From Thiorhodovibrio winogradskyi (lineage in GTDB: Bacteria > Pseudomonadota > Gammaproteobacteria > Chromatiales > Chromatiaceae), in NCBI RefSeq assembly GCF_036208045.1, contig NZ_CP121472.1, positions 2,801,531-2,865,530 on the forward strand: a stretch of DNA of 64,000 bases, written 5' to 3'. The position numbers and the translations under genes are program-made. This document shows positions 1 through 64,000 of this stretch, piece after piece (within the stretch, counting starts at the first letter, position 1; each line of letters begins with the position of its first letter). The notes beneath the pieces are model-generated. The model did not search any database, was not told where the DNA came from, and was given only the letters and a program-made list of their open reading frames with translations.

Positions 1-452
1 AGGCGGCGCTGACCTACCTCGAGCCAACGCAATTCGGCGCGCTTTACTTTGCGCTGCTTGGAGCGCTGGCCCTGGGGATCTTTTTTGTGACCGAAGTGTG
101 GCGGACGCGACGGCCTGCCGGCACATTTAGCCATCCGGCATCGCCGGGAATCATGCCAGACGACACGCTACTCCTGGGTTCAAACCCATCACAGCGCGTC
201 ACACAATTGGCACCTTGGCATCTCGCCGCCGCCGTGGTGCTGGTCGCGGCGCTGAACGCACTCATGGTTTTGACGCACTTTCTGGCCATTGAGCAGGCCA
301 ATGTGGCTTACATGATCGCGGTAAAACGCACCAGCCTGCTCTTTGGTCTGCTCTATGGCTTTGTCTGCTTTCGCGAGCCACGCATGCGCCAGCGCCTGCC
401 GGCAGCCGGTCTGATGTTGATTGGCGTTTTTCTGATCGCTGGCAGCGACTGA
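1..452 (+). CDS. EamA/DMT-family permease, C-terminal part (cut by window edge)
   Basis: The frame is open from the left edge and stops at TGA 450-452, so only about the last 149 residues are visible and the start lies outside the window. Three hydrophobic stretches are separated by a polar loop. The tail has the pattern of drug/metabolite transporter family members: AYMIAVKRTSLLFG, a short loop with FREPRMRQRLPAAGL, then a last membrane helix. Such proteins are inner-membrane permeases with ten helices in two EamA repeats; the substrate cannot be told from sequence. An in-frame GTG at 87 is not a convincing start because coding continues upstream of it through LEPTQFGALYFALLGAL. Confidence is good for the family and low for any specific role. 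Confidence 0.75.
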   Translation, partial: AALTYLEPTQFGALYFALLGALALGIFFVTEVWRTRRPAGTFSHPASPGIMPDDTLLLGSNPSQRVTQLAPWHLAAAVVLVAALNALMVLTHFLAIEQANVAYMIAVKRTSLLFGLLYGFVCFREPRMRQRLPAAGLMLIGVFLIAGSD

Positions 453-548
453 GGGTGTTGGTCATGACCAGGCAATTAGATTCCACCCTGCCAATGCTAA
501 GTCGGCGTATCAATTCGCCTCTGCCTTCGCAGACAGAGAAATAACATT

Positions 549-1097
549 ATGTGTTCGATGGCATCACTTTTGTCAATGCCTCGGGAGCTTGAAGGTTTTC
601 CACCCATTCTTGGGTCGGCACCGCGAGTACTGGTGCTAGGCTCAATGCCGAGCGCGGCCTCCCTGGCGCGTGGTCAATACTATGGCCATCCGCGCAATGC
701 GTTTTGGCGGATCATGGCGCGACTGTTTGGCTGGCCAGCGGACCTGCCCTATCCCGAGCGCCGCGCGGCTTTGACCGAGTGCGGAGTAGCGCTTTGGGAT
801 GTCATTGCCCGCTGCGCGCGCGAGGGCAGCGCGGATGCGGCCATCGATAGCGCCAGCGTGGTGGTGAATCCCATCGCGGAATTGCTCGGTGAGCAGCCGG
901 GGATCCGGGCGGTTTTGTTCAATGGTGGCATGGCCGCGCGGGAGTTTCACCGGCGCATTGGTCCTGTGCTTGGCGCCAGGTTGGTGCAACTATCGCTGCA
1001 TCAGTTGCCATCGACCAGTCCGGCAATGGCGCGTTTCACCCTTGAGCGGAAGGTTGAAGCCTGGAGGATTTTGCTTCAGTTGCTTGGGGATGATTGA
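549..1097 (+). CDS. DNA-deoxyinosine / uracil-DNA glycosylase (Mug/HDG-type, UDG superfamily)
   Basis: This 182-residue protein begins its conserved core with FPPILGSAPRVLVLGSMPS, followed by SLARGQYYGHPRNAFW, the motif-1 region of the UDG family 6 (hypoxanthine-DNA glycosylase) and related Mug-like enzymes. Later come VLFNGG and the motif-2-like loop LPSTSPA. These enzymes flip out deaminated bases (hypoxanthine, uracil) and cleave the N-glycosidic bond in base-excision repair. The start is uncertain: ATGs at 549, 558 and 576 are all in frame before the conserved core and none has a strong ribosome-binding site. The last codons (Gly-Asp-Asp-stop) form the first copy of a 13-bp tandem repeat that runs on downstream. 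It converges on draG. Confidence 0.85.
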   Translation: MCSMASLLSMPRELEGFPPILGSAPRVLVLGSMPSAASLARGQYYGHPRNAFWRIMARLFGWPADLPYPERRAALTECGVALWDVIARCAREGSADAAIDSASVVVNPIAELLGEQPGIRAVLFNGGMAAREFHRRIGPVLGARLVQLSLHQLPSTSPAMARFTLERKVEAWRILLQLLGDD

Positions 1098-1149
1098 GGG
1101 GGATGATTGAGGGGGATGATTGAGGGGGATGATTGAGGGGGATGATTGA
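1085..1149 (+). repeat. 13-bp tandem repeat, five copies
   Basis: The unit GGGGGATGATTGA is repeated head to tail. Four copies are perfect (1098-1149) and the first (1085-1097) differs by one base and doubles as the final codons and stop of the glycosylase gene. It lies in the 130-bp gap between the convergent glycosylase and draG genes. It has no dyad symmetry that would suggest a terminator. It probably arose by slippage duplication of the 3' end of the gene. Confidence 0.95.
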
Positions 1150-1227
1150 GGCCGTGGGCTGTGAGTATTGTGCGGGCTGCCATCGAGCTTGGCGCACACG
1201 ACCTGTAAGCCAACCCCAACACCCACA

Positions 1228-2184
1228 TCAGCTGACCAGACCACTGCGCACAAAGGGCGAGAGCGCGAGCAGGGCGTGAGCCTGGCTGACGGCCTCCTGT
1301 TTGATGCGGCGTTCGAGGTGTCGGCTCCAGCGCACGGGGATATTGGCCGGCCCATGCAGGGCGCCGGCGATCATGCCGATGATGGCGCCGGTGGTATCGG
1401 CATCGCCGCCGCGATTGACGGCTTCGATCAGCGCGCTCTCGAAACTGTCGCTGGCGAACAGCGCCTGGAACACCACCTTGAGGGTATCGACGATGTAAGC
1501 GCTTGGGTTGTCGACGCGCTTGCGCTCGAAGCCGAAGCGGGGCTCCTCGGCGACCAGCGCCTCGGCCAGCAGTTTCAGGCCCTTTTTGTCGCTGCCCAGA
1601 ATGGCCGCCTGCACCATGCGAATGATGCACAGGGTGCCGGCATCCGACAGCCTGTTGTGGTGGGTCACATGGGCTTGGATACGGTTCGCCCGATCAACCG
1701 CTTCGGCATCGTCGCCCAGGGTGGCCAGGGCCACCGGCAGGCAGCGCATGCAGGCGCCATTGCCGGCGTCATAGTCGTTCTCCGGCATTTCGGTCTCGCC
1801 GCTCTGGCGAAAATGGGCAATCCCGCGACGCACGGTATTGCCAATATCGACCGGCTTGGTTCGCATCCAATCGCTAAAGGCCTCGGCCGCTGCCTGGGCC
1901 TCGACCCGCCCCGCCCGCAAAATGCCACGGCCCAGGGCCAGCGCCATTTCGGTGTCGTCCGTGACCTGGCCTTTACGCAGTTTCAGCCAGCCACCGCCGT
2001 GCATGTCCTTGTGCACTTGGTACTCGGCCTGAATCTCGCGTGGCATCATGAACTCGACCGTCGCGCCCAGGGCGTCACCAACGGCCAAACCAAGATAGGC
2101 CCCGACCGCGCGGCGACGGGTGAGCTCGCCCGAATCCGCGCGGGCAAGAAACAGGGCTTCGGGATCAAGGACTGAAACAAGCAT
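1228..2184 (-). CDS. draG: ADP-ribosyl-[dinitrogenase reductase] glycohydrolase
   Basis: This 318-residue protein of the ADP-ribosylglycohydrolase family should remove ADP-ribose from nitrogenase Fe protein and so reactivate it. Visible family motifs are GLAVGDALGATVEFM near the N terminus, the metal-binding VTDDTEMALALG, and RGGDADTTGAIIGMIAGAL near the C terminus; the Asp residues in these motifs bind the di-Mn site in known DraG. I start it at ATG 2184 (MLVSVLDPEAL), which overlaps the end of nifQ by 20 bp and fits the family length; a longer frame goes further upstream but only into nifQ. It is the last gene of the nifB operon. Its usual partner draT is not in this window. Identity as DraG rather than a general ADP-ribosylglycohydrolase rests on motifs plus the nif context. 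Confidence 0.9.
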   Translation of the reverse strand: MLVSVLDPEALFLARADSGELTRRRAVGAYLGLAVGDALGATVEFMMPREIQAEYQVHKDMHGGGWLKLRKGQVTDDTEMALALGRGILRAGRVEAQAAAEAFSDWMRTKPVDIGNTVRRGIAHFRQSGETEMPENDYDAGNGACMRCLPVALATLGDDAEAVDRANRIQAHVTHHNRLSDAGTLCIIRMVQAAILGSDKKGLKLLAEALVAEEPRFGFERKRVDNPSAYIVDTLKVVFQALFASDSFESALIEAVNRGGDADTTGAIIGMIAGALHGPANIPVRWSRHLERRIKQEAVSQAHALLALSPFVRSGLVS

Positions 2185-2842
2185 GATAGTCCACACATTG
2201 GCCGCAGCTCGGTGCGCGGCAACTATAGATGCCTTCGGATTCACACAGTTGCTTGTAGAGAAAGCGCTTCCACTTCATATCTTTGATATTGCGCGCCGCC
2301 AGCGCGGGAAAGTTGCGCTGCATCAGGGCGGTCAGTTCGGCTCTGTCCAAGAGACCCAGATCCTGCCACAGATGATCATCGCCGCAACAACCGGCGGCAA
2401 CCATATGCGCCATCCACACTTCCGAGGGAGACTCACCAGCTTTATCCATCAGCAGAATACGCACCAGATCAGCGACTTCATCCATTCGGTCCGCGGCCAG
2501 GCGCGCTCCGGTGGCAACCGCGCCGCCAAGTTCCAGCCCCGGAAAGTGCCAGCGCATGAGACAGCCGAAGGCGGCCGGTTCCAGTCCCAGCCAATCGGGT
2601 AGCGCACCCTGTCCGCCACAGCGGCTCGCAATCATGCAGGCGTAGGCATGGTCGTTGCCGTGACCGGCCGCGTGCCGCATCAGTTGGTGAAAAAACTCAC
2701 GACTGTCAAGCAGGGGTTCCACCTCGACCGTCGGCTGTTTCGGAACCTGCACGGACGGCGAACCAGCCAACAACCCTGGCGGCTGTTCCGACTGTCCTCG
2801 CCAGGGGTCGCGGACCAAGACTCCCGAGCCGCGCGCCAGCAT
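2165..2842 (-). CDS. nifQ: Nitrogen fixation protein NifQ (molybdenum delivery)
   Basis: The protein has 225 residues. Its C terminus carries the NifQ cysteine signature C-x4-C-x2-C-x5-C (SCRAPSCGQCVDYHACF), which in characterised NifQ holds a Mo-Fe-S cluster used to pass molybdenum to FeMo-cofactor assembly on NifEN/NifH. The middle part (about residues 55-180) is the conserved NifQ helical region with HAYACMIASRCGG. The first 45 or so residues are Pro/Gly-rich and poorly conserved, so the true start could be internal. It starts 4 bp after the FeSII gene stop and overlaps draG by 20 bp, so translational coupling is likely. Confidence 0.9.
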   Translation of the reverse strand: MLARGSGVLVRDPWRGQSEQPPGLLAGSPSVQVPKQPTVEVEPLLDSREFFHQLMRHAAGHGNDHAYACMIASRCGGQGALPDWLGLEPAAFGCLMRWHFPGLELGGAVATGARLAADRMDEVADLVRILLMDKAGESPSEVWMAHMVAAGCCGDDHLWQDLGLLDRAELTALMQRNFPALAARNIKDMKWKRFLYKQLCESEGIYSCRAPSCGQCVDYHACFSP

Positions 2843-2846
2843 GGAA

Positions 2847-3194
2847 TCAGTACTCCACGAGGATATCTTCGTCGCGGACGATCATCTGACAGGCCAGCCG
2901 GTATTCGCTCGGCATATCATCCACATGCAGCTGATCGATTTGTTCCTGTGTGAGCTTACCCAGTTCCTTGAGAACGTTCTGCTCCTTGTCGGTCAAGAAA
3001 TAGCCCATGCGACCCTTACTGTCGACACTGGTGACTCGCACCAAGCAATGGCCACATTCGCCGTCCTGGCAGTCGAAGTTAACCGGCACCTTGTTCTCCT
3101 TGGCAAGTTTCAGCAAGGTCTCGGTGTGGCTACCGGCGACCGCGTAGACGGTCTTGTCCTTGTAGTCAGGATTGGAAAAAGTCACTAAGGCCAT
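2847..3194 (-). CDS. FeSII (Shethna protein II)-like 2Fe-2S ferredoxin
   Basis: This 115-residue ferredoxin has cluster ligands in CQDGECGHC and in RLACQMIV. It matches the FeSII protein of Azotobacter beyond the ligand loop: a long insertion starting LTDKEQNVLKELGKL and the ending RDEDILVEY are the hallmarks that separate FeSII from plant-type ferredoxins. Established work on Azotobacter shows that FeSII binds oxidised nitrogenase and shields it from oxygen in an inactive complex. The same role here is inferred from similarity and from its place in the nif operon between the 2Fe-2S ferredoxin gene and nifQ. The gap upstream contains a 7-bp tandem repeat. Confidence 0.88.
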   Translation of the reverse strand: MALVTFSNPDYKDKTVYAVAGSHTETLLKLAKENKVPVNFDCQDGECGHCLVRVTSVDSKGRMGYFLTDKEQNVLKELGKLTQEQIDQLHVDDMPSEYRLACQMIVRDEDILVEY

Positions 3195-3267
3195 GGTTGG
3201 GATACTCCGGATTGATATTTTCGTTGCTAGCTTTTCGCTGTTAATTGTTGGTTGCCAGTCGCTAGTT

Positions 3268-3319
3268 ACTAAACACTAACCACTAAACACTAACCACTAA
3301 CCACTAACCACTAACCACT
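3268..3319. repeat. 7-bp tandem repeat (ACTAACC/ACTAAAC), about 7.4 copies
   Basis: Seven head-to-tail heptamers plus a partial copy read ACTAAAC, ACTAACC, ACTAAAC, then four ACTAACC. They lie in the gap between the 2Fe-2S ferredoxin gene and the FeSII gene, within the nif transcription unit, and end 5 bp before the ferredoxin stop codon. In the nif mRNA the repeat reads as GGTTAGT units. No protein is encoded here. Confidence 0.95.
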
Positions 3320-3324
3320 CATTC

Positions 3325-3609
3325 TTAGGCGGGCTTGACGGTGCAGTCGCCGATAATCTGGGCTTGGCAGGCGAGGCGGTCGTGGCGGCTGGCCATGTTT
3401 TCGCGCAGGACTTTTTCCTCCAGCACCGAGGGCTCGGTCAGGTTGTTCCAGCCTTCGGTCACATGCATCATGCAGGTGCCGCAGTCGCCCTCGCGACAGC
3501 CGTAGATGATGCCGGCGCCGACTTTCTCCGAGACATCGATCACCCGAATGCCCGCGGGCACATTCACGGTTTGGCCGATATCCTCGAAGGTGACTTTTGC
3601 TTTTGCCAT
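3325..3609 (-). CDS. 2Fe-2S ferredoxin of nif cluster (FdxD-like)
   Basis: This 94-residue protein carries plant/vertebrate-type 2Fe-2S ligands in CREGDCGTCMMHV (Cys-x5-Cys-x2-Cys) and RLACQAQI. It is cytoplasmic, with no signal peptide. In diazotrophs such as Rhodobacter a comparable small 2Fe-2S ferredoxin (FdxD, ferredoxin V) is encoded in the nif region and thought to serve electron transfer or cluster supply for nitrogenase. It is third in the nifB operon, 79 bp after the 4Fe-4S ferredoxin gene. A general isc-type ferredoxin is less likely because of the loop sequence and the context. The symbol is left blank because FdxD orthology was not tested. Confidence 0.85.
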   Translation of the reverse strand: MAKAKVTFEDIGQTVNVPAGIRVIDVSEKVGAGIIYGCREGDCGTCMMHVTEGWNNLTEPSVLEEKVLRENMASRHDRLACQAQIIGDCTVKPA

Positions 3610-3688
3610 TGAGTGTTAACTCCTAATGTTGTCAGAAAAATATGTTGCCAGAACAATACCCTGGCCGGTGTACTGGTCGATGAAGGGC

Positions 3689-3967
3689 TCAGCGCGCCTG
3701 TATGCGTTCCCGCGTCTGGTCCCAGACACCAGGGGGAATGCCGGTCAGCGAGCCGGGCGGATTCACGGGTGCGCCGCTCGGGTCGAGAATGGCGCCCTCA
3801 ATGGGGCAGATGCTGGCGCACTGGGGTTCGGCGAACTCGCCCTCGCAGCCCGTGCAGCGCGCCGGATCAATGACGAAATGCGGCTTGCTGGCCAGCACCG
3901 CCTGTTGCGGGCATAAGGGCTCGCAGGCCCAGCAGTTCACACAATCGGTGGTGATGCGGTAGGACAT
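3689..3967 (-). CDS. fdxN: 2[4Fe-4S] ferredoxin of nif cluster (FdxN-like)
   Basis: This 92-residue ferredoxin has one cluster motif CVNCWACEPLCP and a second, CTGCEGEFAEPQCASICP, with the longer spacing typical of the nif-linked FdxN/ferredoxin III and Alvin-type clostridial-like ferredoxins. It is likely a low-potential donor for nitrogenase or for NifB radical-SAM chemistry, since fdxN next to nifB is a recurring arrangement. It starts 90 bp downstream of nifB with no promoter visible in the gap. A Pro-rich tail of about 30 residues follows the second cluster. Confidence 0.85.
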   Translation of the reverse strand: MSYRITTDCVNCWACEPLCPQQAVLASKPHFVIDPARCTGCEGEFAEPQCASICPIEGAILDPSGAPVNPPGSLTGIPPGVWDQTRERIQAR

Positions 3968-4057
3968 TGGGCTGCCTCCCTAGAATCCTGAGTCATCAAT
4001 TGCCGATCTGGTTCCAACCTCGGGTCGGCGCTCTTGCGTTTTCGCGGCTGGCGCTCA

Positions 4058-5527
4058 CTAAGCCGATAGCGCGCGAGACGCGGCGTTGGCAGCACCCTCG
4101 GTGTCGGTGTGCCAGTCGGCATGGGCTTGCCTGAGCGCGACCTTGATGGGAAGGCCGCTCTCGGCACTCAGCGGTCTTATTCCCTGGCGCTCCAGTCGCT
4201 GCCAGGCATTGAAACCAATACGGGTGCAGAGCAGGGCGTCGCAATCCTTAATCAGCTTGATGACCTCCGTGACCTTAGCCTCCGCGACTGGGTCTTGGCT
4301 TAGGTGCGAGGGCAAACCTGAAACCGGGCGCGTCTCGGTCAGGCGAGAGCTCTGGCCGTCAACCTGATAGACGCGCAGCACCTCGACTTCACTCAAGCTT
4401 TGGTCGATGCGCTGGCCATCACTGCTGGCCAGCGCGACGCGAAAGCTTGCCGCGGAGGATGCGAGCTTGGCCCGCCCTACCTGCGCCGCCGGCGATCCGC
4501 CAACCCCAGGCTTGGGCTGCGTCAGTGAGGTCAGCGACACCAGAACGGGCTGGAGTGACTTGGCTGTGCGTGCGGCTTCGATCTGGGCGCGCAACTGGGC
4601 ACGGCGCGCCATGGCCGCGACAGGATCGATCTCGAGCTTTTCGATGCGCTCGAGTGTGAACTCATCGTGGCGATCCTGACCGAGCATGCCAATGGCATCG
4701 GCGCGGCACTGCCGGCAGTGACTCATGATCTCCATGTCATTGGCGCAGGACTGTTGCACCGCGTGCAACTCCTTGGCGCTCGGCGCGCGTTGACCCATGA
4801 GCCCGAAGAAGGTGCCATGCTCGGGCTCGGCGATCAGCGGCATGATGTTATGGAGAAAGGCGCCTTTCTGCTTGACAATACGGCTGACCTCGGCCAGATG
4901 CAGGTCATTAACGCCAGGAATGAGTACCGAATTGATTTTGACCAGCACCCCGCGTTCAGCCAGCATCTCCAGGCCCATGAGTTGCTGCTCAATTAGAATG
5001 GCGGCCGCTTTGGCGCCGCGAATGCGCCGGTGTTGCCAAAAGATCCAGGGGTAAATCTGCGCGCCAATGTCCGCGTCCACACAGTTGATGGTGATGGTGA
5101 CGTGGTCGATGTTGTGCCGACAAAGTTCATCCACATGCTGGGGCAGCATCAGGCCATTGGTTGAAACGCATAGACGAATATCCGGAGCTTTCTCGGTCAA
5201 GGCCGCGAAGGTGGCGAAAGTGCGCTCCGGGTTGGCCAACGGATCGCCGGGTCCGGCAATACCAAGGACCGTGAGTTGGGGAATCTCGGCCGCGACGGCC
5301 AGGGTCTTCTTGACCGCCTGCTCCGGCGTCAAGAGTTCAGAGACCACGCCTGGGCGGGATTCGTTGGCGCAGTCGTACTTGCGATTGCAGTAGTGACATT
5401 GAATGTTGCAAGCCGGCGCCACGGCCACGTGCATGCGCGCATAATGATGATGCGCATCTTTCGAGAAGCAGGGATGATCGCGGATTTTCTCCCGCACCCC
5501 GGACGAATCAACAACCTTCAACTCCAT
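4058..5527 (-). CDS. nifB: Nitrogenase cofactor biosynthesis protein NifB with NifX-like tail
   Basis: The protein has 489 residues. Residues 1-310 are the radical-SAM core with ligands Cys40, Cys44 and Cys47 (PACNIQCHYCNRKYDC) and the downstream HCRQCRADAIGMLGQD stretch. Residues from about 370 form a C-terminal NifX/NafY-like domain (FRVALASSDG, VEVLRVYQVD, CDALLCTRIGFNAW, PIKVALRQ). NifB fuses two 4Fe-4S units with a SAM-derived carbide to make NifB-co, precursor of the nitrogenase active-site cofactor. A linker of about 40 residues rich in Ala/Ser/Pro separates the domains. It is the first gene of the operon and is preceded by a clear sigma-54 promoter and a NifA site. Confidence 0.97.
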   Translation of the reverse strand: MELKVVDSSGVREKIRDHPCFSKDAHHHYARMHVAVAPACNIQCHYCNRKYDCANESRPGVVSELLTPEQAVKKTLAVAAEIPQLTVLGIAGPGDPLANPERTFATFAALTEKAPDIRLCVSTNGLMLPQHVDELCRHNIDHVTITINCVDADIGAQIYPWIFWQHRRIRGAKAAAILIEQQLMGLEMLAERGVLVKINSVLIPGVNDLHLAEVSRIVKQKGAFLHNIMPLIAEPEHGTFFGLMGQRAPSAKELHAVQQSCANDMEIMSHCRQCRADAIGMLGQDRHDEFTLERIEKLEIDPVAAMARRAQLRAQIEAARTAKSLQPVLVSLTSLTQPKPGVGGSPAAQVGRAKLASSAASFRVALASSDGQRIDQSLSEVEVLRVYQVDGQSSRLTETRPVSGLPSHLSQDPVAEAKVTEVIKLIKDCDALLCTRIGFNAWQRLERQGIRPLSAESGLPIKVALRQAHADWHTDTEGAANAASRALSA

Positions 5528-5614
5528 GATGCCTCCCCTTGCAATCGGCCGCCGCCAAAGGCAGCACCCGATACGCGAAATTGCTCAGGCTTCAAGTCAG
5601 CCTTCGCTAGTAAA

Positions 5615-5630
5615 AGCAAATCGCGTGCCT
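5615..5630 (-). promoter_or_regulatory. Sigma-54 (-24/-12) promoter of the nifB operon
   Basis: Read on the minus strand the site is AGGCACGCGATTTGCT, matching TGGCAC-N5-TTGCW with the invariant GG at -24 and GC at -12. It ends 88 bp upstream of the nifB ATG. No second such site was seen in the gaps between the downstream genes, so it probably serves all six genes. Confidence 0.85.
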
Positions 5631-5691
5631 ACTTTGGCATCACAGGAAAGATTTATTTATTCAGTATGTTACAGATAGGCAACCAAGCATT

Positions 5692-5707
5692 TGTCGCAAG
5701 GGCGACA
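5692..5707. promoter_or_regulatory. NifA upstream activator sequence (TGT-N10-ACA)
   Basis: The palindromic site TGT-CGCAAGGGCG-ACA fits the NifA consensus exactly and lies about 60-75 bp upstream of the sigma-54 promoter of nifB, in the usual range for loop-assisted activation. It implies expression under fixed-nitrogen limitation and low oxygen. Confidence 0.75.
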
Positions 5708-5761
5708 GCACAAGCCGGCATTTTGTGCGATCCGCGACTCGTATGGAACGGGACGCAACCC

Positions 5762-6685
5762 ATGTATGAGCGCGCGCGTCCAGGCAATTGGCGAGGCCTG
5801 CGCCAGCTCATGTCATGGCCGATCATTCTTGGCTGCCTGTTGCTCGCCGCTAGCCCGAGCAAGGCGCTGCATCAGGGAACGGCGGACCTCGACGGACGCT
5901 ACCCTGCCGTGGTGGCCATGGGAACCCAGAACGAGATCCTCTGCAGCGCCACCAAAATCGGCGCGCGCCGACTCCTCACCGCGGCCCACTGCGTGGTGGA
6001 TACGCAAAGCGGTGAGCTGCGGCCATCCTTCGAGCCAGGAGGATCGATTGTCGTGAACCAGGCGCCCGTGCAACATCAGCCTGGCAGCGGTCTGATAGTG
6101 ACAGTCGCGCGGACCTTGCTCGCCCCAGACTATAAGCGCGGGCTGAAAGCCTTTCGCGCTTACAAAGTTCGGCGACTGACGGCGGCACGTGAGAGTGATG
6201 GGCCCGGATCAGCGCTACCCGAGATGACAGCGGAAGCCTCTCTGCAACAACGGCTGCGGTTGCGGCACCACTTCGCCGCGCGCTACCCGGATGTCGCCCT
6301 GATTGAACTTTACGTGGACACCCCTGAGATTCCCACCCTCCCGGTAAGGGCTGTCGCGCCAGCGCCAGGCGACAAAGTGATCCTGGTTGGTTATGGTTGC
6401 ACCCAGCCTGGGGAGAACGCCAGCCGGTCGGTCCGTCGCGGCTGGGGCCGCACCCGGATCATTCGCGCCGATGCGATCAACTTCTACAGCATGGCGGGGC
6501 AAAAGCAAGATGGCGCGCCATCCCTCTGCCCAGGCACTTCCGGCGGCCCGGTGTTGCAGCAAGGGCGAGTAGTTGGCGTCAACTGCGTGGTTTATGGACT
6601 GAATTCAAGAGCGGGCGCGCGATCCAACATGGCGGTCAATCTCGCGCCCCTGGCCGAGTGGCTCCGTTCAGCAGCGGGAGATTAA
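5762..6685 (+). CDS. Secreted trypsin-like (S1 family) serine protease
   Basis: From ATG 5762 the protein has 307 residues and a signal peptide (charged start, then SWPIILGCLLLAASPSKA). An alternative start at 5810 leaves the same signal core. The catalytic triad is visible: His in LLTAAHCVVD (His76), Asp in PDVALIELYVD, and Ser in CPGTSGGPVL. Another Cys pair (NEILCSATK with AAHC) would make the conserved disulfide near the His. It should act outside the cytoplasm, in the periplasm or secreted. The frame is open further upstream but overlaps nifB and its promoter, so that part is not credible as coding. Its stop directly abuts the stop of the convergent octahaem cytochrome gene. Substrate unknown. 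Confidence 0.85.
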   Translation: MYERARPGNWRGLRQLMSWPIILGCLLLAASPSKALHQGTADLDGRYPAVVAMGTQNEILCSATKIGARRLLTAAHCVVDTQSGELRPSFEPGGSIVVNQAPVQHQPGSGLIVTVARTLLAPDYKRGLKAFRAYKVRRLTAARESDGPGSALPEMTAEASLQQRLRLRHHFAARYPDVALIELYVDTPEIPTLPVRAVAPAPGDKVILVGYGCTQPGENASRSVRRGWGRTRIIRADAINFYSMAGQKQDGAPSLCPGTSGGPVLQQGRVVGVNCVVYGLNSRAGARSNMAVNLAPLAEWLRSAAGD

Positions 6686-9058
6686 TCACCTCGGCCAGTA
6701 GGGATAGGGCGGATTGACCGACATCCGCTCATGAGGCCCCGGCGCCAGTGGCCTGGCAGCGGGCACACCGGGAACCGGCCTTGCCGCCGGTGGACCCACA
6801 GGAGCCCTGTCTGGTGAAACCCTATCCGCTGCCTGGGCCTGAATGGGCGGCTTGGCGGGTACCGGTGGCGCCGGCAATGGCTGCACCTTCTGGTCCGGAT
6901 TCTGGCCGCTTGCCTTCAAGCCTTCCAGATTCTGCAGCTGTGCGACCCGCTCGGGCGGATAAGCCAGGGCGGCAAAGTCCATGACGCCGTTCGGATCATG
7001 GCATTCCTTGCAATCCCTGCCCTCGCCCTGGATGCCGTGATTCACCATCAAGGTGCCCATCTGGCGCATCCAGTGTGGCTCGACATTGACCAGTTCGCCA
7101 TCGACTAGCGGATAGCTTGGATCCCAACCCTCCATGACACCGAAGTAGTACATGAACTCATCCATCATGTAGAGTTTGAAGGGCATTTGATACATGCGCT
7201 GCACAATGGGATCACTGATCGCCTGCTTGACCGAGGCCTTGCCATCGCCAGTCTCATAGTAGGTGGCGTAATCAAATGGCAGGATCATGGCGCCAAAGGG
7301 GCCCTGATTGCCCATATCCTCGTACATCATGGCATTGAACATTTTGAACGGATAAATGCGGCTTTCACCATCGTTCATCGCGAATTTGAGATTCTCGGCG
7401 ATCATTTGCCGGCGCTTTTCAAGCATCTCCGGCGTGAGCTGGCTTAAGGGATTGGTGGCCTTTTCGATATAGGCGTCGACGTCAATCTCGGGATAGGTTT
7501 CTTTAAGCTTCTCGACCGCGGCACGAATCTCGGCCAAAGCGTCGGCATCATCAATCTTGACCATCTGATGCATCAGCGGGTTGTAATCCCCGGTGCCTTC
7601 GGGATTGTTGCCGAGCGCATTGGCGAGGAAGGTACCATTGCCGTTGAACCAGAGGAATTGAAAGCCCTTGCCCGGTTCCCCCGACTGATAGATATCCGTG
7701 GGTTCCCAGACCCCCTCCTCGGGATTCCAGGTTGGGTGGACCCAGTCGCGCAGTACCACGCTGTTGTCTTCCAACTCCTTGATGTGACAAGTCTCGCAGG
7801 CCATGCGGGCGATGTGGCCATTCAGCAGGGCTTTATGCTCGGAATTGTTGTGTGGGGCCTCGGAATGGCAACTGGCGCAGGTCACATCCACGTCCGGCAG
7901 ATCATTGGCGACCAGATCCACACCCATGCGCCCACGCGGAATCTTATGGCCTTCCGGCTCGTGGCAGTCGGTGCATTGAATGCCGGCGGCGGCATGCACA
8001 TCGTCTTGCGGGCTAAAGGGATTGCCGCGCTTGGCGCCGTGATGCAGCAGACGTTTGGCTTCATCGCCAAGCTGAGTGGCGGCGAAGTTGTGCTCATAGA
8101 TGTCGCCACCCATGTTGTGCTGGTGGCAGCGCAAGCAGTTGTCACTGCGGATCTCGGCCACGGTCAGGGCGGCGCGCATGCTACGGTCCTGATTCCAGCG
8201 GGTGCCCTTGTCATCGCGAATCACATGGCGCTTGTTCATGTCATAGGTGCGCGAATGGCAGATCAGGCAATCGATGCCCTCCTTGGCCATCTCGGGCACA
8301 TCGCCAATAGGCATCATTTTCTCGGTGGCGGGTTGGTAATTGCCCCCGATATGGCATTGACCACAGCCTTCACTGCGCATCTCGATCGCGCCTTCGCCCT
8401 CGGGGTGCTCGGGGCGACTTTCCACCAAGGCCGCCCAGCCGGTCCAGGTGAAGCTGCCGGGGATACCACAGGCACGGTCGATCTTGCCCACCGGGATTTT
8501 GTGCGGCCCCGCATTGACCTGGCGCCCGTCATAGCCAAAGGTGGAGAAACCCCCGGAGGACGTCTGGAACTTGAAATGCACGGAATTGACGATGTCCTCC
8601 AGGGTGTTGACTGTTTTGAGTTCACCCTCGCCATGACCAACGGTGATGGTTTCATGACAGCGCAGGCAGGTTTCAGGCCCTTTGTATTGGCGAATACCGG
8701 CCTCGCGGAAGTATTTGATGTGGTCGGGCTCGGCCTGGCTGACAAAGGACGGGGTGTTCATCAGCATCTCGACCTTGACTTTGCGCGCGAAGGCATCCTG
8801 ATCCTCGCTGACCATTTCGGCTGCTCTGTTGTGGCGAGCCTCCTCACTGAGTTCGCGCGCCAGTGCCTCGAATTCCCTCTCGGTCAATTCCCGGCTGCTG
8901 TCGAAGCTGAGCGGCGCATTGGTCTTGCCGACATAAGCATCGAAGAACACCGGATAGAGAAACTTGTACGCCAGAATCACCGCCAGCAGGATGCCGCCGA
9001 TGATCAGAAAGAGGCGTTTGGATTTGGCGCTGACAAGGCTTTCGGTCAGGGTGCTCAT
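6686..9058 (-). CDS. Octahaem c-type cytochrome, tetrathionate-reductase (OTR)-like
   Basis: The protein has 790 residues. An N-terminal membrane anchor or uncleaved signal (about residues 15-38) is followed by eight regular CXXCH haem sites at about residues 131, 232, 264, 308, 362, 394, 421 and 683. The wide gap before the last haem is filled by a helical region rich in Met and aromatic residues. No enlarged CX11-17CH site like that of MccA/SirA sulfite reductase is seen. Size and haem spacing suggest the octahaem tetrathionate reductase group, which reduces sulfur or nitrogen oxyanions in the periplasm; the substrate here is inferred only. Residues from about 724 to the end are an unusual Pro/Ala-rich tail. 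It is last in a three-gene set with cytochrome b and a heptahaem cytochrome. Confidence 0.82.
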   Translation of the reverse strand: MSTLTESLVSAKSKRLFLIIGGILLAVILAYKFLYPVFFDAYVGKTNAPLSFDSSRELTEREFEALARELSEEARHNRAAEMVSEDQDAFARKVKVEMLMNTPSFVSQAEPDHIKYFREAGIRQYKGPETCLRCHETITVGHGEGELKTVNTLEDIVNSVHFKFQTSSGGFSTFGYDGRQVNAGPHKIPVGKIDRACGIPGSFTWTGWAALVESRPEHPEGEGAIEMRSEGCGQCHIGGNYQPATEKMMPIGDVPEMAKEGIDCLICHSRTYDMNKRHVIRDDKGTRWNQDRSMRAALTVAEIRSDNCLRCHQHNMGGDIYEHNFAATQLGDEAKRLLHHGAKRGNPFSPQDDVHAAAGIQCTDCHEPEGHKIPRGRMGVDLVANDLPDVDVTCASCHSEAPHNNSEHKALLNGHIARMACETCHIKELEDNSVVLRDWVHPTWNPEEGVWEPTDIYQSGEPGKGFQFLWFNGNGTFLANALGNNPEGTGDYNPLMHQMVKIDDADALAEIRAAVEKLKETYPEIDVDAYIEKATNPLSQLTPEMLEKRRQMIAENLKFAMNDGESRIYPFKMFNAMMYEDMGNQGPFGAMILPFDYATYYETGDGKASVKQAISDPIVQRMYQMPFKLYMMDEFMYYFGVMEGWDPSYPLVDGELVNVEPHWMRQMGTLMVNHGIQGEGRDCKECHDPNGVMDFAALAYPPERVAQLQNLEGLKASGQNPDQKVQPLPAPPVPAKPPIQAQAADRVSPDRAPVGPPAARPVPGVPAARPLAPGPHERMSVNPPYPYWPR

Positions 9059-9131
9059 GGTCTTTTCTCGATTTCAAACAGGGGCTTCGCGCTCAATTAA
9101 AGGTCATTGTGAAACAACCAATGCAAGAGGA

Positions 9132-9749
9132 TTAATGGTCCGACTCGCGATGCCAGCCGCTCAGCATGGCACGCAGATTGGTGGTCAGAGTCTCTCCGGT
9201 GGTGATGATGTACATGTGCACCACCAAAAACAGCACCAGGAAATAGGCCAGGGTCAAATGCGTCATGGCGATCAACCACAGGGTGCCGATGCCAAAGAGG
9301 GTTTCCGGCAGATAGACCGAGTACAAAAAAGCCCAACCGCTGATAATCAAAACCGGCATCAGGCCATACATGACACCGATGTAGCTAATCTGTTGCAGTG
9401 TATTGAGCTTCATCTCCTCGGTGACATGAAAGGGATGCGGCGCATTGCGGAAAATGCCATAGCCGTAGTAACCCATCTGCGCGAACAGACGCTGGAAAAA
9501 GCCACGGAATTGAACCTTGTAATGCCGCCCATTGGCGGAATACAAATTCCCCAGAATAAACACCACCCAACTGATTGTCAGCAAAATACCGGCGGTATTA
9601 TGCACCGGGACGGCGGTATCGAACGGCAGTAGCCAGGGCATGCCAGCAAAGTGCATACTCGCGCCAGTCACCATCAGCACAATGAAGAGCGCCGCGTTCA
9701 ACCAGTGCCACAGGCGCAACCAAATGGGATAGAGATAGATGGCACTCAT
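9132..9749 (-). CDS. Membrane dihaem cytochrome b (b561/PhsC-like)
   Basis: This 205-residue integral membrane protein has four to five hydrophobic helices. Haem-ligand candidates are His15 (IWLRLWHWLN), the HNTAG His in the second helix, and the late THLTLAYF and VVHMYI histidines, a pattern shared by cytochrome b561 and thiosulfate-reductase/formate-dehydrogenase cytochrome b subunits. It would link the quinone pool to periplasmic cytochromes. It overlaps the upstream heptahaem gene by 4 bp (ATGA), so the two are co-translated, and the octahaem gene follows 73 bp later. Confidence 0.85.
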   Translation of the reverse strand: MSAIYLYPIWLRLWHWLNAALFIVLMVTGASMHFAGMPWLLPFDTAVPVHNTAGILLTISWVVFILGNLYSANGRHYKVQFRGFFQRLFAQMGYYGYGIFRNAPHPFHVTEEMKLNTLQQISYIGVMYGLMPVLIISGWAFLYSVYLPETLFGIGTLWLIAMTHLTLAYFLVLFLVVHMYIITTGETLTTNLRAMLSGWHRESDH

Positions 9750-10885
9750 TGTTTGTCTCCTTCATCCGCCGCTGTCGACTGCTGTTCGCGCAAGGCCTGG
9801 TAAGCACGATAGCGACCGTAACCGTGTGCCGCCAGCACCAGCACCGTGAGCCCAAGGATGAACAGCGCTAGGCGGTCGATCAGAGGATTTCGACTCATGC
9901 CGACCACATAGGCCTCATTGAACACGGCCTTGGCGAAAAAGCCTTGTTTCTCGATGTCTTCACGTGAGCGGTATTGATACAGCCTGCTCAAGAGTCCTTG
10001 CCCCTGGGAATGGCACTCGACGCAATTCACATTGCTATTTTCAGCGCTCAGGATCTCATGCGAGACCGGGCGACCATTGTCGCTCAAAGGCGTATGACAC
10101 TCCAAACAGCGCACCGACGCCCAATGCTTGTCGCGGTTGGGCAGCCAGGCGTGGGATTCGCTCAAGGGATCACGCAATTGCTCATGACAAGACAGGCAGA
10201 TTTGGTTGTCGTAGGCGACAATCTCGGGGATGTCCCGCCCCAGCAGAGAAGCGCGGAAGACGTGGGGATCGTGGCAAGAGTGGCAGTGAAAGCCCTCTGC
10301 CTCCGGGTCGTCGGAGAGCGCATGGACGCTGGCCTGGTATTCCCGTTCGATGACAGTGAAATTCACCCGGTCAGTGTTCTCCGGGTGATCCTCATGGCAC
10401 TGGACGCAGCTCAACTCCGAGGCTGGCTGTTCGGGAGCATGCGGATAGTCCAAATACCCATCCGCGTGACATTGACTACAGGGTTGGTCTCCATGCACCG
10501 AGTGGTTAAAAGCCTTCTGATCGACAACCAGGCTGACAATCTCTCCGCTCTCTGGATCGCGATAGGCCATGGTGGCCATGCCATGGCAACGCAAACAGGC
10601 GCGTTGCTCGGCAGCGGCTTGCGCATTGACAGCCGGGAGTGTCATGGCGGTTTCCGCATCGGACTGCGCATCTGACTGCGCATCGGACTCCGGGGCCGAT
10701 GCGGCAATGAGGGGAAGCGGACCAGCAAAACCGAGCGCCAGCATCAGTGCCAAGGGGAACCAGGGAAGGGACTGGGCCAGGCGTTTTGCCAAGCCCAGCG
10801 GTGACAAGTGTGTCGTTCGGCCGAATCCGCCGGCGCGCCGGTCAGGATCAAGTGCAAGGTGTTTTTTCATCATCGAATCCGTCAA
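9746..10885 (-). CDS. Heptahaem c-type cytochrome, C-terminally anchored
   Basis: The protein has 379 residues with an N-terminal signal segment (about residues 40-62), a short repeat of Ser-Asp-Ala-Gln/Glu, then seven CXXCH sites at about residues 97, 136, 160, 201, 230, 260 and 288. A single membrane helix lies at about 337-354 with a short cytoplasmic tail. Extra His residues near the haems (for example FNHSVHGD, ASVHAL, ESHAW) are likely distal ligands, as in cytochrome c3/NrfH-like families. It is the first gene of the cytochrome operon, divergent from the Hyb hydrogenase. An in-frame ATG at 10873 is an alternative start. It probably shuttles electrons between the membrane cytochrome b and the octahaem protein; this is inferred from co-transcription. 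Confidence 0.85.
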   Translation of the reverse strand: MTDSMMKKHLALDPDRRAGGFGRTTHLSPLGLAKRLAQSLPWFPLALMLALGFAGPLPLIAASAPESDAQSDAQSDAETAMTLPAVNAQAAAEQRACLRCHGMATMAYRDPESGEIVSLVVDQKAFNHSVHGDQPCSQCHADGYLDYPHAPEQPASELSCVQCHEDHPENTDRVNFTVIEREYQASVHALSDDPEAEGFHCHSCHDPHVFRASLLGRDIPEIVAYDNQICLSCHEQLRDPLSESHAWLPNRDKHWASVRCLECHTPLSDNGRPVSHEILSAENSNVNCVECHSQGQGLLSRLYQYRSREDIEKQGFFAKAVFNEAYVVGMSRNPLIDRLALFILGLTVLVLAAHGYGRYRAYQALREQQSTAADEGDKQ

Positions 10886-11105
10886 CTAAAAGAACCAACC
10901 CCAGGCCGAAAAGAGCCGCCCCAGGCCAGTCGTTCGACAGGGCGACCATAGCGCCAAACGCGCGCGCTCGCTTGGGAAAAGCGCGCCTGATTGATCCCGG
11001 GCAATACCTCGGGCGAATCTCCCTCCCGCAATGCGCGGCGCCTGCAATGAGTTCTCAGGTCTTCCAGCGTCCCACAGGGTAAAAACCCAACAACCCGGTC
11101 AATGA

Positions 11106-11159
11106 ATCATCAGCAGGGAATCATCAGCAGGGAATCATCAGCAGGGAATCATCAACAGG
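11106..11159. repeat. 14-bp tandem repeat, about 3.9 copies
   Basis: The unit ATCATCAGCAGGGA occurs three times perfectly (11106-11147) and once more as an imperfect partial copy (ATCATCAACAGG). It lies about midway in the divergent region between the cytochrome and hydrogenase operons. Confidence 0.93.
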
Positions 11160-11308
11160 CCGCCCCTTTACCTTTCCGATAAAGGACTTGACTCATAACA
11201 ATTGAGCGCGGTTGCTAGGCACAACCCCTTATATTAAAAAAACTGAGAACGAATCGCATTAAAACCCATGCCAGGACACAATAACCGAGCAAAAAACCCC
11301 GTTAAAAA

Positions 11309-11322
11309 CTGATTGAGATCAA
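11309..11322. promoter_or_regulatory. Candidate FNR-type box upstream of hybO
   Basis: CTGAT-TGAG-ATCAA matches the FNR/Anr consensus TTGAT-N4-ATCAA at nine of ten positions. It lies 177 bp upstream of the hybO ATG, in the AT-rich half of the divergent region. FNR homologues are known to control a membrane hydrogenase operon in Thiocapsa. No clear -10 element at the ideal distance could be assigned, so this is a candidate only. Confidence 0.5.
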
Positions 11323-11498
11323 GGATTTTGGGCAATCCTTACATGTGCTGGACAGCAGGCTGAATCCGGACTATAAGTAATATAGCACATAAGCATATTA
11401 GCACTTTAGTATATTCTTGACAGGCCAACTGGGGTTAACCACGCGGCCCAAGTCCATTTAAGCCAGCGAACGACAACAGCAGTCAGGCAGAACGCGCC

Positions 11499-12770
11499 AT
11501 GAATGATCGACTCAAGTCTGTTTCCGATGCCCCCGGTCCTGGGAGCCTTTCATCATCCCCGCCAGCCCCAGAGCAAACCGCCCTGGCGCCCGACATGGAA
11601 GATCATCTGGAACTCCACGGCCTCAATCGCCGTCGCTTCCTGCAGTTCGCCACCAGCATCACAGCGGCCATGGGGCTGCCGGCGGCCATGACCGGCCAGG
11701 TACTCGCCGCCGTTGAACAGGCCGCCGCCGGCCCAGCGCGTCCGCCGGTGATCTGGCTGCATTTTCAGGAATGCACCGGCTGCACGGAATCCCTGCTGCG
11801 CGCCACCCACCCCACGGTCGAGGGACTGATCCTGGATCTGATCTCGCTCGACTATTCCGAGACGTTGCTGGCCGCCGCGGGTCATCAGGCCGAGCAGGCG
11901 CTACATGATTCGCTCGAGAACAACAAGGGCGGCTTCATCCTGGTGGTCGAGGGCTCGGTGCCCACTGCCGACAATGGCAACTTCTGCAAGGTCGCGGGCA
12001 AAACACCGCAGCAGATGTTGCACGGGATCGCCCCACACGCGGCCGCGGCCATCGCCATCGGCTCCTGCGCCTCCTGGGGTGGCGTGCAGAGCGCCGCACC
12101 CAACCCAACCGGCGCCATCGGCATTCAAGAAGCGCTGAAACTCTATGGCATCAGCAAATCCGATGGCACCGCGCTGCCGGTGATCAACCTGCCCGGCTGT
12201 CCAGCCTCGCCCTACAACATTCTCTCGACTGTCCTTTATTACCTGACGCTGAGCCAGTTGCCCGAGCTGGACGCCAAGGGCCGGCCAAAATTCGCCTATG
12301 GCCGTCTGATTCACGAAAACTGCGAGCGCCGTCCCCACTTCGACGCCGGTCGTTTTGCCGAGGAATACGGCGATGACGGTCATCGTCAGGGCTGGTGTCT
12401 GTACAAGCTTGGCTGTAAGGGGCCCGAGACCTACGCCAACTGCCCGGTGATCGAATTCGGCGATGTTGGCGGCAACACCTGGCCGGTGGGCATTGGCCAT
12501 CCTTGCTTTGGCTGCTCCGAGCAAGGCGTTGGTTTCCACAAGCCGCTGCATGAGCAGGCAAAAAATGTCTCGCTCACCTCACCGTCCATCTTCCCCGGCA
12601 TCATCACCGAGCACCCCGGCGGCGTCACCCTGACCTCCGCCGCCGTGGCTGGTGCCATCGGCGGCGGTACCCTGGTTTATGCGCTTGGCGCCAACAGCAA
12701 ACTCAAGGCGCTCGAAGAGGCGGAAGCCCGGAGCGCGACCAACCCCTCATCCGAAGTCAGCGAGACCTAA
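11499..12770 (+). CDS. hybO: [NiFe] hydrogenase small subunit (HybO type)
   Basis: The protein has 423 residues. A twin-arginine signal LNRRRFLQFA lies at about residues 42-51 after an unusually long Pro/Ser-rich leader. The mature part has the proximal cluster ligands ECTGCTESLLR, GSCASWGG and LPGCPASPYN, the distal/medial cluster region with NCERRPHFDAG, CLYKLGCKGP, NCPV and HPCFGCSE, and a C-terminal membrane helix (TSAAVAGAIGGGTLVYALG). It carries electrons from the NiFe site to the partner membrane subunits on the periplasmic side. Gene order small - HybA - HybB - large places it in the HybOABC group (group 1c) rather than the HydSL/Isp or HupSLC type. Confidence 0.95.
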   Translation: MNDRLKSVSDAPGPGSLSSSPPAPEQTALAPDMEDHLELHGLNRRRFLQFATSITAAMGLPAAMTGQVLAAVEQAAAGPARPPVIWLHFQECTGCTESLLRATHPTVEGLILDLISLDYSETLLAAAGHQAEQALHDSLENNKGGFILVVEGSVPTADNGNFCKVAGKTPQQMLHGIAPHAAAAIAIGSCASWGGVQSAAPNPTGAIGIQEALKLYGISKSDGTALPVINLPGCPASPYNILSTVLYYLTLSQLPELDAKGRPKFAYGRLIHENCERRPHFDAGRFAEEYGDDGHRQGWCLYKLGCKGPETYANCPVIEFGDVGGNTWPVGIGHPCFGCSEQGVGFHKPLHEQAKNVSLTSPSIFPGIITEHPGGVTLTSAAVAGAIGGGTLVYALGANSKLKALEEAEARSATNPSSEVSET

Positions 12771-12785
12771 CACGGAGGAACACCC

Positions 12786-13802
12786 ATGAAGATCGATCGC
12801 CGTCAGTTTTTCAAAGTCATGGCCGCCGGTGGCGCGGTTGCCGTCGGTGCTTCCCCGGTTCAGGCTCGCCCTTGCAAGACGCTGCCGCCGGATGCCATCG
12901 GTATCCTGTACGATGCCAATCTGTGCATTGGTTGCAAGGCCTGCGAGGTCGCCTGCAAGGTCGCCAATGACATGCCCATGAGCGGTGATGGCGCCATCGA
13001 CCAGGCCTATGGCGTTCAAGATGCCTGGGATGGTGATGACGATTTGAATGGTCGCACCATGAATAAGATCAAGGCCTATGTGGCCGAGGGAAGCCGCACG
13101 GATCTTGATGACCCGGACGCCTGCTTTATCAAGCGCTCCTGCATGCACTGCATCGACCCGGACTGTGTCTCAGCCTGCCCGGTCAGCGCACTGACCAAAG
13201 ATCCCTTCACCGGCATTGTCAGCTACAACCCGGACGCCTGTATCGGCTGCCGCTATTGTCAGCTGGCCTGCCCCTTCAATATCCCCAAGTTCCAGTACGA
13301 CAAAACCTTCCCGCAGATTGTCAAATGCCAACTCTGCGCGCCACGCATCGCCGAGGGCGAGATCCCGGCCTGTTGCGATGCTTGCCCGACCGGAGCCAGC
13401 CTGTTTGGCCGGGTCGAGGACTTGCGCGCCGAGGGCCATCGGCGGCTTGCCATGCAGCCGGGCGAGCGGGTGGAGTTTCCGCTCAATCAACTCGGCGGCA
13501 AGACGCGCGCGGCCGAGGCCCAGAAGTACCATCCGCATCTCTATGGCGAGACCGAGAGCGGCGGCACCCAGTATCTGATGGTGGCCGGCGTGCCCTTTGA
13601 GCAGCTCGGCATGCCGCCGGTGGGCGATGAATCGCGCGCGCGTTTGTCCGAGACGCTGCAACATAGCCTATACAAAGGCATGGTCGCTCCCGGCCTGCTG
13701 CTTGGTGGTTTGGTCTATGCCGCCTATCAGCATACCAAGGAGGATCGCGAAGACCAGGAAGATCGCCAGAACCGTCCCGAGCAGGAGCATGGCGATGACT
13801 GA
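12786..13802 (+). CDS. hybA: Hydrogenase 4Fe-4S ferredoxin subunit (HybA type)
   Basis: The protein has 338 residues with a Tat-like signal (DRRQFFKVMAAGG) and four 4Fe-4S cluster motifs typical of the DmsB/HybA family: CIGCKACEVAC, CMHCIDPDCVSACP, CIGCRYCQLACP, and CQLCAPRIAEG with CCDACPTGA. It would pass electrons from HybO to HybB at the periplasmic face of the membrane. A C-terminal hydrophobic segment (PGLLLGGLVYAAYQ) followed by a charged tail could anchor it, as in HybA. It starts 15 bp after hybO with a GGAGG just upstream (TAACACGGAGGAACACCC) and overlaps hybB by 8 bp. Confidence 0.93.
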   Translation: MKIDRRQFFKVMAAGGAVAVGASPVQARPCKTLPPDAIGILYDANLCIGCKACEVACKVANDMPMSGDGAIDQAYGVQDAWDGDDDLNGRTMNKIKAYVAEGSRTDLDDPDACFIKRSCMHCIDPDCVSACPVSALTKDPFTGIVSYNPDACIGCRYCQLACPFNIPKFQYDKTFPQIVKCQLCAPRIAEGEIPACCDACPTGASLFGRVEDLRAEGHRRLAMQPGERVEFPLNQLGGKTRAAEAQKYHPHLYGETESGGTQYLMVAGVPFEQLGMPPVGDESRARLSETLQHSLYKGMVAPGLLLGGLVYAAYQHTKEDREDQEDRQNRPEQEHGDD

Positions 13803-14928
13803 GGCCTTCCGCCCCCTCGGCGGCAAGCTCTTCACCCGGCACTTCCAGTTCATGGGAGTGCTGGTGCTGATCGCCGGTTACTTTCTCATTCGCCGTTTTA
13901 TCTTTGGCATTGGGGATGTCTCCAACCTGAGTGATGGCTTTCCCTGGGGCCTGTGGATCACCTACGACGTGGTCACGGGCACCGCCATTGCCTGTGGTGG
14001 CTATGCCATGGCGCTCCTGGTCTATGTATTCAATCGCGGGCAATTCCACCCGATGATTCGCGCCGCCCTGCTGACCAGCGTCTTTGGCTATACGCTGGCC
14101 GGTGCCTCCATTGTGGTCGACGTGGGTCGCTATTGGCAGTTGTATAACGTCTTTCTGCCACAGTACATCAATCTCAATTCGGTGATGCTGGAGGTCGCGC
14201 TCTGCGTCACCCTCTATACCCTGGTGCTCTGGATTGAGTTCTCCCCAGCCATCCTGGAGGCAATGAAGGCGAATCGGCTGCTGCGTTTCCTGCGCCATAT
14301 TCTGTTCTTCTTCATCGGCGTTGGCATTCTGCTGCCAACCATGCATCAGTCCTCGCTCGGCTCCCTGCTATTGATCGCTGGCTATAAGGTGCATGATCTG
14401 TGGCAAACCACCATTATCCCGCTGCTGTTTTTGATTACCGCCATCACCATGGGCTACGGTATCGTGGTGTTCGAGTCGCTCTATGCCTCGGTCCATCTTG
14501 GACGCAAACTCGAAACCCCGCTGCTCAGTAAAATCAGCGCCATTATTCCCTGGCTGCTGATTGCTTATCTGGTGCTGCGCATTGGCGATTTGTTTCTGAG
14601 CGGTCAAATCCGCGCCATCGCCGGCCCTGGCCCGGAGCCTTATTTGTTCCTCGCCGAGGTGGCGCTCTTTGTCTTTGCCATTGTCACCCTAATGGATCAA
14701 TACCACCGCACGCGCCCGACGATTTTGTTTTGGAGTTCCCTGGCCGTGGTGCTTGGCGGAGCGCTCTATCGCTTCAACGCCTTTATGATCGCCTTCGATC
14801 CCGGCCCCGGCTGGCACTATTTCCCAGCCGTGGGAGAGATGAGCATTACCCTGGGCATTGTGGCCTTTGAGATCATGGCTTATCTGTTCTTTGTGAAAAA
14901 GACGCCCATTCTGGCCGCCGGGCATTGA
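13795..14928 (+). CDS. hybB: Hydrogenase membrane subunit (HybB/NrfD family)
   Basis: From ATG 13795 the protein has 377 residues and about ten transmembrane helices. It is of the NrfD/PsrC/HybB family that exchanges electrons and protons with quinone without haem. Conserved-looking features are FPWGLWITYDV in an early helix, the MHQSSLGSL loop, and LYRFNAFMIAF late in the protein. The ATG overlaps the last codons of hybA, a normal coupled start; a longer open frame upstream only shadows hybA. In E. coli this subunit lets hydrogenase-2 work both ways against menaquinone; the same is inferred here. Confidence 0.93.
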   Translation: MTEAFRPLGGKLFTRHFQFMGVLVLIAGYFLIRRFIFGIGDVSNLSDGFPWGLWITYDVVTGTAIACGGYAMALLVYVFNRGQFHPMIRAALLTSVFGYTLAGASIVVDVGRYWQLYNVFLPQYINLNSVMLEVALCVTLYTLVLWIEFSPAILEAMKANRLLRFLRHILFFFIGVGILLPTMHQSSLGSLLLIAGYKVHDLWQTTIIPLLFLITAITMGYGIVVFESLYASVHLGRKLETPLLSKISAIIPWLLIAYLVLRIGDLFLSGQIRAIAGPGPEPYLFLAEVALFVFAIVTLMDQYHRTRPTILFWSSLAVVLGGALYRFNAFMIAFDPGPGWHYFPAVGEMSITLGIVAFEIMAYLFFVKKTPILAAGH

Positions 14929-15017
14929 GCGGATGCCGCATTCCGCCATCCTATTGACGGCCTTGACTTAAACATAGTTTCGTGGGCAAATCCATTCGCC
15001 CCGACAGGGAGAGATCC

Positions 15018-16724
15018 GTGACCATTAACCGCATCACAGTAGACCCAGTAACGCGCATCGAGGGGCACCTGCGCGTCGATTGCGACATCAAGGACGGCAA
15101 AGTCGTCAATGCCTGGTCGAGCGGCCAGATGTGGCGCGGCATCGAGACCATTCTCACCGGTCGCGACCCGCGCGATGCCTGGCTCTATACCCAGCGCATC
15201 TGTGGAGTCTGCACCACGGTGCACGCCATCGTCTCGGTGCGCGCGGTCGAGAATGCACTCGACATGGAAATCCCGCTCAATGCCCAGTTGATTCGCAACA
15301 TCATCATGGCCGCCCATGGCATCCATGATCATCTGGTGCATTTCTATCATCTCTCGGCGCTCGACTGGGTGGACGTGGTCTCCGCCTTGTCAGCCGACCC
15401 CAAAAAAGCCGAGCAACTCGCTCAGAGCCTGTCGAACTGGCCGCATAATAATGCCGTGCATTTCGCCCAGGTACAGGCGAAGGTGAAAAAATTCGTCGAA
15501 AGCGGCCAGCTTGGTATTTTCGCCCATGGCTATTGGGGCCATCCAGCAATGAAACTGCCGCCGGAGGCCAATCTCATGGCTGTGGCGCATTATTTGGAAG
15601 CGCTTGAATACCAGCGCAAAGCCAATCAGATCACCGCCATTCTCGGCGCCAAGACCCCGCATATCCAAAATCTCGCTGTCGGCGGCGTGGCCAACCCCAT
15701 CAATCCCGATGAACAGTCCGCTCTCAACATGGAGCGCCTGGCCTACGTCAAAACTCTGATGGATGAAATTCAGGGCTTTATCCGCGAGGTCTATCTGCCC
15801 GATGTCACCGCCATTGCCGCCATCTATGCCGACTGGCTGCCTTATGGCCAGGGGGTCACCAATTACCTTTCCGCGCCCGACTTCCCCAAGGACGGCAAGG
15901 GCACCGACTTTGCCATGCCCGGTGGTTATATTCCCAATGGCGATATTGCCCAATTCCGCCCCATCACCCATTTCGGCGATCCCTTCTTTGAACAAAACGT
16001 CAAGGAAAGCATCAAGCACGCCTGGTACGACGGCGACTGGACCCGCTCGCCCTATCAAGAAGACACCATTCCGAAATACACTGATTTCGACGAAAACGGG
16101 GCTTATTCCTGGGTTAAGGCGCCCACCTTCGCCGACAAACCTGCCCAGGTTGGCCCGCTGGCCAATGTGCTCGCCATGGTCGCGGCGGGCGACGAGCGCA
16201 CCCGGAAGTACCTCAAGGTAGCCATGGATCGCATCGGCGCCATCACCCGCTCGCGGGTGCCTCTGAGCGTGCTGCACTCAACGCTTGGCCGTCATGCCGC
16301 GCGCTGCGTACGCACCCAGGTGCTCTACGACATGCTTGAGGACAATTACCATGCGCTGCTGGCCAATATCGCCAGCGGCGACATGACGACATTCAATCCG
16401 CCGACCTTCCCCAAGGGCGAGCAGATGGGCTTTGGTTTCCACGAGGCGCCGCGGGGCATTCTGTCGCACTGGGTCGTGATCGAAAATGGCACAATCAAAA
16501 ACTACCAGGCGGTGGTACCCTCCACCTGGAATGCCGGCCCGCGCAACCAGAACGACGAGAAAGGCCCTTATGAGGCATCCCTAATGCACAACCCCATCCT
16601 CGACGAACAACGCCCGCTCGAGGTGTTGCGCACCATACATTCCTTCGATCCCTGCCTGGCCTGCGCCATTCACCTGCACGACAACCAGGGCCGCGACATC
16701 GTCCGTGTCAATACCAATCTCTAA
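15018..16724 (+). CDS. hybC: [NiFe] hydrogenase large subunit (HybC type)
   Basis: I start the protein at GTG 15018, preceded by AGGGAGAG (15006-15013), giving 568 residues. The upstream GTG at 14982 has no comparable ribosome site. The NiFe ligands are present: RICGVCTTVH near residue 60 and DPCLACAIH near the C terminus. The last 15 or so residues after the final His are the extension removed by the maturation protease. The N-terminal TVDPVTRIEGHLRVD is the class signature. It oxidises or produces H2 in the periplasm after Tat export with HybO. It is separated from hybB by 89 bp. Confidence 0.96.
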   Translation: MTINRITVDPVTRIEGHLRVDCDIKDGKVVNAWSSGQMWRGIETILTGRDPRDAWLYTQRICGVCTTVHAIVSVRAVENALDMEIPLNAQLIRNIIMAAHGIHDHLVHFYHLSALDWVDVVSALSADPKKAEQLAQSLSNWPHNNAVHFAQVQAKVKKFVESGQLGIFAHGYWGHPAMKLPPEANLMAVAHYLEALEYQRKANQITAILGAKTPHIQNLAVGGVANPINPDEQSALNMERLAYVKTLMDEIQGFIREVYLPDVTAIAAIYADWLPYGQGVTNYLSAPDFPKDGKGTDFAMPGGYIPNGDIAQFRPITHFGDPFFEQNVKESIKHAWYDGDWTRSPYQEDTIPKYTDFDENGAYSWVKAPTFADKPAQVGPLANVLAMVAAGDERTRKYLKVAMDRIGAITRSRVPLSVLHSTLGRHAARCVRTQVLYDMLEDNYHALLANIASGDMTTFNPPTFPKGEQMGFGFHEAPRGILSHWVVIENGTIKNYQAVVPSTWNAGPRNQNDEKGPYEASLMHNPILDEQRPLEVLRTIHSFDPCLACAIHLHDNQGRDIVRVNTNL

Positions 16725-17352
16725 TCCGGCCTCTGATCTAGACCCTGATCTGGACCCTTATCTTGATCGGGCTTCGACCTCGCAGCCAGACAAGACCGCC
16801 GGGTCCGATGCCCTCATCATCGGACTCGGCAACCTGCTTCTAAGCGACGAGGGCGTCGGCATCCATGTCCTGCGCCTGCTCGAACGCGACTTCAACTTCA
16901 CGCCCCGGGTTGAGTTGGTCGACGGCGGCACCACCGGCCTCGACCTGCTCGCACTCTTTCAGGATCATGATCTTATCCTGCTGATCGACGCCATCTTCGC
17001 ACCCGACATGGCGCCCGGCGAGATTCAGATCCTGCGCAACGAAGCCATTCTGGCGGCCTTGTCAAAAAAACTGTCCATGCACCACCTGGGCATCAGCGAC
17101 GTGCTCGCCCTCGCGCAACTACTCGACTATCGACCGCGCGAGATCGTCCTGCTCGGCGTAGTTCCCGAGAATCTGGAACTCGGCACCGAGCTGTCCGCGC
17201 CCGTTGCAAAACAACTGCCCAATATTCTGTCCGGCCTCCAAGGAGTTCTCGGCGATTGGTGCATTGCGATGCAGGCACATCAGCCCGACCGCACTGCCCC
17301 ATCTACCAAGGGAGCTGCACTCTTTCTCGGCAAGAGGCCCGACGCCCATTGA
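16705..17352 (+). CDS. hybD: Hydrogenase maturation endopeptidase (HybD type)
   Basis: The protein has 215 residues. It contains LIIGLGNLLLSDEGVGIHVL, the nickel-sensing Glu/Asp motif region of the HyaD/HybD/HoxM protease family, then VDGGTTGLDLL, DAIFAPDMAPGEI and HHLGISDVLAL with the metal-binding His. It cleaves the C-terminal extension of the large subunit once nickel is inserted. The only start available before the conserved core is GTG 16705, which overlaps hybC by 20 bp and adds a low-complexity leader rich in Asp-Pro-Leu repeats. That leader and a long C-terminal tail make it larger than the usual 160-170 residues. Confidence 0.92.
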   Translation: MSIPISNPASDLDPDLDPYLDRASTSQPDKTAGSDALIIGLGNLLLSDEGVGIHVLRLLERDFNFTPRVELVDGGTTGLDLLALFQDHDLILLIDAIFAPDMAPGEIQILRNEAILAALSKKLSMHHLGISDVLALAQLLDYRPREIVLLGVVPENLELGTELSAPVAKQLPNILSGLQGVLGDWCIAMQAHQPDRTAPSTKGAALFLGKRPDAH

Positions 17353-17521
17353 TCTGGAGCCAGTTGACCGGAATGTCATGATGAAAATAGCGTGGCGTCC
17401 CATGCAAAGCTCGATATGTGAAGTCGGCACGAAGCGCCCCGTACAGCCGTGTTAAATCGGACCGATCGAGCCACTCTCCCAAAAAATCAAGCAGCTCCAC
17501 TGCGCCCGATCGACCCTGCAA
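17303..17521 (-). CDS. Small hypothetical ORF downstream of RiPP precursor 1
   Basis: This 72-residue frame would need a TTG start (17521); the frame stays open upstream into the end of the RiPP precursor 1 gene. The composition looks coding-like (ELLDFLGEWLDRSDLTRLYG, RALHGTPRYFHHDIPVNW) but I do not recognise a family. The 3' end overlaps hybD on the other strand by 50 bp. It could be the tail of a degraded gene or a small protein co-transcribed with the precursor. Function unknown. Confidence 0.3.
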   Translation of the reverse strand: MQGRSGAVELLDFLGEWLDRSDLTRLYGALRADFTYRALHGTPRYFHHDIPVNWLQINGRRASCRERVQLPW

Positions 17522-17553
17522 TAAGTGATCAGCTAGGAATTTAAGCTCATCTC

Positions 17554-17970
17554 TTACCAGCCCGAGAAAAAACCGCCGACCGCACTGAACAGCTTTGGCG
17601 CAACCTGCTGACTCAGATGGTTGCCTGTGAAATGATCGACACCCGCCACTATACCGAGGGTCATTCCGGCGACAGGTAGCGCGGTCACGGCCGCGGACCC
17701 CGCACCTGCAAATAACGCAGGAGCAGCACCGCCTGAAACATTATCCAAGGCGTCTTCCGAGAGCTCATTTTGATACTCTTGGTAGTGTTCGAAAATTTCC
17801 AACATGAGCTGTCCGAATTGATGCACAGTGTCATGAGACACATCAAACCCGCGCGCTTCAGCGACACTGACAACCGCATCGGCATTTGCCCCCCCCAACT
17901 CTTTGTATACCTCAGGTTCATTGTCGGCCAGGTCTTTTAAAAACACTGCAAAACCTTCGATATCCGCCAT
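17554..17970 (-). CDS. Nif11-leader RiPP precursor 1, cysteine-free core
   Basis: The protein has 138 residues. Residues 1-80 form a Nif11-like leader (GFAVFLKDLADNEPEVYKEL, then an acidic helical part) ending in a double-glycine site within LDNVSGG. The core of about 57 residues is hydrophobic, rich in Ala/Gly/Val, has no Cys and ends FFSGW. The start ATG at 17970 has GAGGTG five bases upstream, the same leader context as its neighbour precursor. Nif11 leaders normally guide ribosomal peptides to modifying enzymes and C39-peptidase exporters; none is visible within the window. The product is probably an exported or membrane-active peptide, unmodified at cysteine. Confidence 0.8.
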   Translation of the reverse strand: MADIEGFAVFLKDLADNEPEVYKELGGANADAVVSVAEARGFDVSHDTVHQFGQLMLEIFEHYQEYQNELSEDALDNVSGGAAPALFAGAGSAAVTALPVAGMTLGIVAGVDHFTGNHLSQQVAPKLFSAVGGFFSGW

Positions 17971-18170
17971 AATTACACCTCAATAGTCATTGCCATGTTT
18001 GTTTATTCAACTCCGCGCCCGGATAATTCCATTTTAACTAAACGTCCACCATGACTTGGCGGGAAATTGAAAGGTATTAAAACAAGGATTATCCATTTCC
18101 AGTTCATCATCAAAGTGCAGCGCAATGAAAAAGCGAAACCTGAGCGCAAGCCTAGCAGAACGCCTTGCTA

Positions 18171-18557
18171 TTAAAGCCAGCCAAACACCTTATCACGAAA
18201 GAAGGCACCAGTTGCCTCGCTAACCTTACCGCCGGTCATTCGATCAACAGCAACCGCTATGCCAAACGCGCTCGCGACTGGAGCCAATGCCACCGGCGCC
18301 GCCGCGACAACTGCTGGGGCAGCCCCACCAGAGACAGCCTCGAGATCTGCCTCGGCCAATTCTTGTCTACTGCGCTGCTCGATTTCAGCCTTGATGAACT
18401 GTCCAGCCTGCTTGACATCATCAGCAGTCAACTCCACACCCCGCATGGACGCTACCTTTGCCACCATCTCGGCATCTAAAGTGACCAGTTCATTGAGTAC
18501 CTCAGGTTCTTTTTCAGCTAATTCATTCACAAAGGATAAAGCCATATCAAGACTCAT
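18171..18557 (-). CDS. Nif11-leader RiPP precursor 2, cysteine-free core
   Basis: From ATG 18557 the protein has 128 residues; GAGGTG lies just upstream, so I prefer this to the ATG four codons earlier. The leader (SLDMALSFVNELAEKEPEVL, then GVELTADDV) ends LEAVSGG. The core of about 50 residues starts AAPAVVAAAPVALAPVA and ends FRDKVFGWL with no Cys. It shares with precursor 1 the GGAAPA start, a central VD-x2-TG-x3-S element and an aromatic FGW/SGW end, so the two are paralogues with diverged cores. Convergent genes and 200 bp separate it from precursor 1, on the same strand. Confidence 0.8.
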   Translation of the reverse strand: MSLDMALSFVNELAEKEPEVLNELVTLDAEMVAKVASMRGVELTADDVKQAGQFIKAEIEQRSRQELAEADLEAVSGGAAPAVVAAAPVALAPVASAFGIAVAVDRMTGGKVSEATGAFFRDKVFGWL

Positions 18558-19113
18558 AACACACCTCATTTACAAAAAACGGCAGACCATTTCTTGTTCG
18601 TTCTCGACTTTCTAGCAAAGCCATTGGTATTATACACTATGCTATATTTTCCCAAATAAAGCCAAAAAAATTTTCAGCTCAGCAAAAATATTTTCAGCTC
18701 AGGCCTCCCCATCCGTGTTACCGCAAAGGCGTCATTGCCGAACATCCTAGTCGGCGCCCATGACTGCTGAACAAAGATTTTCGATGATAAGGATTCCTTG
18801 CTTTCAAGACTACCTCGGCTATGATTCCAGAATTCACTCGAGCTGATATTGCAATCAGTCAGGTATCTTGATCTTTTCGTGCACCTCGACAGTGATGAAG
18901 CAGACTTAGTTGATTCGAGAATATGTCGCTGAACAGTCACAATATTCTTATCTGGAAACGCATCCCAATAGGACAACAAATCTTTCGCAAATTAGCGCTA
19001 CGAAACTCAGACTGAATACGAAGCTGCATGCGAAATGAATGGTCAAACAATAAAGGCGGTTTCAACTGAGCTTGCTCCGAGGATAAGGGAATATATTATG
19101 TCCAAAAAACGCC
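18558..19113. other. AT-rich intergenic stretch upstream of RiPP precursor 2
   Basis: No recognisable gene is present. The base composition is clearly more AT-rich than the surroundings. A 12-bp direct repeat TTTTCAGCTCAG occurs at 18671-18682 and 18691-18702, 20 bp apart. A 101-residue frame on the minus strand (18674-18979) is Ser-rich with no family resemblance and no ribosome site, and is not called. The promoter of the precursor 2 gene presumably lies in 18560-18660, where TATACACTATGC-like AT stretches occur. Confidence 0.6.
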
Positions 19114-19242
19114 TTAGCTTTTCCGCAACCACGCACGCGTGTCAGTGCCTTCGACAAACCGATAGCCGGTGATTTGTCGATCAAGACATTGGTACTGATC
19201 CGGATTCAGGCCGGCTTGCAGCAGTGTGACTGGCACATTCAA
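19114..19242 (-). other. Open frame directly behind the antiporter stop codon (42 codons)
   Basis: After the TAG stop of the cation/proton antiporter gene the same frame stays open for 42 more codons, beginning LNVPVTLLQAGL and ending in DTRAWLRKS. The stretch looks like real protein (YQCLDRQITGYRFVEG) rather than random sequence. It could be the remnant of a longer antiporter C terminus after a nonsense mutation, a small separate gene starting at TTG 19240-19242, or chance. No family is recognised. Confidence 0.3.
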
Positions 19243-20985
19243 CTACTTCACGACGGGTTCTCCGGCACCCTCCGGCACTTCCTCGCGCACCAGCGCATAG
19301 TCAGTGCCACGTACGTTGTTCAGCAGCATGTCGACCTCCTGAGTTGCGAGACCAAGTGCCCCCAGGGCCTCGGCCGCCAGACGCAGACTGGCCTCGACTG
19401 CTTCCGGAAAGGCCTGGGTGGCGCCGGCGCGCAGGAGCGCATCACAGGTGGTAAGATCGCGCGCTCGTGCAACAATTTTCACATCAGGTGCATACGCGCG
19501 AACCAGTTGGGTGGCATTGATGGCGGCGCGCTGATCGTCGATCGTTAGAACTACCAGATCAGCGCGTCCGACCTCCGCCGCTTCCAGCAGATGCGGATCA
19601 CAGATGTCGCCATAGTACACAGGACAACCTTCACGTCGCCAGTTCGCGACCAACTCCGGATTGGACTCGAAGGCGACGTAGGAAATACCGTGCCCAGTCA
19701 GAATGGCCCCTATGGTATGGCCAACACGCCCGAACCCAGCAATGATGACGCGCGGAGCAGGCGAGCCGCTCGCGCGTCCGATGAGGCGCAGCGAGCCATC
19801 GACGCCGTCTTTGTCGGAGGGGTCACTTTGGGCTAACTTTTCACCCTGGGCGACAAGCAACGGCGTGAGCAGCATGCTCACGGAGATCACCGCCACGATG
19901 AGGACAAAGGTTTGATCATCAATGAGTCCAAGCAGCTTGGCGGCGCCAAATATGACGAAACCAAACTCCCCGGACTGGGACAGCATGAAAGCGACACGCA
20001 ATGCCGCGGCACGCGCCACGCCGAATAACAGGCACAGGCGATAAAGCACCAGAATTTTAATCGCTAGAATGCCCGCCAGGTACAGGATGAAGTACCAGGG
20101 ATGCTGGACCAAAACACCAAGATCGACCGACATGCCGACAGCAACAAAAAACAGACTCATCAGTAACCCCTTGTGGGGCTCCACCAGCGCCTGAATTTGC
20201 AGACTGAAGCGGCATCCCGAAAGCATCACCCCCATCAGGAAGGCGCCCAGCGCCATTGACAGTCCGGCATAGTCCATGGCCGCGGCCGCCAGAAAAACCG
20301 ATGCCAGCACCACCAGAAAAAAGGCGTCGCGATTGCCCTGGCGTGACAGTTGCACCAGCACCCAGGGCACCAGGTAACGACCCACCAGAATCACCCCGCT
20401 GACCAGCGTCACCACGGTACCAAGCTGTTGCCAAAGGGGAATTTCCTGTGGCAGCGGACCGGTGTCGGCGAGCACGGGCATCAGTGCCAACAGCGGCACC
20501 ACGGCGAGATCCTGCATCAGCAGCACGGCGAAAGCGGTCTGCCCATGACAGCTCGCCATGTCGCCACGTTCCTGCAGCATCTGTACCACCAGCGCGGTGG
20601 AGGATAGGGCAAGGCTCATGCCGATCAGCAGCGCGGTCGACCAGTCGGGCTGAAACAACCGAAAGTAGACCGCTAGTGCCAGCCCGGTGAGCAAAACCTG
20701 CAGTGAGCCCAGGCCAAAGAGGGTGCGGCGCAGTTCCCACAGGCGCCCCGGATGCATTTCGATGCCGATGACAAAGAGCAGCAGCACCACGCCCAACTCG
20801 GCAAAATGGCGTAGATCCTCGACACTATTGGTAATTGAAGGCCCTGGCGTATGCGGCCCCAAAAGCACGCCCGCAACCAACAGACCGAGAATCGAGCCCA
20901 AGCCAAAATGGCGAAAAATGGCCACCGCAAGCGCCGCGACCACCAGCAGCCAGACCGCCGAAGTAACGAAAGATTCAGTGGCCAT
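19243..20985 (-). CDS. CPA2-family monovalent cation:proton antiporter with RCK domain (KefB-like)
   Basis: The protein has 580 residues. Residues 1-390 form about twelve membrane helices of the Na+/H+-exchanger fold (SILGLLVAGVLLGPHTPGP, LLFVIGIEMHPGRLW, the MALGAFLMGVMLSG motif, MLSQSGEFGFVIFGAAKLLG). Residues from about 408 form a TrkA-N/RCK NAD-binding domain with GFGRVGHTIGAIL. The protein should exchange K+ or Na+ for protons at the inner membrane, gated by nucleotide or redox signals. It lies 4 bp after pssA in the same direction. Assignment to KefB, KefC or YbaL type cannot be settled by reading. Confidence 0.92.
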   Translation of the reverse strand: MATESFVTSAVWLLVVAALAVAIFRHFGLGSILGLLVAGVLLGPHTPGPSITNSVEDLRHFAELGVVLLLFVIGIEMHPGRLWELRRTLFGLGSLQVLLTGLALAVYFRLFQPDWSTALLIGMSLALSSTALVVQMLQERGDMASCHGQTAFAVLLMQDLAVVPLLALMPVLADTGPLPQEIPLWQQLGTVVTLVSGVILVGRYLVPWVLVQLSRQGNRDAFFLVVLASVFLAAAAMDYAGLSMALGAFLMGVMLSGCRFSLQIQALVEPHKGLLMSLFFVAVGMSVDLGVLVQHPWYFILYLAGILAIKILVLYRLCLLFGVARAAALRVAFMLSQSGEFGFVIFGAAKLLGLIDDQTFVLIVAVISVSMLLTPLLVAQGEKLAQSDPSDKDGVDGSLRLIGRASGSPAPRVIIAGFGRVGHTIGAILTGHGISYVAFESNPELVANWRREGCPVYYGDICDPHLLEAAEVGRADLVVLTIDDQRAAINATQLVRAYAPDVKIVARARDLTTCDALLRAGATQAFPEAVEASLRLAAEALGALGLATQEVDMLLNNVRGTDYALVREEVPEGAGEPVVK

Positions 20986-20989
20986 AAAA

Positions 20990-21781
20990 TCAGTCGTGCT
21001 CTTTTTGACGCTCGCGCCGACGTGCGCCGCGCCGCTGGCGCAACTGGATCAGCGTCATCAGAGGTCCGGAGATGGCATAGCCGACAAAGAGTACAAAAAG
21101 CACGATCGGCGGATCGAGTACCACCAAGGAGAAACCTAGTACAACAGCCACCATGACCACGAATGGCACTCGGCCATGAACATCGAGTTCCTTGAAGCTG
21201 TGATAGCGAAAGTTGCTCACCATCAGCAGTCCGGCGGCGGTCGTGAGCAACCCGGCCAGCCAGGAGAGGTAGTCACCGCTAAGCGCATTATCCGTTACGA
21301 TCCACACCGCGCCGGCCAGAATGGCCGCCGCGGCGGGACTCGGCAACCCCTGAAAATAACGCCGGTCGGCCATGCCGATCTGGGTATTGAAGCGCGCCAA
21401 GCGCAGCGCGGCCGCCGCGGTGTAGACAAAGGCCGCCAGCCAGCCGAGCTTATCAAGCCCGGACAGTGCCCAGTTATAAACCACCAGCGCTGGTGCCACG
21501 CCAAAGGCGACCATGTCCGAGAGACTGTCGTACTCGGCGCCAAAGTCGCTCTGGGTATTAGTCAACCGCGCAATGCGCCCGTCGAAGCCATCGAACACCA
21601 TGGCCGCGAAAATGCCGAGCGCGGCTGCTTCAAAGCGCCCTTGTTCGGCGGCCAAAATCGCGTAGAACCCGGAAAAGAGAGCCGCGGTTGTGAAAAGATT
21701 TGGCAACAGATAGATGCCGCTGCGCCGCGGTGGTTTGTCTTTTTCTGGATGCATAAAGGCCAATGATGCAAGTGAGTTCAA
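20990..21781 (-). CDS. pssA: CDP-diacylglycerol--serine O-phosphatidyltransferase
   Basis: This 263-residue membrane protein has the CDP-alcohol phosphotransferase signature: DGFDGRIARLT followed by the downstream G...D...D of FGAEYDSLSD. The N-terminal LLPNLFTTAALFSGFYAILA is typical of PssA type II enzymes, and RYFQGLPSPAAAAI is the conserved later loop. It makes phosphatidylserine, precursor of phosphatidylethanolamine. An in-frame ATG at 21754 (MHPEKDKPP) is an alternative start closer to family length. The protein ends in a basic tail. Confidence 0.9.
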   Translation of the reverse strand: MNSLASLAFMHPEKDKPPRRSGIYLLPNLFTTAALFSGFYAILAAEQGRFEAAALGIFAAMVFDGFDGRIARLTNTQSDFGAEYDSLSDMVAFGVAPALVVYNWALSGLDKLGWLAAFVYTAAAALRLARFNTQIGMADRRYFQGLPSPAAAAILAGAVWIVTDNALSGDYLSWLAGLLTTAAGLLMVSNFRYHSFKELDVHGRVPFVVMVAVVLGFSLVVLDPPIVLFVLFVGYAISGPLMTLIQLRQRRGARRRERQKEHD

Positions 21782-22177
21782 AGGATCAGGAGGCTCCGCT
21801 ACCCGGGATGTCCTCCCGGTTGAAAACCTCCTTCAGCCTTTCGTTCCCAAAGATTGTTCAGGTCGAACAGGCAAGGAATTTGTCGCTGCGATACTTTGCA
21901 AAGTATGCAGCATTCTGAAGGCTCTTACATCCACGCGGCACAGGCGAGTCAGGAAGGCCGAATCGCGCGCGCTACTCGCCGACATCAAATCTTTACTTGG
22001 CGCGCCCTGCCCGCTCGCGTTTTAATGGCGGATCTGTCAGGGTCGCGACCGCCGGCGGCGAGCGCGACCTTCTCAAAGACCCAAGGCCCAACGGTCGTCC
22101 TAAAGGTACCAGCCCAGCGGAGCAAACTGCTGACCTAGGGGAAAGATCGCGGCCAGCCAACGGATTTTGCATTCGCC
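21782..22177. other. 396-bp divergent intergenic region, pssA / hox operon
   Basis: Short frames on the plus strand do not look coding. The region presumably holds the promoters of both units. The one striking element is the palindrome at 21886-21910, annotated separately. No sigma-54 motif or FNR box was found by eye. Confidence 0.7.
21886..21910. promoter_or_regulatory. Inverted repeat, possible operator or hairpin upstream of hoxE
   Basis: A perfect 16-bp palindrome ATACTTTG/CAAAGTAT (21891-21906) is flanked by CTGC on the left and GCAG on the right, with one unpaired G at 21890. The arms therefore extend to 12 bp each. It lies 268 bp before hoxE and 105 bp before the pssA gene. There is no T-tract, so it reads as a protein-binding site rather than a terminator. 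Confidence 0.5.
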
Positions 22178-22702
22178 ATGACCATGCAACGCGCCCGCCC
22201 GAGCCTGCCCAGCAACGATAAGCGCTGGAAGCTCGTTAACGCCACCATGCGCCGCTCGGGCTACGCCGAGCATGCGCTGATCGAGGCCCTGCACAGCGTG
22301 CAGGATGCTTTTGGCTATCTTGATGAAGACGCGATGATCTTTGTCGCCGACTCCCTGGACCTGCCGCTGAGCAAGGTGTTCGGGGTGGCGACCTTCTATC
22401 ACCTGTTCATGCTCAAGCCCCAGGGCCGGCATAGTTGTGTGGTCTGCACCGGGACGGCCTGTTACATCCAGGGCGCGGGCGCGCTGATCGAAGGGCTCGA
22501 GCAGCGCTTCGACGTCAATCCGGGCGAAACGACGGAAGATGGCGCCCTGTCGGTCATGACGGCGCGCTGTGTCGGCGCCTGCGGGCTGGCCCCGGCGGTG
22601 GTGATCGACGGCCAGGTCTCGGGCAAACTCGACAGCAACGCCCTCAATGCCAAGCTTGCCGGGCAGATCAAGGGGCAGATTAGGGAGGAGATCGCGCAAT
22701 GA
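22178..22702 (+). CDS. hoxE: Bidirectional NAD-linked hydrogenase, diaphorase subunit HoxE
   Basis: This 174-residue NuoE-type 2Fe-2S protein has cluster ligands in CTGTACYIQGA and ARCVGACGLAP, a thioredoxin-like fold. The N-terminal helical part includes FGYLDEDAMIFVADSL and FGVATFYHLFML, standard for HoxE/NuoE. It forms the diaphorase module with HoxF and HoxU and is a possible electron entry or exit point. It starts the hox operon, with its stop overlapping the hoxF ATG by 4 bp. Confidence 0.95.
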   Translation: MTMQRARPSLPSNDKRWKLVNATMRRSGYAEHALIEALHSVQDAFGYLDEDAMIFVADSLDLPLSKVFGVATFYHLFMLKPQGRHSCVVCTGTACYIQGAGALIEGLEQRFDVNPGETTEDGALSVMTARCVGACGLAPAVVIDGQVSGKLDSNALNAKLAGQIKGQIREEIAQ

Positions 22703-24321
22703 ATGTGGATGACCTCGAAGAACTCGCTGATCTGCACCGCCAGGAGCATGCCGCGGTCAAGACGGAAATCCGCGTCTGCACCGCCGCAAGCTGTCAGTCC
22801 TCCGGTGCCCAGCCGGTGCTGGAGGCATTGACCGCCGGCTGCGAGGCCAGTGAGCATCCTGGCTGTCGTGTGAAGCAGGTCGGCTGCATGGGGCTATGTT
22901 CGGCCGGGCCTTTGGTGGCGATCGCCGCCAAGGACGCGCCGCTTGATCAGGCTCAACTCTATCGCGATGTCACCGCCGCCGATGCACCGGAGATCCTGAC
23001 CAGCGCCAAGACCGGCGCGCCGGTTGAGCGCCTGCACTGCCCGATCGACATGCCCTTTTTCGCTCGGCAGCAGCGGATTGTGCTGGAAAACTCAGGCGTT
23101 GTTGACCCCAATAGTTTCAAAGGCTATGTGGTCCTTGGCGGCTACCGCGCCATGGTCCAGGCGCTCACTGAAATGACGCCCGCCGAGGTCATTGCCGAGG
23201 TCACCACCAGCGCGCTGCGCGGACGTGGTGGCGGCGGCTATCCCACGGGTCTGAAGTGGTCGACCGTGGCCAAGATGCCGGCGGGCCAGAAATACGTCAT
23301 CTGCAATGCCGACGAGGGCGATCCGGGCGCTTTCATGGATCGCGCCATTCTCGAGTCCGACCCCCACCGGGTGCTGGAGGGCATGGCCATTGCCGCCTAT
23401 GCGATCGGCGCGAACAAGGGCTTTGTCTACATCCGCGCCGAATATCCGCTGGCCGTGGAGCGGCTCAAGACCGCGATTCGCAAGGCCAAGCGTGCCGGCT
23501 TCATTGGTCACCATATCTGCGAGACCGAGTTTAACTTCGACATCGAAATCCGCCTTGGTGCCGGTGCCTTCGTCTGTGGCGAGGAAACCGCGCTCATGGC
23601 CTCGATTGAAGGCGGTCGTGGTCAACCACGGCCGCGGCCGCCCTACCCGGCCGAATCCGGCCTCTGGGGCTGCCCCACGCTGATCAACAACGTCGAGACC
23701 TATGCCAACATCGCCCCCATTGTGCGCGACGGCGGCGACTGGTTTGCTGGCATCGGCACCGAGCGCTCCAAGGGCACCAAGGTGTTCGCGCTCGCGGGTG
23801 CCATCTGCAACACCGGCCTGATTGAAGTGCCCATGGGCACTCCGCTGCGCGATATCATAGAAGACATTGGCGGCGGCATTCCGGGCGGCAAGGCCTTCAA
23901 GGCGGTGCAAACCGGTGGCCCCTCCGGCGGCTGCATCCCCGAGGCCCATCTTGACATCCCGGTCGACTACGACAGCTTAAAGACGCTCGGCACCATCATG
24001 GGCTCTGGCGGTATGATCGTCATGGACGAGACCTCCAGCATGGTCGAGGTGGCGCGCTTTTTCATGGAATTCTGCATGTCGGAGTCCTGCGGCAAGTGCA
24101 TTCCCTGCCGCGCCGGCACCGCGCAGATGCACGGGCTGCTCGACCGGATCGTCAAAGGCGAGGCAGGCGCCCAGGAGCTTGCCCTACTCGAGGAACTCTG
24201 CGAGGTGGTCCAGGCCACCAGCCTATGCGGGCTGGGGCAAACCGCACCTAATCCGGTGCTAAGCACCCTGCGCTACTTCCGCGCGGAATACGAACAGCGG
24301 CTACTCGATCAGGCCGCCTGA
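22699..24321 (+). CDS. hoxF: Bidirectional hydrogenase diaphorase subunit HoxF
   Basis: The protein has 540 residues. Residues 20-110 form a thioredoxin-like 2Fe-2S domain (RVCTAASCQSSGA, VGCMGLCSAGP). The NuoF-like core follows, with the NADH/FMN-binding ALRGRGGGGYPTGLKW and CNADEGDPGAFMDR, and the 4Fe-4S site ESCGKCIPCRAGT with a late Cys in SLCGLGQ. It oxidises NADH or reduces NAD+ in the cytoplasm. The ATG overlaps hoxE by 4 bp. After it the operon is interrupted by a zinc-ribbon gene before hoxU, which is not the standard order. Confidence 0.96.
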   Translation: MNVDDLEELADLHRQEHAAVKTEIRVCTAASCQSSGAQPVLEALTAGCEASEHPGCRVKQVGCMGLCSAGPLVAIAAKDAPLDQAQLYRDVTAADAPEILTSAKTGAPVERLHCPIDMPFFARQQRIVLENSGVVDPNSFKGYVVLGGYRAMVQALTEMTPAEVIAEVTTSALRGRGGGGYPTGLKWSTVAKMPAGQKYVICNADEGDPGAFMDRAILESDPHRVLEGMAIAAYAIGANKGFVYIRAEYPLAVERLKTAIRKAKRAGFIGHHICETEFNFDIEIRLGAGAFVCGEETALMASIEGGRGQPRPRPPYPAESGLWGCPTLINNVETYANIAPIVRDGGDWFAGIGTERSKGTKVFALAGAICNTGLIEVPMGTPLRDIIEDIGGGIPGGKAFKAVQTGGPSGGCIPEAHLDIPVDYDSLKTLGTIMGSGGMIVMDETSSMVEVARFFMEFCMSESCGKCIPCRAGTAQMHGLLDRIVKGEAGAQELALLEELCEVVQATSLCGLGQTAPNPVLSTLRYFRAEYEQRLLDQAA

Positions 24322-24380
24322 GTGTCTTAGACTTAAGACCAAACCCATCCAGATAACAACACGATAACGGTGAGCGATCA

Positions 24381-24890
24381 ATGGCACTGATTCAATGCCC
24401 CGAATGCGAAGGCAAGGTTTCCGATCAGGCTCCGGTCTGTCCCCACTGCGGTTTTCCGCTTGCTGGCCCGGCGGCGGCATCGCCGGTAACCACCGACACG
24501 ACAAGCATGGCTCCGGGAGCCGCCAGCGGTATTTCGCAAGAACCACTGTCCGAGTCCGCCTATCCTGGCAAACCCTATCACTGGTCAGACCGAATTCCGG
24601 TCGCCTTCATCCTGTTCTGGGGCGGCATGCTGATTGGCGTCATGGGCGGGGGCGGCGACATGACCGAGAGCCTGTCCGGTCATGGCGTGCAGGTCGCGGA
24701 ACGCACCACCATTGGTTGGATTGCCTGGGGCATGGTCATCGGCGGCATTGTCTGGTTCGTGGGGAAAAATCTCCTTTCCTACCTGCACTACCGCAACTGG
24801 AAGATCAATCGCCTGCACAAGGAAATGATCGAGGACGCCGAGCGCGAGGAGCAGGCCAGCGCCGGCAACACCGCCGCGGCACACGACTGA
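24381..24890 (+). CDS. Zinc-ribbon membrane protein inside the hox operon
   Basis: The protein has 169 residues. An N-terminal zinc ribbon uses Cys6, Cys9, Cys20 and Cys23 (CPEC and CPHCGF). A Ser/Thr/Pro/Ala linker of about 45 residues follows, then two predicted membrane helices (VAFILFWGGMLIGVMGG near 70-90; IGWIAWGMVIGGIVWFVG near 107-127) and a charged cytoplasmic tail with KINRLHKEMIEDAEREEQ. It starts 59 bp after hoxF with GGTGAG upstream and is followed by hoxU 48 bp later, on the same strand. I know of no hydrogenase role for such a protein. Membrane attachment of the Hox enzyme or a stress-sensor role are guesses. Confidence 0.8.
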   Translation: MALIQCPECEGKVSDQAPVCPHCGFPLAGPAAASPVTTDTTSMAPGAASGISQEPLSESAYPGKPYHWSDRIPVAFILFWGGMLIGVMGGGGDMTESLSGHGVQVAERTTIGWIAWGMVIGGIVWFVGKNLLSYLHYRNWKINRLHKEMIEDAEREEQASAGNTAAAHD

Positions 24891-24938
24891 AGGTCCGCCA
24901 CCGCGACTTAACTCGCCACCTCTCCCGGAGTTTCTTGC

Positions 24939-25670
24939 ATGCCATTGCCGACACCCCAGAGTTCGGTCCGCGTCGTCACCATGAAGGTCAACGGCCTGGA
25001 TCTGTCCGCCCGCGAGGACGAGACCATCATCGAGGTGTGCCGGGAAAACCAGATCCCCATCCCCAGTCTGTGCTATCTCGATGGCTTGTCCATCCTCGGC
25101 GGCTGCCGCCTGTGCCTGGTGGAACTCGAAGGCCAGAACCGCCTGTTCGCCGCCTGCTCAACCCGCGTTGCCGAAGGCATGCGAGTGGTGACCAACAGCG
25201 AGCGCCTGCGCCACTATCGCCGCACCATTGTCGAGCTGCTCTTTGCCGAGCGCAATCACGTCTGCTCGGTGTGCGTCTCCAACGGTCATTGTGAACTGCA
25301 GAATCTCGCCCAGGGCTGTGGTGTGAATCATGTACGCATGCCCTATCGCTACCCGCACTACGAGGTCGACAGCTCTCATGAAATGTTCCGCGTCGATCAC
25401 AATCGTTGCGTCCTTTGCACCAGATGCGTGCGGGTATGCGATGAGATCGAAGGCGCCCATACCTGGGATGTCATGGGCCGCGGCAGCGACTGTCAGGTGA
25501 TCACCGATCTGGCGCGCCCCTGGGGGGACAGCAACACCTGTACCAGTTGCGGCAAATGTGTGCAGGTCTGCCCAACCGGCGCGCTGGTCAAGCAGGGCAC
25601 TTCCGCCGGGGAAATGGTCAAAGACCAAAGCTTCCTGCCTATTCTCGCCCGCCGGAGACACCTGCGATGA
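24939..25670 (+). CDS. hoxU: Bidirectional hydrogenase diaphorase subunit HoxU
   Basis: This 243-residue NuoG N-terminal-like iron-sulfur protein has a 2Fe-2S domain with [17 protein letters not shown] and ACSTRV, the His/Cys cluster region [15 protein letters not shown], and two 4Fe-4S motifs ([11 protein letters not shown] and [15 protein letters not shown]). It carries electrons between HoxF and the HoxYH hydrogenase. GGAG lies about 11 bp before the ATG. Its stop overlaps the hoxY start (ATGA). Confidence 0.95.
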
Positions 25671-26272
25671 GCACGCCCACCAATGTGCCGGTCAACAACC
25701 CAAGCAGCAACCAGATCAGCTTCCCAAGCAGTATGGGCAACCCTAGAATCACAGTGGCCACCGCCTGGCTCGACGGCTGCTCAGGCTGCCACATGTCCTT
25801 TCTTGACATGGATGAGCGCCTGATCGAGCTGGCCAGTCATATCGACATCGTCCATGGCCCGCTGGTCGACACCAAGGAACTACCTGCGCAGGTTGATCTC
25901 GGCATCCTGGAGGGCTCGGTCAGCAATGACCATGACCTGGCCACTGCCAAGGCTTTTCGCAAACACTGCAAACAGCTGATCAGCCTTGGCGATTGCGCGG
26001 TCAACGGCAATGTCCCGGCAATGCGCAATGCCTTCAAGCTCGATGCCGTGATTGAGCGCGCCTACCGCGAGAATGTCGATCTCAACCCGCAGATTCCGGT
26101 CGATGGCGTGCCGCGCCTGCGCGAGGTGGTGCTGCCCCTGCATGGGGTGGTGGAGGTCGATCTCTTCGTTCCCGGCTGCCCACCACCGGCGGATGCCATT
26201 TATTATGTCTTGAGCGAACTCATCGCCGGGCGCACCCCGGATCCCAATCAACTGACCCGCTTTGGCGCCTAA
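25667..26272 (+). CDS. hoxY: Bidirectional hydrogenase small subunit HoxY
   Basis: From ATG 25667, overlapping the hoxU stop, the protein has 201 residues with a short Asn/Ser/Pro-rich leader and no Tat signal, as expected for a cytoplasmic enzyme. The proximal 4Fe-4S ligands lie in [24 protein letters not shown] and [12 protein letters not shown]. It is paired with HoxH, which starts 3 bp after it. Confidence 0.95.
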
Positions 26273-26275
26273 ATC

Positions 26276-27706
26276 ATGAGCCGCACCATCACCATCGAGC
26301 CGGTTACCCGCATCGAAGGGCACGCGCGCATTTCCCTGCAACTCGCCGACACCGGCGAGGTGGAAGATGCCCGTTTTCATCTGACCCAATTTCGCGGCTT
26401 TGAGAAATTCTGCGAGGGCCGCCCTTACCGGGAGATGCCAGCGCTGACCGCGCGGACCTGCGGCATCTGCCCGGTCAGCCATTTGCTCGCCTCCAACAAA
26501 GCCTGCGATGACCTGCTCGCGGTCAGCATTCCGCCGACCGCCGAGAAGCTGCGCCGAGTGATGAACCTGGCCCAGCTGGTGCAGTCGCACGCGCTCTCCT
26601 TCTTCCATCTATCCTCACCCGACCTGCTACTGGGCTGGGATGCCGATCCCCAAAGCCGTAATGTCTTTGGTGTCATGCAGCAGTACCCGGACCTGGCCAG
26701 GGACGGCATCCGTCTGCGCCAAATCGGCCAGACCATCATCGAGATTCTGGGTGGCAAAAAAATCCACCCCACCTGGGTGGTGCCCGGCGGCGTCAGCGAA
26801 CCACTCTCCGAGGAGAAACACAAGGCCATCCAGACAATGCTGCCCGAGGGGCTGGAAATCGCCAAGCGCACCTATGCCAGTTTCAAGACCCTGCTGCCCA
26901 AGTTCAAGGACGAGGCCAGCCACTTTGGCAACCTGCCAACCCTGTTCCTGAGCCTGGTCTCGGAGACGGGCCAGCTTGAGCACACCACTGGCCTGCTGCG
27001 GGTGAAAGACGCCCAGGGTCGCATCATCGAGGACAAGGTTCCGCCGCGTGACTACAAGCGCCTGATTGGCGAGGCGGTGGAGGACTTCTCCTACATGAAG
27101 TTTCCCTACTACAAGCCCATGGGTTATCCGCGCGGCATCTATCGCGTCGGCCCCCTGGCGCGGCTGAACAACGCCGACTCCTGCGGCACTCCTTATGCCG
27201 ATGTCGCCCTGGCCGAATTCCGCACCCTGCAGGAAGACGCGGGTCCGGTGGCTTCCAGTTTTCACTATCACTACGCGCGGCTAGTGGAAATCATCCATGC
27301 CATTGAGCGTATGCAGCGGATTCTCAAAGAGCCCGACATTCTCGATACCCGGGTGCGCGCTCATGCGCGGGGCAACCGCGAGGAGGGGATTGGCGTGTCC
27401 GAGGCACCGCGTGGCACTCTGATGCACCATTACAAGATTGACGAGCACGGCCTGATTAAATGGGTGGATCTCATCATCGCCACCGGCCATAACAACCTGG
27501 CAATGAACCGCAGCATCAAGCAGGTCGCCGATGCCTATGTCGATGGCAATCAACTCAAAGAGGGCATGCTCAACCGCGTCGAGGCAGTGATTCGCTGCTA
27601 CGATCCCTGTCTGTCCTGCGCCTCGCATGCCTTCGGACAAATGCCACTGGTCATTGAGCTCAAGGATGCAAGCGGAGAAGTGATTGATCGCCTCTGTCGC
27701 GACTGA
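26276..27706 (+). CDS. hoxH: Bidirectional hydrogenase large subunit HoxH
   Basis: The protein has 476 residues with NiFe ligands in ARTCGICPVSHLL and YDPCLSCASH, and the N-terminal signature IEPVTRIEGHARI. After the final His a 24-residue C-terminal peptide (starting AFGQMPLVIEL) is the extension to be removed by HoxW. It contains the H2-activating site of a cytoplasmic NAD(P)-linked hydrogenase that can act in either direction, likely balancing redox under dark, fermentative or nitrogen-fixing conditions. Confidence 0.97.
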   Translation: MSRTITIEPVTRIEGHARISLQLADTGEVEDARFHLTQFRGFEKFCEGRPYREMPALTARTCGICPVSHLLASNKACDDLLAVSIPPTAEKLRRVMNLAQLVQSHALSFFHLSSPDLLLGWDADPQSRNVFGVMQQYPDLARDGIRLRQIGQTIIEILGGKKIHPTWVVPGGVSEPLSEEKHKAIQTMLPEGLEIAKRTYASFKTLLPKFKDEASHFGNLPTLFLSLVSETGQLEHTTGLLRVKDAQGRIIEDKVPPRDYKRLIGEAVEDFSYMKFPYYKPMGYPRGIYRVGPLARLNNADSCGTPYADVALAEFRTLQEDAGPVASSFHYHYARLVEIIHAIERMQRILKEPDILDTRVRAHARGNREEGIGVSEAPRGTLMHHYKIDEHGLIKWVDLIIATGHNNLAMNRSIKQVADAYVDGNQLKEGMLNRVEAVIRCYDPCLSCASHAFGQMPLVIELKDASGEVIDRLCRD

Positions 27707-27770
27707 GCCAAGTCCCAGGCATACATCCAACCAGAACCAAAGCAGTATCAAAGAGGATACAAAACCCGGC

Positions 27771-28256
27771 GTGAGCGCGACCGCCCTGGTCATCGGCTAC
27801 GGCAGCCCCATTCGCGGCGACGACGCCATCGGTCCGCTGGTGGCCGACCGGCTGCAACAGCTTGCCCTTCCGGATTGGGTGCGGGTGGAGGCCCGTCACA
27901 TACTGACCGCGGAGCTTGCCGCCGACATGGCGCGGATGGCGCGGGTGATTTTTCTCGATGCCGGCGTGGATCTGCCACCCGGGGAGCTGCGCTGCCAACC
28001 CCTGCAGCCTGACACCAGCGCCCTCTCGAGCATGGCGCATTTTCACGACCCGCGCGAACTTCTGGCCTGGTGCCAGGGGCTCTATGGGCGGGTGCCAGAG
28101 GCCTGGTTGATCACCGCTGGCGGCGCCGAGTTCGACTACGGACATTTTCGCCTGAGCGACACCGCCGCCGCCGCGGTCCAACCCATGATGCAGGCCGTGC
28201 TGGAGCAGCTCGGCCTGCACACTCCACCAGCCGAGAGCGCATTGATCGGGAGCTAG
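27771..28256 (+). CDS. hoxW: Hydrogenase maturation protease HoxW
   Basis: From GTG 27771 the protein has 161 residues and begins just before the conserved LVIGYGSPIRGDDAIGPLVA, which fits family length; an in-frame TTG at 27684 would add an unconserved 29-residue leader overlapping hoxH. Other family elements are EARHILTAELA, FLDAGVDLPPGEL and MAHFHDPRELLAW, including the metal-binding Asp and His. It removes the C-terminal peptide of HoxH. A weak AGAGGA lies about 13 bp upstream. Confidence 0.9.
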   Translation: MSATALVIGYGSPIRGDDAIGPLVADRLQQLALPDWVRVEARHILTAELAADMARMARVIFLDAGVDLPPGELRCQPLQPDTSALSSMAHFHDPRELLAWCQGLYGRVPEAWLITAGGAEFDYGHFRLSDTAAAAVQPMMQAVLEQLGLHTPPAESALIGS

Positions 28257-28262
28257 TCAAGC

Positions 28263-29027
28263 ATGGCAAGCCAACCCTATGCAAACACCCAGGGGCCCTT
28301 TCGCGTCGAGCAATTGCGCGAAGGGGATCGCTACGAACTCAGCCAGGGTCACCCCATCTACTGCGCCCCGTCAGGGCGTGATCACGCCGGACGCAATCTT
28401 GCCGGCGGCGGCGCGCTGGAGACTGACCCGGATGTCGAATGGGCCGGGGTCGATGCCGGTTTCACCCCCGAATCCGGCACTCTGCGTGCCCCTGATGTCG
28501 CCGTGGCCGCCGCTGGTAAGGAGCGCGGCTGGATTCCCGGGGTGCCGCCACTGGCGGTCGAATATGCCGGATCCGGGCAGGACGAGCAGGAACTGGAAGA
28601 CAAGATCAGCGAACTGCTCGCGCATGGCACCCAACAGGTCTGGGTGGTGCGCCTGGTCGGGCCGCGCCGGGTCGAGGTGCGTCAGCCCAACCAAGCCATG
28701 CGGGTGCTCGGCCCCGGCGATCTTCTCAGGGCACCTGGCATCCTGCGCAATCCGGTCCCTGTCGAGGCCCTGTATGATCGCGATGCCAGCCATGCAGTCA
28801 TGCTGCGCAATCTGCTGCAACGCGCCGGCTATGAGAGCGTTGAGGCGATTCGCATGCAGGAGTTGATCGAATCCATCCTTGATTTGCTGGCAGATCGAGG
28901 CCTGTGGCTCGATGACCGCCAACGCGCGCGCATCGAAACATGCCGGGACCGCGCCCAACTCAAAGCCTGGCTGCTCGCCGCCGCGCGCGCGAGCAATCCC
29001 GCCGATCTCTTTGACACACCAGCTTAA
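28263..29027 (+). CDS. Uma2-family (DUF820, PD-(D/E)XK nuclease-fold) protein
   Basis: The protein has 254 residues. The Uma2 core runs from about residue 10 to 160, with EGDRYELSQGHPIYCAPSG, the acidic RAPDVAVAAAGKE, and the PD-(D/E)XK-like PPLAVEYAGSGQDEQELEDK with the Glu and Lys expected for a nuclease fold. A helical C-terminal part of about 90 residues follows. Family members are very common in cyanobacteria and phototrophs and their function is unknown. It starts 6 bp after hoxW and may be transcribed with hox, but nothing else ties it to hydrogenase. Confidence 0.8.
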   Translation: MASQPYANTQGPFRVEQLREGDRYELSQGHPIYCAPSGRDHAGRNLAGGGALETDPDVEWAGVDAGFTPESGTLRAPDVAVAAAGKERGWIPGVPPLAVEYAGSGQDEQELEDKISELLAHGTQQVWVVRLVGPRRVEVRQPNQAMRVLGPGDLLRAPGILRNPVPVEALYDRDASHAVMLRNLLQRAGYESVEAIRMQELIESILDLLADRGLWLDDRQRARIETCRDRAQLKAWLLAAARASNPADLFDTPA

Positions 29028-29057
29028 ACCCCGACCCCGGCGCGCCGCGAACACCCC

Positions 29058-30329
29058 ATGCAAGAAGTTGTCCTGATCGAAGTCAGCGGGCGCGACCGCC
29101 CCGGCATCACCATGACCCTGACCGAGACCCTGATCGGAAAAGGGGTGGGAGAAGGGGCGCGCGACCGGGTGCGCATTCTCGACATCGGCCAATCGGTGAT
29201 CCATAACACCCTGGCACTTGGCATTCTGGTCGAGCTGCCGGCCGACAGCAGCGGCTGCCAGGTCTTTCGCGAACTGCTGTTTGCCGCCCATCGCCTGGGG
29301 CTGGACGCGCGCTTCACCCCCATTGAATCCAACGCCTATGAGGAGTGGGTGCGCGAGCAAGGCCAACCCCGCCATATCCTGACCCTGCTGGGTGCCGTGA
29401 TCAATGCCGAGCACATCGCCCGGGTCGCGGCTGTCGTCAGCCGCAATGGACTGAATATCGACCAGATCACCCGACTCTCCGGGCGCATTTCCCAGCACCA
29501 GGAGGTTGCCGACCAGCATCAAAGGACATCCGGCAGCCGCCCCGCCTGCGTGGAGCTGTGGTTGCGCGGGCCGGTGCCGGATATCTCCGCGCTCCATGCC
29601 AGCTTTCTGGAGTTGGGCAAGCAGCTTGATGTCGACATTGCCATTCAGGAAGACGACATTTTCCGCCGCAACCGCCGACTGGTGTGCTTCGACATGGACT
29701 CGACGCTCATCCAGACCGAAGTCATCGACGAACTCGCCGCCGCCGCTGGCGTTGGCGAGCAAGTCGCGGCCATCACCGAGCGCGCCATGCGCGGGGAGCT
29801 GGACTTCAGTGCCAGCTTCCGCGAGCGCGTCGCCCTGCTTGAAGGGCTAGAGGAATCCGTGCTGGCCGAGATCGCCACGCGCTTGCCGATCACCGAAGGG
29901 GCCGAGCGCTTGACTCACAGCCTGAAAGCGCTCGGCTACCGCATTGCCATTCTTTCTGGCGGCTTCACCTACTTTGCCGAGCATCTCAAACAGCGGCTCG
30001 CTATCGACATCGTGCATGCCAACCCGCTCGACATCAAAAACGGCCGCCTGACTGGCCAGGTCACCGCTCCCATTGTCGACGGTGCGCGCAAGGCCCAGCT
30101 GCTGCGAGAAATAGCAACCCAGGAAGGCATTCGCCTAGAGCAGGTCATCGCCGTCGGTGACGGCGCCAACGACCTCCCCATGCTGGCCATTGCCGGTCTG
30201 GGCATCGCCTTCCACGCCAAACCGCTGGTCAAGGAACAGGCGCGACACTCACTGGCCGCCGTCGGCCTCGACGGCATCCTTTATCTGCTTGGCATGCGCG
30301 ACCGGGATCTGGAGCACCTGCGGCAGTAA
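29058..30329 (+). CDS. serB: Phosphoserine phosphatase with N-terminal ACT domains
   Basis: The protein has 423 residues. The N-terminal half has two ACT-like domains (VVLIEVSGRDRPGITMTLTE; RHILTLLGAVINAEHIARVA). The C-terminal HAD phosphatase has the nucleophile motif CFDMDSTLIQTEVIDELA, motif II ILSGGFTYFAEHL and motif IV AVGDGANDLPML. It releases serine from phosphoserine, the last step of serine synthesis. Near residue 30 it contains a stretch EGARDRVRILDIGQ that looks like an extended loop of the first ACT domain. Confidence 0.95.
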   Translation: MQEVVLIEVSGRDRPGITMTLTETLIGKGVGEGARDRVRILDIGQSVIHNTLALGILVELPADSSGCQVFRELLFAAHRLGLDARFTPIESNAYEEWVREQGQPRHILTLLGAVINAEHIARVAAVVSRNGLNIDQITRLSGRISQHQEVADQHQRTSGSRPACVELWLRGPVPDISALHASFLELGKQLDVDIAIQEDDIFRRNRRLVCFDMDSTLIQTEVIDELAAAAGVGEQVAAITERAMRGELDFSASFRERVALLEGLEESVLAEIATRLPITEGAERLTHSLKALGYRIAILSGGFTYFAEHLKQRLAIDIVHANPLDIKNGRLTGQVTAPIVDGARKAQLLREIATQEGIRLEQVIAVGDGANDLPMLAIAGLGIAFHAKPLVKEQARHSLAAVGLDGILYLLGMRDRDLEHLRQ

Positions 30330-30335
30330 CGGCAG

Positions 30336-31037
30336 CTATCCCTTTCGCTCGCGCGCAACCAACCAGGTGCGCGCACACTCCCACAGGTGATAGCTCCAGT
30401 CGAGGGTCTTGAACACAGTCACCAAGATGACCGCGAGCACTGGCGCCTGCACTAGCAGGCACAGGCTAATGACGGCATAGAGCGTAAAAATATCGAAGCC
30501 GGGCATCAGGCCACGGTCCATGAACCACTGCTTCCAGCGCGCGCGTATCAGCGGGCGGCCTTGGGCACAAGGGGTGATGACCCAGGTGACCAGGGCAATG
30601 TCCAGGTAGAGGGTGGTGAGCATGGCCAGGCCAAGCCAGGCCGGAACATGGGCCACCAGCACCAGAACAATGAAAAGCACCAGGCGCACCAGTTGATCGC
30701 CGAGTTGATCAAGCCTCTTGCCAATGGTGCTGCTCTGCCCCCGATGGCGCGCCAGATTTCCATCCACACCATTGAGCAGGGAGTGAAGCTGAATCAGCAG
30801 GGCGGCACCAATAAACCAGTGCGCGGCCAATGCCACGGCTGCCGCCAAACCAGCGGCGGCGGAGAGTGCGGTGGCCAGATTGGGCGAACAGCCCAGTCGA
30901 TCCGCCACCCAGGTCAGCAGGGTATCGACCGGATGGGCATAGTAGCGGTTAATGGGGTATTCGTAGGGACGGCGTGGTTCCGGGTGATAGCGCGCGTACA
31001 AGCGCGCATAACCTTCCCTCAGGCTTTGCCAACGCAT
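30336..31037 (-). CDS. CDP-alcohol phosphatidyltransferase family membrane protein
   Basis: The protein has 233 residues with the CDP-alcohol phosphotransferase motif GVDGNLARHRG followed by the spaced G...D...D (IGKRLDQLGDQ), and about five membrane helices. The N-terminal part with EPRRPYEYPINRYYAHPVDT resembles the archaetidylinositol/phosphatidylinositol-phosphate synthase-like branch, but the alcohol cannot be deduced. It starts 2 bp after the leuB stop, so it sits at the end of the leu operon. The link to leucine synthesis is probably only transcriptional. Confidence 0.8.
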   Translation of the reverse strand: MRWQSLREGYARLYARYHPEPRRPYEYPINRYYAHPVDTLLTWVADRLGCSPNLATALSAAAGLAAAVALAAHWFIGAALLIQLHSLLNGVDGNLARHRGQSSTIGKRLDQLGDQLVRLVLFIVLVLVAHVPAWLGLAMLTTLYLDIALVTWVITPCAQGRPLIRARWKQWFMDRGLMPGFDIFTLYAVISLCLLVQAPVLAVILVTVFKTLDWSYHLWECARTWLVARERKG

Positions 31038-31039
31038 GT

Positions 31040-32125
31040 TCAGCCTGCCTCGCGCAGTGCGCTCACCACGGCATCACCCATGGCGGCGGTCCCAACCCTG
31101 GTGGTGCCAGGCGAGGCCAGATCGGCACTGCGCAAACCTTGATCGAGAATCGACTCCACCGCGCGCTCGACACGCTCGGCCTGCTCGGGCGCGCCCAAGG
31201 AGTAGCGCAGCATCATGGCGACAGACAGAATGGTCGCGAGTGGATTGGCCACGCCCTTGCCGGCGATATCGGGCGCCGAGCCATGAATGGGCTCATACAT
31301 GCCCTGCCCGCTTTCATTGAGCGCCGCCGAGGGCAGCATGCCGATGGAACCGGTCAGCATGGCGGCGCAATCGGACAGGATGTCGCCGAACATGTTGGTG
31401 GTGACCATCACATCGAACTGCTTGGGCGCGCGCACCAGTTGCATGGCGGCGTTGTCGACATACATGTGGCTTAAGCTGACCTCGGGGTAATCCTGGCCGA
31501 CCCGTGTGGCGACCTCGCGCCACAACTCGGTGGCCTCCAGCACATTGGCCTTGTCGACCGAGCACACGCGCCTGTTACGCTTCATGGCAATGTCGAAGGC
31601 CACCCGGCAGATGCGCTCAATCTCGGATTCGGTATAGACCAGGGTGTTGAAGCCGCGCCGCTCGCCTGATGGCAGCGTCTCGACTCCGCGCGGCTGACCA
31701 AAATAAATGCCGCCGGTCAGCTCGCGGATAATCATGAGATCGAGTCCGGCCACCACATCGGGCTTGAGCGTGGAGGCATCCGCCAGCTGCGGATAGAGAA
31801 TCGCCGGGCGCAGATTCGCGAACAGTCCGAGGCCCGCGCGCAAGCCCAGCAGACCCTTCTCCGGGCGCACGGCAATGGGCAGGGGCTCCCATTTCGGCCC
31901 ACCCACGGCGCCAAGCAGCACGGCATCGGCGTACTTGGCTTGGCTCAGGGTGTCCTCGGGCAGCGGCGAGCCGGTGGCGTCGTAGGCACAGCCGCCGACG
32001 AGAGCCTGGTGCATGTCGATGGCGAGGGCGAAGTCATCGCGCAGGCATTCGAGCACTTTCACCGCCTCGGCGATGATTTCCGGGCCGATGCCGTCACCCG
32101 GCAAAATCAGAATGGTCTTGGACAA
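31040..32125 (-). CDS. leuB: 3-isopropylmalate dehydrogenase
   Basis: The 361-residue protein has the expected length. It has the start [20 protein letters not shown], the substrate-binding [24 protein letters not shown], and the metal- and NAD-binding [15 protein letters not shown] and [14 protein letters not shown]. It oxidises and decarboxylates 3-isopropylmalate in leucine biosynthesis. Two Uma2-family genes separate it from leuD. Confidence 0.97.
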
Positions 32126-32163
32126 GGGATGGTTCTCCGTTGGGATGCAAATCCGGTCTCGGG

Positions 32164-32760
32164 TTAATCGCTGGCTTCGGGCAGTCGGACATCTTCATAC
32201 AGATCGGCCAGTCGCAAGGTGCAGCTCACCGGCGGGCAGTCGATCGTCAATGCCGCATCCGGAGCGGTCAGACGCTGCTGAACCCAGCCGCTTTCCGAGG
32301 CGCCGGCAGCGTCGCGCTGCCAGACTTCCATCAGGGCGCGATCCTGGGCGATCACCAAGTAGTAGCACAGCGATGCGAGCTGACGGTAACCGAGCAGTTT
32401 TTCGCGTCGGTCAATCTGTTTGGTACTGGGTGAGAGCACCTCGGCAATCAGGCAGGGCGCGAATTTCACATAAGATTTGGCATCATAACCTTCGCAACTC
32501 AGCATCACATCCGGGTAGTAATAGGCCTGCTGTGAAGGCACCGAGACCTTCATGTCGTTGATGAACATGCCGCAGGGCGTGCCGCGTGTCGCAGCGCGCA
32601 GATGAAAGGCCAGATTGGCGTTAATCCGATTATGCGCCTCGCTAGAACCGGTCATCGCAAACACCTGACCGGCAACATACTCGTGGCGCACTGTACTGTT
32701 TTTCTCGCCTTCCAGATAGTCTTCAACGCTGATCAAGCGCTCTTCGGCCAGTGCGGTCAT
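32164..32760 (-). CDS. Uma2-family protein, leu-operon copy B
   Basis: The 198-residue protein has standard Uma2 layout: [20 protein letters not shown] near the N terminus, [11 protein letters not shown] (the acidic PD residue), [19 protein letters not shown] (the ExK residues) and a C-terminal [12 protein letters not shown]. It overlaps its neighbour copy A by 4 bp and lies between leuD and leuB. The two copies are close paralogues, so a local duplication is likely. Nuclease activity has not been shown for the family as far as I know. Confidence 0.82.
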
Positions 32761-33323
32761 GGCAAGGTCACCTCCTCATAGAGATCCGCCAGATTCAGTT
32801 GGAGTGTTATAGGCGGACAGTCAATCGGCAGGGCATCTTCCATACGGCTTAACGCTTGGTAGCACCAGGTATCTCCCTGGCGCGCATAACACTCAACGAA
32901 AGGCCGATCCTGGACGATCAGCAGATAATAGCGCAAGGATGAAAGCTGCTGATAACCCAGCCACTTATGGCGGCTGTCGATGCGTTTGGTACTGGGTGAG
33001 AGCACCTCGGCGATCAAACAGGGCGCGGAGATGACATAATCATCCTGATGATCCGGCTCGCAGGTCAGGATCAGATCGGGATAGTAAAAAGCGTCTTGCG
33101 CGGGTACCCGAACCTTGATGTCGCTGACAAAAACCTTACAGGATTGGCCCCGCGTGACGGCACGCAGATGAAAGGCTAAATTGATATTGATTTGATTATG
33201 TGCCTTACTGGTCCCGGTCATGGCATAGACCTGACCGGCGACATATTCATGGCGTATCTCGCTGACCTTCTCCCCTTCGAGATACTCCTCGACACTGATC
33301 AAAGGTTCTTCCACAGCGAGCAT
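32757..33323 (-). CDS. Uma2-family protein, leu-operon copy A
   Basis: The 188-residue paralogue of the next gene shares [53 protein letters not shown] and the C-terminal [13 protein letters not shown]. Both proteins keep the acidic residues expected for the PD-(D/E)XK fold. It starts 17 bp after leuD on the same strand, inside the leu operon. The function is unknown; insertion into a biosynthetic operon without breaking it suggests tolerance rather than partnership. Confidence 0.82.
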   Translation of the reverse strand: MLAVEEPLISVEEYLEGEKVSEIRHEYVAGQVYAMTGTSKAHNQININLAFHLRAVTRGQSCKVFVSDIKVRVPAQDAFYYPDLILTCEPDHQDDYVISAPCLIAEVLSPSTKRIDSRHKWLGYQQLSSLRYYLLIVQDRPFVECYARQGDTWCYQALSRMEDALPIDCPPITLQLNLADLYEEVTLP

Positions 33324-33340
33324 GTCAACCTCCCGCTACG

Positions 33341-33985
33341 TTAAGCGAATAACCAGGGCGCCTCGGCCGCGCGCTGTTGTTCATAGGCGGTGATGGCATC
33401 GGCATGTTCCAGCGTCAGGCCGATGTCATCCAGGCCATGGATCAGGCAGCGATGATGAAAGGGATCGATATCGATCTCAATCTGGGCACGCCCATTCGGA
33501 CTGAGTCTCAGATTGTGCAGATCGACCTCAATGGTCAAAGGCTCCTCATCGCCAGCCAGCGCGAAGAGTTCATCGACCAGCGCCGAATCGAGCACCACCG
33601 GCAGGATGCCGTTCTTCATCGCATTCTGGTGAAAAATATCGGCAAAGCTCGGCGCGATCAGCACCCGGAAGCCATAGTCCGCCAGCGCCCAGGGGGCATG
33701 CTCGCGCGAGGAGCCGCAGCCAAAATTATGGCGCGCAAGCAGAATCCTTGCCCCCTGGTAGCGCGGATCGTTGAGGACAAAGTCCTTGTTCAGCGGTCTG
33801 TCGGTGCAATCCATGCCCGGCTCGCCGTGATCGAGATAACGCCATTCATCGAACAGATAGGGCCCAAAGCCGGTGCGCTGGATGGATTTCAAAAACTGCT
33901 TGGGAATGATGGCGTCAGTGTCGATATTGGCACGATCAAGCGGCACCACCACGCTGGTGAAATTTTCAAACGGCTGCATGGGCAT
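33341..33985 (-). CDS. leuD: 3-isopropylmalate dehydratase small subunit
   Basis: The 214-residue protein has the aconitase swivel-domain features [34 protein letters not shown] and [17 protein letters not shown]. It forms the isomerase with LeuC that converts 2- to 3-isopropylmalate. It starts 3 bp after leuC. Confidence 0.97.
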
Positions 33986-33988
33986 GGC

Positions 33989-35419
33989 TTAGATCTCCCG
34001 CACGTCGACAAAATGACCCCGGATGGCCGCCGCCGCCGCCATCGCCGGGCTGACCAAATGGGTGCGACCACCCTGCCCTTGCCGGCCCTCGAAATTGCGA
34101 TTGCTGGTCGAGGCACAGCGTTCGCCCGGTTCGAGCCGGTCGGCATTCATCGCCAAACACATGGAACAACCCGGCTCGCGCCATTCAAAGCCGGCCTCGG
34201 TGAAAATCCGATCCAGTCCCTCGGCCTCGGCCTGCTCCTTGACCAGGCCGGAGCCCGGCACCACCAACGCCTGCTTGATGGAGCCAGCCACCCGTTTGCC
34301 CCTGGCGACCTCGGCCGCCGCGCGCAAGTCCTCGATACGGCCATTGGTGCAAGAGCCGATGAAGACTTTATCCAGCGCAATGTCGCGGATCGCCACACCC
34401 GGCTCCAGCCCCATGTAGGCCAGCGCATGGCGATAGCTGCCGGCCTTGACCGGATCGGCGATCTCGTCCGGGTCAGGCACGGCGCCATCCACCGGGACGA
34501 CCATCTCGGGCGAGGTGCCCCAGGTGACCTGCGGGCGGATGCTGGCGGCATCCAGATGCACCACCCGGTCATACTCGGCGCCGGGGTCGGAATTCAGGCT
34601 CAGCCAATAGGCGGCCGCGCGCTCGAACTCCTCTCCTTTCGGCGCCAGCGGCCGACCACGCAGATAGTCGACGGTGATTTGATCAATGCCGATCAGCCCG
34701 GCGCGCGCACCGGCCTCAATCGCCATGTTGCAGACCGTCATGCGCCCTTCCATGCTGAGCGCGCGAATGGCTTCACCTGAGTATTCGATCACATGGCCAG
34801 TCCCGCCAGCGGTGCCAATCTCGCCGATAATGGCGAGCACAATGTCCTTGGCCGTCACGCCGGCACCCAGCTGTCCATCGACGCTGACCAGCATGGACTT
34901 GGACTTTTTCTGCGTCAGGCATTGTGTTGCCAGAACGTGCTCCACCTCCGAGGTACCCACACCAAACGACAGGGCACCAAAGGCGCCATGGGTGGAGGTA
35001 TGACTGTCGCCGCAAACAATGGTCATGCCAGGCTGGGTGAAACCCTGCTCCGGGCCAATCACATGCACAATGCCCTGGCGCCGATCATCCATGTCGAACA
35101 CCTGGATGCCAAACTCGTGGCAGTTATTGATCAGCGTTTCGACCTGAATGCGCGAGACTGGATCGGCAATGCCCAGATGCCGATCAAGAGTGGGTACATT
35201 GTGGTCCGGCACCGCCAGATTCGCCTGGGGCCGCCTGGGTTTGCGCCCCGCCAGCCGCAGCCCTTCAAAGGCCTGCGGCGAGGTGACCTCATGCACCAGT
35301 TGCCGGTCGATATACAGAAGCGCGGTGGCTCCCGATGTCACGGAGGCCGATGTCGCGGTGTCATCGACCCGCACCAGATGCGCCTCCCAGATTTTGTCGT
35401 AGAGCGTCCTCGGACTCAT
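33989..35419 (-). CDS. leuC: 3-isopropylmalate dehydratase large subunit
   Basis: The 476-residue aconitase-family protein has [12 protein letters not shown] at the start, [19 protein letters not shown], and the 4Fe-4S ligands in the conserved [13 protein letters not shown] and [11 protein letters not shown] segments. It is the first gene of the leu operon on the minus strand. The 103-bp gap to glgA must hold the promoter; no leader peptide with a Leu run was spotted. Confidence 0.97.
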
Positions 35420-35522
35420 GTGCTGCCATCCTCAACCAAAAGAATGTGGCAGGATAAGCGCGAGTGGCAAAGCTTGGCAAACCGGCGAATCACCGCCCAA
35501 CCACCGAACAGCGGCTTGGCGC

Positions 35523-37040
35523 TCAATGCTCCTCGAGCGGATCGCCACCAACCAGCCAGCGATAAATGCGCAAGTAGTCTTGTGCCGGCCCATTCCAAGA
35601 GTGGTCAATGCTCATCCCGTTGATCTGCAACTGTTTAAACTGATCTGGATAGTCTGTCCAGAGTCCAAATGCCCGATCGAGCGCGAATTCAAGCTCGGCC
35701 GGCTCGGCGTCATCAAACACAAAGCCGTTGCGCTCCGCGGGTGGTTTGACGCAAAAATTGGCATCGAACACCGTATCCGCCAACCCGCCAACCCGACGCA
35801 CCACAGGCACGCAACCATAGCGCATGGCGATCATCTGCGTCAGCCCGCAGGGCTCGTAAAGGCTGGGTACCAGAATGAAATCCGCGCCGGCGTAGATCTG
35901 ATGCGCCAGCGCCTCGTCAAAGCCAAGCTCCAGGTGAGCGTCTGGATGGCTCTGGTACGCATCGCGTAAGCGCTCGAAACGCGCCTGAATCTGGGGTTCC
36001 TGCGCACTGCCGAGCAAGACGCACTGACCTTTCTTGGCCAGCGTGTAAACCAGGGCGTGCGCGATAAGGTCCACACCCTTTTGCCGGTCGAGCCGGCTCA
36101 CAATGGCCAACAACGGCTTATTGACCGCTTGCAGCCTCAGGCGCGCGCGCAGCGCGGCGGTATTGGCGGCCTTAAGTGCAAGTCGGTCGGCATCGAAAGG
36201 CTGGGCGATCAAGGGATCGCCGCGCGGATTCCAGGTGGACCAATCAATGCCATTTAGCACCCCGGCAAAACGTCCCTGGGCCTGTTTTCTGGCCAAAACA
36301 TCCTGCAGGCCACAACCCTGCTCGGTGCGCAATGCCTCCCAGGCGTAGCGTGGCGAGACGGTGGTGACGAAATTGGAAAACACGATGCCACCTTGCATCA
36401 GGTTGGCGCTGCTCGAGCCGGCGCTGTTCCCCAACCGATCCGGCGTCATCAGGCGGCTGGCATCCAGGCCCACGGCCGTCAGTACATTGGGTTCCACCCA
36501 GCCTTGATGACCGAGATTGTGCAGGGAGTAGCACACCCGAACAGCATCCAAACCGGGATCCGGAACGGGATCCGGACCGCGTGGCGCGTAGTCTTCATAC
36601 AAGAGCACGGGCACCAGGCCGGTTTGCCAGTCATTGCAGTGCAGGATGTCCGGCCAACCAGAGCATTGCCGCGACCATTCAAGGGCAGCGCGGCAATAAC
36701 AGGCAAAGCGCAGAGCATCGTCGGGCTCGCCGTAGATGGCGCCGCGCGCAAAATAGGCCGCGTTCGACTGGGGAGCAAAAAAGCGGCAATCGAGTCCATC
36801 GACCCGTCCCGAGGAGACCCGGCAGCGCAGCGCCTGACCGGCAAAGGTCAGGGGCAAGTCCTCGCGCAACACTTGCCGGTCTTGAATCAACTCATGGCGC
36901 AGGCAATCGTAATCCGGCAGCAGAATTTCGACATGGGCGCCCGCGGCCTGCAGGGCGCGCCCAAGTCCATGGACAAAATCCCCCAAACCTCCGGCCTTGG
37001 CGACCGGCGCGCATTCAGCGGCCAGTATGGCAATACGCAT
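35523..37040 (-). CDS. glgA: Glycogen synthase (ADP-glucose type)
   Basis: This 505-residue GT5 enzyme has the ADP-glucose-binding AKAGGLGDFVHGLGRAL near the N terminus (consensus KxGGL), HCNDWQTGLVPVLL, the CYSLHNLGHQG loop, LNGIDWSTWNPRGDPLI, SRLDRQKGVDL and the C-terminal EPCGLTQMIAMRYGCVP. It elongates alpha-1,4-glucan from ADP-glucose. A DUF4912-like gene lies 60 bp upstream on the same strand and amylosucrase is encoded elsewhere in the window, so alpha-glucan metabolism is well represented. Confidence 0.95.
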   Translation of the reverse strand: MRIAILAAECAPVAKAGGLGDFVHGLGRALQAAGAHVEILLPDYDCLRHELIQDRQVLREDLPLTFAGQALRCRVSSGRVDGLDCRFFAPQSNAAYFARGAIYGEPDDALRFACYCRAALEWSRQCSGWPDILHCNDWQTGLVPVLLYEDYAPRGPDPVPDPGLDAVRVCYSLHNLGHQGWVEPNVLTAVGLDASRLMTPDRLGNSAGSSSANLMQGGIVFSNFVTTVSPRYAWEALRTEQGCGLQDVLARKQAQGRFAGVLNGIDWSTWNPRGDPLIAQPFDADRLALKAANTAALRARLRLQAVNKPLLAIVSRLDRQKGVDLIAHALVYTLAKKGQCVLLGSAQEPQIQARFERLRDAYQSHPDAHLELGFDEALAHQIYAGADFILVPSLYEPCGLTQMIAMRYGCVPVVRRVGGLADTVFDANFCVKPPAERNGFVFDDAEPAELEFALDRAFGLWTDYPDQFKQLQINGMSIDHSWNGPAQDYLRIYRWLVGGDPLEEH

Positions 37041-37100
37041 GTGTTGCCCGTCCTTTCCGCCCAGCGCGGCTGCAATCAGTCGCGACCAAAGTCACGGCTG

Positions 37101-37928
37101 TCAGCCCCCGTCACGCGGCACCGCCGGCAAGGCCGGCAGCAGGCGCAAGAGGCTTTGAATCAATTCCGGGTCCGTGATCTCAAGATCGAAGGCAAAACCG
37201 CCACCCGGACCAACCCGATAGGCATGGCCACCGAGATCGAGCAGACTGCCTGGCGCTGCCCTGCCACCAATGCGAAGCTCCCCCCAGAGCGCCATTGCGG
37301 ACTGGTCGCGGATGGAACGCACCGGACCGCTACCCGCCATTGGCGCGGCTGTACCCGCATCATCGGACACACCGCCATCGAATCCTTGGTGGCGTGCCAC
37401 CAGAGGCGGATGGTTGATTTCGTGATCCCGCGGCTGGTCTTTGCCCTCGGCTGGACCCGAGGCCAGCGCGAACAAGACAGCAGACGCAGTGGGCGGCAAG
37501 CACGCGGAGGCCATCGCCGGCAAGGCCAGCCGGTTGGAGCGCGCCAGCATCAGCCAGCCGCCATCCGGAGTGCCAAGGCCCAGCTCGGCCTGATACCAGG
37601 CATCTGGCCGCAGACCGATCAGGCCCATGCGCCCCGCATGCACGGATGCAACCGGGAGCAGACCGCCCTGTCCAAATTCATCCGCGCCCGAGCCGCCAAA
37701 ACGACGTAACAGCACCCCAGGCGACGCCGTGCTCGCCTGGGGAGCAAAGGCGGCCTCGGCCGCCCGCTTGCCCGGCACCGCAAGCCGCCAGCGCAGTTCA
37801 AGCGCGTCCGCGCGAGCCGGATAGAGCACCAGGAAGTCGCGCTCACTGGCAATGGAGAAAAGCTCGAGTTCGGGATTGGTCAAGGAGGCCTGGGGCGCCT
37901 CAGGCACAGCCTCTAAACAGTGGGACAA
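37101..37928 (-). CDS. DUF4912-like protein upstream of glgA
   Basis: The protein has 275 residues and no signal peptide. The visible layout resembles DUF4912 proteins: a core starting DFLVLYPARADALELRWRL, then LIGLRPDAWYQAELGL about 90 residues later. A low-complexity middle of about 80 residues separates this from a C-terminal YRVGPGGGFAFDLEITDPEL. In many bacteria such proteins are encoded near glycogen-metabolism genes, which fits its place 60 bp upstream of glgA, in the same direction. The biochemical role is unknown to me, and the family call is tentative. Confidence 0.55.
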   Translation of the reverse strand: MSHCLEAVPEAPQASLTNPELELFSIASERDFLVLYPARADALELRWRLAVPGKRAAEAAFAPQASTASPGVLLRRFGGSGADEFGQGGLLPVASVHAGRMGLIGLRPDAWYQAELGLGTPDGGWLMLARSNRLALPAMASACLPPTASAVLFALASGPAEGKDQPRDHEINHPPLVARHQGFDGGVSDDAGTAAPMAGSGPVRSIRDQSAMALWGELRIGGRAAPGSLLDLGGHAYRVGPGGGFAFDLEITDPELIQSLLRLLPALPAVPRDGG

Positions 37929-38222
37929 TGGAGAAATTCGGCTGGCCTCCGGAGATTGAGCCCCAGCGCGGCCGGGGCAAAGCCCATCCGTTCCGCGTCC
38001 ACCGGCAACAAGGGGCCTGCGTCTAGAATCGCAACCCAGGTGCCGCCTCCGGCCGTCCGCGCGTCGGAAAATTGGACGCCGAACAAAAGACTGGCGGATC
38101 TGACCGGGAAGACGCCGGGAACAGGTCGCTTAAGTTATCAAGAACTGGCGCAAACTGAAATAATCACACCAGGAAATGAGCCCAAGTCTAACACAAAACA
38201 GGGACAAGACGAAAAGACAAGA
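37929..38222. other. 294-bp intergenic stretch
   Basis: Between the MFS gene stop and the DUF4912-like gene start, both on the minus strand. A short plus-strand frame passing through it has no ribosome site or family resemblance. The promoter for the DUF4912-glgA pair is expected here, but no consensus element was recognised. Confidence 0.5.
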
Positions 38223-39380
38223 CTAGAAGCGTCGCTCGCGATCAACAAACCAAAAGACGCACAACCAGCCGATCAGCGCCGCGGCGGATCCCAATGCAAA
38301 GGTTGGCCCAGCACCCAGCGGCCCCCAGAGCTGACCACCGAGCAAACTTCCAGCTCCGCCGCCGGCGCCGAAGCTCAGGCTATTGTAAAGGGCCTGCCCC
38401 CGCCCTTGCACCGAACCAGGAAAATAATGATGCACCAAATGGATGGCCGATGCATGAAAGGCGCCGAAAGTCGCGGCATGCAGGGATTGAGCCAGCACCT
38501 GGATCACCAAGATTGGCGCCAGCCAGCCGATTAGATTCCAGCGCAGCACCGCCAGCACCAGGCTCGCCAGTAGAATGCGCCGGGCGCCAAAGCGCTCCAG
38601 CAGCCAGTGCATGCGCAGAAACACCAGCACCTCCGCCACCACCCCGAAGGCCCAGAGCACCCCGACCAGCGCGCTGCTGTAGCCGGCTGCCTCCAGATGG
38701 ATGGAATAGAAGGCATAGTAAATGCCATGACTGAACTGCATCAAAAAGCAGCTCAGCAGAAAAAAGGCGATCTCTGGACGCGCGAGCAAGCGGCGAATGG
38801 AGGGCGCTGGATGCGCCTGCTGTGAATGCGAGCAGTCTGGCACCAGCATCGCACTCATCCAGACCGCCACGAAGAGCGCCAGCACGGTACCGGGAATCAC
38901 CCCGGTTCCGGCCAGGCCAACCCACCAGCCAAGCACGCCCACCACCAGAATAAAGCCAACCGAACCCCACAGACGCACCCGTGCATAGCGATTGGCCGCC
39001 GCGCCCAGATGATTAAAGGTCACCGACTCCATCTGCGGCAATGCGGCGTTCCAAAAAAAACTGAACACCAACATGACCGCTGCGACCGACCACAGGGACT
39101 GGGTCCAGAAGATGGCGACGAAGGTCACGCAGGTCGCGAAGGCCGAGACCCGCACCAGCGGCATGCGCGCGCCAAAATGATCCGCCAGCCAACCCCAGAG
39201 CATGGGCGCGGCCAGCTTGGTGCCCATTAGAATCGCCATGAGCGCGCCGATGGCGGCGGCCGAGAACCCGTGGGATTGCAAGTAAGGGCCCCAGAAAGGC
39301 ACCAGGGCGCCGAGCGCGCCAAAGTAAAACAGATAGTAGGCCGACAACCGCCAATAGGGCATGGCCACGGCCTTAGACAT
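38223..39380 (-). CDS. MFS permease (HcaT/LacY-like MFS_1 branch)
   Basis: The 385-residue protein has about twelve membrane helices. The N-terminal YYLFYFGALGALVPFWGPYL and the loop LWGWLADHFGARMPLVRVSA (MFS signature between helices 2 and 3) match the PPP/HcaT-like family. A third helix block contains MQFSHGIYYAFYSIHLEAAG, also typical of that branch. It would be a proton-linked importer or exporter of a small organic molecule; the substrate is not inferable. It ends with a basic RERRF tail. Confidence 0.8.
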   Translation of the reverse strand: MSKAVAMPYWRLSAYYLFYFGALGALVPFWGPYLQSHGFSAAAIGALMAILMGTKLAAPMLWGWLADHFGARMPLVRVSAFATCVTFVAIFWTQSLWSVAAVMLVFSFFWNAALPQMESVTFNHLGAAANRYARVRLWGSVGFILVVGVLGWWVGLAGTGVIPGTVLALFVAVWMSAMLVPDCSHSQQAHPAPSIRRLLARPEIAFFLLSCFLMQFSHGIYYAFYSIHLEAAGYSSALVGVLWAFGVVAEVLVFLRMHWLLERFGARRILLASLVLAVLRWNLIGWLAPILVIQVLAQSLHAATFGAFHASAIHLVHHYFPGSVQGRGQALYNSLSFGAGGGAGSLLGGQLWGPLGAGPTFALGSAAALIGWLCVFWFVDRERRF

Positions 39381-39494
39381 GGATGATGACCGGCGAGGAG
39401 CCTCGCGCGGATGGCTGTCGCAATGGCTTGTGCAAAGCTGGGCACGGCAAAATTGGACGGAACAAAGTCGGCAAGAGACCGCGGCTGTGCTCCG

Positions 39495-40658
39495 TCATCC
39501 CTCGGAGCGCGGCTGATCCGGTGCCCGACCCGATGCCCGATCCGGCGCAAGCGCCGCAATTGGCTCCAAAGGCAGGTTCACCCCGGCATTCTGCCCGCGA
39601 TGGCGCAATAGATGATCGGCCAGCACCAGCGCCAGCATGGCCTCGGCGATGGGGGTGGCGCGAATACCCACGCAAGGGTCGTGGCGGCCCTTGGTGACAA
39701 TCTCCACCGCCTGCCCATGCAGATCCACCGTGTGCCCCGGCAGCCGAATGCTGGAGGTTGGCTTGAGCGCGAGGCGCGCGACAATGTCCTGTCCGGTCGA
39801 AATACCACCCAGCACGCCACCGGCGTTGTTGCTCAGAAAACCCGCGGGGGTCATCTCGTCACGATGAGCACTGCCCTTCTGGCTCACGCTGGCAAATCCG
39901 GCGCCAATTTCCACGCCCTTGACCGCATTGATGCTCATCAGCGCATGGGCAATATCGGCATCAAGGCGATCAAACACCGGCTCACCCAGCCCCGGCGGCA
40001 GCCCCTCGGCCACGACAGTCACCTCGGCGCCAATGGAGTCCCCTTCCTTGCGCAGGGCGTCCATGAAGGTCTCAAGCTCGGGCACCAGGCTGGCATCGCC
40101 GCAGAAAAAAGGATTGGCGTTCACCTCTCCCCAGTCGTGTACTCGCGGGCGCAGCGGCCCGAGTTGCGACAGATAGCCGCGCACCCGGGCGCCGCACAGA
40201 TGCTTGAGCACCTGCTTGGCGACCGCCCCCGCCGCCACCCTGGAGGCTGTCTCGCGCGCCGAGGAGCGCCCGCCACCGCGATAATCGCGGTGGCCGTATT
40301 TCATGGTGTAGCTGTAATCGGCGTGGCCGGGACGAAAGCGTTGGGCAATCTCGGAATAATCCTTGGAGCGCTGATCAAGATTTTCGATCAGCAGCGCGAT
40401 GGGCGCCCCCGTGGTCAGCCCCTCGAACACGCCAGAGAGAATGCGCACCTGGTCGGGTTCGCGCCTTTGGGTGGTGTGGCGCGATTGCCCCGGTGCGCGC
40501 CGGTCGAGATCGGGTTGCAGATCGGTCTCCGAGAGAGGGATGCCCGGAGGGCAACCGTCGAGAATGCCGCCAATGGCGGGGCCGTGGCTTTCGCCAAAGC
40601 TAGTGAAGACCAGACTTCTACCAATACTGTTGCCGGACATGCTATGGGGTGCCGCCAA
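39495..40658 (-). CDS. aroC: Chorismate synthase
   Basis: The protein has 387 residues with all three family signatures: [37 protein letters not shown], and the C-terminal [17 protein letters not shown]. It makes chorismate from EPSP using reduced FMN. An in-frame ATG at 40640 ([10 protein letters not shown]) matches the usual N terminus better than the 40658 start. The C terminus carries a short repetitive Pro/Asp/Arg tail beyond the family core. Confidence 0.97.
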
Positions 40659-40807
40659 GACTGGGCTTGGGTGATGGTTGAAGAATCACGGACTGCCATG
40701 ACACCTGCACATCGGTCATGAACTGACCGCTGGGCTATTGGGACTGGCCAGATTAGGACTGTCCAGATTCATTCGCCTCTGCAAGGTGCGTATCATACGC
40801 AAGAGGC

Positions 40808-42217
40808 TCAATAAGCCGGCGGCTGTACCAGGTCTTTCTCGTTCAGCCAGGCATTGCCCATGGCTAGCACCTCGCGATTGAGGGTACTTGTGGCTTGATG
40901 CAGCAACACGCCATTGATGATGTAGTCATAGCGAGCCGAGAGATACTCGAATTCAGCCTGAAACAGATTCTGCTGTGCGTTGAGCACATCCACTTGGGTA
41001 CGGGTGCCAACCTCAAGACCTGCCTGGGTGGATTCGAGTGCGCTGCGCGCGGAGACGATGGCCGCCTGCCGAGCTTTCACATCGCTGATACTTGAGAGAA
41101 TGCCACGGAAAGCATCATTGACCTGATTGATCACCGCCCGCCGTTGCTGGTCAAGTCGATCTTGGGCGGCGCGAAAATTATAGCCGGCCTGGCGGGTACG
41201 AGAGGCCACGGCACCGCCCTGGTAGATGGGCACCGTCAGGTTGAGACCGACGAAACCCGAGTCGGTATCCACGCCAGTTCTAGCTTCGGAGCGCGCGATT
41301 TCATAGCCGGCCTGCAAATCCACGCTAGGGTAATAGGCGGACCGCTCCACTTCAATGCCCTTGCGCGCGGACTCGGCGGCCTGCTGCGCCGCGACGACGT
41401 TAAAATTTCTCGCTAGAGCCGTTTTCGCCCAGGTATCGATATCATTAGGCTCGGGCGGCGCCAGTGGCAGTCGGTCGCCAAGGCGGGCAAGCGGCAGAGA
41501 CACCGGACCGATGATACGTCTGAGCGCCTCCCACTTATTGTTGAGATCGTTCTCGGCGCTGATCAGATTGGCGCGCGAGCGGTCGTAGGCAGCCTGACTT
41601 TCGTTGACATCGGTGATGGCAACCAAACCGACCTCGAAGCGCTGCCGTGACTGCTCCAGCTGCCGCTCGTTGGCTGTCTCGAGCGCCTTTTGCACGCGCA
41701 CCGCGTCGTTGGCGCGCAGCACGTCGAAATAGGCCTCGGTCGTGCGAACCATCAGGTCAATTTGTGCTGCTTGGTACTGCGCCTCGGCCTGGGCGATGGT
41801 GTTGTCCGCCTGACTGAGCTGAACCCAACTACCGCGGTTGTAAACAGATTGAGAAAAAACAGCACTGGCACCCGAGGTCTGATAGGTATCCCGCCCCGTG
41901 CCGCCTCCAAACTGGCTGGTCAGGCCGCTTCTGTCGGTCTCGACGTTGTTGTAATTAACATTGCCGCTCAGGGAGAAATTCGGCATCAGCAGAGCCTGCG
42001 CCTGCGGCTTGTTCTCGCGCGTGGCATAGAAGGTCTGCTCCGATTCACGCAGGGTCGGGTCGCTGCTGACGGCAAGATCATAGATATCGAGCAAATTAGC
42101 CGCATGCGCACAGGGAATTGCGCATATCAAACCGAGCAGCACAGCGCCAGGCAGACGCGCGCGCGTGAATCCAAAAGAAAAGGCGACCGAGCAAATCGCC
42201 TGACTGGGTTTTGACAT
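40808..42217 (-). CDS. tolC: TolC-family outer-membrane efflux channel
   Basis: Starting at ATG 42217, the protein has 469 residues, a signal peptide ending at AIPCAHA and the mature start ANLLDIYDLAVSSDPTL typical of TolC. Two repeats of the TolC fold are visible (long coiled-coil helices around QSRQRFEVGLVAITDVNESQ and STQAGLEVGTRTQVDVLNAQ, the paired repeat motif). It forms the trimeric outer-membrane tunnel used by type I secretion and multidrug pumps. A longer frame upstream to 42301 would place 28 extra residues before the signal peptide and is unlikely. Confidence 0.93.
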   Translation of the reverse strand: MSKPSQAICSVAFSFGFTRARLPGAVLLGLICAIPCAHAANLLDIYDLAVSSDPTLRESEQTFYATRENKPQAQALLMPNFSLSGNVNYNNVETDRSGLTSQFGGGTGRDTYQTSGASAVFSQSVYNRGSWVQLSQADNTIAQAEAQYQAAQIDLMVRTTEAYFDVLRANDAVRVQKALETANERQLEQSRQRFEVGLVAITDVNESQAAYDRSRANLISAENDLNNKWEALRRIIGPVSLPLARLGDRLPLAPPEPNDIDTWAKTALARNFNVVAAQQAAESARKGIEVERSAYYPSVDLQAGYEIARSEARTGVDTDSGFVGLNLTVPIYQGGAVASRTRQAGYNFRAAQDRLDQQRRAVINQVNDAFRGILSSISDVKARQAAIVSARSALESTQAGLEVGTRTQVDVLNAQQNLFQAEFEYLSARYDYIINGVLLHQATSTLNREVLAMGNAWLNEKDLVQPPAY

Positions 42218-42494
42218 GGTAGTGTTGATTCCCGCAAGTGTCGGCCCCAAGCCGAATAGATCCTGATGCTTGATTGACCCAGGGGTATTTAAGGACGGCA
42301 CCGGCCGGAGAAAAACCCGGACGATGGAGCGACTGTTTCACGGTCAAAAAGCGTATCCGGTCAGTCGGCGCTCTGACATTCGTGTCCAAACCCCAAGGCA
42401 AATGTTCAAGTGAAATGATACCTTGTCCCAGTCGGCCTTGCATCGGCAGATTATCCCCACCCATTCCCGACCCGGCCGGGCAATACAGCACACC

Positions 42495-42872
42495 ATGAAA
42501 TTCTCCGAAATTCTCGCCCCCAATGCCTTGCGAATTGAAGCCTATGACCACGAGCATTTCCGTATCAGTGGACAGATTTTCCGGCATGCCGTGCTGCTGT
42601 TGCCGGATAGCGCGGTCCAGCCCTGGGCGCCTGGCGCGGAGGATGCGCCAACCGCAGGGGATCTGAATCTCCTGCTCCAGGCTCGCCCGCAGGTGATTTT
42701 GATTGGCACTGGCGCCACGCAGCGCATGCCGCCCCCCTCGTTGATGGCATCAGGGGCCGAACAGGGCGTTGGTATCGAATGGATGCGCACCGGTGCCGCC
42801 TGTCGCACTTACAACCTGCTCGCGAGCGAGGGCCGACGAGTCGCGGCCGGGCTGCTGCTGGAGCGCGCATGA
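42495..42872 (+). CDS. Mth938-like / DUF498 (NDUFAF3-type) domain protein
   Basis: The protein has 125 residues from ATG 42495. It shows the Mth938/Xcc981 domain pattern: a beta-rich start FRISGQIFRHAVLLLPDSA, then LLLQARPQVILIGTGATQRM and VGIEWMRTGAACRTYNLLAS. The family is conserved in proteobacteria and related to mitochondrial complex I assembly factor NDUFAF3, but the bacterial role is not firmly known. It is followed by a membrane-anchored hypothetical gene in the same direction. Confidence 0.8.
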   Translation: MKFSEILAPNALRIEAYDHEHFRISGQIFRHAVLLLPDSAVQPWAPGAEDAPTAGDLNLLLQARPQVILIGTGATQRMPPPSLMASGAEQGVGIEWMRTGAACRTYNLLASEGRRVAAGLLLERA

Positions 42873-42967
42873 CGCATCGCCAAGGCGGGCGCCAAGCAAA
42901 GCCGACTTGTCCCTGCCCATGTTGCAGCCCGTTGTTGCCGCAACCTCGCTGTCTTCGGCAAAACCAA

Positions 42968-43693
42968 ATGGGAACCATGGATCGCAACATTTTTCTGACC
43001 ACCCTAGCCGCTGCCGTCATGGGTATCCTTGGCCTATGGTTGCTGCTATCACTGACTCCTCCCGTCGATCCACCCGGCCCGCCGCGACTGCCCTGGGATG
43101 TCACTCGCTCCCCCGCTGGCCAGACGCAGGTATTTGGTCTCACCTTGGGCGAGAGCCGACTTGCCGATCTGCGCGCGCTGCTTGATAACCAGGGAAAACT
43201 CAGTCTCTTTCTCGCAGCGGATGGCGAGATCACCCTGGAGGCCTTTTTTGATGACATCATCCTGAGCGGAATCCGCGCCGACTGGGTCGCCTCGCTCCAG
43301 CTCCCCGCCGGGCAACGCGATGCCCTCTACCAGCGCGGTCTTCGCATCAGCAGCCTGGGCGATGGCGCACGCAAGGTCACCTTGGCCTCGGACGATGCCG
43401 CCAGCATGACGGGAACGCCGCTGCGCGGCCTCACCTACCTGCCCTGGAAGCGCCTCGAGCCACGCGATATCGCTGGCAATTTTGGCCAGCCAGCGGAGCG
43501 CTTCACCGAGAAGTCTGGCGTCCAGCACTGGCTTTATGCCGAGCGCGGCATGGACATCGCGCGCGATCCCCAAGGCGCGGTGGTCATCCAGTACTTGAAC
43601 CCAGCGGATTTCCAGATCGCCCGCGCGCGGCTGCTTGAGATTGAGACCAACTCAACCATCGACCAACCGGAAGCGCCCCTCCAACTCAGGTAA
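42968..43693 (+). CDS. Conserved-looking hypothetical protein with N-terminal membrane anchor
   Basis: The protein has about 241 residues from ATG 42968; another ATG at 42977 gives MDRNIFLTTLAA. One membrane helix (about residues 8-28) is followed by a periplasmic part beginning VDPPGPPRLPWDV. Recognisable sub-patterns such as VFGLTLGESRLADLRALL and LTYLPWKRLEPRDIAGNFGQ suggest a real conserved protein, but I do not recognise the family. The 3' end overlaps the convergent RNase II-family gene by 42 bp. Confidence 0.65.
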   Translation: MGTMDRNIFLTTLAAAVMGILGLWLLLSLTPPVDPPGPPRLPWDVTRSPAGQTQVFGLTLGESRLADLRALLDNQGKLSLFLAADGEITLEAFFDDIILSGIRADWVASLQLPAGQRDALYQRGLRISSLGDGARKVTLASDDAASMTGTPLRGLTYLPWKRLEPRDIAGNFGQPAERFTEKSGVQHWLYAERGMDIARDPQGAVVIQYLNPADFQIARARLLEIETNSTIDQPEAPLQLR

Positions 43694-45580
43694 ATCCACG
43701 GAGGTCAGCAGGAGGTCCAGCTCGGCATCAAGCTGCAACTCTTGCTTGGCGCGCAGCCGGGTCTCGAGCGCGAGTTCCGGGATCAGCACCACCGTGCGCC
43801 GCTCCTCGCGCGCCACCACCACTCCCCGACCTCGCCAGCCGGGATGCGCGCGCAGATAGACCAGCTTCCAGTGCTGATTTGACAGCCGCTCGGTCTTGCG
43901 CACCGCGGCCCCGGCCACCTCGGCCTGACTGGCGCGCGTGGCCAGGTCACTCGCGTCCAAGGGCGGCTCACCGCGCAGATGCGCGCGCAGCTGCTGATGC
44001 ACCAGAAGATCGGCGTAGCGACGCAACGGGCTGGTGGTCCGCGTATAGAGCGGCAGCCCCAGCCCAAAATGCGCGCCCGGCTCGACCGTTGTTCGAGACG
44101 GCTTGAAAAAACGTCGATAGGCGTGCATGCCAGAGAGACTCTCCGGCTGTTCGATGCGTTCTGGCGGTGGCTGAACCGCGAATGGAATGGCGATCTCACG
44201 TTCCTGACAAAGGCGCGCCGTGGCCTCGCCCGCCATCAGCATGGCGTCGGTCACCAACTCCCGCGCGGCCAGGCGCACCATGGGTTCAATGATCACCTGG
44301 CCGTCGCTCAGGCGTAAATTGACCTCTGGCAGATCGATTCTGGCCGCTTGATTGGCCGCGCGCCGGGCACGAAAGCGCTCAACCAGCCGCGACAAGGATG
44401 CGAATGGCTCCTCGCTCAGCCGTTGCTCGGTCTCGCCGTAGCTCAGGCGTTCAACCCGCACCCAGCTTGGCCGAACATCAATGTCGTGCAGTTCGCCCTG
44501 CTCGTCACAGCGAAAGCCAAAGGACAGCGCCGGGGAAATCTCTTTCAGGCCCATGCCCAGAGCCGCGGTCGCGGCCTCGGGCAGCATGGTGATGGCGCCT
44601 TCGGGCAGATACAGGGTGGCACCCCGCGCGCGCGCCTCGAGATCCAGCTCGCTGCCCGGCGTCACCAAGGCCGCCACATCGGCCACATGCACCCAGACGC
44701 GGTCCCCATCCAAGCTGATGGCATCGTCGGGGTCTTGATTGCCGGCGTCGTCAATGGCGTAGGCCGGCAGCGCGGTTAAATCCAAGCGAGGCTCCTCGGC
44801 CAGTTCAGGCACCGGCAAAGCGGGCGCCGCCAGCGCCACACCAAAGCGCTTGGGATAGGGATTATGCTCCGCCGGCCAATGGCCGACGCGCAGCAGAAAG
44901 GCATGCGCCTTCGCTGGCTGCTCGGCCACGTCGAAATGCTTGAGAATCCGCGAGTGCTCGCTTTGCTGATACACCATACGCTCGACCTCGCGCAGACGCT
45001 CGCCATCCTCGGGCAACAAGACCCGTTTTTCGATGCGCGCGACAAAGTCCGCCCACTCCTGCTCCGCGCGGGCCTTGGCCTCGCGTTGTTCACGTTCCTG
45101 CGCGATCACCTCGGCCGCGCGTGGGCGAATCGCCTCTGGCTCGCCTTCAAACAAGGGCCCTTCCATCACCAACTGCCAGCTCGCCCAGACAGCCTCGGGG
45201 GAGGACTCGCCATACAGCAATTCGGCCAGCTCAGTCACCGTGGTACTTTCGCCATCAAGCAGTTCCCAAGCCTCCTCGAAACTTCCACTCTGCCCAGCTA
45301 GCCGATCCAGTCCGGCCGTCAGATCGGCGAGCCGCCGCAGCGGGCCGGGATGCAAGAGCACGACATCCTTCAGACGCACGCGCTTGGTCTGGCCTCCCTC
45401 AAGCTCAAGCTCAATTTTGTCATCGAGCGCACTGACCCGCGCTGGGCGGCTTTTATAGAGAACCAGCGCATCAATGCGCGGGTTACCTTGATGAATGGAC
45501 AAGATGTTGCTATCTCCCGGAGAATGGCCTTTGAGCATAAGCGGTGAGGAGCCCGGAGGCGGCGACGCTATCCTTATCAC
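43652..45580 (-). CDS. RNase II-family (Rnb domain) exoribonuclease
   Basis: The protein has 642 residues; ATG 45538 (MLKGHSPGDSN) is an alternative and perhaps better start. The catalytic Rnb domain has YAIDDAGNQDPDDAISLDG with the conserved metal-binding Asp cluster, VHVADVAALV, and PLYTRTTSPLRRYADLLVHQ late in the domain. A long N-terminal region (about 300 residues) precedes it and a short S1-like tail follows. It degrades RNA 3' to 5'. The length and N-terminal region resemble the RNB proteins of cyanobacteria and some gammaproteobacteria rather than E. coli RNase II or R. Confidence 0.9.
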   Translation of the reverse strand: MIRIASPPPGSSPLMLKGHSPGDSNILSIHQGNPRIDALVLYKSRPARVSALDDKIELELEGGQTKRVRLKDVVLLHPGPLRRLADLTAGLDRLAGQSGSFEEAWELLDGESTTVTELAELLYGESSPEAVWASWQLVMEGPLFEGEPEAIRPRAAEVIAQEREQREAKARAEQEWADFVARIEKRVLLPEDGERLREVERMVYQQSEHSRILKHFDVAEQPAKAHAFLLRVGHWPAEHNPYPKRFGVALAAPALPVPELAEEPRLDLTALPAYAIDDAGNQDPDDAISLDGDRVWVHVADVAALVTPGSELDLEARARGATLYLPEGAITMLPEAATAALGMGLKEISPALSFGFRCDEQGELHDIDVRPSWVRVERLSYGETEQRLSEEPFASLSRLVERFRARRAANQAARIDLPEVNLRLSDGQVIIEPMVRLAARELVTDAMLMAGEATARLCQEREIAIPFAVQPPPERIEQPESLSGMHAYRRFFKPSRTTVEPGAHFGLGLPLYTRTTSPLRRYADLLVHQQLRAHLRGEPPLDASDLATRASQAEVAGAAVRKTERLSNQHWKLVYLRAHPGWRGRGVVVAREERRTVVLIPELALETRLRAKQELQLDAELDLLLTSVDLPELEGRFRLVDG

Positions 45581-45642
45581 CCTACCCCAGTCCGCCCTTG
45601 GCAGTCATCTTTACCGATTCGCCCGTGCTGAATGGGCGCCAG

Positions 45643-45662
45643 CAGACAGACAGACAGACAGA
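45643..45662. repeat. Tetranucleotide microsatellite (CAGA)5 before ygfZ
   Basis: Five perfect CAGA units followed by CAGG lie 13 bp upstream of the ygfZ start. Gain or loss of one unit would change spacing, or shift the longer upstream open frame that continues into ygfZ from 45544. Confidence 0.95.
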
Positions 45663-45675
45663 CAGGCATGCACTC

Positions 45676-46710
45676 ATGAATACCCAGTGGCAGAGTTTTA
45701 TCGTGGCACATGGCGGCACAGTCGAGGCTGACGCCAAGGTGCATTTTCCAGAAATGCCCGCGGAGTCCGACTGCGCGCTCTGCGCCCTCGGCGAGCTTGG
45801 CGTGATTGAGGTCAAGGGCGCCGATGCGGCCGACTTCCTGCAGGGCCAGCTCAGTAACGATCTGCGCGAACTCTCCGACACCCATGCGCAGCGCAGCTGC
45901 CACTGCAACGCCAAGGGCCGCGTGCTGGCAGATTCTCTGGTGCTGCGCGCGGGCGAGAGCTACCACCTGATCCTGCCGCGCGAACAAATCGCCACCCTGC
46001 TGCCACGCTTGAAGATGTTCGTGCTGCGCGCGCAAGTCGCCGTCAGGGATCTCAGTGATGAGATCATCTGCCTCGGCCTGATTGGTGAGTGCACGGGGGC
46101 TGTCTTGGCGGACCACTTCGGCTCACTACCAGAGGGCGACAATGACCTCGCCATCCAGGGAGACGCGTGCCTGATCCGCGCCGCTGGCCCACTCCCACGC
46201 TGGCTCTATGTCGGTCCGCCAGCCACCGCCGAACGCCTGTGGCAACAGGCCAGGGAAGCTGGCGCACAACTCACGGGCGGCGATCTTTGGGCCTTGCACC
46301 ACATCCGCGCTGGCATTCCCAGCATTGGCGCGAACACGCGCGAATTGTTCGTGCCGCAAATGACTAACATGCACCTGATTGACGGCCTGAGCTTCCACAA
46401 GGGCTGCTACACCGGGCAGGAAGTAGTCGCGCGCATGCAATATCTTGGCAAATTGAAACGCCGCATGTACTTCAGCGAAGTGGCTCTTGACCAGCTCCCC
46501 GTCCCCGGAACCCAGCTTGACTCCGCCGGCAGCCAATCCGCCCAGGGCGCGGGCAGCGTGGTGGACGCCAGACGCAACGCCGCTGGCCGCTGCGAACTCC
46601 TCGCGGTGGCGGAAATCGCCGCGGTTGAACGCGATGACCTGACCCTGGCCGATACCGGTTCAGCACTCAGCCTGCGACCACCCCCTTACGGGCTGCCGCG
46701 GGAGGTTTAA
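45676..46710 (+). CDS. ygfZ: Folate-binding protein YgfZ (GcvT-like, Fe-S/tRNA modification)
   Basis: From ATG 45676 the protein has 344 residues. It carries the family hallmark KGCYTGQEVVARMQYLGK and an N-terminal GcvT-like domain (GVIEVKGADAADFLQGQLSN). YgfZ binds folate and helps Fe-S enzymes such as MiaB. The frame is open upstream to 45544 through a CAGA microsatellite, but those residues (a QTDRQTDR stretch) are not family-like, so I use the later ATG even though its ribosome site is weak. Confidence 0.92.
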   Translation: MNTQWQSFIVAHGGTVEADAKVHFPEMPAESDCALCALGELGVIEVKGADAADFLQGQLSNDLRELSDTHAQRSCHCNAKGRVLADSLVLRAGESYHLILPREQIATLLPRLKMFVLRAQVAVRDLSDEIICLGLIGECTGAVLADHFGSLPEGDNDLAIQGDACLIRAAGPLPRWLYVGPPATAERLWQQAREAGAQLTGGDLWALHHIRAGIPSIGANTRELFVPQMTNMHLIDGLSFHKGCYTGQEVVARMQYLGKLKRRMYFSEVALDQLPVPGTQLDSAGSQSAQGAGSVVDARRNAAGRCELLAVAEIAAVERDDLTLADTGSALSLRPPPYGLPREV

Positions 46711-46742
46711 GCTGCCGCGGCAAAAACCGGAAAACGGCATGG

Positions 46743-46767
46743 CCAACCTGCTCAAAACCCAGGTTGG
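46743..46767. other. Hairpin 1 between convergent ygfZ and dsbA-like genes
   Basis: CCAACCTG (46743-46750) and CAGGTTGG (46760-46767) form a perfect 8-bp stem with a 9-base loop. It has no T-tract. It could be a weak terminator or a processing hairpin for the ygfZ mRNA. Confidence 0.45.
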
Positions 46768-46791
46768 GAGCCATTTCGGGCGCCCGGCTGG

Positions 46792-46810
46792 AGCGCCCTA
46801 TTGGGGCGCT
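46792..46810. terminator. GC-rich hairpin between convergent genes, possible terminator
   Basis: AGCGCCC (46792-46798) pairs with GGGCGCT (46804-46810) around a 5-base loop. It lies in the 160-bp gap between the convergent ygfZ and dsbA-like genes, so a two-way transcription end is plausible. No run of T follows on either strand. Confidence 0.4.
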
Positions 46811-46870
46811 AGGCTGGAGCGCAAGGCTGGGGCGTCAAAATGGTCGACAGTACATCTCACAGGCCGCGTT

Positions 46871-47539
46871 TTAGCGGTTTAGTTCTTGGGCGATCAGCGC
46901 ATCAACTACCTCAAAAGTGCGCACGCGCCCGCCGGCCTGACTGGGGCTGGTGACATACTGGCCGTTGACCACCAGCGAAGGGACTCCGGTAATACCAAAG
47001 CGGGTCGCAAGCTCGGCGGATTTGCGCACCTGCAGATCGACCGGAAAAGATTGATACGCCGCGCGAAAGGCCTCCTCATCAATCCCTTGCTCAGCGGCGA
47101 AGGCGATGAGTTGGTCATCCTCGAACAAGGGCCTGCGTTCCTCTTGCAGCGCCTTGAACAAGGGCTCATGCAGCTGCTCGAGCGCGCCTATCTGCTCGGC
47201 GGCAAAAAACGCTTTGGCGTGATTCACCCAGCGGGCTGAATTCGCCGCCGGCACGCGGCGAAAGCGCACTTGCTCCGGCTGGCGGGCCAGCCAGTGTTCA
47301 ACATCGGCTTCCAGATGGTAGCAATGCGGACAACCGTACCAGAAGAATTCCAGCACCTCGACGCTCGCCTCATCGGTCGCCGGGTCAAATCGCTGTGACT
47401 GCTCGACGCGGCGGTAGTCAATACCCTCCGCCATGTCACTTGCGAGCGCCAGGGATGATGCGAAGCAGACCAGAATGAGCAGCGCCGGACGCACCAGTGC
47501 AGGCGGTAAATGAATGTGAAACATGCGTGGTTTCCTCAT
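46871..47539 (-). CDS. DsbA-like periplasmic thiol:disulfide oxidoreductase
   Basis: From ATG 47539 the protein has 222 residues with a signal peptide (PALVRPALLILVCFASSLALA). The active-site motif is FFWYGCPHCYHLE (CPHC), and the cis-Pro loop is GVPSLVVNG. It inserts disulfide bonds into exported proteins. The frame stays open to a codon at 47611, but the extra residues precede the signal and overlap the end of ubiA. Confidence 0.92.
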   Translation of the reverse strand: MRKPRMFHIHLPPALVRPALLILVCFASSLALASDMAEGIDYRRVEQSQRFDPATDEASVEVLEFFWYGCPHCYHLEADVEHWLARQPEQVRFRRVPAANSARWVNHAKAFFAAEQIGALEQLHEPLFKALQEERRPLFEDDQLIAFAAEQGIDEEAFRAAYQSFPVDLQVRKSAELATRFGITGVPSLVVNGQYVTSPSQAGGRVRTFEVVDALIAQELNR

Positions 47540-47610
47540 CCGCAGCGGGCCTAAAGAGGGGCCAAAGACAGGTGATAGAGCAATGATGGCTTGCGCGGCG
47601 ACTGTCCGCA

Positions 47611-48510
47611 TTAGCGCAGATAGTCGATCACCAAGCCGACAAACACCGCCATGCCATAGTAATTGTTATTTAAAAACGCCTTGAAGCACCGTCCTGGCTC
47701 ACGCCCGCTGATCAGCCACTGCTGATAGAGGGCGAGCGCGGCAGCCACGCCAATGCCCGCGTAATAGGCCAACCCCAGACCGGCACCTAGCCCAACCGCG
47801 ATAAGCAGTACAAGCATCAGCACCTGGAGCACCCCGACAACGAGCAGATCCTGGCGACCAAACAAAATGGCGGTGGATTTGATGCCAATCTTTAGATCAT
47901 CCTCGCGATCAACCATGGCATATTGGGTGTCGTAGATGAGCGCCCAAAGCACGGCCGCGAAAAAAATCAACCAGGCAAAACCGGGTATGCTCCCATTGAT
48001 GGCCATGAACGCCATGGGCACCGCCCAGCCAAAGGCCGCACCCAAAAAAACCTGCGGCAGATGGGTGAAACGCTTCATGAAGGGGTAGATGACCGCAAGC
48101 CCCAATGCGACAAAAGACAGGGCCACTGTCTGCCAGTTGAGCATCAGCACCAAACCAAAGGCCAGCAGGCACAGCAGCGCGAAGACTCCCAGCGCCTCGC
48201 CCGGGCCGATGATGCCCGCCGCCAGCGGCCGTGCCCGGGTGCGCTGCACATGGCCATCAAAGTGGCGATCGGCATAGTCGTTGATGGCACAACCGGCCGA
48301 GCGCATCAGAACCACGCCCAGCACGAAGATGACCACCACGGTCCAGGGCGGCTGCCCATTCCCGGCAATCCAGAGCGCCCAAAGCGCCGGCCACATGAGC
48401 AAAAAAATACCGATTGGCCGGTGCAGTCGCACAAGCTCGTAGTAGGCGTGCAGGCGCTCGTGCAGTTGCAGCGGGCGCGGGGCAGCGAACTTGGCGTCAG
48501 GCATGGACAT
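47611..48510 (-). CDS. ubiA: 4-hydroxybenzoate polyprenyltransferase
   Basis: The protein has 299 residues from ATG 48510 and about eight membrane helices. The two prenyl-diphosphate-binding Asp motifs are present: NDYADRHFDGHVQRTRARPL and DTQYAMVDREDDLKIGIKS. It prenylates 4-hydroxybenzoate in ubiquinone synthesis, in the inner membrane. A longer frame to TTG 48528 exists. The stop lies 71 bp upstream of the dsbA-like start. Confidence 0.95.
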   Translation of the reverse strand: MSMPDAKFAAPRPLQLHERLHAYYELVRLHRPIGIFLLMWPALWALWIAGNGQPPWTVVVIFVLGVVLMRSAGCAINDYADRHFDGHVQRTRARPLAAGIIGPGEALGVFALLCLLAFGLVLMLNWQTVALSFVALGLAVIYPFMKRFTHLPQVFLGAAFGWAVPMAFMAINGSIPGFAWLIFFAAVLWALIYDTQYAMVDREDDLKIGIKSTAILFGRQDLLVVGVLQVLMLVLLIAVGLGAGLGLAYYAGIGVAAALALYQQWLISGREPGRCFKAFLNNNYYGMAVFVGLVIDYLR

Positions 48511-48601
48511 CGTGAAGAATTGCGTCAACCGAAGGAAACAAGCCCCGAATTATGCCACAGCCCAGCCGCCCAACGGCAGGGTGTCTGGCGCAAGACCGCC
48601 A

Positions 48602-49933
48602 TTAGAGCTCGCGCGTGAGCAGCCCAAACCGACTCAGGTCGGCACTGGCAGGCATCTTGGGCAGACCCAAACGCACAATCCAGCCCGAGCCCGGGGCAAC
48701 CTCAAGCGGCTGCCCGTGCCGATCCCAGAGCTGCTCACAGACCAGGGAATGGTTGCCGGCGGGAGTGAGCAATTGCAGCTGATCGCCTCGGGCAAAACGA
48801 TTCCGCACCGCCACTTCGGCCTGGCTGGAAGCCGCATCGTAGCCAATCACATCGCCGACGAAGATGGCACGTTGGTTGCGCGATACCCCGTCGCGATAAT
48901 TCTGCAAGTCTTCCGGTGCATGGCGCTGATAGAAACCAGAGGTATAGCCGCGGTTAGCCAAGCCCTCGAGCTCCTCCAGCCAGCGCTTGTCAAAGGGGAG
49001 ACCAGCCCGCGCGCCGTCAATTGCCTGGCGGTAGACCTGGGTGGCACGAGCACAGTAGTAGTGGGATTTGGTACGCCCTTCGATCTTGAGGCTATCAACG
49101 CCGATGGCGATGAGTTCAGCGACATGTTCAACCGCCCGCAAGTCTTTAGCGTTGAGGATATAGGTCCCCTGTTCGTCCTCGAAAATCGGCAGAGCTTCCC
49201 CAGGCCGCTGAGCTTCCTCCAGTACATAGCTCCGCTCAGAACGCGGCTGAGGTTGTAAAGCCTCGGTTTCGGCAGTGCCTGGGATCTCTCCCAGTCGGTA
49301 TTCCCACCGACAGGCATTGGTGCAACTGCCCTGATTGGCGTCGCGATGGTTGAAATACCCGGAGAGCAGACAGCGCCCGGAGTAGGCGATGCACAGAGCA
49401 CCATGCACAAAGACCTCAAGCTCAATTCCAGGGCACTGCTGACGAATCTCGGCGATTTCCGCGAGAGACAGCTCGCGCGACAAAATCACGCGCCTGAGCC
49501 CCTGGCGTTGCCAGAACCGCACCGTGGCGGCGTTGGTCGTATTGGCTTGCACCGACAGGTGGACAGGAATATCGGACCAGTGCTCGCGCACCAGATCAAT
49601 CAACCCGGGATCGGACATGATCAGCGCATCGGGCATATACGCTGGATCATCTGGCGTCAGAATCGGTCTCAGATCAGCGAGAAAGGTGCGCAACTTGGCG
49701 CCGTGCGGCATCAGGTTGACGGCCAGATAGAAGCGCCGACCCAGCCTATGGGCGGCGCGAATTCCGGTAATCAGATTCTTGCCGGTAAAGTCATTGTTGC
49801 GCACCCGCAGGCTGTAACGCGGAATGCCGGCGTACACTGCATCGGCCCCATAGGCCAAGGCATAATCGAGATTGCGCAAGGTGCCAGCCGGAGCCAGTAG
49901 CTCAGGTCCGTTACCACTGGCGAGTTCAGCCAT
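48602..49933 (-). CDS. trhP: tRNA 5-hydroxyuridine synthesis U32-peptidase-family protein TrhP (YegQ)
   Basis: From ATG 49933 the protein has 443 residues. It matches E. coli YegQ/TrhP closely along its length: PELLAPAGTLRNLDYALAYG, YSLRVRNNDFTGKNL, PDALIMSDPGLIDLVREH, VHGALCIAYSGRCLLSGY, CTNACRWEYRL, and SLKIEGRTKSHYYCARATQV. It acts with prephenate-dependent enzymes to hydroxylate U34 in some tRNAs. An upstream TTG at 49972 would add residues that look like a repeated ST-GL pattern and overlaps the chaN gene end. Confidence 0.94.
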   Translation of the reverse strand: MAELASGNGPELLAPAGTLRNLDYALAYGADAVYAGIPRYSLRVRNNDFTGKNLITGIRAAHRLGRRFYLAVNLMPHGAKLRTFLADLRPILTPDDPAYMPDALIMSDPGLIDLVREHWSDIPVHLSVQANTTNAATVRFWQRQGLRRVILSRELSLAEIAEIRQQCPGIELEVFVHGALCIAYSGRCLLSGYFNHRDANQGSCTNACRWEYRLGEIPGTAETEALQPQPRSERSYVLEEAQRPGEALPIFEDEQGTYILNAKDLRAVEHVAELIAIGVDSLKIEGRTKSHYYCARATQVYRQAIDGARAGLPFDKRWLEELEGLANRGYTSGFYQRHAPEDLQNYRDGVSRNQRAIFVGDVIGYDAASSQAEVAVRNRFARGDQLQLLTPAGNHSLVCEQLWDRHGQPLEVAPGSGWIVRLGLPKMPASADLSRFGLLTREL

Positions 49934-49968
49934 GAATTCAGCGGTCAATCCAGTGGACAATCCAGTGC

Positions 49969-51168
49969 TCAATGGAGACGCACCTCCATCCGTAGGCGCT
50001 CGGATTTGCCAATCAGACCGGGACGCAAGACCTCCACCGCGAGCTGGTCCCCTGGTGCGGCATCGACCATGGCAATACGCACGTCGGCGTAATCACTGAT
50101 GGCACGCCCACCAATTCGCACCAAACGATCATCTTCCTTCACCCCAGCATCCCTGGCACCGCTCTGGTCGGAAAAGCCCTCGATACGTACCCCCTCGCCT
50201 TCCGCTTGGGTATCGAGCATCACACCAAGCAAGCCGCGCGCGGGCAACTCCAGGGGTAGTGGAAACAGCAAATAATCCGCCCGCTCGGGCGCGAATGCGT
50301 GATGCGTGCCATTGAGAATGGTGACCGTCTCCACCGGTTTCCGGCGCTTAAGTCGCATGGGGATACCCTGATCGTACTCAAGATGCCCAGAGCCCGCCAA
50401 AACCACCAGGGTCGTCCCAGGCTGTGTATCCAGAAAACGGGCCGCCTGCTCCGCCATCCCTTCGTCCCATAAGAGCTGGACGCTGAGAAACCGCTCGAAA
50501 TCACTGTCTGGCCCCTGCGGATGCTGCTCATAAACAGCTTTCAAGCGCTCGCGGTAGGCCGGATCGGACGCATCAATCTCAGCTGGCAGGCGCGCGCGTT
50601 CCTCGGGTTCCAGGGCATCCATGCCTTGCTTGCCAACTTTTTCAGTCAGTTCCCGCGGCAGATTGAGCGCCACTAGCGCAATACCCTGCTCGCGCGCGAA
50701 GCGCAAGATGGGACGATAGAGCCGATAGTCATAACGCCAGCGGTCAAAGTATTCCGTCTGCTTGAGCATCTCGTGCTCGCTAAGCTCTCCGGCGACATAG
50801 GCGTCGAGCACGGGCTGGAACGGCTGCTGAAAAAACTCCATACCAATGGCCAGAGGCTTACCACGCGCATGCAGGCGTTCAATGATGGCCAGTTGATTGA
50901 GATGGTCGGCGTAGCTGTTGTGCGACTCGCCGATGAAAATGACATCCTTCTCGGCAATGCGCCCCATGAGGTCATCCAGACCAACCAGGGAGTTCAGATC
51001 CAACACCTGTGTACTGGTGGCAATCTCCGATAAGTGCGCTGCCTCGGAAGCAGATTCCGGTTCGGCCGCGGCAGAGAGCCAGGCCAGGTTTAGCCCTAGC
51101 AGGACAGTGCCCAGCTTGAGCGCGATGGACTGGCGCAGTTGGCCAGGACAGGAACAGCGAATGAACAC
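49969..51168 (-). CDS. ChaN-family haem/iron-regulated protein with C-terminal PDZ domain
   Basis: I start at GTG 51168 because GGAGG lies 10 bp upstream (51179-51183); a longer frame to 51207 has no such site. The protein has 399 residues with a signal peptide (LGTVLLGLNLAWLSAAA). The ChaN domain runs to about residue 290 (DVIFIGESHNSYADHLNQL, GMEFFQQPFQPVLDAYV, TTLVVLAGSGHLEYDQGIP). A PDZ domain ends it (ARGLLGVMLDT, GVKEDDRLVRIGGRAI). ChaN binds haem in Campylobacter; here a periplasmic or lipoprotein location is likely. The PDZ addition suggests partnership with a protease or client. Confidence 0.88.
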   Translation of the reverse strand: MFIRCSCPGQLRQSIALKLGTVLLGLNLAWLSAAAEPESASEAAHLSEIATSTQVLDLNSLVGLDDLMGRIAEKDVIFIGESHNSYADHLNQLAIIERLHARGKPLAIGMEFFQQPFQPVLDAYVAGELSEHEMLKQTEYFDRWRYDYRLYRPILRFAREQGIALVALNLPRELTEKVGKQGMDALEPEERARLPAEIDASDPAYRERLKAVYEQHPQGPDSDFERFLSVQLLWDEGMAEQAARFLDTQPGTTLVVLAGSGHLEYDQGIPMRLKRRKPVETVTILNGTHHAFAPERADYLLFPLPLELPARGLLGVMLDTQAEGEGVRIEGFSDQSGARDAGVKEDDRLVRIGGRAISDYADVRIAMVDAAPGDQLAVEVLRPGLIGKSERLRMEVRLH

Positions 51169-51379
51169 CTTTATAATACCTCCGCGCATGAGTTGGACGG
51201 CAACCATTTAGGATGCAAGCGAATTTGCATCCAGACTGGTCAGACAACATCAGACATTGATCTCGACCAGTTCCACAGAGATCGCTCCTGCCAAAAGAAC
51301 GGCATTGCAGCATGCCCTCACAGCAAAATCAGGTTGCACCGCCACCAGCACAACCCCCATGTCAGGAAGGATCGCCATC

Positions 51380-53707
51380 ATGTCACCCATCATGTTACAG
51401 AGCCATCGCATGACCATCATGTCCTTGCCGCGCATCAGCCACCTTGCGCCCCTTGCCGTCCTGACGCTGCTACTGGCCGCCGCGGTGCATCCCGCGCCCT
51501 TGGCACAGGCCGCCTCGCAGCCCCCTCTGCCGCTGGTCACCCACCGGCTGGAGGTTCAACTCGACCCGCAAGAGTCCGGCATCGTGGCAACGGATCAGAT
51601 CCGCCTGCCAGAGCCCCGGCGCGAGATCCATTTCTCGCTGCACCGCGATTTGCGGCCCGAACTCATCGGCCCGGGGCAGCTCAGGCGCATCGCCACCCGC
51701 GGCCATTTGAGTGACTACCAGGCGCGACTGCCAGCGCCCGCCGAGGAGATCAAACTGCGCTATCAGGGCCGCATCCGCCATGAGCTGCAAGAGGTGCGCG
51801 AGGGCATGGGCCGTTCGCGCCAAGGTTCACTCGGCACCATTGGCGAGGATGGTGTCTTTCTCAGTGGCGTCAGCGGTTGGTATCCGCGCATCGCGGGTCG
51901 CATGGAAAGCTTCAGGCTCAGCGTCAGTCTGCCACCTGGCTGGCACGCCATCTCCCAAGGCGAGGGTCCCGACCAGATGGAGGCGGAAACGCACGAGAGC
52001 GAGAACAAGAGCGACAACGAGACCGGGGACAGCTCAGCGCGCTCGCACTGGCGGGAATCCCAGCCGCAGGATGAGATTTACCTTATCGCCGCGCCCTTTC
52101 AACTCTACCGCCAGGAGGCCGAGGGTGTCGATCTCCAGGCCTGGCTGCGCGATGCCGCCACCGCCGATACCGAGCTGGCCGAGCTAGCCGAGCGCTACCT
52201 GGCCGCCACGGGCGATTATCTGCAACGCTACAGCAGGCTGATCGGGCCCTATCCCTATGCCAAGTTCGCCCTGGTCGAGAACTTCTGGGAAACCGGCTAT
52301 GGCATGCCATCCTTTACCCTGCTGGGGCCGCGCGTGCTGCGCCTACCCTTCATTCTGCACAGTTCTTACCCACATGAGATTCTGCACAACTGGTGGGGCA
52401 ATGGCGTTTTTGTCGACTGGGACCAGGGCAACTGGAGCGAGGGCCTGACCGCCTATCTGGCCGATCACCTGAACCAGGCGCTCGCGGGCCAGGGCAGCGA
52501 CTACCGCCGTGACCAGCTCAAGGCCTATGCCGATTATGTGCGCACCGGCTCGGATCGCCCGCTCGCCGATTTTCGCGCCCGTCACAGCCAGGCCTCGCAG
52601 GCCATCGGCTATGGCAAGTCGCTCATGGTCTTTCACATGCTGCGCCGACGCCTGGGCGATGAGGCGTTCATTCTCGGGCTGCGGCGCTTTTATGCCGACA
52701 ATCTGTTTCGGCACGCCAGCTGGGCCGATTTGCGGCATGCCTTCGAGCAGGCGAGCGGACAGGATCTGGCGGCCTTCTTCAACGCCTGGGTGCGACGTCC
52801 GGGTGCGCCACGGCTAAGTCTCGGGCAGGTTGAAGCGCAACAAGACCCCGACGGCGGTTATCGGATCACTGCCTTGGTGCACCAGACGCAAGCGTCCGCT
52901 GTCTTCCCGCTGCGAGTGCCTGTCATCCTGCATGACATCCAGGGTCAACCCCATGAACACTGGATGGATTTCACCACCGAACGCGAGCAGAGGGTTCGCT
53001 TCAAGCTCGACAGGGCCCCATTGCGACTAGCCCTGGATCCGCTGTTCGACAGCTTCCGCTGGCTGGAACGCGGCGAAACCCCGATTCGCCTGAGCAGTCT
53101 GTTCGGCGCTCCGGCCGGCACCCTCATCCTGCCCGCCCAAGCGCCGGATGCCTTGCGTGAGGCGTATCGGCAACTGGCCGCGAGTTGGCAGCGGGGCCAG
53201 GCACAATGGCGGATCATCGAGGATGCCGAGATCGCCGAGTTACCGCCTGGCCCGGTCTGGCTGATTGGCTGGGAGAATCGCTTTCTGCCGCGGTTTGGCA
53301 CCGGCAGCCCGGACTTTCAGCTCGCCATCGACCGGCGCCAGGTGAATGTGGCCGGCACCCGTCATGCAAACGTCAGCCCAGTGCTCACGCGAGGGTTCAG
53401 TGCCACTGACAAGACAACGCCGGAGAACGGGACTCAGCCGATTGGCTGGCTGGCCGCGGACCAGGTCGCGGCCGTCGCCGGACTTGCGCGCAAGCTGCCC
53501 CATTACGGCAAATACGGCTTTCTGCTGTTTCAGGGCAGCGAGCCCAGCAATCTATTGAAAGCTCAGTGGTCAGTGCATGCGTCGCCGCTGATTCACTGGT
53601 TTCGCGACCCTTTGAGTGACGCGCCAAGTGACCAGGCAGGCGGGGAGAGGATCAAAGACCTAAGGCCCGTCATACGCCATTCCTTGTTACAGAGCCTACC
53701 GAACTAA
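51380..53707 (+). CDS. M1-family metallopeptidase, secreted
   Basis: From ATG 51380, preceded by AGGAAGG at 51364-51370, the protein has 775 residues with a signal peptide (LAPLAVLTLLLAAAVHPAPLAQA). The gluzincin zinc site is YPHEILHNWWGN with the third ligand in NWSEGLTAYLADH. Domain order is an N-terminal beta region, the catalytic domain (about 290-480), and a C-terminal region that is not recognised. It is likely periplasmic. The last 38 bp overlap the convergent response-regulator gene. It is divergent from chaN, with a 211-bp gap. Confidence 0.85.
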   Translation: MSPIMLQSHRMTIMSLPRISHLAPLAVLTLLLAAAVHPAPLAQAASQPPLPLVTHRLEVQLDPQESGIVATDQIRLPEPRREIHFSLHRDLRPELIGPGQLRRIATRGHLSDYQARLPAPAEEIKLRYQGRIRHELQEVREGMGRSRQGSLGTIGEDGVFLSGVSGWYPRIAGRMESFRLSVSLPPGWHAISQGEGPDQMEAETHESENKSDNETGDSSARSHWRESQPQDEIYLIAAPFQLYRQEAEGVDLQAWLRDAATADTELAELAERYLAATGDYLQRYSRLIGPYPYAKFALVENFWETGYGMPSFTLLGPRVLRLPFILHSSYPHEILHNWWGNGVFVDWDQGNWSEGLTAYLADHLNQALAGQGSDYRRDQLKAYADYVRTGSDRPLADFRARHSQASQAIGYGKSLMVFHMLRRRLGDEAFILGLRRFYADNLFRHASWADLRHAFEQASGQDLAAFFNAWVRRPGAPRLSLGQVEAQQDPDGGYRITALVHQTQASAVFPLRVPVILHDIQGQPHEHWMDFTTEREQRVRFKLDRAPLRLALDPLFDSFRWLERGETPIRLSSLFGAPAGTLILPAQAPDALREAYRQLAASWQRGQAQWRIIEDAEIAELPPGPVWLIGWENRFLPRFGTGSPDFQLAIDRRQVNVAGTRHANVSPVLTRGFSATDKTTPENGTQPIGWLAADQVAAVAGLARKLPHYGKYGFLLFQGSEPSNLLKAQWSVHASPLIHWFRDPLSDAPSDQAGGERIKDLRPVIRHSLLQSLPN

Positions 53708-54500
53708 CCCCCAGGGCCGTGGCATAGCGCAGCAGTTCCTCGGGCGTGGAGAAGCCCAGCTTCTTCATGATGCGCCGGCGGTAGGTATCGACCGTTTTGG
53801 GGCTAATGCCCATGGCCTCGGCGATATTGCGCGACGCGCTGTTGCGCGCCATGGCGTCGAGCAAGGCGCGCTCGCGCGTCGAGAGCCGATTGAAGGGAGC
53901 CTCCTCGATCGGATCTGGCTCCAAGGGAAAAAACGGCTTGCCCGCCCCGACCTGGTGAATGGCGGCGAGCAAATCCTCTGCTGATTGGTCTTTTTGCACA
54001 AAGCCACTTGCCCCAGCCGCGGCCATCTGCTGCACGAAGTGCTGATTGGCATGCGCCGAGAGCGCGATCACCTGAACGCCGGCTGGCAGGGCACGAATGC
54101 GCCCGGCCGCCTCGATGCCATTCATGCCCGGCATGCAGACGTCGAGCACCACCACATCCGGCTCCAGTTCATTGCTCATGCGCACCGCCTCATCGCCGTC
54201 GCCGGCCACGCCGATGAGTTTAATACCGGGATCGCGCCGTAGCAGCGCCCCCAGCCCGTCGCGGACCATCAGGTGATCATCGACCAAGAGGACCCGAATT
54301 GGCCGGGGTACCGGTTCCGGTTCCGGCCCTGGTTCCGGTTCCGTTTTCGGCGCAGATTCGAGCCCGGGCGCTTCATCGGCGGGAAAAGTCGGAGTCGAAT
54401 GCGCAGCTGGACACCCCAGCGCTGACGCATCCAAACCCGCGTCACTGCCTGCTTGCTGTTCTTGCTCTTGTTCTTGTTCTGGCTCTTGTTCTGGTGTCAT
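53670..54500 (-). CDS. NarL/LuxR-family response regulator with Glu/Pro-rich N terminus
   Basis: The protein has 276 residues from ATG 54500. Residues 1-65 are low-complexity, rich in Glu, Pro and Gln, including short EQ and EP repeats. A receiver domain follows (RVLLVDDHLMVRDGLGALL; phospho-acceptor Asp in VVVLDVCMPGMNG; Lys in GFVQKDQS), then an HTH of LuxR type (LSTRERALLDAMARNSASRN, ISPKTVDTYRRRIMKKLG). No histidine kinase gene adjoins it. The leader is unusual for this family. Targets unknown. Confidence 0.9.
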   Translation of the reverse strand: MTPEQEPEQEQEQEQQAGSDAGLDASALGCPAAHSTPTFPADEAPGLESAPKTEPEPGPEPEPVPRPIRVLLVDDHLMVRDGLGALLRRDPGIKLIGVAGDGDEAVRMSNELEPDVVVLDVCMPGMNGIEAAGRIRALPAGVQVIALSAHANQHFVQQMAAAGASGFVQKDQSAEDLLAAIHQVGAGKPFFPLEPDPIEEAPFNRLSTRERALLDAMARNSASRNIAEAMGISPKTVDTYRRRIMKKLGFSTPEELLRYATALGVSSVGSVTRNGV

Positions 54501-54580
54501 GCACGACCTCCGCCTCCTTCCAGCCAACCATTGCAACAGCCGGCGCGTAACGCATCAAATGCGCAAAGAACTGGTTTAGC

Positions 54581-56008
54581 ATGCCTAAGACCTCGCCGCA
54601 ACCAACCACAGCCCCATGCGACATGACATACGACAACCAACAGCCCACTCTTGACTTTGGCCGCGATATCTGGAGCGTCTCGCGCCTGAACCGCGAGCTG
54701 TCCGCCGTGCTTCAGGGCAGTTTTCCCCTGCTATGGGTGCGGGGTGAAGTCTCAAACCTGGCGCGCCCAGCGTCTGGACACCTATATTTCAGCCTCAAGG
54801 ATCAGGCGGCACAAATGCGTTGCGTCATGTTTCGCAACAAACGCCTGCTCGCGGCCGTCACCCCAGCCAACGGCCAGCAACTGCTGGTGCGCGCGCGGCT
54901 CGGCTTCTACGAGCCGCGCGGCGAATGCCAGCTGATCATCGAGCACGCGGAACCGGCCGGCGAAGGCGCCCTGCGCATGGCGCTCGAGGCGCTGAAACGA
55001 CGCCTCGCCGCCGAGGGCCTGTTCGATGAGGCCGGCAAACGCGCGCTGCCGGCCTTTCCGTGCCAGATTGGCCTGATCACCTCGGCCAGCGGCGCCGCAC
55101 TGCATGATTTGCTCACGGTACTGGGACGGCGCTGGCCCCTCACCCCCCTGCTGATCTATCCCGCCCAGGTCCAGGGGGAAGGCGCGGCTGCAAGCCTTAT
55201 CGCCGCGCTCGAGCGAGCCAAGGCACGCGCCGACTGCGATCTGCTGATTCTGGCGCGCGGCGGGGGTTCGTTCGAGGATCTCATGGCCTTTAACGACGAA
55301 GGCCTGGTGCGCGCGATACGCGCCTGCACCATTCCGGTGCTGACCGGCATCGGCCACGAAGTCGACTTTAGCCTCGCCGATCTCGCCGCTGACCGCCGCG
55401 CCGCCACGCCCTCCGCCGCGGCCGAATGTGCCACCCCCGCGCAACAGGCCGTGCGCGAGCGCCTGCTGGCCCTCGAGCGTCGGCTGGTAGCCAAAACTCA
55501 GGCACAGCTGCAACACATGCGCCGCCGCCTGACCAACAGCGAACGCCATCTGCGTCTGCTGCATCCCCGCAACCGCTTGCAACAGCAGGCACAACGACTC
55601 GATCAACTCGAACAGCGCCTGCGCGCGATGCTTGAGCGCGATCTGGAGCGCCGCCGCCAGCGGCTGCAACGCCTGCGACAGCGCTTGGCCCTTGCCACTC
55701 CGGCCCGCGCCATTGCAGGCGCGGGTAATCGCCTCGAGCGGCTACGAAGCCGCCTGCGAACAGCCGGACAAGGCCTCATCGAACACAAGCGCCAGCGCCT
55801 GCAAGCGGCTAGCGCCGCCCTGAATGCCCGCAGCCCCCTCGCTACCCTCGGCCGCGGCTATGCGCTGGTGAGCGGTTGCGAGGGTCAACTCATCAGGAGT
55901 CGCCATCAGATCCAGGCAGGCGATTGCCTGAGCATTCGCCTGCTAGACGGGACTGTAACAGCGCGGGCGGAAGACGCGGCACGGGCGAAAGAGTCCACGC
56001 GCACCTAA
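54581..56008 (+). CDS. xseA: Exodeoxyribonuclease VII large subunit
   Basis: The protein has 475 residues; another ATG at 54623 is possible. The N-terminal OB fold shows WSVSRLNRELSAVLQGSFPL, VRGEVSNLARPASGHLYFSL and ARLGFYEPRGECQLIIEHAE. The nuclease core has IGLITSASGAALHDLLTVL and LILARGGGSFEDLMAFND, followed by the TGIGHEVDFSLADLAADRRA segment. A long Arg/Gln/Leu-rich coiled-coil region follows. It degrades single-stranded DNA with XseB, whose gene is not in the window. Confidence 0.95.
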   Translation: MPKTSPQPTTAPCDMTYDNQQPTLDFGRDIWSVSRLNRELSAVLQGSFPLLWVRGEVSNLARPASGHLYFSLKDQAAQMRCVMFRNKRLLAAVTPANGQQLLVRARLGFYEPRGECQLIIEHAEPAGEGALRMALEALKRRLAAEGLFDEAGKRALPAFPCQIGLITSASGAALHDLLTVLGRRWPLTPLLIYPAQVQGEGAAASLIAALERAKARADCDLLILARGGGSFEDLMAFNDEGLVRAIRACTIPVLTGIGHEVDFSLADLAADRRAATPSAAAECATPAQQAVRERLLALERRLVAKTQAQLQHMRRRLTNSERHLRLLHPRNRLQQQAQRLDQLEQRLRAMLERDLERRRQRLQRLRQRLALATPARAIAGAGNRLERLRSRLRTAGQGLIEHKRQRLQAASAALNARSPLATLGRGYALVSGCEGQLIRSRHQIQAGDCLSIRLLDGTVTARAEDAARAKESTRT

Positions 56009-56095
56009 GGGGCATGGGACATCAGCACCAGGGAGAATCAAGCGCCTGTTTCCAAGGTCAGGCCAAACTCATTCAAGCAGCAAAAGCACGCCGAC

Positions 56096-57298
56096 TCAGC
56101 CGCCCCGCGCCAACTCAGCCACCTTGGCCAGGCGTTCCATCGCCTGCTCAAGATTCGCGCGACTGGTGGCGATGGAAATGCGCGCGCATCCATTGAGCCC
56201 GAAGGCCGAGCCCGGTACCAAGGCAATACCAGCCTGTTCGATCAGGTATTCGGCCAGTTCAAGATCATTACTCACCGAATTCAGGCCATCGATCAGCCCC
56301 TGCACTTGTGGAAACACATAAAAGGTGCCATCGGTTGGCAGGCACTCAATACCAGGCATGGCATTCAAGGCATCGACCACCAGGTCATGACGCTCCTTGA
56401 AAGCCGCGACCATTTCCAGAATACATTCCTGCGAACCCTCGAGTGCCGCCTGGGCCGCCACCTGCGAAATGGATGTGGGATTGGAGGTGCTCTGCGACTG
56501 GACCTTTTTCATCGCCTTGATGATGGGCTCGGGTCCACCGGCATAACCGATGCGCCAGCCGGTCATGGAGTAGGCCTTGGAGACACCGTTGAGCACCAAG
56601 GTGCGGGGTTCAAGATCCGGGCACACATTCAGAATATTGACGAAGGCCTGATCGCGATCCCAGCGGATATGCTCATACATATCATCAGTGGCAATAAGCG
56701 CGCGCGGAAACTCACGCAGCACCTCGCCAAGCGCCTTGAGCTCATCGGCACTGTAGGCCATGCCGGTCGGGTTCGAAGGGCTGTTGATAAAGACCAGCCG
56801 CGTCTGCTCGGTCATGGCCGCGCGTAACTGCACGGGCGTGATCTTAAAGCGCTGCTCCGCCCCCGCGTTCACGAACACTGGCGCGGCCCCGGCGAGCAGC
56901 ACGATGTCCGGGTAGGAGACCCAGTAAGGGGCTGGAATGATAGCCTCATCGCCTGGATCGAGCACCGCCTGGGCCAAATTATAGATACTTTGCTTGCCGC
57001 CGCAGGAGACCAGGATCTGATCTGGTGAAAAATGCAGCCCGTTCTCGCGCTCAAATTTCGCCACCACGGCCGCCTTGAGTTCGGCTGTGCCATCAACCGC
57101 CGTATACTTGGTGAAGCCATCGCGAATGGCCTTGATCGCAGCCTCCTTGATATGGACCGGGGTATCAAAATCCGGCTCACCGGCGCCAAGGCCAATCACA
57201 TCCTGACCAGCCGCGCGCAACGCCTTGGCGCGAGCCGTGATGGCAAGAGTGGCCGAAGGTTTGACCGCCTGAACCCGGGTAGAGAGCTTGATTGTCAT
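56096..57298 (-). CDS. aspC: Class I/II aminotransferase (aspartate aminotransferase type)
   Basis: The 400-residue PLP enzyme has the N-terminal RVQAVKPSATLAITARAKAL, GAGEPDFDTPVHIKEAA and KYTAVDGTAELKAAV, then NSPSNPTGMAYSADEL, the PLP Lys in NGVSKAYSMTGWRIGYAGG, and the C-terminal Arg in ARISIATSRANLEQA. It belongs to the bacterial Ib-type aspartate aminotransferases, which may also accept prephenate. It is convergent with xseA, 87 bp apart. The symbol is the conventional one and substrate range is inferred. Confidence 0.9.
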   Translation of the reverse strand: MTIKLSTRVQAVKPSATLAITARAKALRAAGQDVIGLGAGEPDFDTPVHIKEAAIKAIRDGFTKYTAVDGTAELKAAVVAKFERENGLHFSPDQILVSCGGKQSIYNLAQAVLDPGDEAIIPAPYWVSYPDIVLLAGAAPVFVNAGAEQRFKITPVQLRAAMTEQTRLVFINSPSNPTGMAYSADELKALGEVLREFPRALIATDDMYEHIRWDRDQAFVNILNVCPDLEPRTLVLNGVSKAYSMTGWRIGYAGGPEPIIKAMKKVQSQSTSNPTSISQVAAQAALEGSQECILEMVAAFKERHDLVVDALNAMPGIECLPTDGTFYVFPQVQGLIDGLNSVSNDLELAEYLIEQAGIALVPGSAFGLNGCARISIATSRANLEQAMERLAKVAELARGG

Positions 57299-57729
57299 CG
57301 TTGTTTGGCACCTTGAGGTTGGGCTGAAATGTCATCAGGCACGTCGCCGCGACGCAAGCGCGGCATCATGATCGGACCGAGCGACGCAGGCGAACGCGCA
57401 AGCCCCAATCATAGCCGAGCATCATGGGCCCTGTCTCAACCCTTGAGACCCCGCGGCCAATCCCGCCCTCTAGCCAATCGAGTCGCGGGTTGCCGCCAAG
57501 GGACAGCGGCGCCAGGATGACCGCGTTGTAGCTGGACTCGCAGCGGGGGATATCCCGAAACATTTGGATTCCGGCGGGTCACGAACTTATCATGTCCATC
57601 ACACAGCTGGTCGCGGGCAATCAACCACACTGTCATGACAACCCCACAGCCATGGCTCGGCAAGGCGAGACACTGCACACCGGGGCCAAATCCCTAGCAC
57701 CCTGATGACGTCGCTTTAGGTATTTTTTC
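57299..57729. other. 431-bp intergenic region before small ORF and amylosucrase
   Basis: Divergent promoters for aspC and for the small gene/amylosucrase unit are expected. Short minus-strand frames in this stretch (57366-57563 and 57436-57678) overlap each other and show no family resemblance. No repeat or clear operator was seen. Confidence 0.5.
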
Positions 57730-57909
57730 ATGCACATTTTCGATGCCGAACCCGCCGTTGTGCGCGACCTCAAAGATGAGAGCACACGGATTCTCGAGAA
57801 GGCTTATACGCATTTTAAAATCAGCGCGCTACGCCATCCGACGCTGGGCAAGTTGGTCATTGTGGAGGATCTCCACGGCGGTGGTGCCGTGGTGGAAACC
57901 GAGCACTGA
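57730..57909 (+). CDS. Small hypothetical protein (59 residues) before amylosucrase
   Basis: The ATG at 57730 opens a 59-codon frame ending at TGA 57907-57909. The translation looks coding-like, with MHIFDAEPAVVRDLKDEST at the start, a central HFKISALRHPTLGKL and the end GGGAVVETEH. TTTAGG lies about 10 bp upstream. It precedes the amylosucrase gene by 140 bp in the same direction. I do not recognise the family, and a NifT match was considered and rejected. Confidence 0.5.
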   Translation: MHIFDAEPAVVRDLKDESTRILEKAYTHFKISALRHPTLGKLVIVEDLHGGGAVVETEH

Positions 57910-58049
57910 GTCGCTCACTGGAGCCACCCGCGCCCAACGCCCTCGTGGCGAGATCACGATTGGCAACCGCACACCATAGGCCGCGCGGAGGCCCCATTTG
58001 TTTTTCTCTTTCAGCGCGGCCATTAAGCTGCGCTTGATGACGCATTCCC

Positions 58050-60017
58050 ATGGATCGCACCACTCAAAACATCGATGAACAATGGCTTGCCGAGCAAGCC
58101 GATCAGTCCTTGCAACGCTTGCGCCCGCGCCTTGAGCAGCGCTTTCAATCCGCCGTCGATGCTGGCGAATGGCAAGGCTACCTTGAACGCCTTGAGCGCC
58201 ATTTTCCGCGCCTGTTCCGGCATTTGTTCCGGCTCTACGGCGGTTACTACGACTTTTTCTACCATCTCGAGAGCATTCTGTCCTCCGCCACCGAGATGTG
58301 GATCGAGCGTCCAGCCGAACTCAAGGCGCTTGATGCCATGCGTCGCGCCGATCCGCACTGGTATCAGTCCAACCGCATGGTCGGGGCCATGTGCTACGTG
58401 GATCTCTTTGCCGGCGATCTTGCCGCCCTGCGCGAGCGCATCCCATACTTAAGCGAGATGGGCATCACCTACCTGCACCTGATGCCCATTTTCAAGGAGC
58501 CCGAGGGCGACAATGACGGTGGCTACGCGGTCAGCAGCTACCGCGAGGTCAACCCAGCGCTCGGCACCATGGACGGTCTGGCTGACCTGGCCACCGAATT
58601 GCGCCACCACGGCATTTCCCTGACACTGGATTTTGTCTTCAACCACACCAGCGACGACCACGAATGGGCACAGCAGGCACTGAACGGCAATGCGCGCTAT
58701 CAGGCTTACTACCGCATGTTCCCGGACCGCACCCTACCGGATCTCTACGAGCAGCACATGCCGGAGGTGTTTGGCGAGGACCACCCGGGCGCCTTCACCT
58801 ACCGCACGCGGCTGAAGAAATGGATCTGGACCACCTTCCACACCTATCAGTGGGATCTAAACTACGAGAACCCGGAAGTCTTCAACCGCATGCTCGAGGA
58901 AATGCTCTTCCTCGCCAATCGCGGAGTGGAAATTCTGCGCCTCGACGCCGTGGCCTTCATTTGGAAGCGGCTCGGCACCAACTCCCAGAATCTGCCCGAG
59001 GCCCATTGGATTATCCAGGCGTTCAATGCCCTGGTCAGTATTGCCGCGCCGGCCATGGTGTTTAAATCCGAGGCCATCGTGCATCCCGACGAGGTGCGCA
59101 GTTATGTCAGCAAGGATGAATGCCCGCTGTCTTACAACCCGCAGCTCATGGCCCTGCTGTGGGATGCCCTGGCCACGCGCGATGTACGTGTGCTGCAACG
59201 CGCCATGGGGCATCGCTTCGGCATTCCGCCTGGCTGCGCCTGGATCAACTACGTGCGCTGCCATGATGACATCGGCTGGGCCTTCGCCGATGACGATGTC
59301 GCCGCTTGCGATTTCAACCCCGGACCGCACCGGCGCTTCCTGACCGACTTCTACACCGGACGGTTTCAGGGCAGCTTCGCCCGCGGCGCGCCCTTTCAGG
59401 AAGATCCGGTCACCGGCGATGCGCGCGTCTCCGGAACCTGCGCCTCCCTCACCGGGGTGGAGCATGCGCTGGCCATCGGCGACGAGGCCGAGCTGGGGCT
59501 GGCCATTCGCCGCATTCTGCTGATTCACGGCATCATCATCACCATCGGCGGCATCCCACTGATTTACCTGGGCGACGAAATCGCCACCCTGAACGACCAC
59601 GACTATGACCAGGATCCGGAAAAGGTCGGCGACTCACGTTGGCTGCACCGCGGGCTGTTTGACTGGGAACGCGCCGAGCAACGCCGCGATCCCGACAGCG
59701 TGCCGGGGCGGGTCTATCAGGGCCTGCTACGCTTGCTGCAACTGCGCAGTCAAAACCAGGCCTTTACCCGCCCGGATACAGAAATGCTGGACACCGGCAA
59801 TCGGCATGTTTTTGGCTTTACGCGCAGCAACGAGCACTCGGTGGTCTTCGTGCTGGCGAATTTTACCGAGCGCGACCAATCGCTCGAAGCGCGCCGACTG
59901 CGCCAGATGGGTATGCGCAAGACCATGGTCGATCTCTACTCCGGCCGCACCCTGATCGCCACCCAAGAGTTGATCCTGGAGCCCTATCAGATTCTGGTGT
60001 TGGCGCGTCATGCCTAG
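58050..60017 (+). CDS. ams: Amylosucrase (GH13 subfamily 4)
   Basis: The 655-residue protein resembles amylosucrase of Neisseria: a helical N-terminal domain (LRPRLEQRFQSAVDAGEWQG and LFRLYGGYYDFFYHL), then the GH13 barrel with YLHLMPIFKEPEGDNDGGYA, the nucleophile in EILRLDAVAFIWKRLG, the acid/base Glu in FKSEAIVHPDE and the third Asp in YVRCHDDIGWAF. It splits sucrose to build alpha-1,4-glucan without nucleotide sugars. The C-terminal beta domain ends EPYQILVLARHA. A scrap of an integrase gene begins right after its stop in the same frame. Confidence 0.92.
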   Translation: MDRTTQNIDEQWLAEQADQSLQRLRPRLEQRFQSAVDAGEWQGYLERLERHFPRLFRHLFRLYGGYYDFFYHLESILSSATEMWIERPAELKALDAMRRADPHWYQSNRMVGAMCYVDLFAGDLAALRERIPYLSEMGITYLHLMPIFKEPEGDNDGGYAVSSYREVNPALGTMDGLADLATELRHHGISLTLDFVFNHTSDDHEWAQQALNGNARYQAYYRMFPDRTLPDLYEQHMPEVFGEDHPGAFTYRTRLKKWIWTTFHTYQWDLNYENPEVFNRMLEEMLFLANRGVEILRLDAVAFIWKRLGTNSQNLPEAHWIIQAFNALVSIAAPAMVFKSEAIVHPDEVRSYVSKDECPLSYNPQLMALLWDALATRDVRVLQRAMGHRFGIPPGCAWINYVRCHDDIGWAFADDDVAACDFNPGPHRRFLTDFYTGRFQGSFARGAPFQEDPVTGDARVSGTCASLTGVEHALAIGDEAELGLAIRRILLIHGIIITIGGIPLIYLGDEIATLNDHDYDQDPEKVGDSRWLHRGLFDWERAEQRRDPDSVPGRVYQGLLRLLQLRSQNQAFTRPDTEMLDTGNRHVFGFTRSNEHSVVFVLANFTERDQSLEARRLRQMGMRKTMVDLYSGRTLIATQELILEPYQILVLARHA

Positions 60018-60150
60018 CACGCGCGGCGCAGCGTCGCCGGCATCTACAGCCGCGCGTCGCACCTGATCAAGCGTGCGGAGGCACTGAACGCCTGGGCGGA
60101 TTTTGTCTTGCGACTGGTCGGCGAACGACAGGCTGCCGCCAATCCCATCG
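60018..60150 (+). pseudogene. Tyrosine integrase C-terminal scrap
   Basis: Right after the amylosucrase stop and in the same frame the sequence encodes HARRSVAGIYSRAS, HLIKRAEALNAWADFVLRL and VGERQ. This is the typical end of a phage/island tyrosine integrase, where the catalytic Tyr lies in a Y-x-R-x motif followed by a helix ending in EALxAWADxV. The rest of the gene is absent. It marks an old integration or excision event. Confidence 0.6.
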
Positions 60151-60189
60151 GAGAAATCAGCCATAATTATCAGACATCAGGCATCCTAC

Positions 60190-60340
60190 CTTGCGCGACC
60201 GAACCGAACACAAGGGCGACTGGCGCCGGTCATGGCATAGGTTCACCGTCGATGTACTCGTAGCGGATCTCGGCGCCATCCTCGGCGGCGAGTTAGTCAT
60301 CGACACTGATGCGACGCTCTCGGGCCAGGTTGGTCATCAT
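60190..60340 (-). pseudogene. Uma2-family gene, broken (stop codon and frameshift)
   Basis: Reading inward from ATG 60337 the sequence gives MTNLARERRISVDD, a TAA stop, then LAAEDGAEIRYEYIDGEP. This is the start of an Uma2 gene as in the two leu-operon copies ([11 protein letters not shown]...RHEYV). A one-base loss then shifts the frame to YAMTGAS, which is the next conserved Uma2 segment. The rest is missing. Confidence 0.7.
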
Positions 60341-60475
60341 GGATCCTAAATCCCCTCTTGATCGATTAGTGAATCTTTTTGCGTCTCGTGTGTTAAAATG
60401 CAAAGCCTGGACTTCACCATACTTTAGGTTTGGACACAGTCTTTGTCACCCTGCAGAGCAAACCCACACTGGCGG
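60341..60475. other. Short intergenic stretch
   Basis: Between the broken Uma2 gene and the end of the AlbA_2 gene. AT-rich for this genome, with no feature recognised. Confidence 0.5.
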
Positions 60476-61729
60476 TCAGCCTGTTTTGTTATAAGAACTA
60501 CGCGAACGATAGAGGATCACCTTCAGCGCATCCTCGGTCAACTCAAATTCAGGCACTGTCCCATTGTGCGCCCGCATGGCGGGAATCACTTTGGTGCGCA
60601 CCCCCATGCCGCGCGCCTCCACATAGCCATAGTCGCGCAGAATGTCCATGATGATGGGATTGCGCGGCGAGCGTTGCCCGGCGATGATTTTTTCGATGGT
60701 CATGGCGTTCTGCAGGGCGCCGGGGCTGATAATCTCCAGACGATCCGCATAGCAACTGAGTTCAATATCAACTGAGCGCGTCCAGTCGCGGTGGGCCAGG
60801 GCGTTGATGGCCAGTTCGCGCACGGCTTCCCATGGGTAGTGCCAGTGGGTGGTTCGGCGCATATCGGCGCCAATGGTGGCGCTGTCCTCGGTGATGAAGG
60901 GACGCAAGGTGGCGGCTAGCTTGTCGATCAACCCGTCGTCAATATGCTGACTGCCCCCGCTGGCAGATCTTTTGCGGCGCGCGACCAGAGGGGCGTCGAG
61001 CACCACATCCAGGCGCGCATCGTAGGACTTTTCCGTGCCCGTGAAGACCATGACCCGCAAACCGGCCTGGCGGATGGCCTGACGTGGCTGGATGCCGAAA
61101 CCAAGCAAACCGGCGATGGAGGCGGTTTGATGACCACAGCCATCCTCGGCCATCAGGCCAAGGCCGAGCAGGCGCTGTTGCCATTGGTCGCTGTCCTCGG
61201 GAACATCCGGATCCTGGATGATATGACGCAGGTAATAGTCGAGCCGGTCAAGGTCGAGCCGGTCGATGCTAGTGCCGGCCACAGGCAGGGTTTCCGCGTG
61301 CAAGAGTCCGCCGGTTGCAAAAAGTCTCAGTTGCTGCTCGCGCGAGGCGATCTCGGAGCGGTTGCCCATGCGGATGTAGATATCCTCCCGTCCCTGATGA
61401 CGCAGTACATAGGGTTTGGAGATCCCGGCCGCGAGGGAGACGATACCCACGCGCTGCGTTTCGCTCCAGTGCAACTCTTCATAGAAGGGGATGATTTGCG
61501 GGTGAACTTTGTCGCGAAACACATTCAAAACCCACTCCTGGGTGTCAGCGCGTTGCAGACCGCTGACTCGACCGTTGTCCTCGACGCCGAGCAGAATGCG
61601 TCCGCCTTGTACATTCGCCAGGGCGACGATTTCTTTCGCCAGTTGCTCCGGGCGAATATCGTCACGCTTGAACTCAATGCCGGAATTCTCTCCGTTGGCG
61701 ATGATTTCTTCGAGATCGCGTTTTAGCAT
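60476..61729 (-). CDS. AlbA_2/Schlafen-type ATP-binding protein, putative transcription or stress factor
   Basis: The 417-residue protein has an N-terminal AlbA_2 (Schlafen-like) domain with ENSGIEFKRDDIRPEQLAKE, IVALANVQGGRILLGVEDNG and DIYIRMGNRSEIASREQQ. A C-terminal GHKL-like segment follows: HYPWEAVRELAINALAHRD and YADRLEIISPGALQNAMTIE. Such proteins were once called RecG-like helicases by name only. They are frequent in mobile or defence-rich regions. It lies among gene scraps, and the start ATG overlaps the end of the broken glycosyltransferase frame. Confidence 0.82.
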   Translation of the reverse strand: MLKRDLEEIIANGENSGIEFKRDDIRPEQLAKEIVALANVQGGRILLGVEDNGRVSGLQRADTQEWVLNVFRDKVHPQIIPFYEELHWSETQRVGIVSLAAGISKPYVLRHQGREDIYIRMGNRSEIASREQQLRLFATGGLLHAETLPVAGTSIDRLDLDRLDYYLRHIIQDPDVPEDSDQWQQRLLGLGLMAEDGCGHQTASIAGLLGFGIQPRQAIRQAGLRVMVFTGTEKSYDARLDVVLDAPLVARRKRSASGGSQHIDDGLIDKLAATLRPFITEDSATIGADMRRTTHWHYPWEAVRELAINALAHRDWTRSVDIELSCYADRLEIISPGALQNAMTIEKIIAGQRSPRNPIIMDILRDYGYVEARGMGVRTKVIPAMRAHNGTVPEFELTEDALKVILYRSRSSYNKTG

Positions 61730-61910
61730 AGCTTGTTGAACAACTCAGAGAATGCCAGCACGCTATTTTCGCGCGAGAACTGGTCTCGCGCGAAAACTGG
61801 CTTTCCGCGAGCGCCCTCCCCCGCTCGGTGAGCGCGCGGACAAGCGCCGGATCCGCGCAAAGCCGGCGCACGGCGGTGACGATTTGCGCCGGCGTACGCT
61901 CATCGACCAG
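61723..61910 (-). pseudogene. Glycosyltransferase (GT4-type) C-terminal scrap with 17-bp duplication
   Basis: The frame gives LVDERTPAQIVTAVRRLC, ADPALVRALTERGRALAES and QFSRE, the usual end of a GT4 glycosyltransferase. A 17-bp imperfect tandem duplication (61764-61797 region) then shifts the frame; skipping one copy restores QFSRENSVLAFSELFNKLC and a stop at 61723-61725. The N-terminal two thirds of the gene are missing. Confidence 0.6.
61766..61796. other. Perfect 13-bp inverted repeat
   Basis: TTTTCGCGCGAGA (61766-61778) and TCTCGCGCGAAAA (61784-61796) are exact reverse complements around ACTGG. The hairpin is produced by the 17-bp duplication in the glycosyltransferase scrap. It lies about 40 bp before the AlbA_2 gene start, on its 5' side. 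Confidence 0.75.
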
Positions 61911-62016
61911 ACACATCCTCATAGAGGTCCGCCATCGACACTTTGACATCGAGACTCGTCAGATCAATTAACTCTACGGCGGCGAAAGTATACAGCTCAA
62001 AATCGAGACCACGGCT
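61900..62016 (-). pseudogene. Uma2-family C-terminal scrap
   Basis: Between an upstream TGA (62017-62019) and a stop at 61900-61902 the frame reads SRGLDFELYTFAAVELIDLT followed by SLDVKVSMADLYEDV. That is the canonical end of an Uma2 protein (compare [12 protein letters not shown] in the leu-operon copy). The rest is missing. It overlaps the glycosyltransferase scrap by a few bases, so the two were fused by deletion. Confidence 0.6.
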
Positions 62017-62069
62017 TCAAACAGCACGGCAAGCCGCCGCCCCCACTTTTTCTATATTGTCCGCTCCCC

Positions 62070-62504
62070 TCAAAGCACTCCCCTGATCCAGCCTTCCAGC
62101 CCGCTCGCATCCATCGCACCGGATGTCCGGCCCAGCTCCCGGCCTTGGCGGAACACAATCATGGTGGGAATGCTCCGAATGCCAAAACGCATGGCCAGGC
62201 GCTGGTCTTTTTCTGTATTCACCTTGGCCAGACGCGCTTGGGGCTCGAGTTGCCGCGCCGCTTGAGCAAAGGCTGGCGCCATCATTTTGCAGGGGCCGCA
62301 CCAGGGCGCCCAGAAATCGACCACTAGCGGGATGCCAGCGCGCGAGGCATGGCGATCGAAGGTTTTTTCCGTGAGTTCCAGGGGGCGGCCCGTGAAGAGC
62401 TTGTCGTGACATTTGCCGCACTTGGCCTCCATTAGCGGTCGACTGGCCGGGACGCGGTTGACCGCATCGCAGTGGGGACAAACCAGATGGATTGCATCGG
62501 ACAT
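62070..62504 (-). CDS. trxC: Thioredoxin 2 (zinc-binding)
   Basis: The 144-residue protein has an N-terminal zinc ribbon (VCPHC and KCGKC pairs) followed by a thioredoxin fold with active site FWAPWCGPCKMMAP and cis-Pro in RSIPTMIVFRQG. It reduces disulfides and responds to oxidative stress in E. coli. It is divergent from cnoX, with 109 bp between. Confidence 0.95.
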   Translation of the reverse strand: MSDAIHLVCPHCDAVNRVPASRPLMEAKCGKCHDKLFTGRPLELTEKTFDRHASRAGIPLVVDFWAPWCGPCKMMAPAFAQAARQLEPQARLAKVNTEKDQRLAMRFGIRSIPTMIVFRQGRELGRTSGAMDASGLEGWIRGVL

Positions 62505-62613
62505 CAGAAGACTCCTGTTAAACCTGACTTGATTCTCAGGTCAAGGATGACCAAACTTCAGGGTTGATGGCAATGTTGTTTGCAACTTTCGCACGTTTTT
62601 GAGAAAGACTTCC

Positions 62614-63477
62614 ATGGCTGACTCACCTCATGTTATCGCGGTCACCACTGAGACCTTTCAGTCGGTGGTGCTTGATGGATCCCTCCAGCGTCCAGTGCTG
62701 GTTGACTTCTGGGCGGACTGGTGCGCGCCCTGCCGGCAGCTGATGCCCTTGCTCGCCAAGTTAGCGCAAGAATATGGCGGCCAGTTCCTGCTTGCCAAGG
62801 TCGATACCGAGGCCGAACAGGCACTGGCGATGCAATTTGGCATCCGCAGCCTACCAACGGTGCAATTGTTCAAGGACGGTCGGGTCATTGACCAGTTCAT
62901 GGGCGCCTTGCCGGAAGGACAAGTGCGCGAATTCCTCGAACGTCATCTCCCCAACGAGGGCGACAAGCGCATCGCCACTGCTCGCGCGCTCATGGTCAAA
63001 GAGGAATTCGACGCCGCCGAGGCCAAGCTGGCCGAGGCCGAACAACTTGGCGCCGGCGAACAGCAGCTGTTTGTCCCGCGCGCCGAGCTGCTTGCGGCCC
63101 GTGGCGATCTGAGCGCGCTGGAGGCGGCGCTTGAGCACACCCCTATCGAGCTGGTCGACCATCCGGACGTCAAATCCCTACATGCGCGCTTACTGTTCGC
63201 CCGCGCACTGACCGGGGCGCCAGACCTCGGCAGGCTCGAGCAGGAGATCGCCGCCGACTCGGATAACAGCCAGGCCAGATATCAACTTGCCGCGCGGCTT
63301 TTCATGAGCGGCAAGCAGGAGGCCGCCTTCGAGCATCTGCTCACCCTGATGCAAAAGGACCGCGGCTATGGCGAGGATGCCGCGCGCAAGGCCATTCTGA
63401 TGGGCTTCGAGCTGCTCGGCCAGGATCACCCACTGGTCACCAAAACCCGCGGTCGGCTCTCGCGACTGCTTTACTGA
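62614..63477 (+). CDS. cnoX: Thioredoxin-TPR chaperedoxin CnoX (YbbN)
   Basis: From ATG 62614 the protein has 287 residues. A thioredoxin domain (VDFWADWCAPCRQLMPLL, with WCAPC, and RSLPTVQLFKDG) is followed by TPR-like helical repeats. The family protects chaperone clients from oxidation and hands them to GroEL. The WCAPC active site keeps both cysteines, unlike E. coli CnoX (SQHC). The 3' end overlaps the convergent tilS gene by 7 bp. Confidence 0.92.
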   Translation: MADSPHVIAVTTETFQSVVLDGSLQRPVLVDFWADWCAPCRQLMPLLAKLAQEYGGQFLLAKVDTEAEQALAMQFGIRSLPTVQLFKDGRVIDQFMGALPEGQVREFLERHLPNEGDKRIATARALMVKEEFDAAEAKLAEAEQLGAGEQQLFVPRAELLAARGDLSALEAALEHTPIELVDHPDVKSLHARLLFARALTGAPDLGRLEQEIAADSDNSQARYQLAARLFMSGKQEAAFEHLLTLMQKDRGYGEDAARKAILMGFELLGQDHPLVTKTRGRLSRLLY

Positions 63478-64000
63478 CCTGCGACACCAGTACCCGGCGG
63501 GGGCTTCTCGGCGTCTGCCGCGAAACGTCCGGCATCGCCGATGATGTCTGTTAGTCCGGCGCTCACTCCGAGCGCGTGCAGCCAACGCAAGGCTGGTAAG
63601 CGGGCATCACAGAGCGCCACTCCAGCCACGGCCACAAGCTGCTCGCCGGCAAAGACCAGAGGCACATAGGGCCGCAGCCAAGACGGAACGCCACACTGCT
63701 GAAACAGCGCCTTGAGCGATCTGCTGGGGCCATCCGGTCGGGGCCGACATCTGAGTCCATGAAGGCCAAAGTGCACATGGAGGGAGTCCTCATTCAGCCG
63801 GGTTGCCCCCCTGAGTGGCGGCAGGCTGAGCTCGCCAAAACGCCCGCCCAGATGCAAGCATTGTCCGGCAGGCCACTCGATGCCGATCGTCGGCGGTGCA
63901 GGCAGTGGTTCCAGCGCGAAGAGATCATCGCGATAACGGCGCAGCTCGCAACCTGACCAAGCCACCAGTGGACTGGCGTCGGCGCGCGCGGCAAGCAGGC
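63471..64000 (-). CDS. tilS: tRNA(Ile)-lysidine synthase, C-terminal part (cut by window edge)
   Basis: The frame is open to the right edge, so the N-terminal ATP-pyrophosphatase domain lies outside the window. The visible 176 residues match the TilS C-terminal region: VAWSGCELRRYRDDLFAL, a beta-rich part, then LKALFQQCGVPSWLRPYVPL and FAGEQLVAVAGVALCD. TilS converts C34 to lysidine in tRNA-Ile(CAU). The GTG that might look like a start near 63965 is internal. Confidence 0.85.
   Translation of the reverse strand, partial: LLAARADASPLVAWSGCELRRYRDDLFALEPLPAPPTIGIEWPAGQCLHLGGRFGELSLPPLRGATRLNEDSLHVHFGLHGLRCRPRPDGPSRSLKALFQQCGVPSWLRPYVPLVFAGEQLVAVAGVALCDARLPALRWLHALGVSAGLTDIIGDAGRFAADAEKPPPGTGVAGQ

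Follow-up and report, generated by a model that had tools for sequence, protein, structure and literature searches.

Two divergent Nif11-type double-glycine precursors with cysteine-free cores and a distant candidate exporter in Thiorhodovibrio winogradskyi

Thiorhodovibrio winogradskyi encodes two neighbouring peptide precursors, N1 and N2, which are real, divergent members of a known precursor family, apparently added in this lineage, and not a new type of system. As judged from their sequences, their leaders share homology with those of the Nif11 type, although they have diverged from them. We consider it rather probable that N1, N2, and a third paralogue, N3, are orphan double-glycine (GG) precursors of the Nif11/NHLP export system that are cleaved and exported in trans. 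The genome is a single contig (C1) of 5,478,625 bp, and the window, the whole stretch of 64,000 nucleotides that was analysed, corresponds to C1:2801531-2865530.

The coordinates of both ORFs and their position on the minus strand were confirmed, and the gene order on that strand is N2, then N1. N1 (17554..17970) is an intact ORF of 138 aa with an 81-aa leader (17728..17970) and a 57-aa core (17557..17727; AAPALFAGAGSAAVTALPVAGMTLGIVAGVDHFTGNHLSQQVAPKLFSAVGGFFSGW). N2 (18171..18557), also intact, has 128 aa, with a leader of 78 aa (18324..18557) and a core of 50 aa (18174..18323; AAPAVVAAAPVALAPVASAFGIAVAVDRMTGGKVSEATGAFFRDKVFGWL). The ATG at 18557 was chosen as the start of N2 over the listed 18569 because GAGGTG sits upstream of 18557. 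The putative ribosome sites, GAGGTG at 17976..17981 (N1) and 18562..18567 (N2), had been described as having an identical context; GAGGTGT is common to both, but the gap from GAGGTG to the ATG is 5 nt in N1 and 4 nt in N2, and the contexts are thus similar, not identical. Both leaders end in L-x4-L-x2-VSGG, and other features of the preliminary description were borne out. VSGGAAPA, comprising the VSGG site and the AAPA core start, is present in both precursors, VD-x2-TG-x3-S reads VDHFTGNHLS in N1 and VDRMTGGKVS in N2, and the aromatic Gly-Trp tails are GGFFSGW and FFRDKVFGWL, respectively. The cores contain no Cys and are hydrophobic, with G+A of 37% and GRAVY of 0.83 in N1, and 38% and 0.92 in N2. 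No promoter-like site was found on the coding strand, and one was found on the opposite strand versus 2.1 expected. Directly 3' of N1, a 72-aa ORF with a TTG start (17303-17521, minus strand) overlaps the end of hybD on the opposite strand; it had no Pfam match at E 0.1. A tandem 20-nt pair, 95% identical, is located in the AT-rich region 5' of N2 (18663-18702).

N1 and N2 are paralogues, with an identity of 43% in the alignment and 39% by blastp (133 columns, two-sequence E 1.5e-22). Their leaders gave an alignment score of 120, whereas none of 1000 shuffles exceeded 52. The proposed paralogy of the cores also stood: they scored 63 versus a maximum of 57 and, without their first five residues, 54 versus 41 (1000 shuffles each). 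N3 (C1:1976754-1977170) lies in the same genome away from N1 and N2, and its core also has no Cys. The N1 leader is 52% identical to that of N3 and 42% to that of N2, whereas the N1 core scored 38 against N3 and the above 63 against N2. A leader nearer to N3 but a core nearer to N2 fits precursors with separately evolving cores. The core likeness was modest between N1 and N3 (equalled by 9/1000 shuffles) and weak between N2 and N3 (35/1000). Near N3, a 375-aa ORF (L012:10979-12106) carries a Transposase_20 (IS110 group) domain; a 375-aa ORF near an NHLM locus of the genus mate G076 (L074:13872-14999) shows one difference from it in the first 45 residues.

The assignment of the leaders to the Nif11 type was upheld by profile comparison but not by the family models. 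TIGR03798 scored N1 at 23.5 bits (E 5e-5), N2 at 21.1 (E 2.7e-4), and N3 at 16.7, below its cut-off of 32.3, and PF07862 matched N1 only (E 0.087, 13.6 versus a cut-off of 23.8). However, a profile-profile alignment (hhalign) over leader and GG with nine Nif11-type precursors, some of which are themselves under the cut-off, reached 96.8% (E 2e-10). N1 and N2 resemble the Nif11-derived peptides (N11P, TIGR03798) and their NHLM export system (Haft, Basu and Mitchell 2010, PMC2887384) in leader type, GG site, paralogous expansion, and a C39/ABC2/HlyD exporter in the genome. They differ in falling under the model cut-offs, in being unlinked, and in having cores that lack Cys, are rich in Gly/Ala, and end in an aromatic tail with Trp.

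AlphaFold2 predicted the N1 leader to be helical, with block-mean pLDDT values of 70-83 for residues 1-60. The core had a pLDDT <50, its structure was not predicted, and a Foldseek search of the PDB gave no fold match at E 0.001. This AlphaFold2 picture, a helical leader and then low confidence, agrees with the NMR findings on a proteusin leader (PMC10858898). For the C39 domain of LahT, it is reported that residues -4, -7, and -12 matter and that very different cores are tolerated (PMC6363468). V-4, L-7, L/M-12, and VSGG are present in the leaders of N1, N2, and N3, and we counted this fit to the LahT rule in favour of recognition by a C39 domain.

The distant double-glycine protease and exporter that had been suggested as a check were found 1.26 Mb from the pair. 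The genome has one C39 peptidase match (PF03412, at a threshold of E 0.001), borne by the NHLM transporter ABC1 at C1:1557.6-1559.9 kb. ABC1 scored 1059.8 with TIGR03796 (cut-off 853.3), and adjoining genes scored 870.7 with TIGR03797 (cut-off 709.4) and 327.6 with TIGR03794 (cut-off 156.2). ABC1 starts with LLQMEATECGAAAL at its N terminus and further on contains NHFLVL and NDP, which we take to be the usual places of the C39 catalytic residues. The locus comprises ABC1, ABC2, HlyD, a radical-SAM gene, and, upstream, two Nif11 precursors (TIGR03798 32.7 and 41.2 versus the cut-off of 32.3), with a second radical-SAM gene behind ABC2. A further set lies 13-22 kb beyond the exporter, at C1:1572.8-1581.8 kb (L004:2769-11780): TfuA, YcaO, LanM (DUF4135 and LANC_like), and then five tandem NHLP precursors, whose cores all lack Cys and in four cases are V/T/A-rich. 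A LanM adjoining Cys-free NHLP cores is odd. The genome holds 15 Nif11-/NHLP-type candidate precursors, namely, N1-N7 plus eight matches of the NHLP type, of which two fall under the cut-off. A precursor ending in AYAAPSWFGNPNSW/GAW is kept near the exporter in this genome (G000) and in the genus mate G028 (L091 1390-1911, L070 451-954).

The preliminary description had also stated that no processing genes lie within 17 kb of the pair. A local scan with a crude ORF finder (>=90 aa, 642-37040) yielded 34 ORFs besides the pair, two of them without any family, and no LanM, YcaO, or C39 gene was among them. However, a radical-SAM gene, nifB (4058-5527; radical SAM and Nitro_FeMo-Co domains), is within that distance, and NifB is a nitrogenase cofactor maker. 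nifQ is located at 2165-2842. The lack of processing genes holds for the window only; the genome as a whole does encode them. A second hydrogenase set (22178-27706; NuoE-, NuoF-, NuoG-, Oxidored_q6-, and NiFeSe_Hases-type) lies 5 kb from the hyb operon.

The exporter and N11P matches that run to the GG end were associated in the family genomes searched. TIGR03798 matches were found in 11/116 family genomes. In five of the 11, the best match reached the GG end, and all five had an exporter above the cut-off. In the other six it was shorter (ending at position 50-54 in five and 67 in one), and none was listed with an exporter, as scored against 18 exporter-listed genomes and assuming that the six were in that sample (Fisher 0.002). 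Exporter-bearing genomes without a TIGR03798 match exist, for example, the genus mate G076; therefore, the link between exporter and N11P is not a strict one.

From these observations, we infer cleavage and export in trans, as well as pairing and membrane activity. The N-terminal helical bundle and L-x4-L helix of the leader would dock on the C39 domain of the distant exporter, which would cut after GG. The 50-57-residue cores would then exit by way of ABC1/ABC2-HlyD and a channel in the outer membrane. They may act on competitor membranes in a similar manner to class II microcins or to class IIb bacteriocins of the two-peptide kind. The two precursors probably function together, and the composition of the cores suggests that they are probably membrane-active. 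For the prochlorosins, Nif11 precursors scattered over a genome have been described (PMC10783134), and the syncA system is alike in that such dispersed Nif11-leader genes share one distant machinery; however, LanM acts on the prochlorosins, whose rings are Cys-based.

Comparisons with known antimicrobial peptides bear on this scheme. Class IIb bacteriocins have Gram-positive producers and short leaders, the leader of class II microcins is about 15 aa, and circular bacteriocins combine a short GG-less leader with dedicated cyclisation and membrane genes. The earlier likeness to circular bacteriocins was rejected: N1 and N2 have a long C39-type GG leader (78-81 aa), and a scan of 34 neighbouring ORFs revealed no recognisable cyclisation gene. 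The pair resembles class IIb bacteriocins (lactobin A/cerein 7B, TIGR03949) in its GG leader, hydrophobic Gly-rich core, and paired genes. However, neither precursor passes the TIGR03949 cut-off of 21.5 bits, with N2 just under it (21.2) and N1 clearly under it (17.7). When the N2 core was shuffled five times, the score fell to 13.5-16.4 in four cases and was unreported in one; shuffled N1 was reported in 0/5. Class II microcins (PMC9746304) are alike in combining a GG precursor, a C39 exporter, and an HlyD-type adaptor in Gram-negative producers, and this genome has both the C39 exporter and the HlyD-type adaptor. They differ in that no immunity gene was seen here and in the 78-81-aa leaders of N1 and N2. 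Nothing next to the pair was recognisable as an immunity-like gene, and the hybD-kefC interval holds only N1 and N2 as recognised genes. Microcin immunity proteins have little or no sequence similarity (PMC9746304).

The preliminary description had named a lack of core conservation in relatives as counting against it, and within the family this was largely the case. A search of 194 family genomes with model A2 at E 0.001 gave nothing beyond this genome, with the other 193 consisting of two genus mates and 191 further genomes. This near-absent conservation does not indicate selection beyond the three paralogues. Plasmids gave no N1 or N2 match, and phages no N1 match. One viral and two genome-contig scans found no relative; the contig scans require exact short leader patterns and may miss divergent relatives. 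An order search at E 0.05 produced 16 weak matches in 15 other genomes (best E 0.0055), with 15/16 in ORFs >270 aa or stop-containing frames and the remaining one in a 56-aa frame. Weak matches to three other genomes arose in the class search (369 genomes), and two of these, in ORFs of 804 (G525) and 505 aa (G433), were dropped. The phylum search (398 genomes) added two others, G699 (1.1e-5) and G836 (3.5e-9, 1.9e-5). The matches in G404 (L077), from the class search, and G699 (L093) cover the region around leader and GG only, and the ORFs have the appearance of usual Nif11/GG precursors. We found no paper in the open-licence literature on Nif11 in purple sulfur bacteria or on Azospirillum with proteusin and LanM.

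G836, which belongs to another class, has a linked cluster in the order HlyD, ABC1 (999.5 bits), ABC2, and four Nif11/VSGG precursors (P1-P4), followed by an FAD_binding_4 oxidase and an outer-membrane efflux protein. P1 and P4 are over the TIGR03798 cut-off, and P2 and P3 under it. The cores of P1 and P2 are Gly/Ala-rich and Cys-free, that of P3 is Cys-free and hydrophilic, and that of P4 contains a single Cys. Each of the four precursors terminates in [FL][FVL]K[KQ]W. A profile comparison with the G836 precursors (A2-A5) reached 96.3% (E 1.9e-9, columns 32-136), and the tail GGFFSGW of N1 compares with GNFFKKW of P1. In 12 core comparisons of N1-N3 with P1-P4 (1000 shuffles each), N3-P3 was equalled by 1 shuffle, N1-P4 by 9, N1-P1 by 17, N3-P2 by 41, and the other eight by at least 65, with a best value of 87 for N2; core-to-core homology with G836 is unproven. 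Directly 3' of the G836 exporter, a 93-aa ORF (L095:9011-9292) has no GG site, ends in GFLKQW, similar to the ends of P1-P4 behind it, and gave a weak HPr match under the cut-off.

Trp tails also occur elsewhere. We applied an ORF filter to 12 plasmid records, taken from 21 that carry a similar exporter. In pAB510a of Azospirillum sp. B510 (L097), seven hydrophobic NHLP cores, five of which are Cys-free, end in Trp <=9 kb from an NHLM exporter, and an eighth candidate does not; these arrays are alike in their cores but differ in having nitrile-hydratase-type leaders, a class named in PMC6363468. Pseudanabaena has one Nif11 core ending in IKW beside LanM, and in the remaining ten records the filter found no core ending in Trp. 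In T. winogradskyi, W is among the last six residues in 10/15 precursors versus 3/83 other predicted genes (4/9, p 0.0014, when the NHLP array and N1-N3 each count as one). Among 50 cores from 14 sources, a Trp tail was present in 18/24 long hydrophobic cores versus 6/26 others (p 0.0005); this count left out one row with a GA site (L104 1759-2547), 7/20 scanned loci gave the filter no candidate, and the filter misses some GG ORFs. The p value was 0.012 without L097, and 0.14 (4/8 versus 3/19) without L097 and G000. The association was spotted post hoc and leans heavily on two genomes. We tentatively suggest, with considerable doubt, that N1-N3 and the G836 peptides form an unrecognised Nif11/NHLP subclass of membrane peptides with little or no modification, with either leader type and variable cores; most would lack Cys, and many would be rich in Gly/Ala. 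Their aromatic-Trp tail (GxFFxxW, [FL]xKxW, RKW/AKW/IKW) would then be a conserved functional element, either a follower for a Trp-tailoring enzyme or a membrane or receptor anchor.

The main rival to export of unmodified orphan precursors is that N1 and N2 are RiPP precursors modified in trans before export, either by the distant island enzymes (radical SAM, TfuA-YcaO, LanM) or at the C-terminal Trp. The enzyme genes lie within about 22 kb of the exporter, Cys-free NHLP cores sit beside LanM in this genome, and the Pseudanabaena core shares that setting. Modifying enzymes are recruited through L-x4-L as well (PMC12715784, PMC10858898), and a brominated C-terminal Trp in a proteusin and a geranylated core Trp in a Nif11-leader peptide have been described. 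However, the enzyme genes of the island occur in linkage with other precursors, the scanned genes of the G836 cluster offer no candidate besides the FAD oxidase, and the cores contain only seven (N1) and four (N2) Ser/Thr. In agreement with the preliminary description, the cores of N1 and N2, and likewise that of N3, are unlike lanthipeptides and sactipeptides; with 0 Cys, they have no lanthionine or sactionine bridges. Modification of N1 and N2 is unproven, and we regard it as unlikely.

The genomic setting bears on the origin of the pair. The spacer between hybD (hydrogenase protease, plus strand, ending at 17352) and a kefC-like gene (19243-20985, minus strand) spans 17353..19242. Its GC content of 0.485 (mean 0.606, sd 0.028) is the lowest versus all 622 equal-size sliding windows. 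Synteny of hybD and kefC extends to both genus mates, where the spacer between them is occupied by a pair of histidine-kinase genes (G028) or a single hybrid kinase (G076); each of these kinases has HisKA and HATPase_c domains. In T. winogradskyi, a 3' remnant of a sensor histidine kinase remains (19112..19242, minus strand), where G028 has a 1441-aa ORF with these domains; positions 19112-19224 are 80% identical to L024:13379-13491 of G028. The pair looks lineage-specific because its spacer has the lowest GC and sensor kinases occupy the same place in both sister species. The remnant and the GC content further suggest that the pair entered this lineage and was not lost in the sisters, and this entry probably occurred into a hypervariable hybD-kefC spacer. 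Adjoining the remnant, a 78-bp fragment (19014-19091) is 83% identical to two other genome sites (L081, L082), at which copies adjoin a small ORF encoding a DUF4258 domain; it is possibly a toxin-antitoxin remnant.

The same setting would suit a relic without function that was acquired recently and lies in a spacer undergoing decay, given the lowest GC in the window, the kinase remnant and repeated fragment adjoining the pair, and its absence from both genus mates. However, both ORFs are intact and each has a GAGGTG ribosome site, and the cleavage site, L-x4-L, and core motifs were kept despite divergence to about 40% identity; we find a relic quite improbable. A non-secreted role as cytoplasmic Nif11-domain proteins, for example, linked to nitrogen fixation through nifB and nifQ at 12-15 kb, is very improbable, because those genes are not adjacent to the pair and VSGG with C39 recognition spacing and a hydrophobic core typify exported peptides.

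Searches that start from modification enzymes or linked clusters miss orphan precursors such as N1 and N2. If export in trans is true, some fifteen candidate GG precursors of this genome would share a single exporter, and the Trp-tailed hydrophobic cores would represent a testable class of products beyond the microcins of Enterobacterales.
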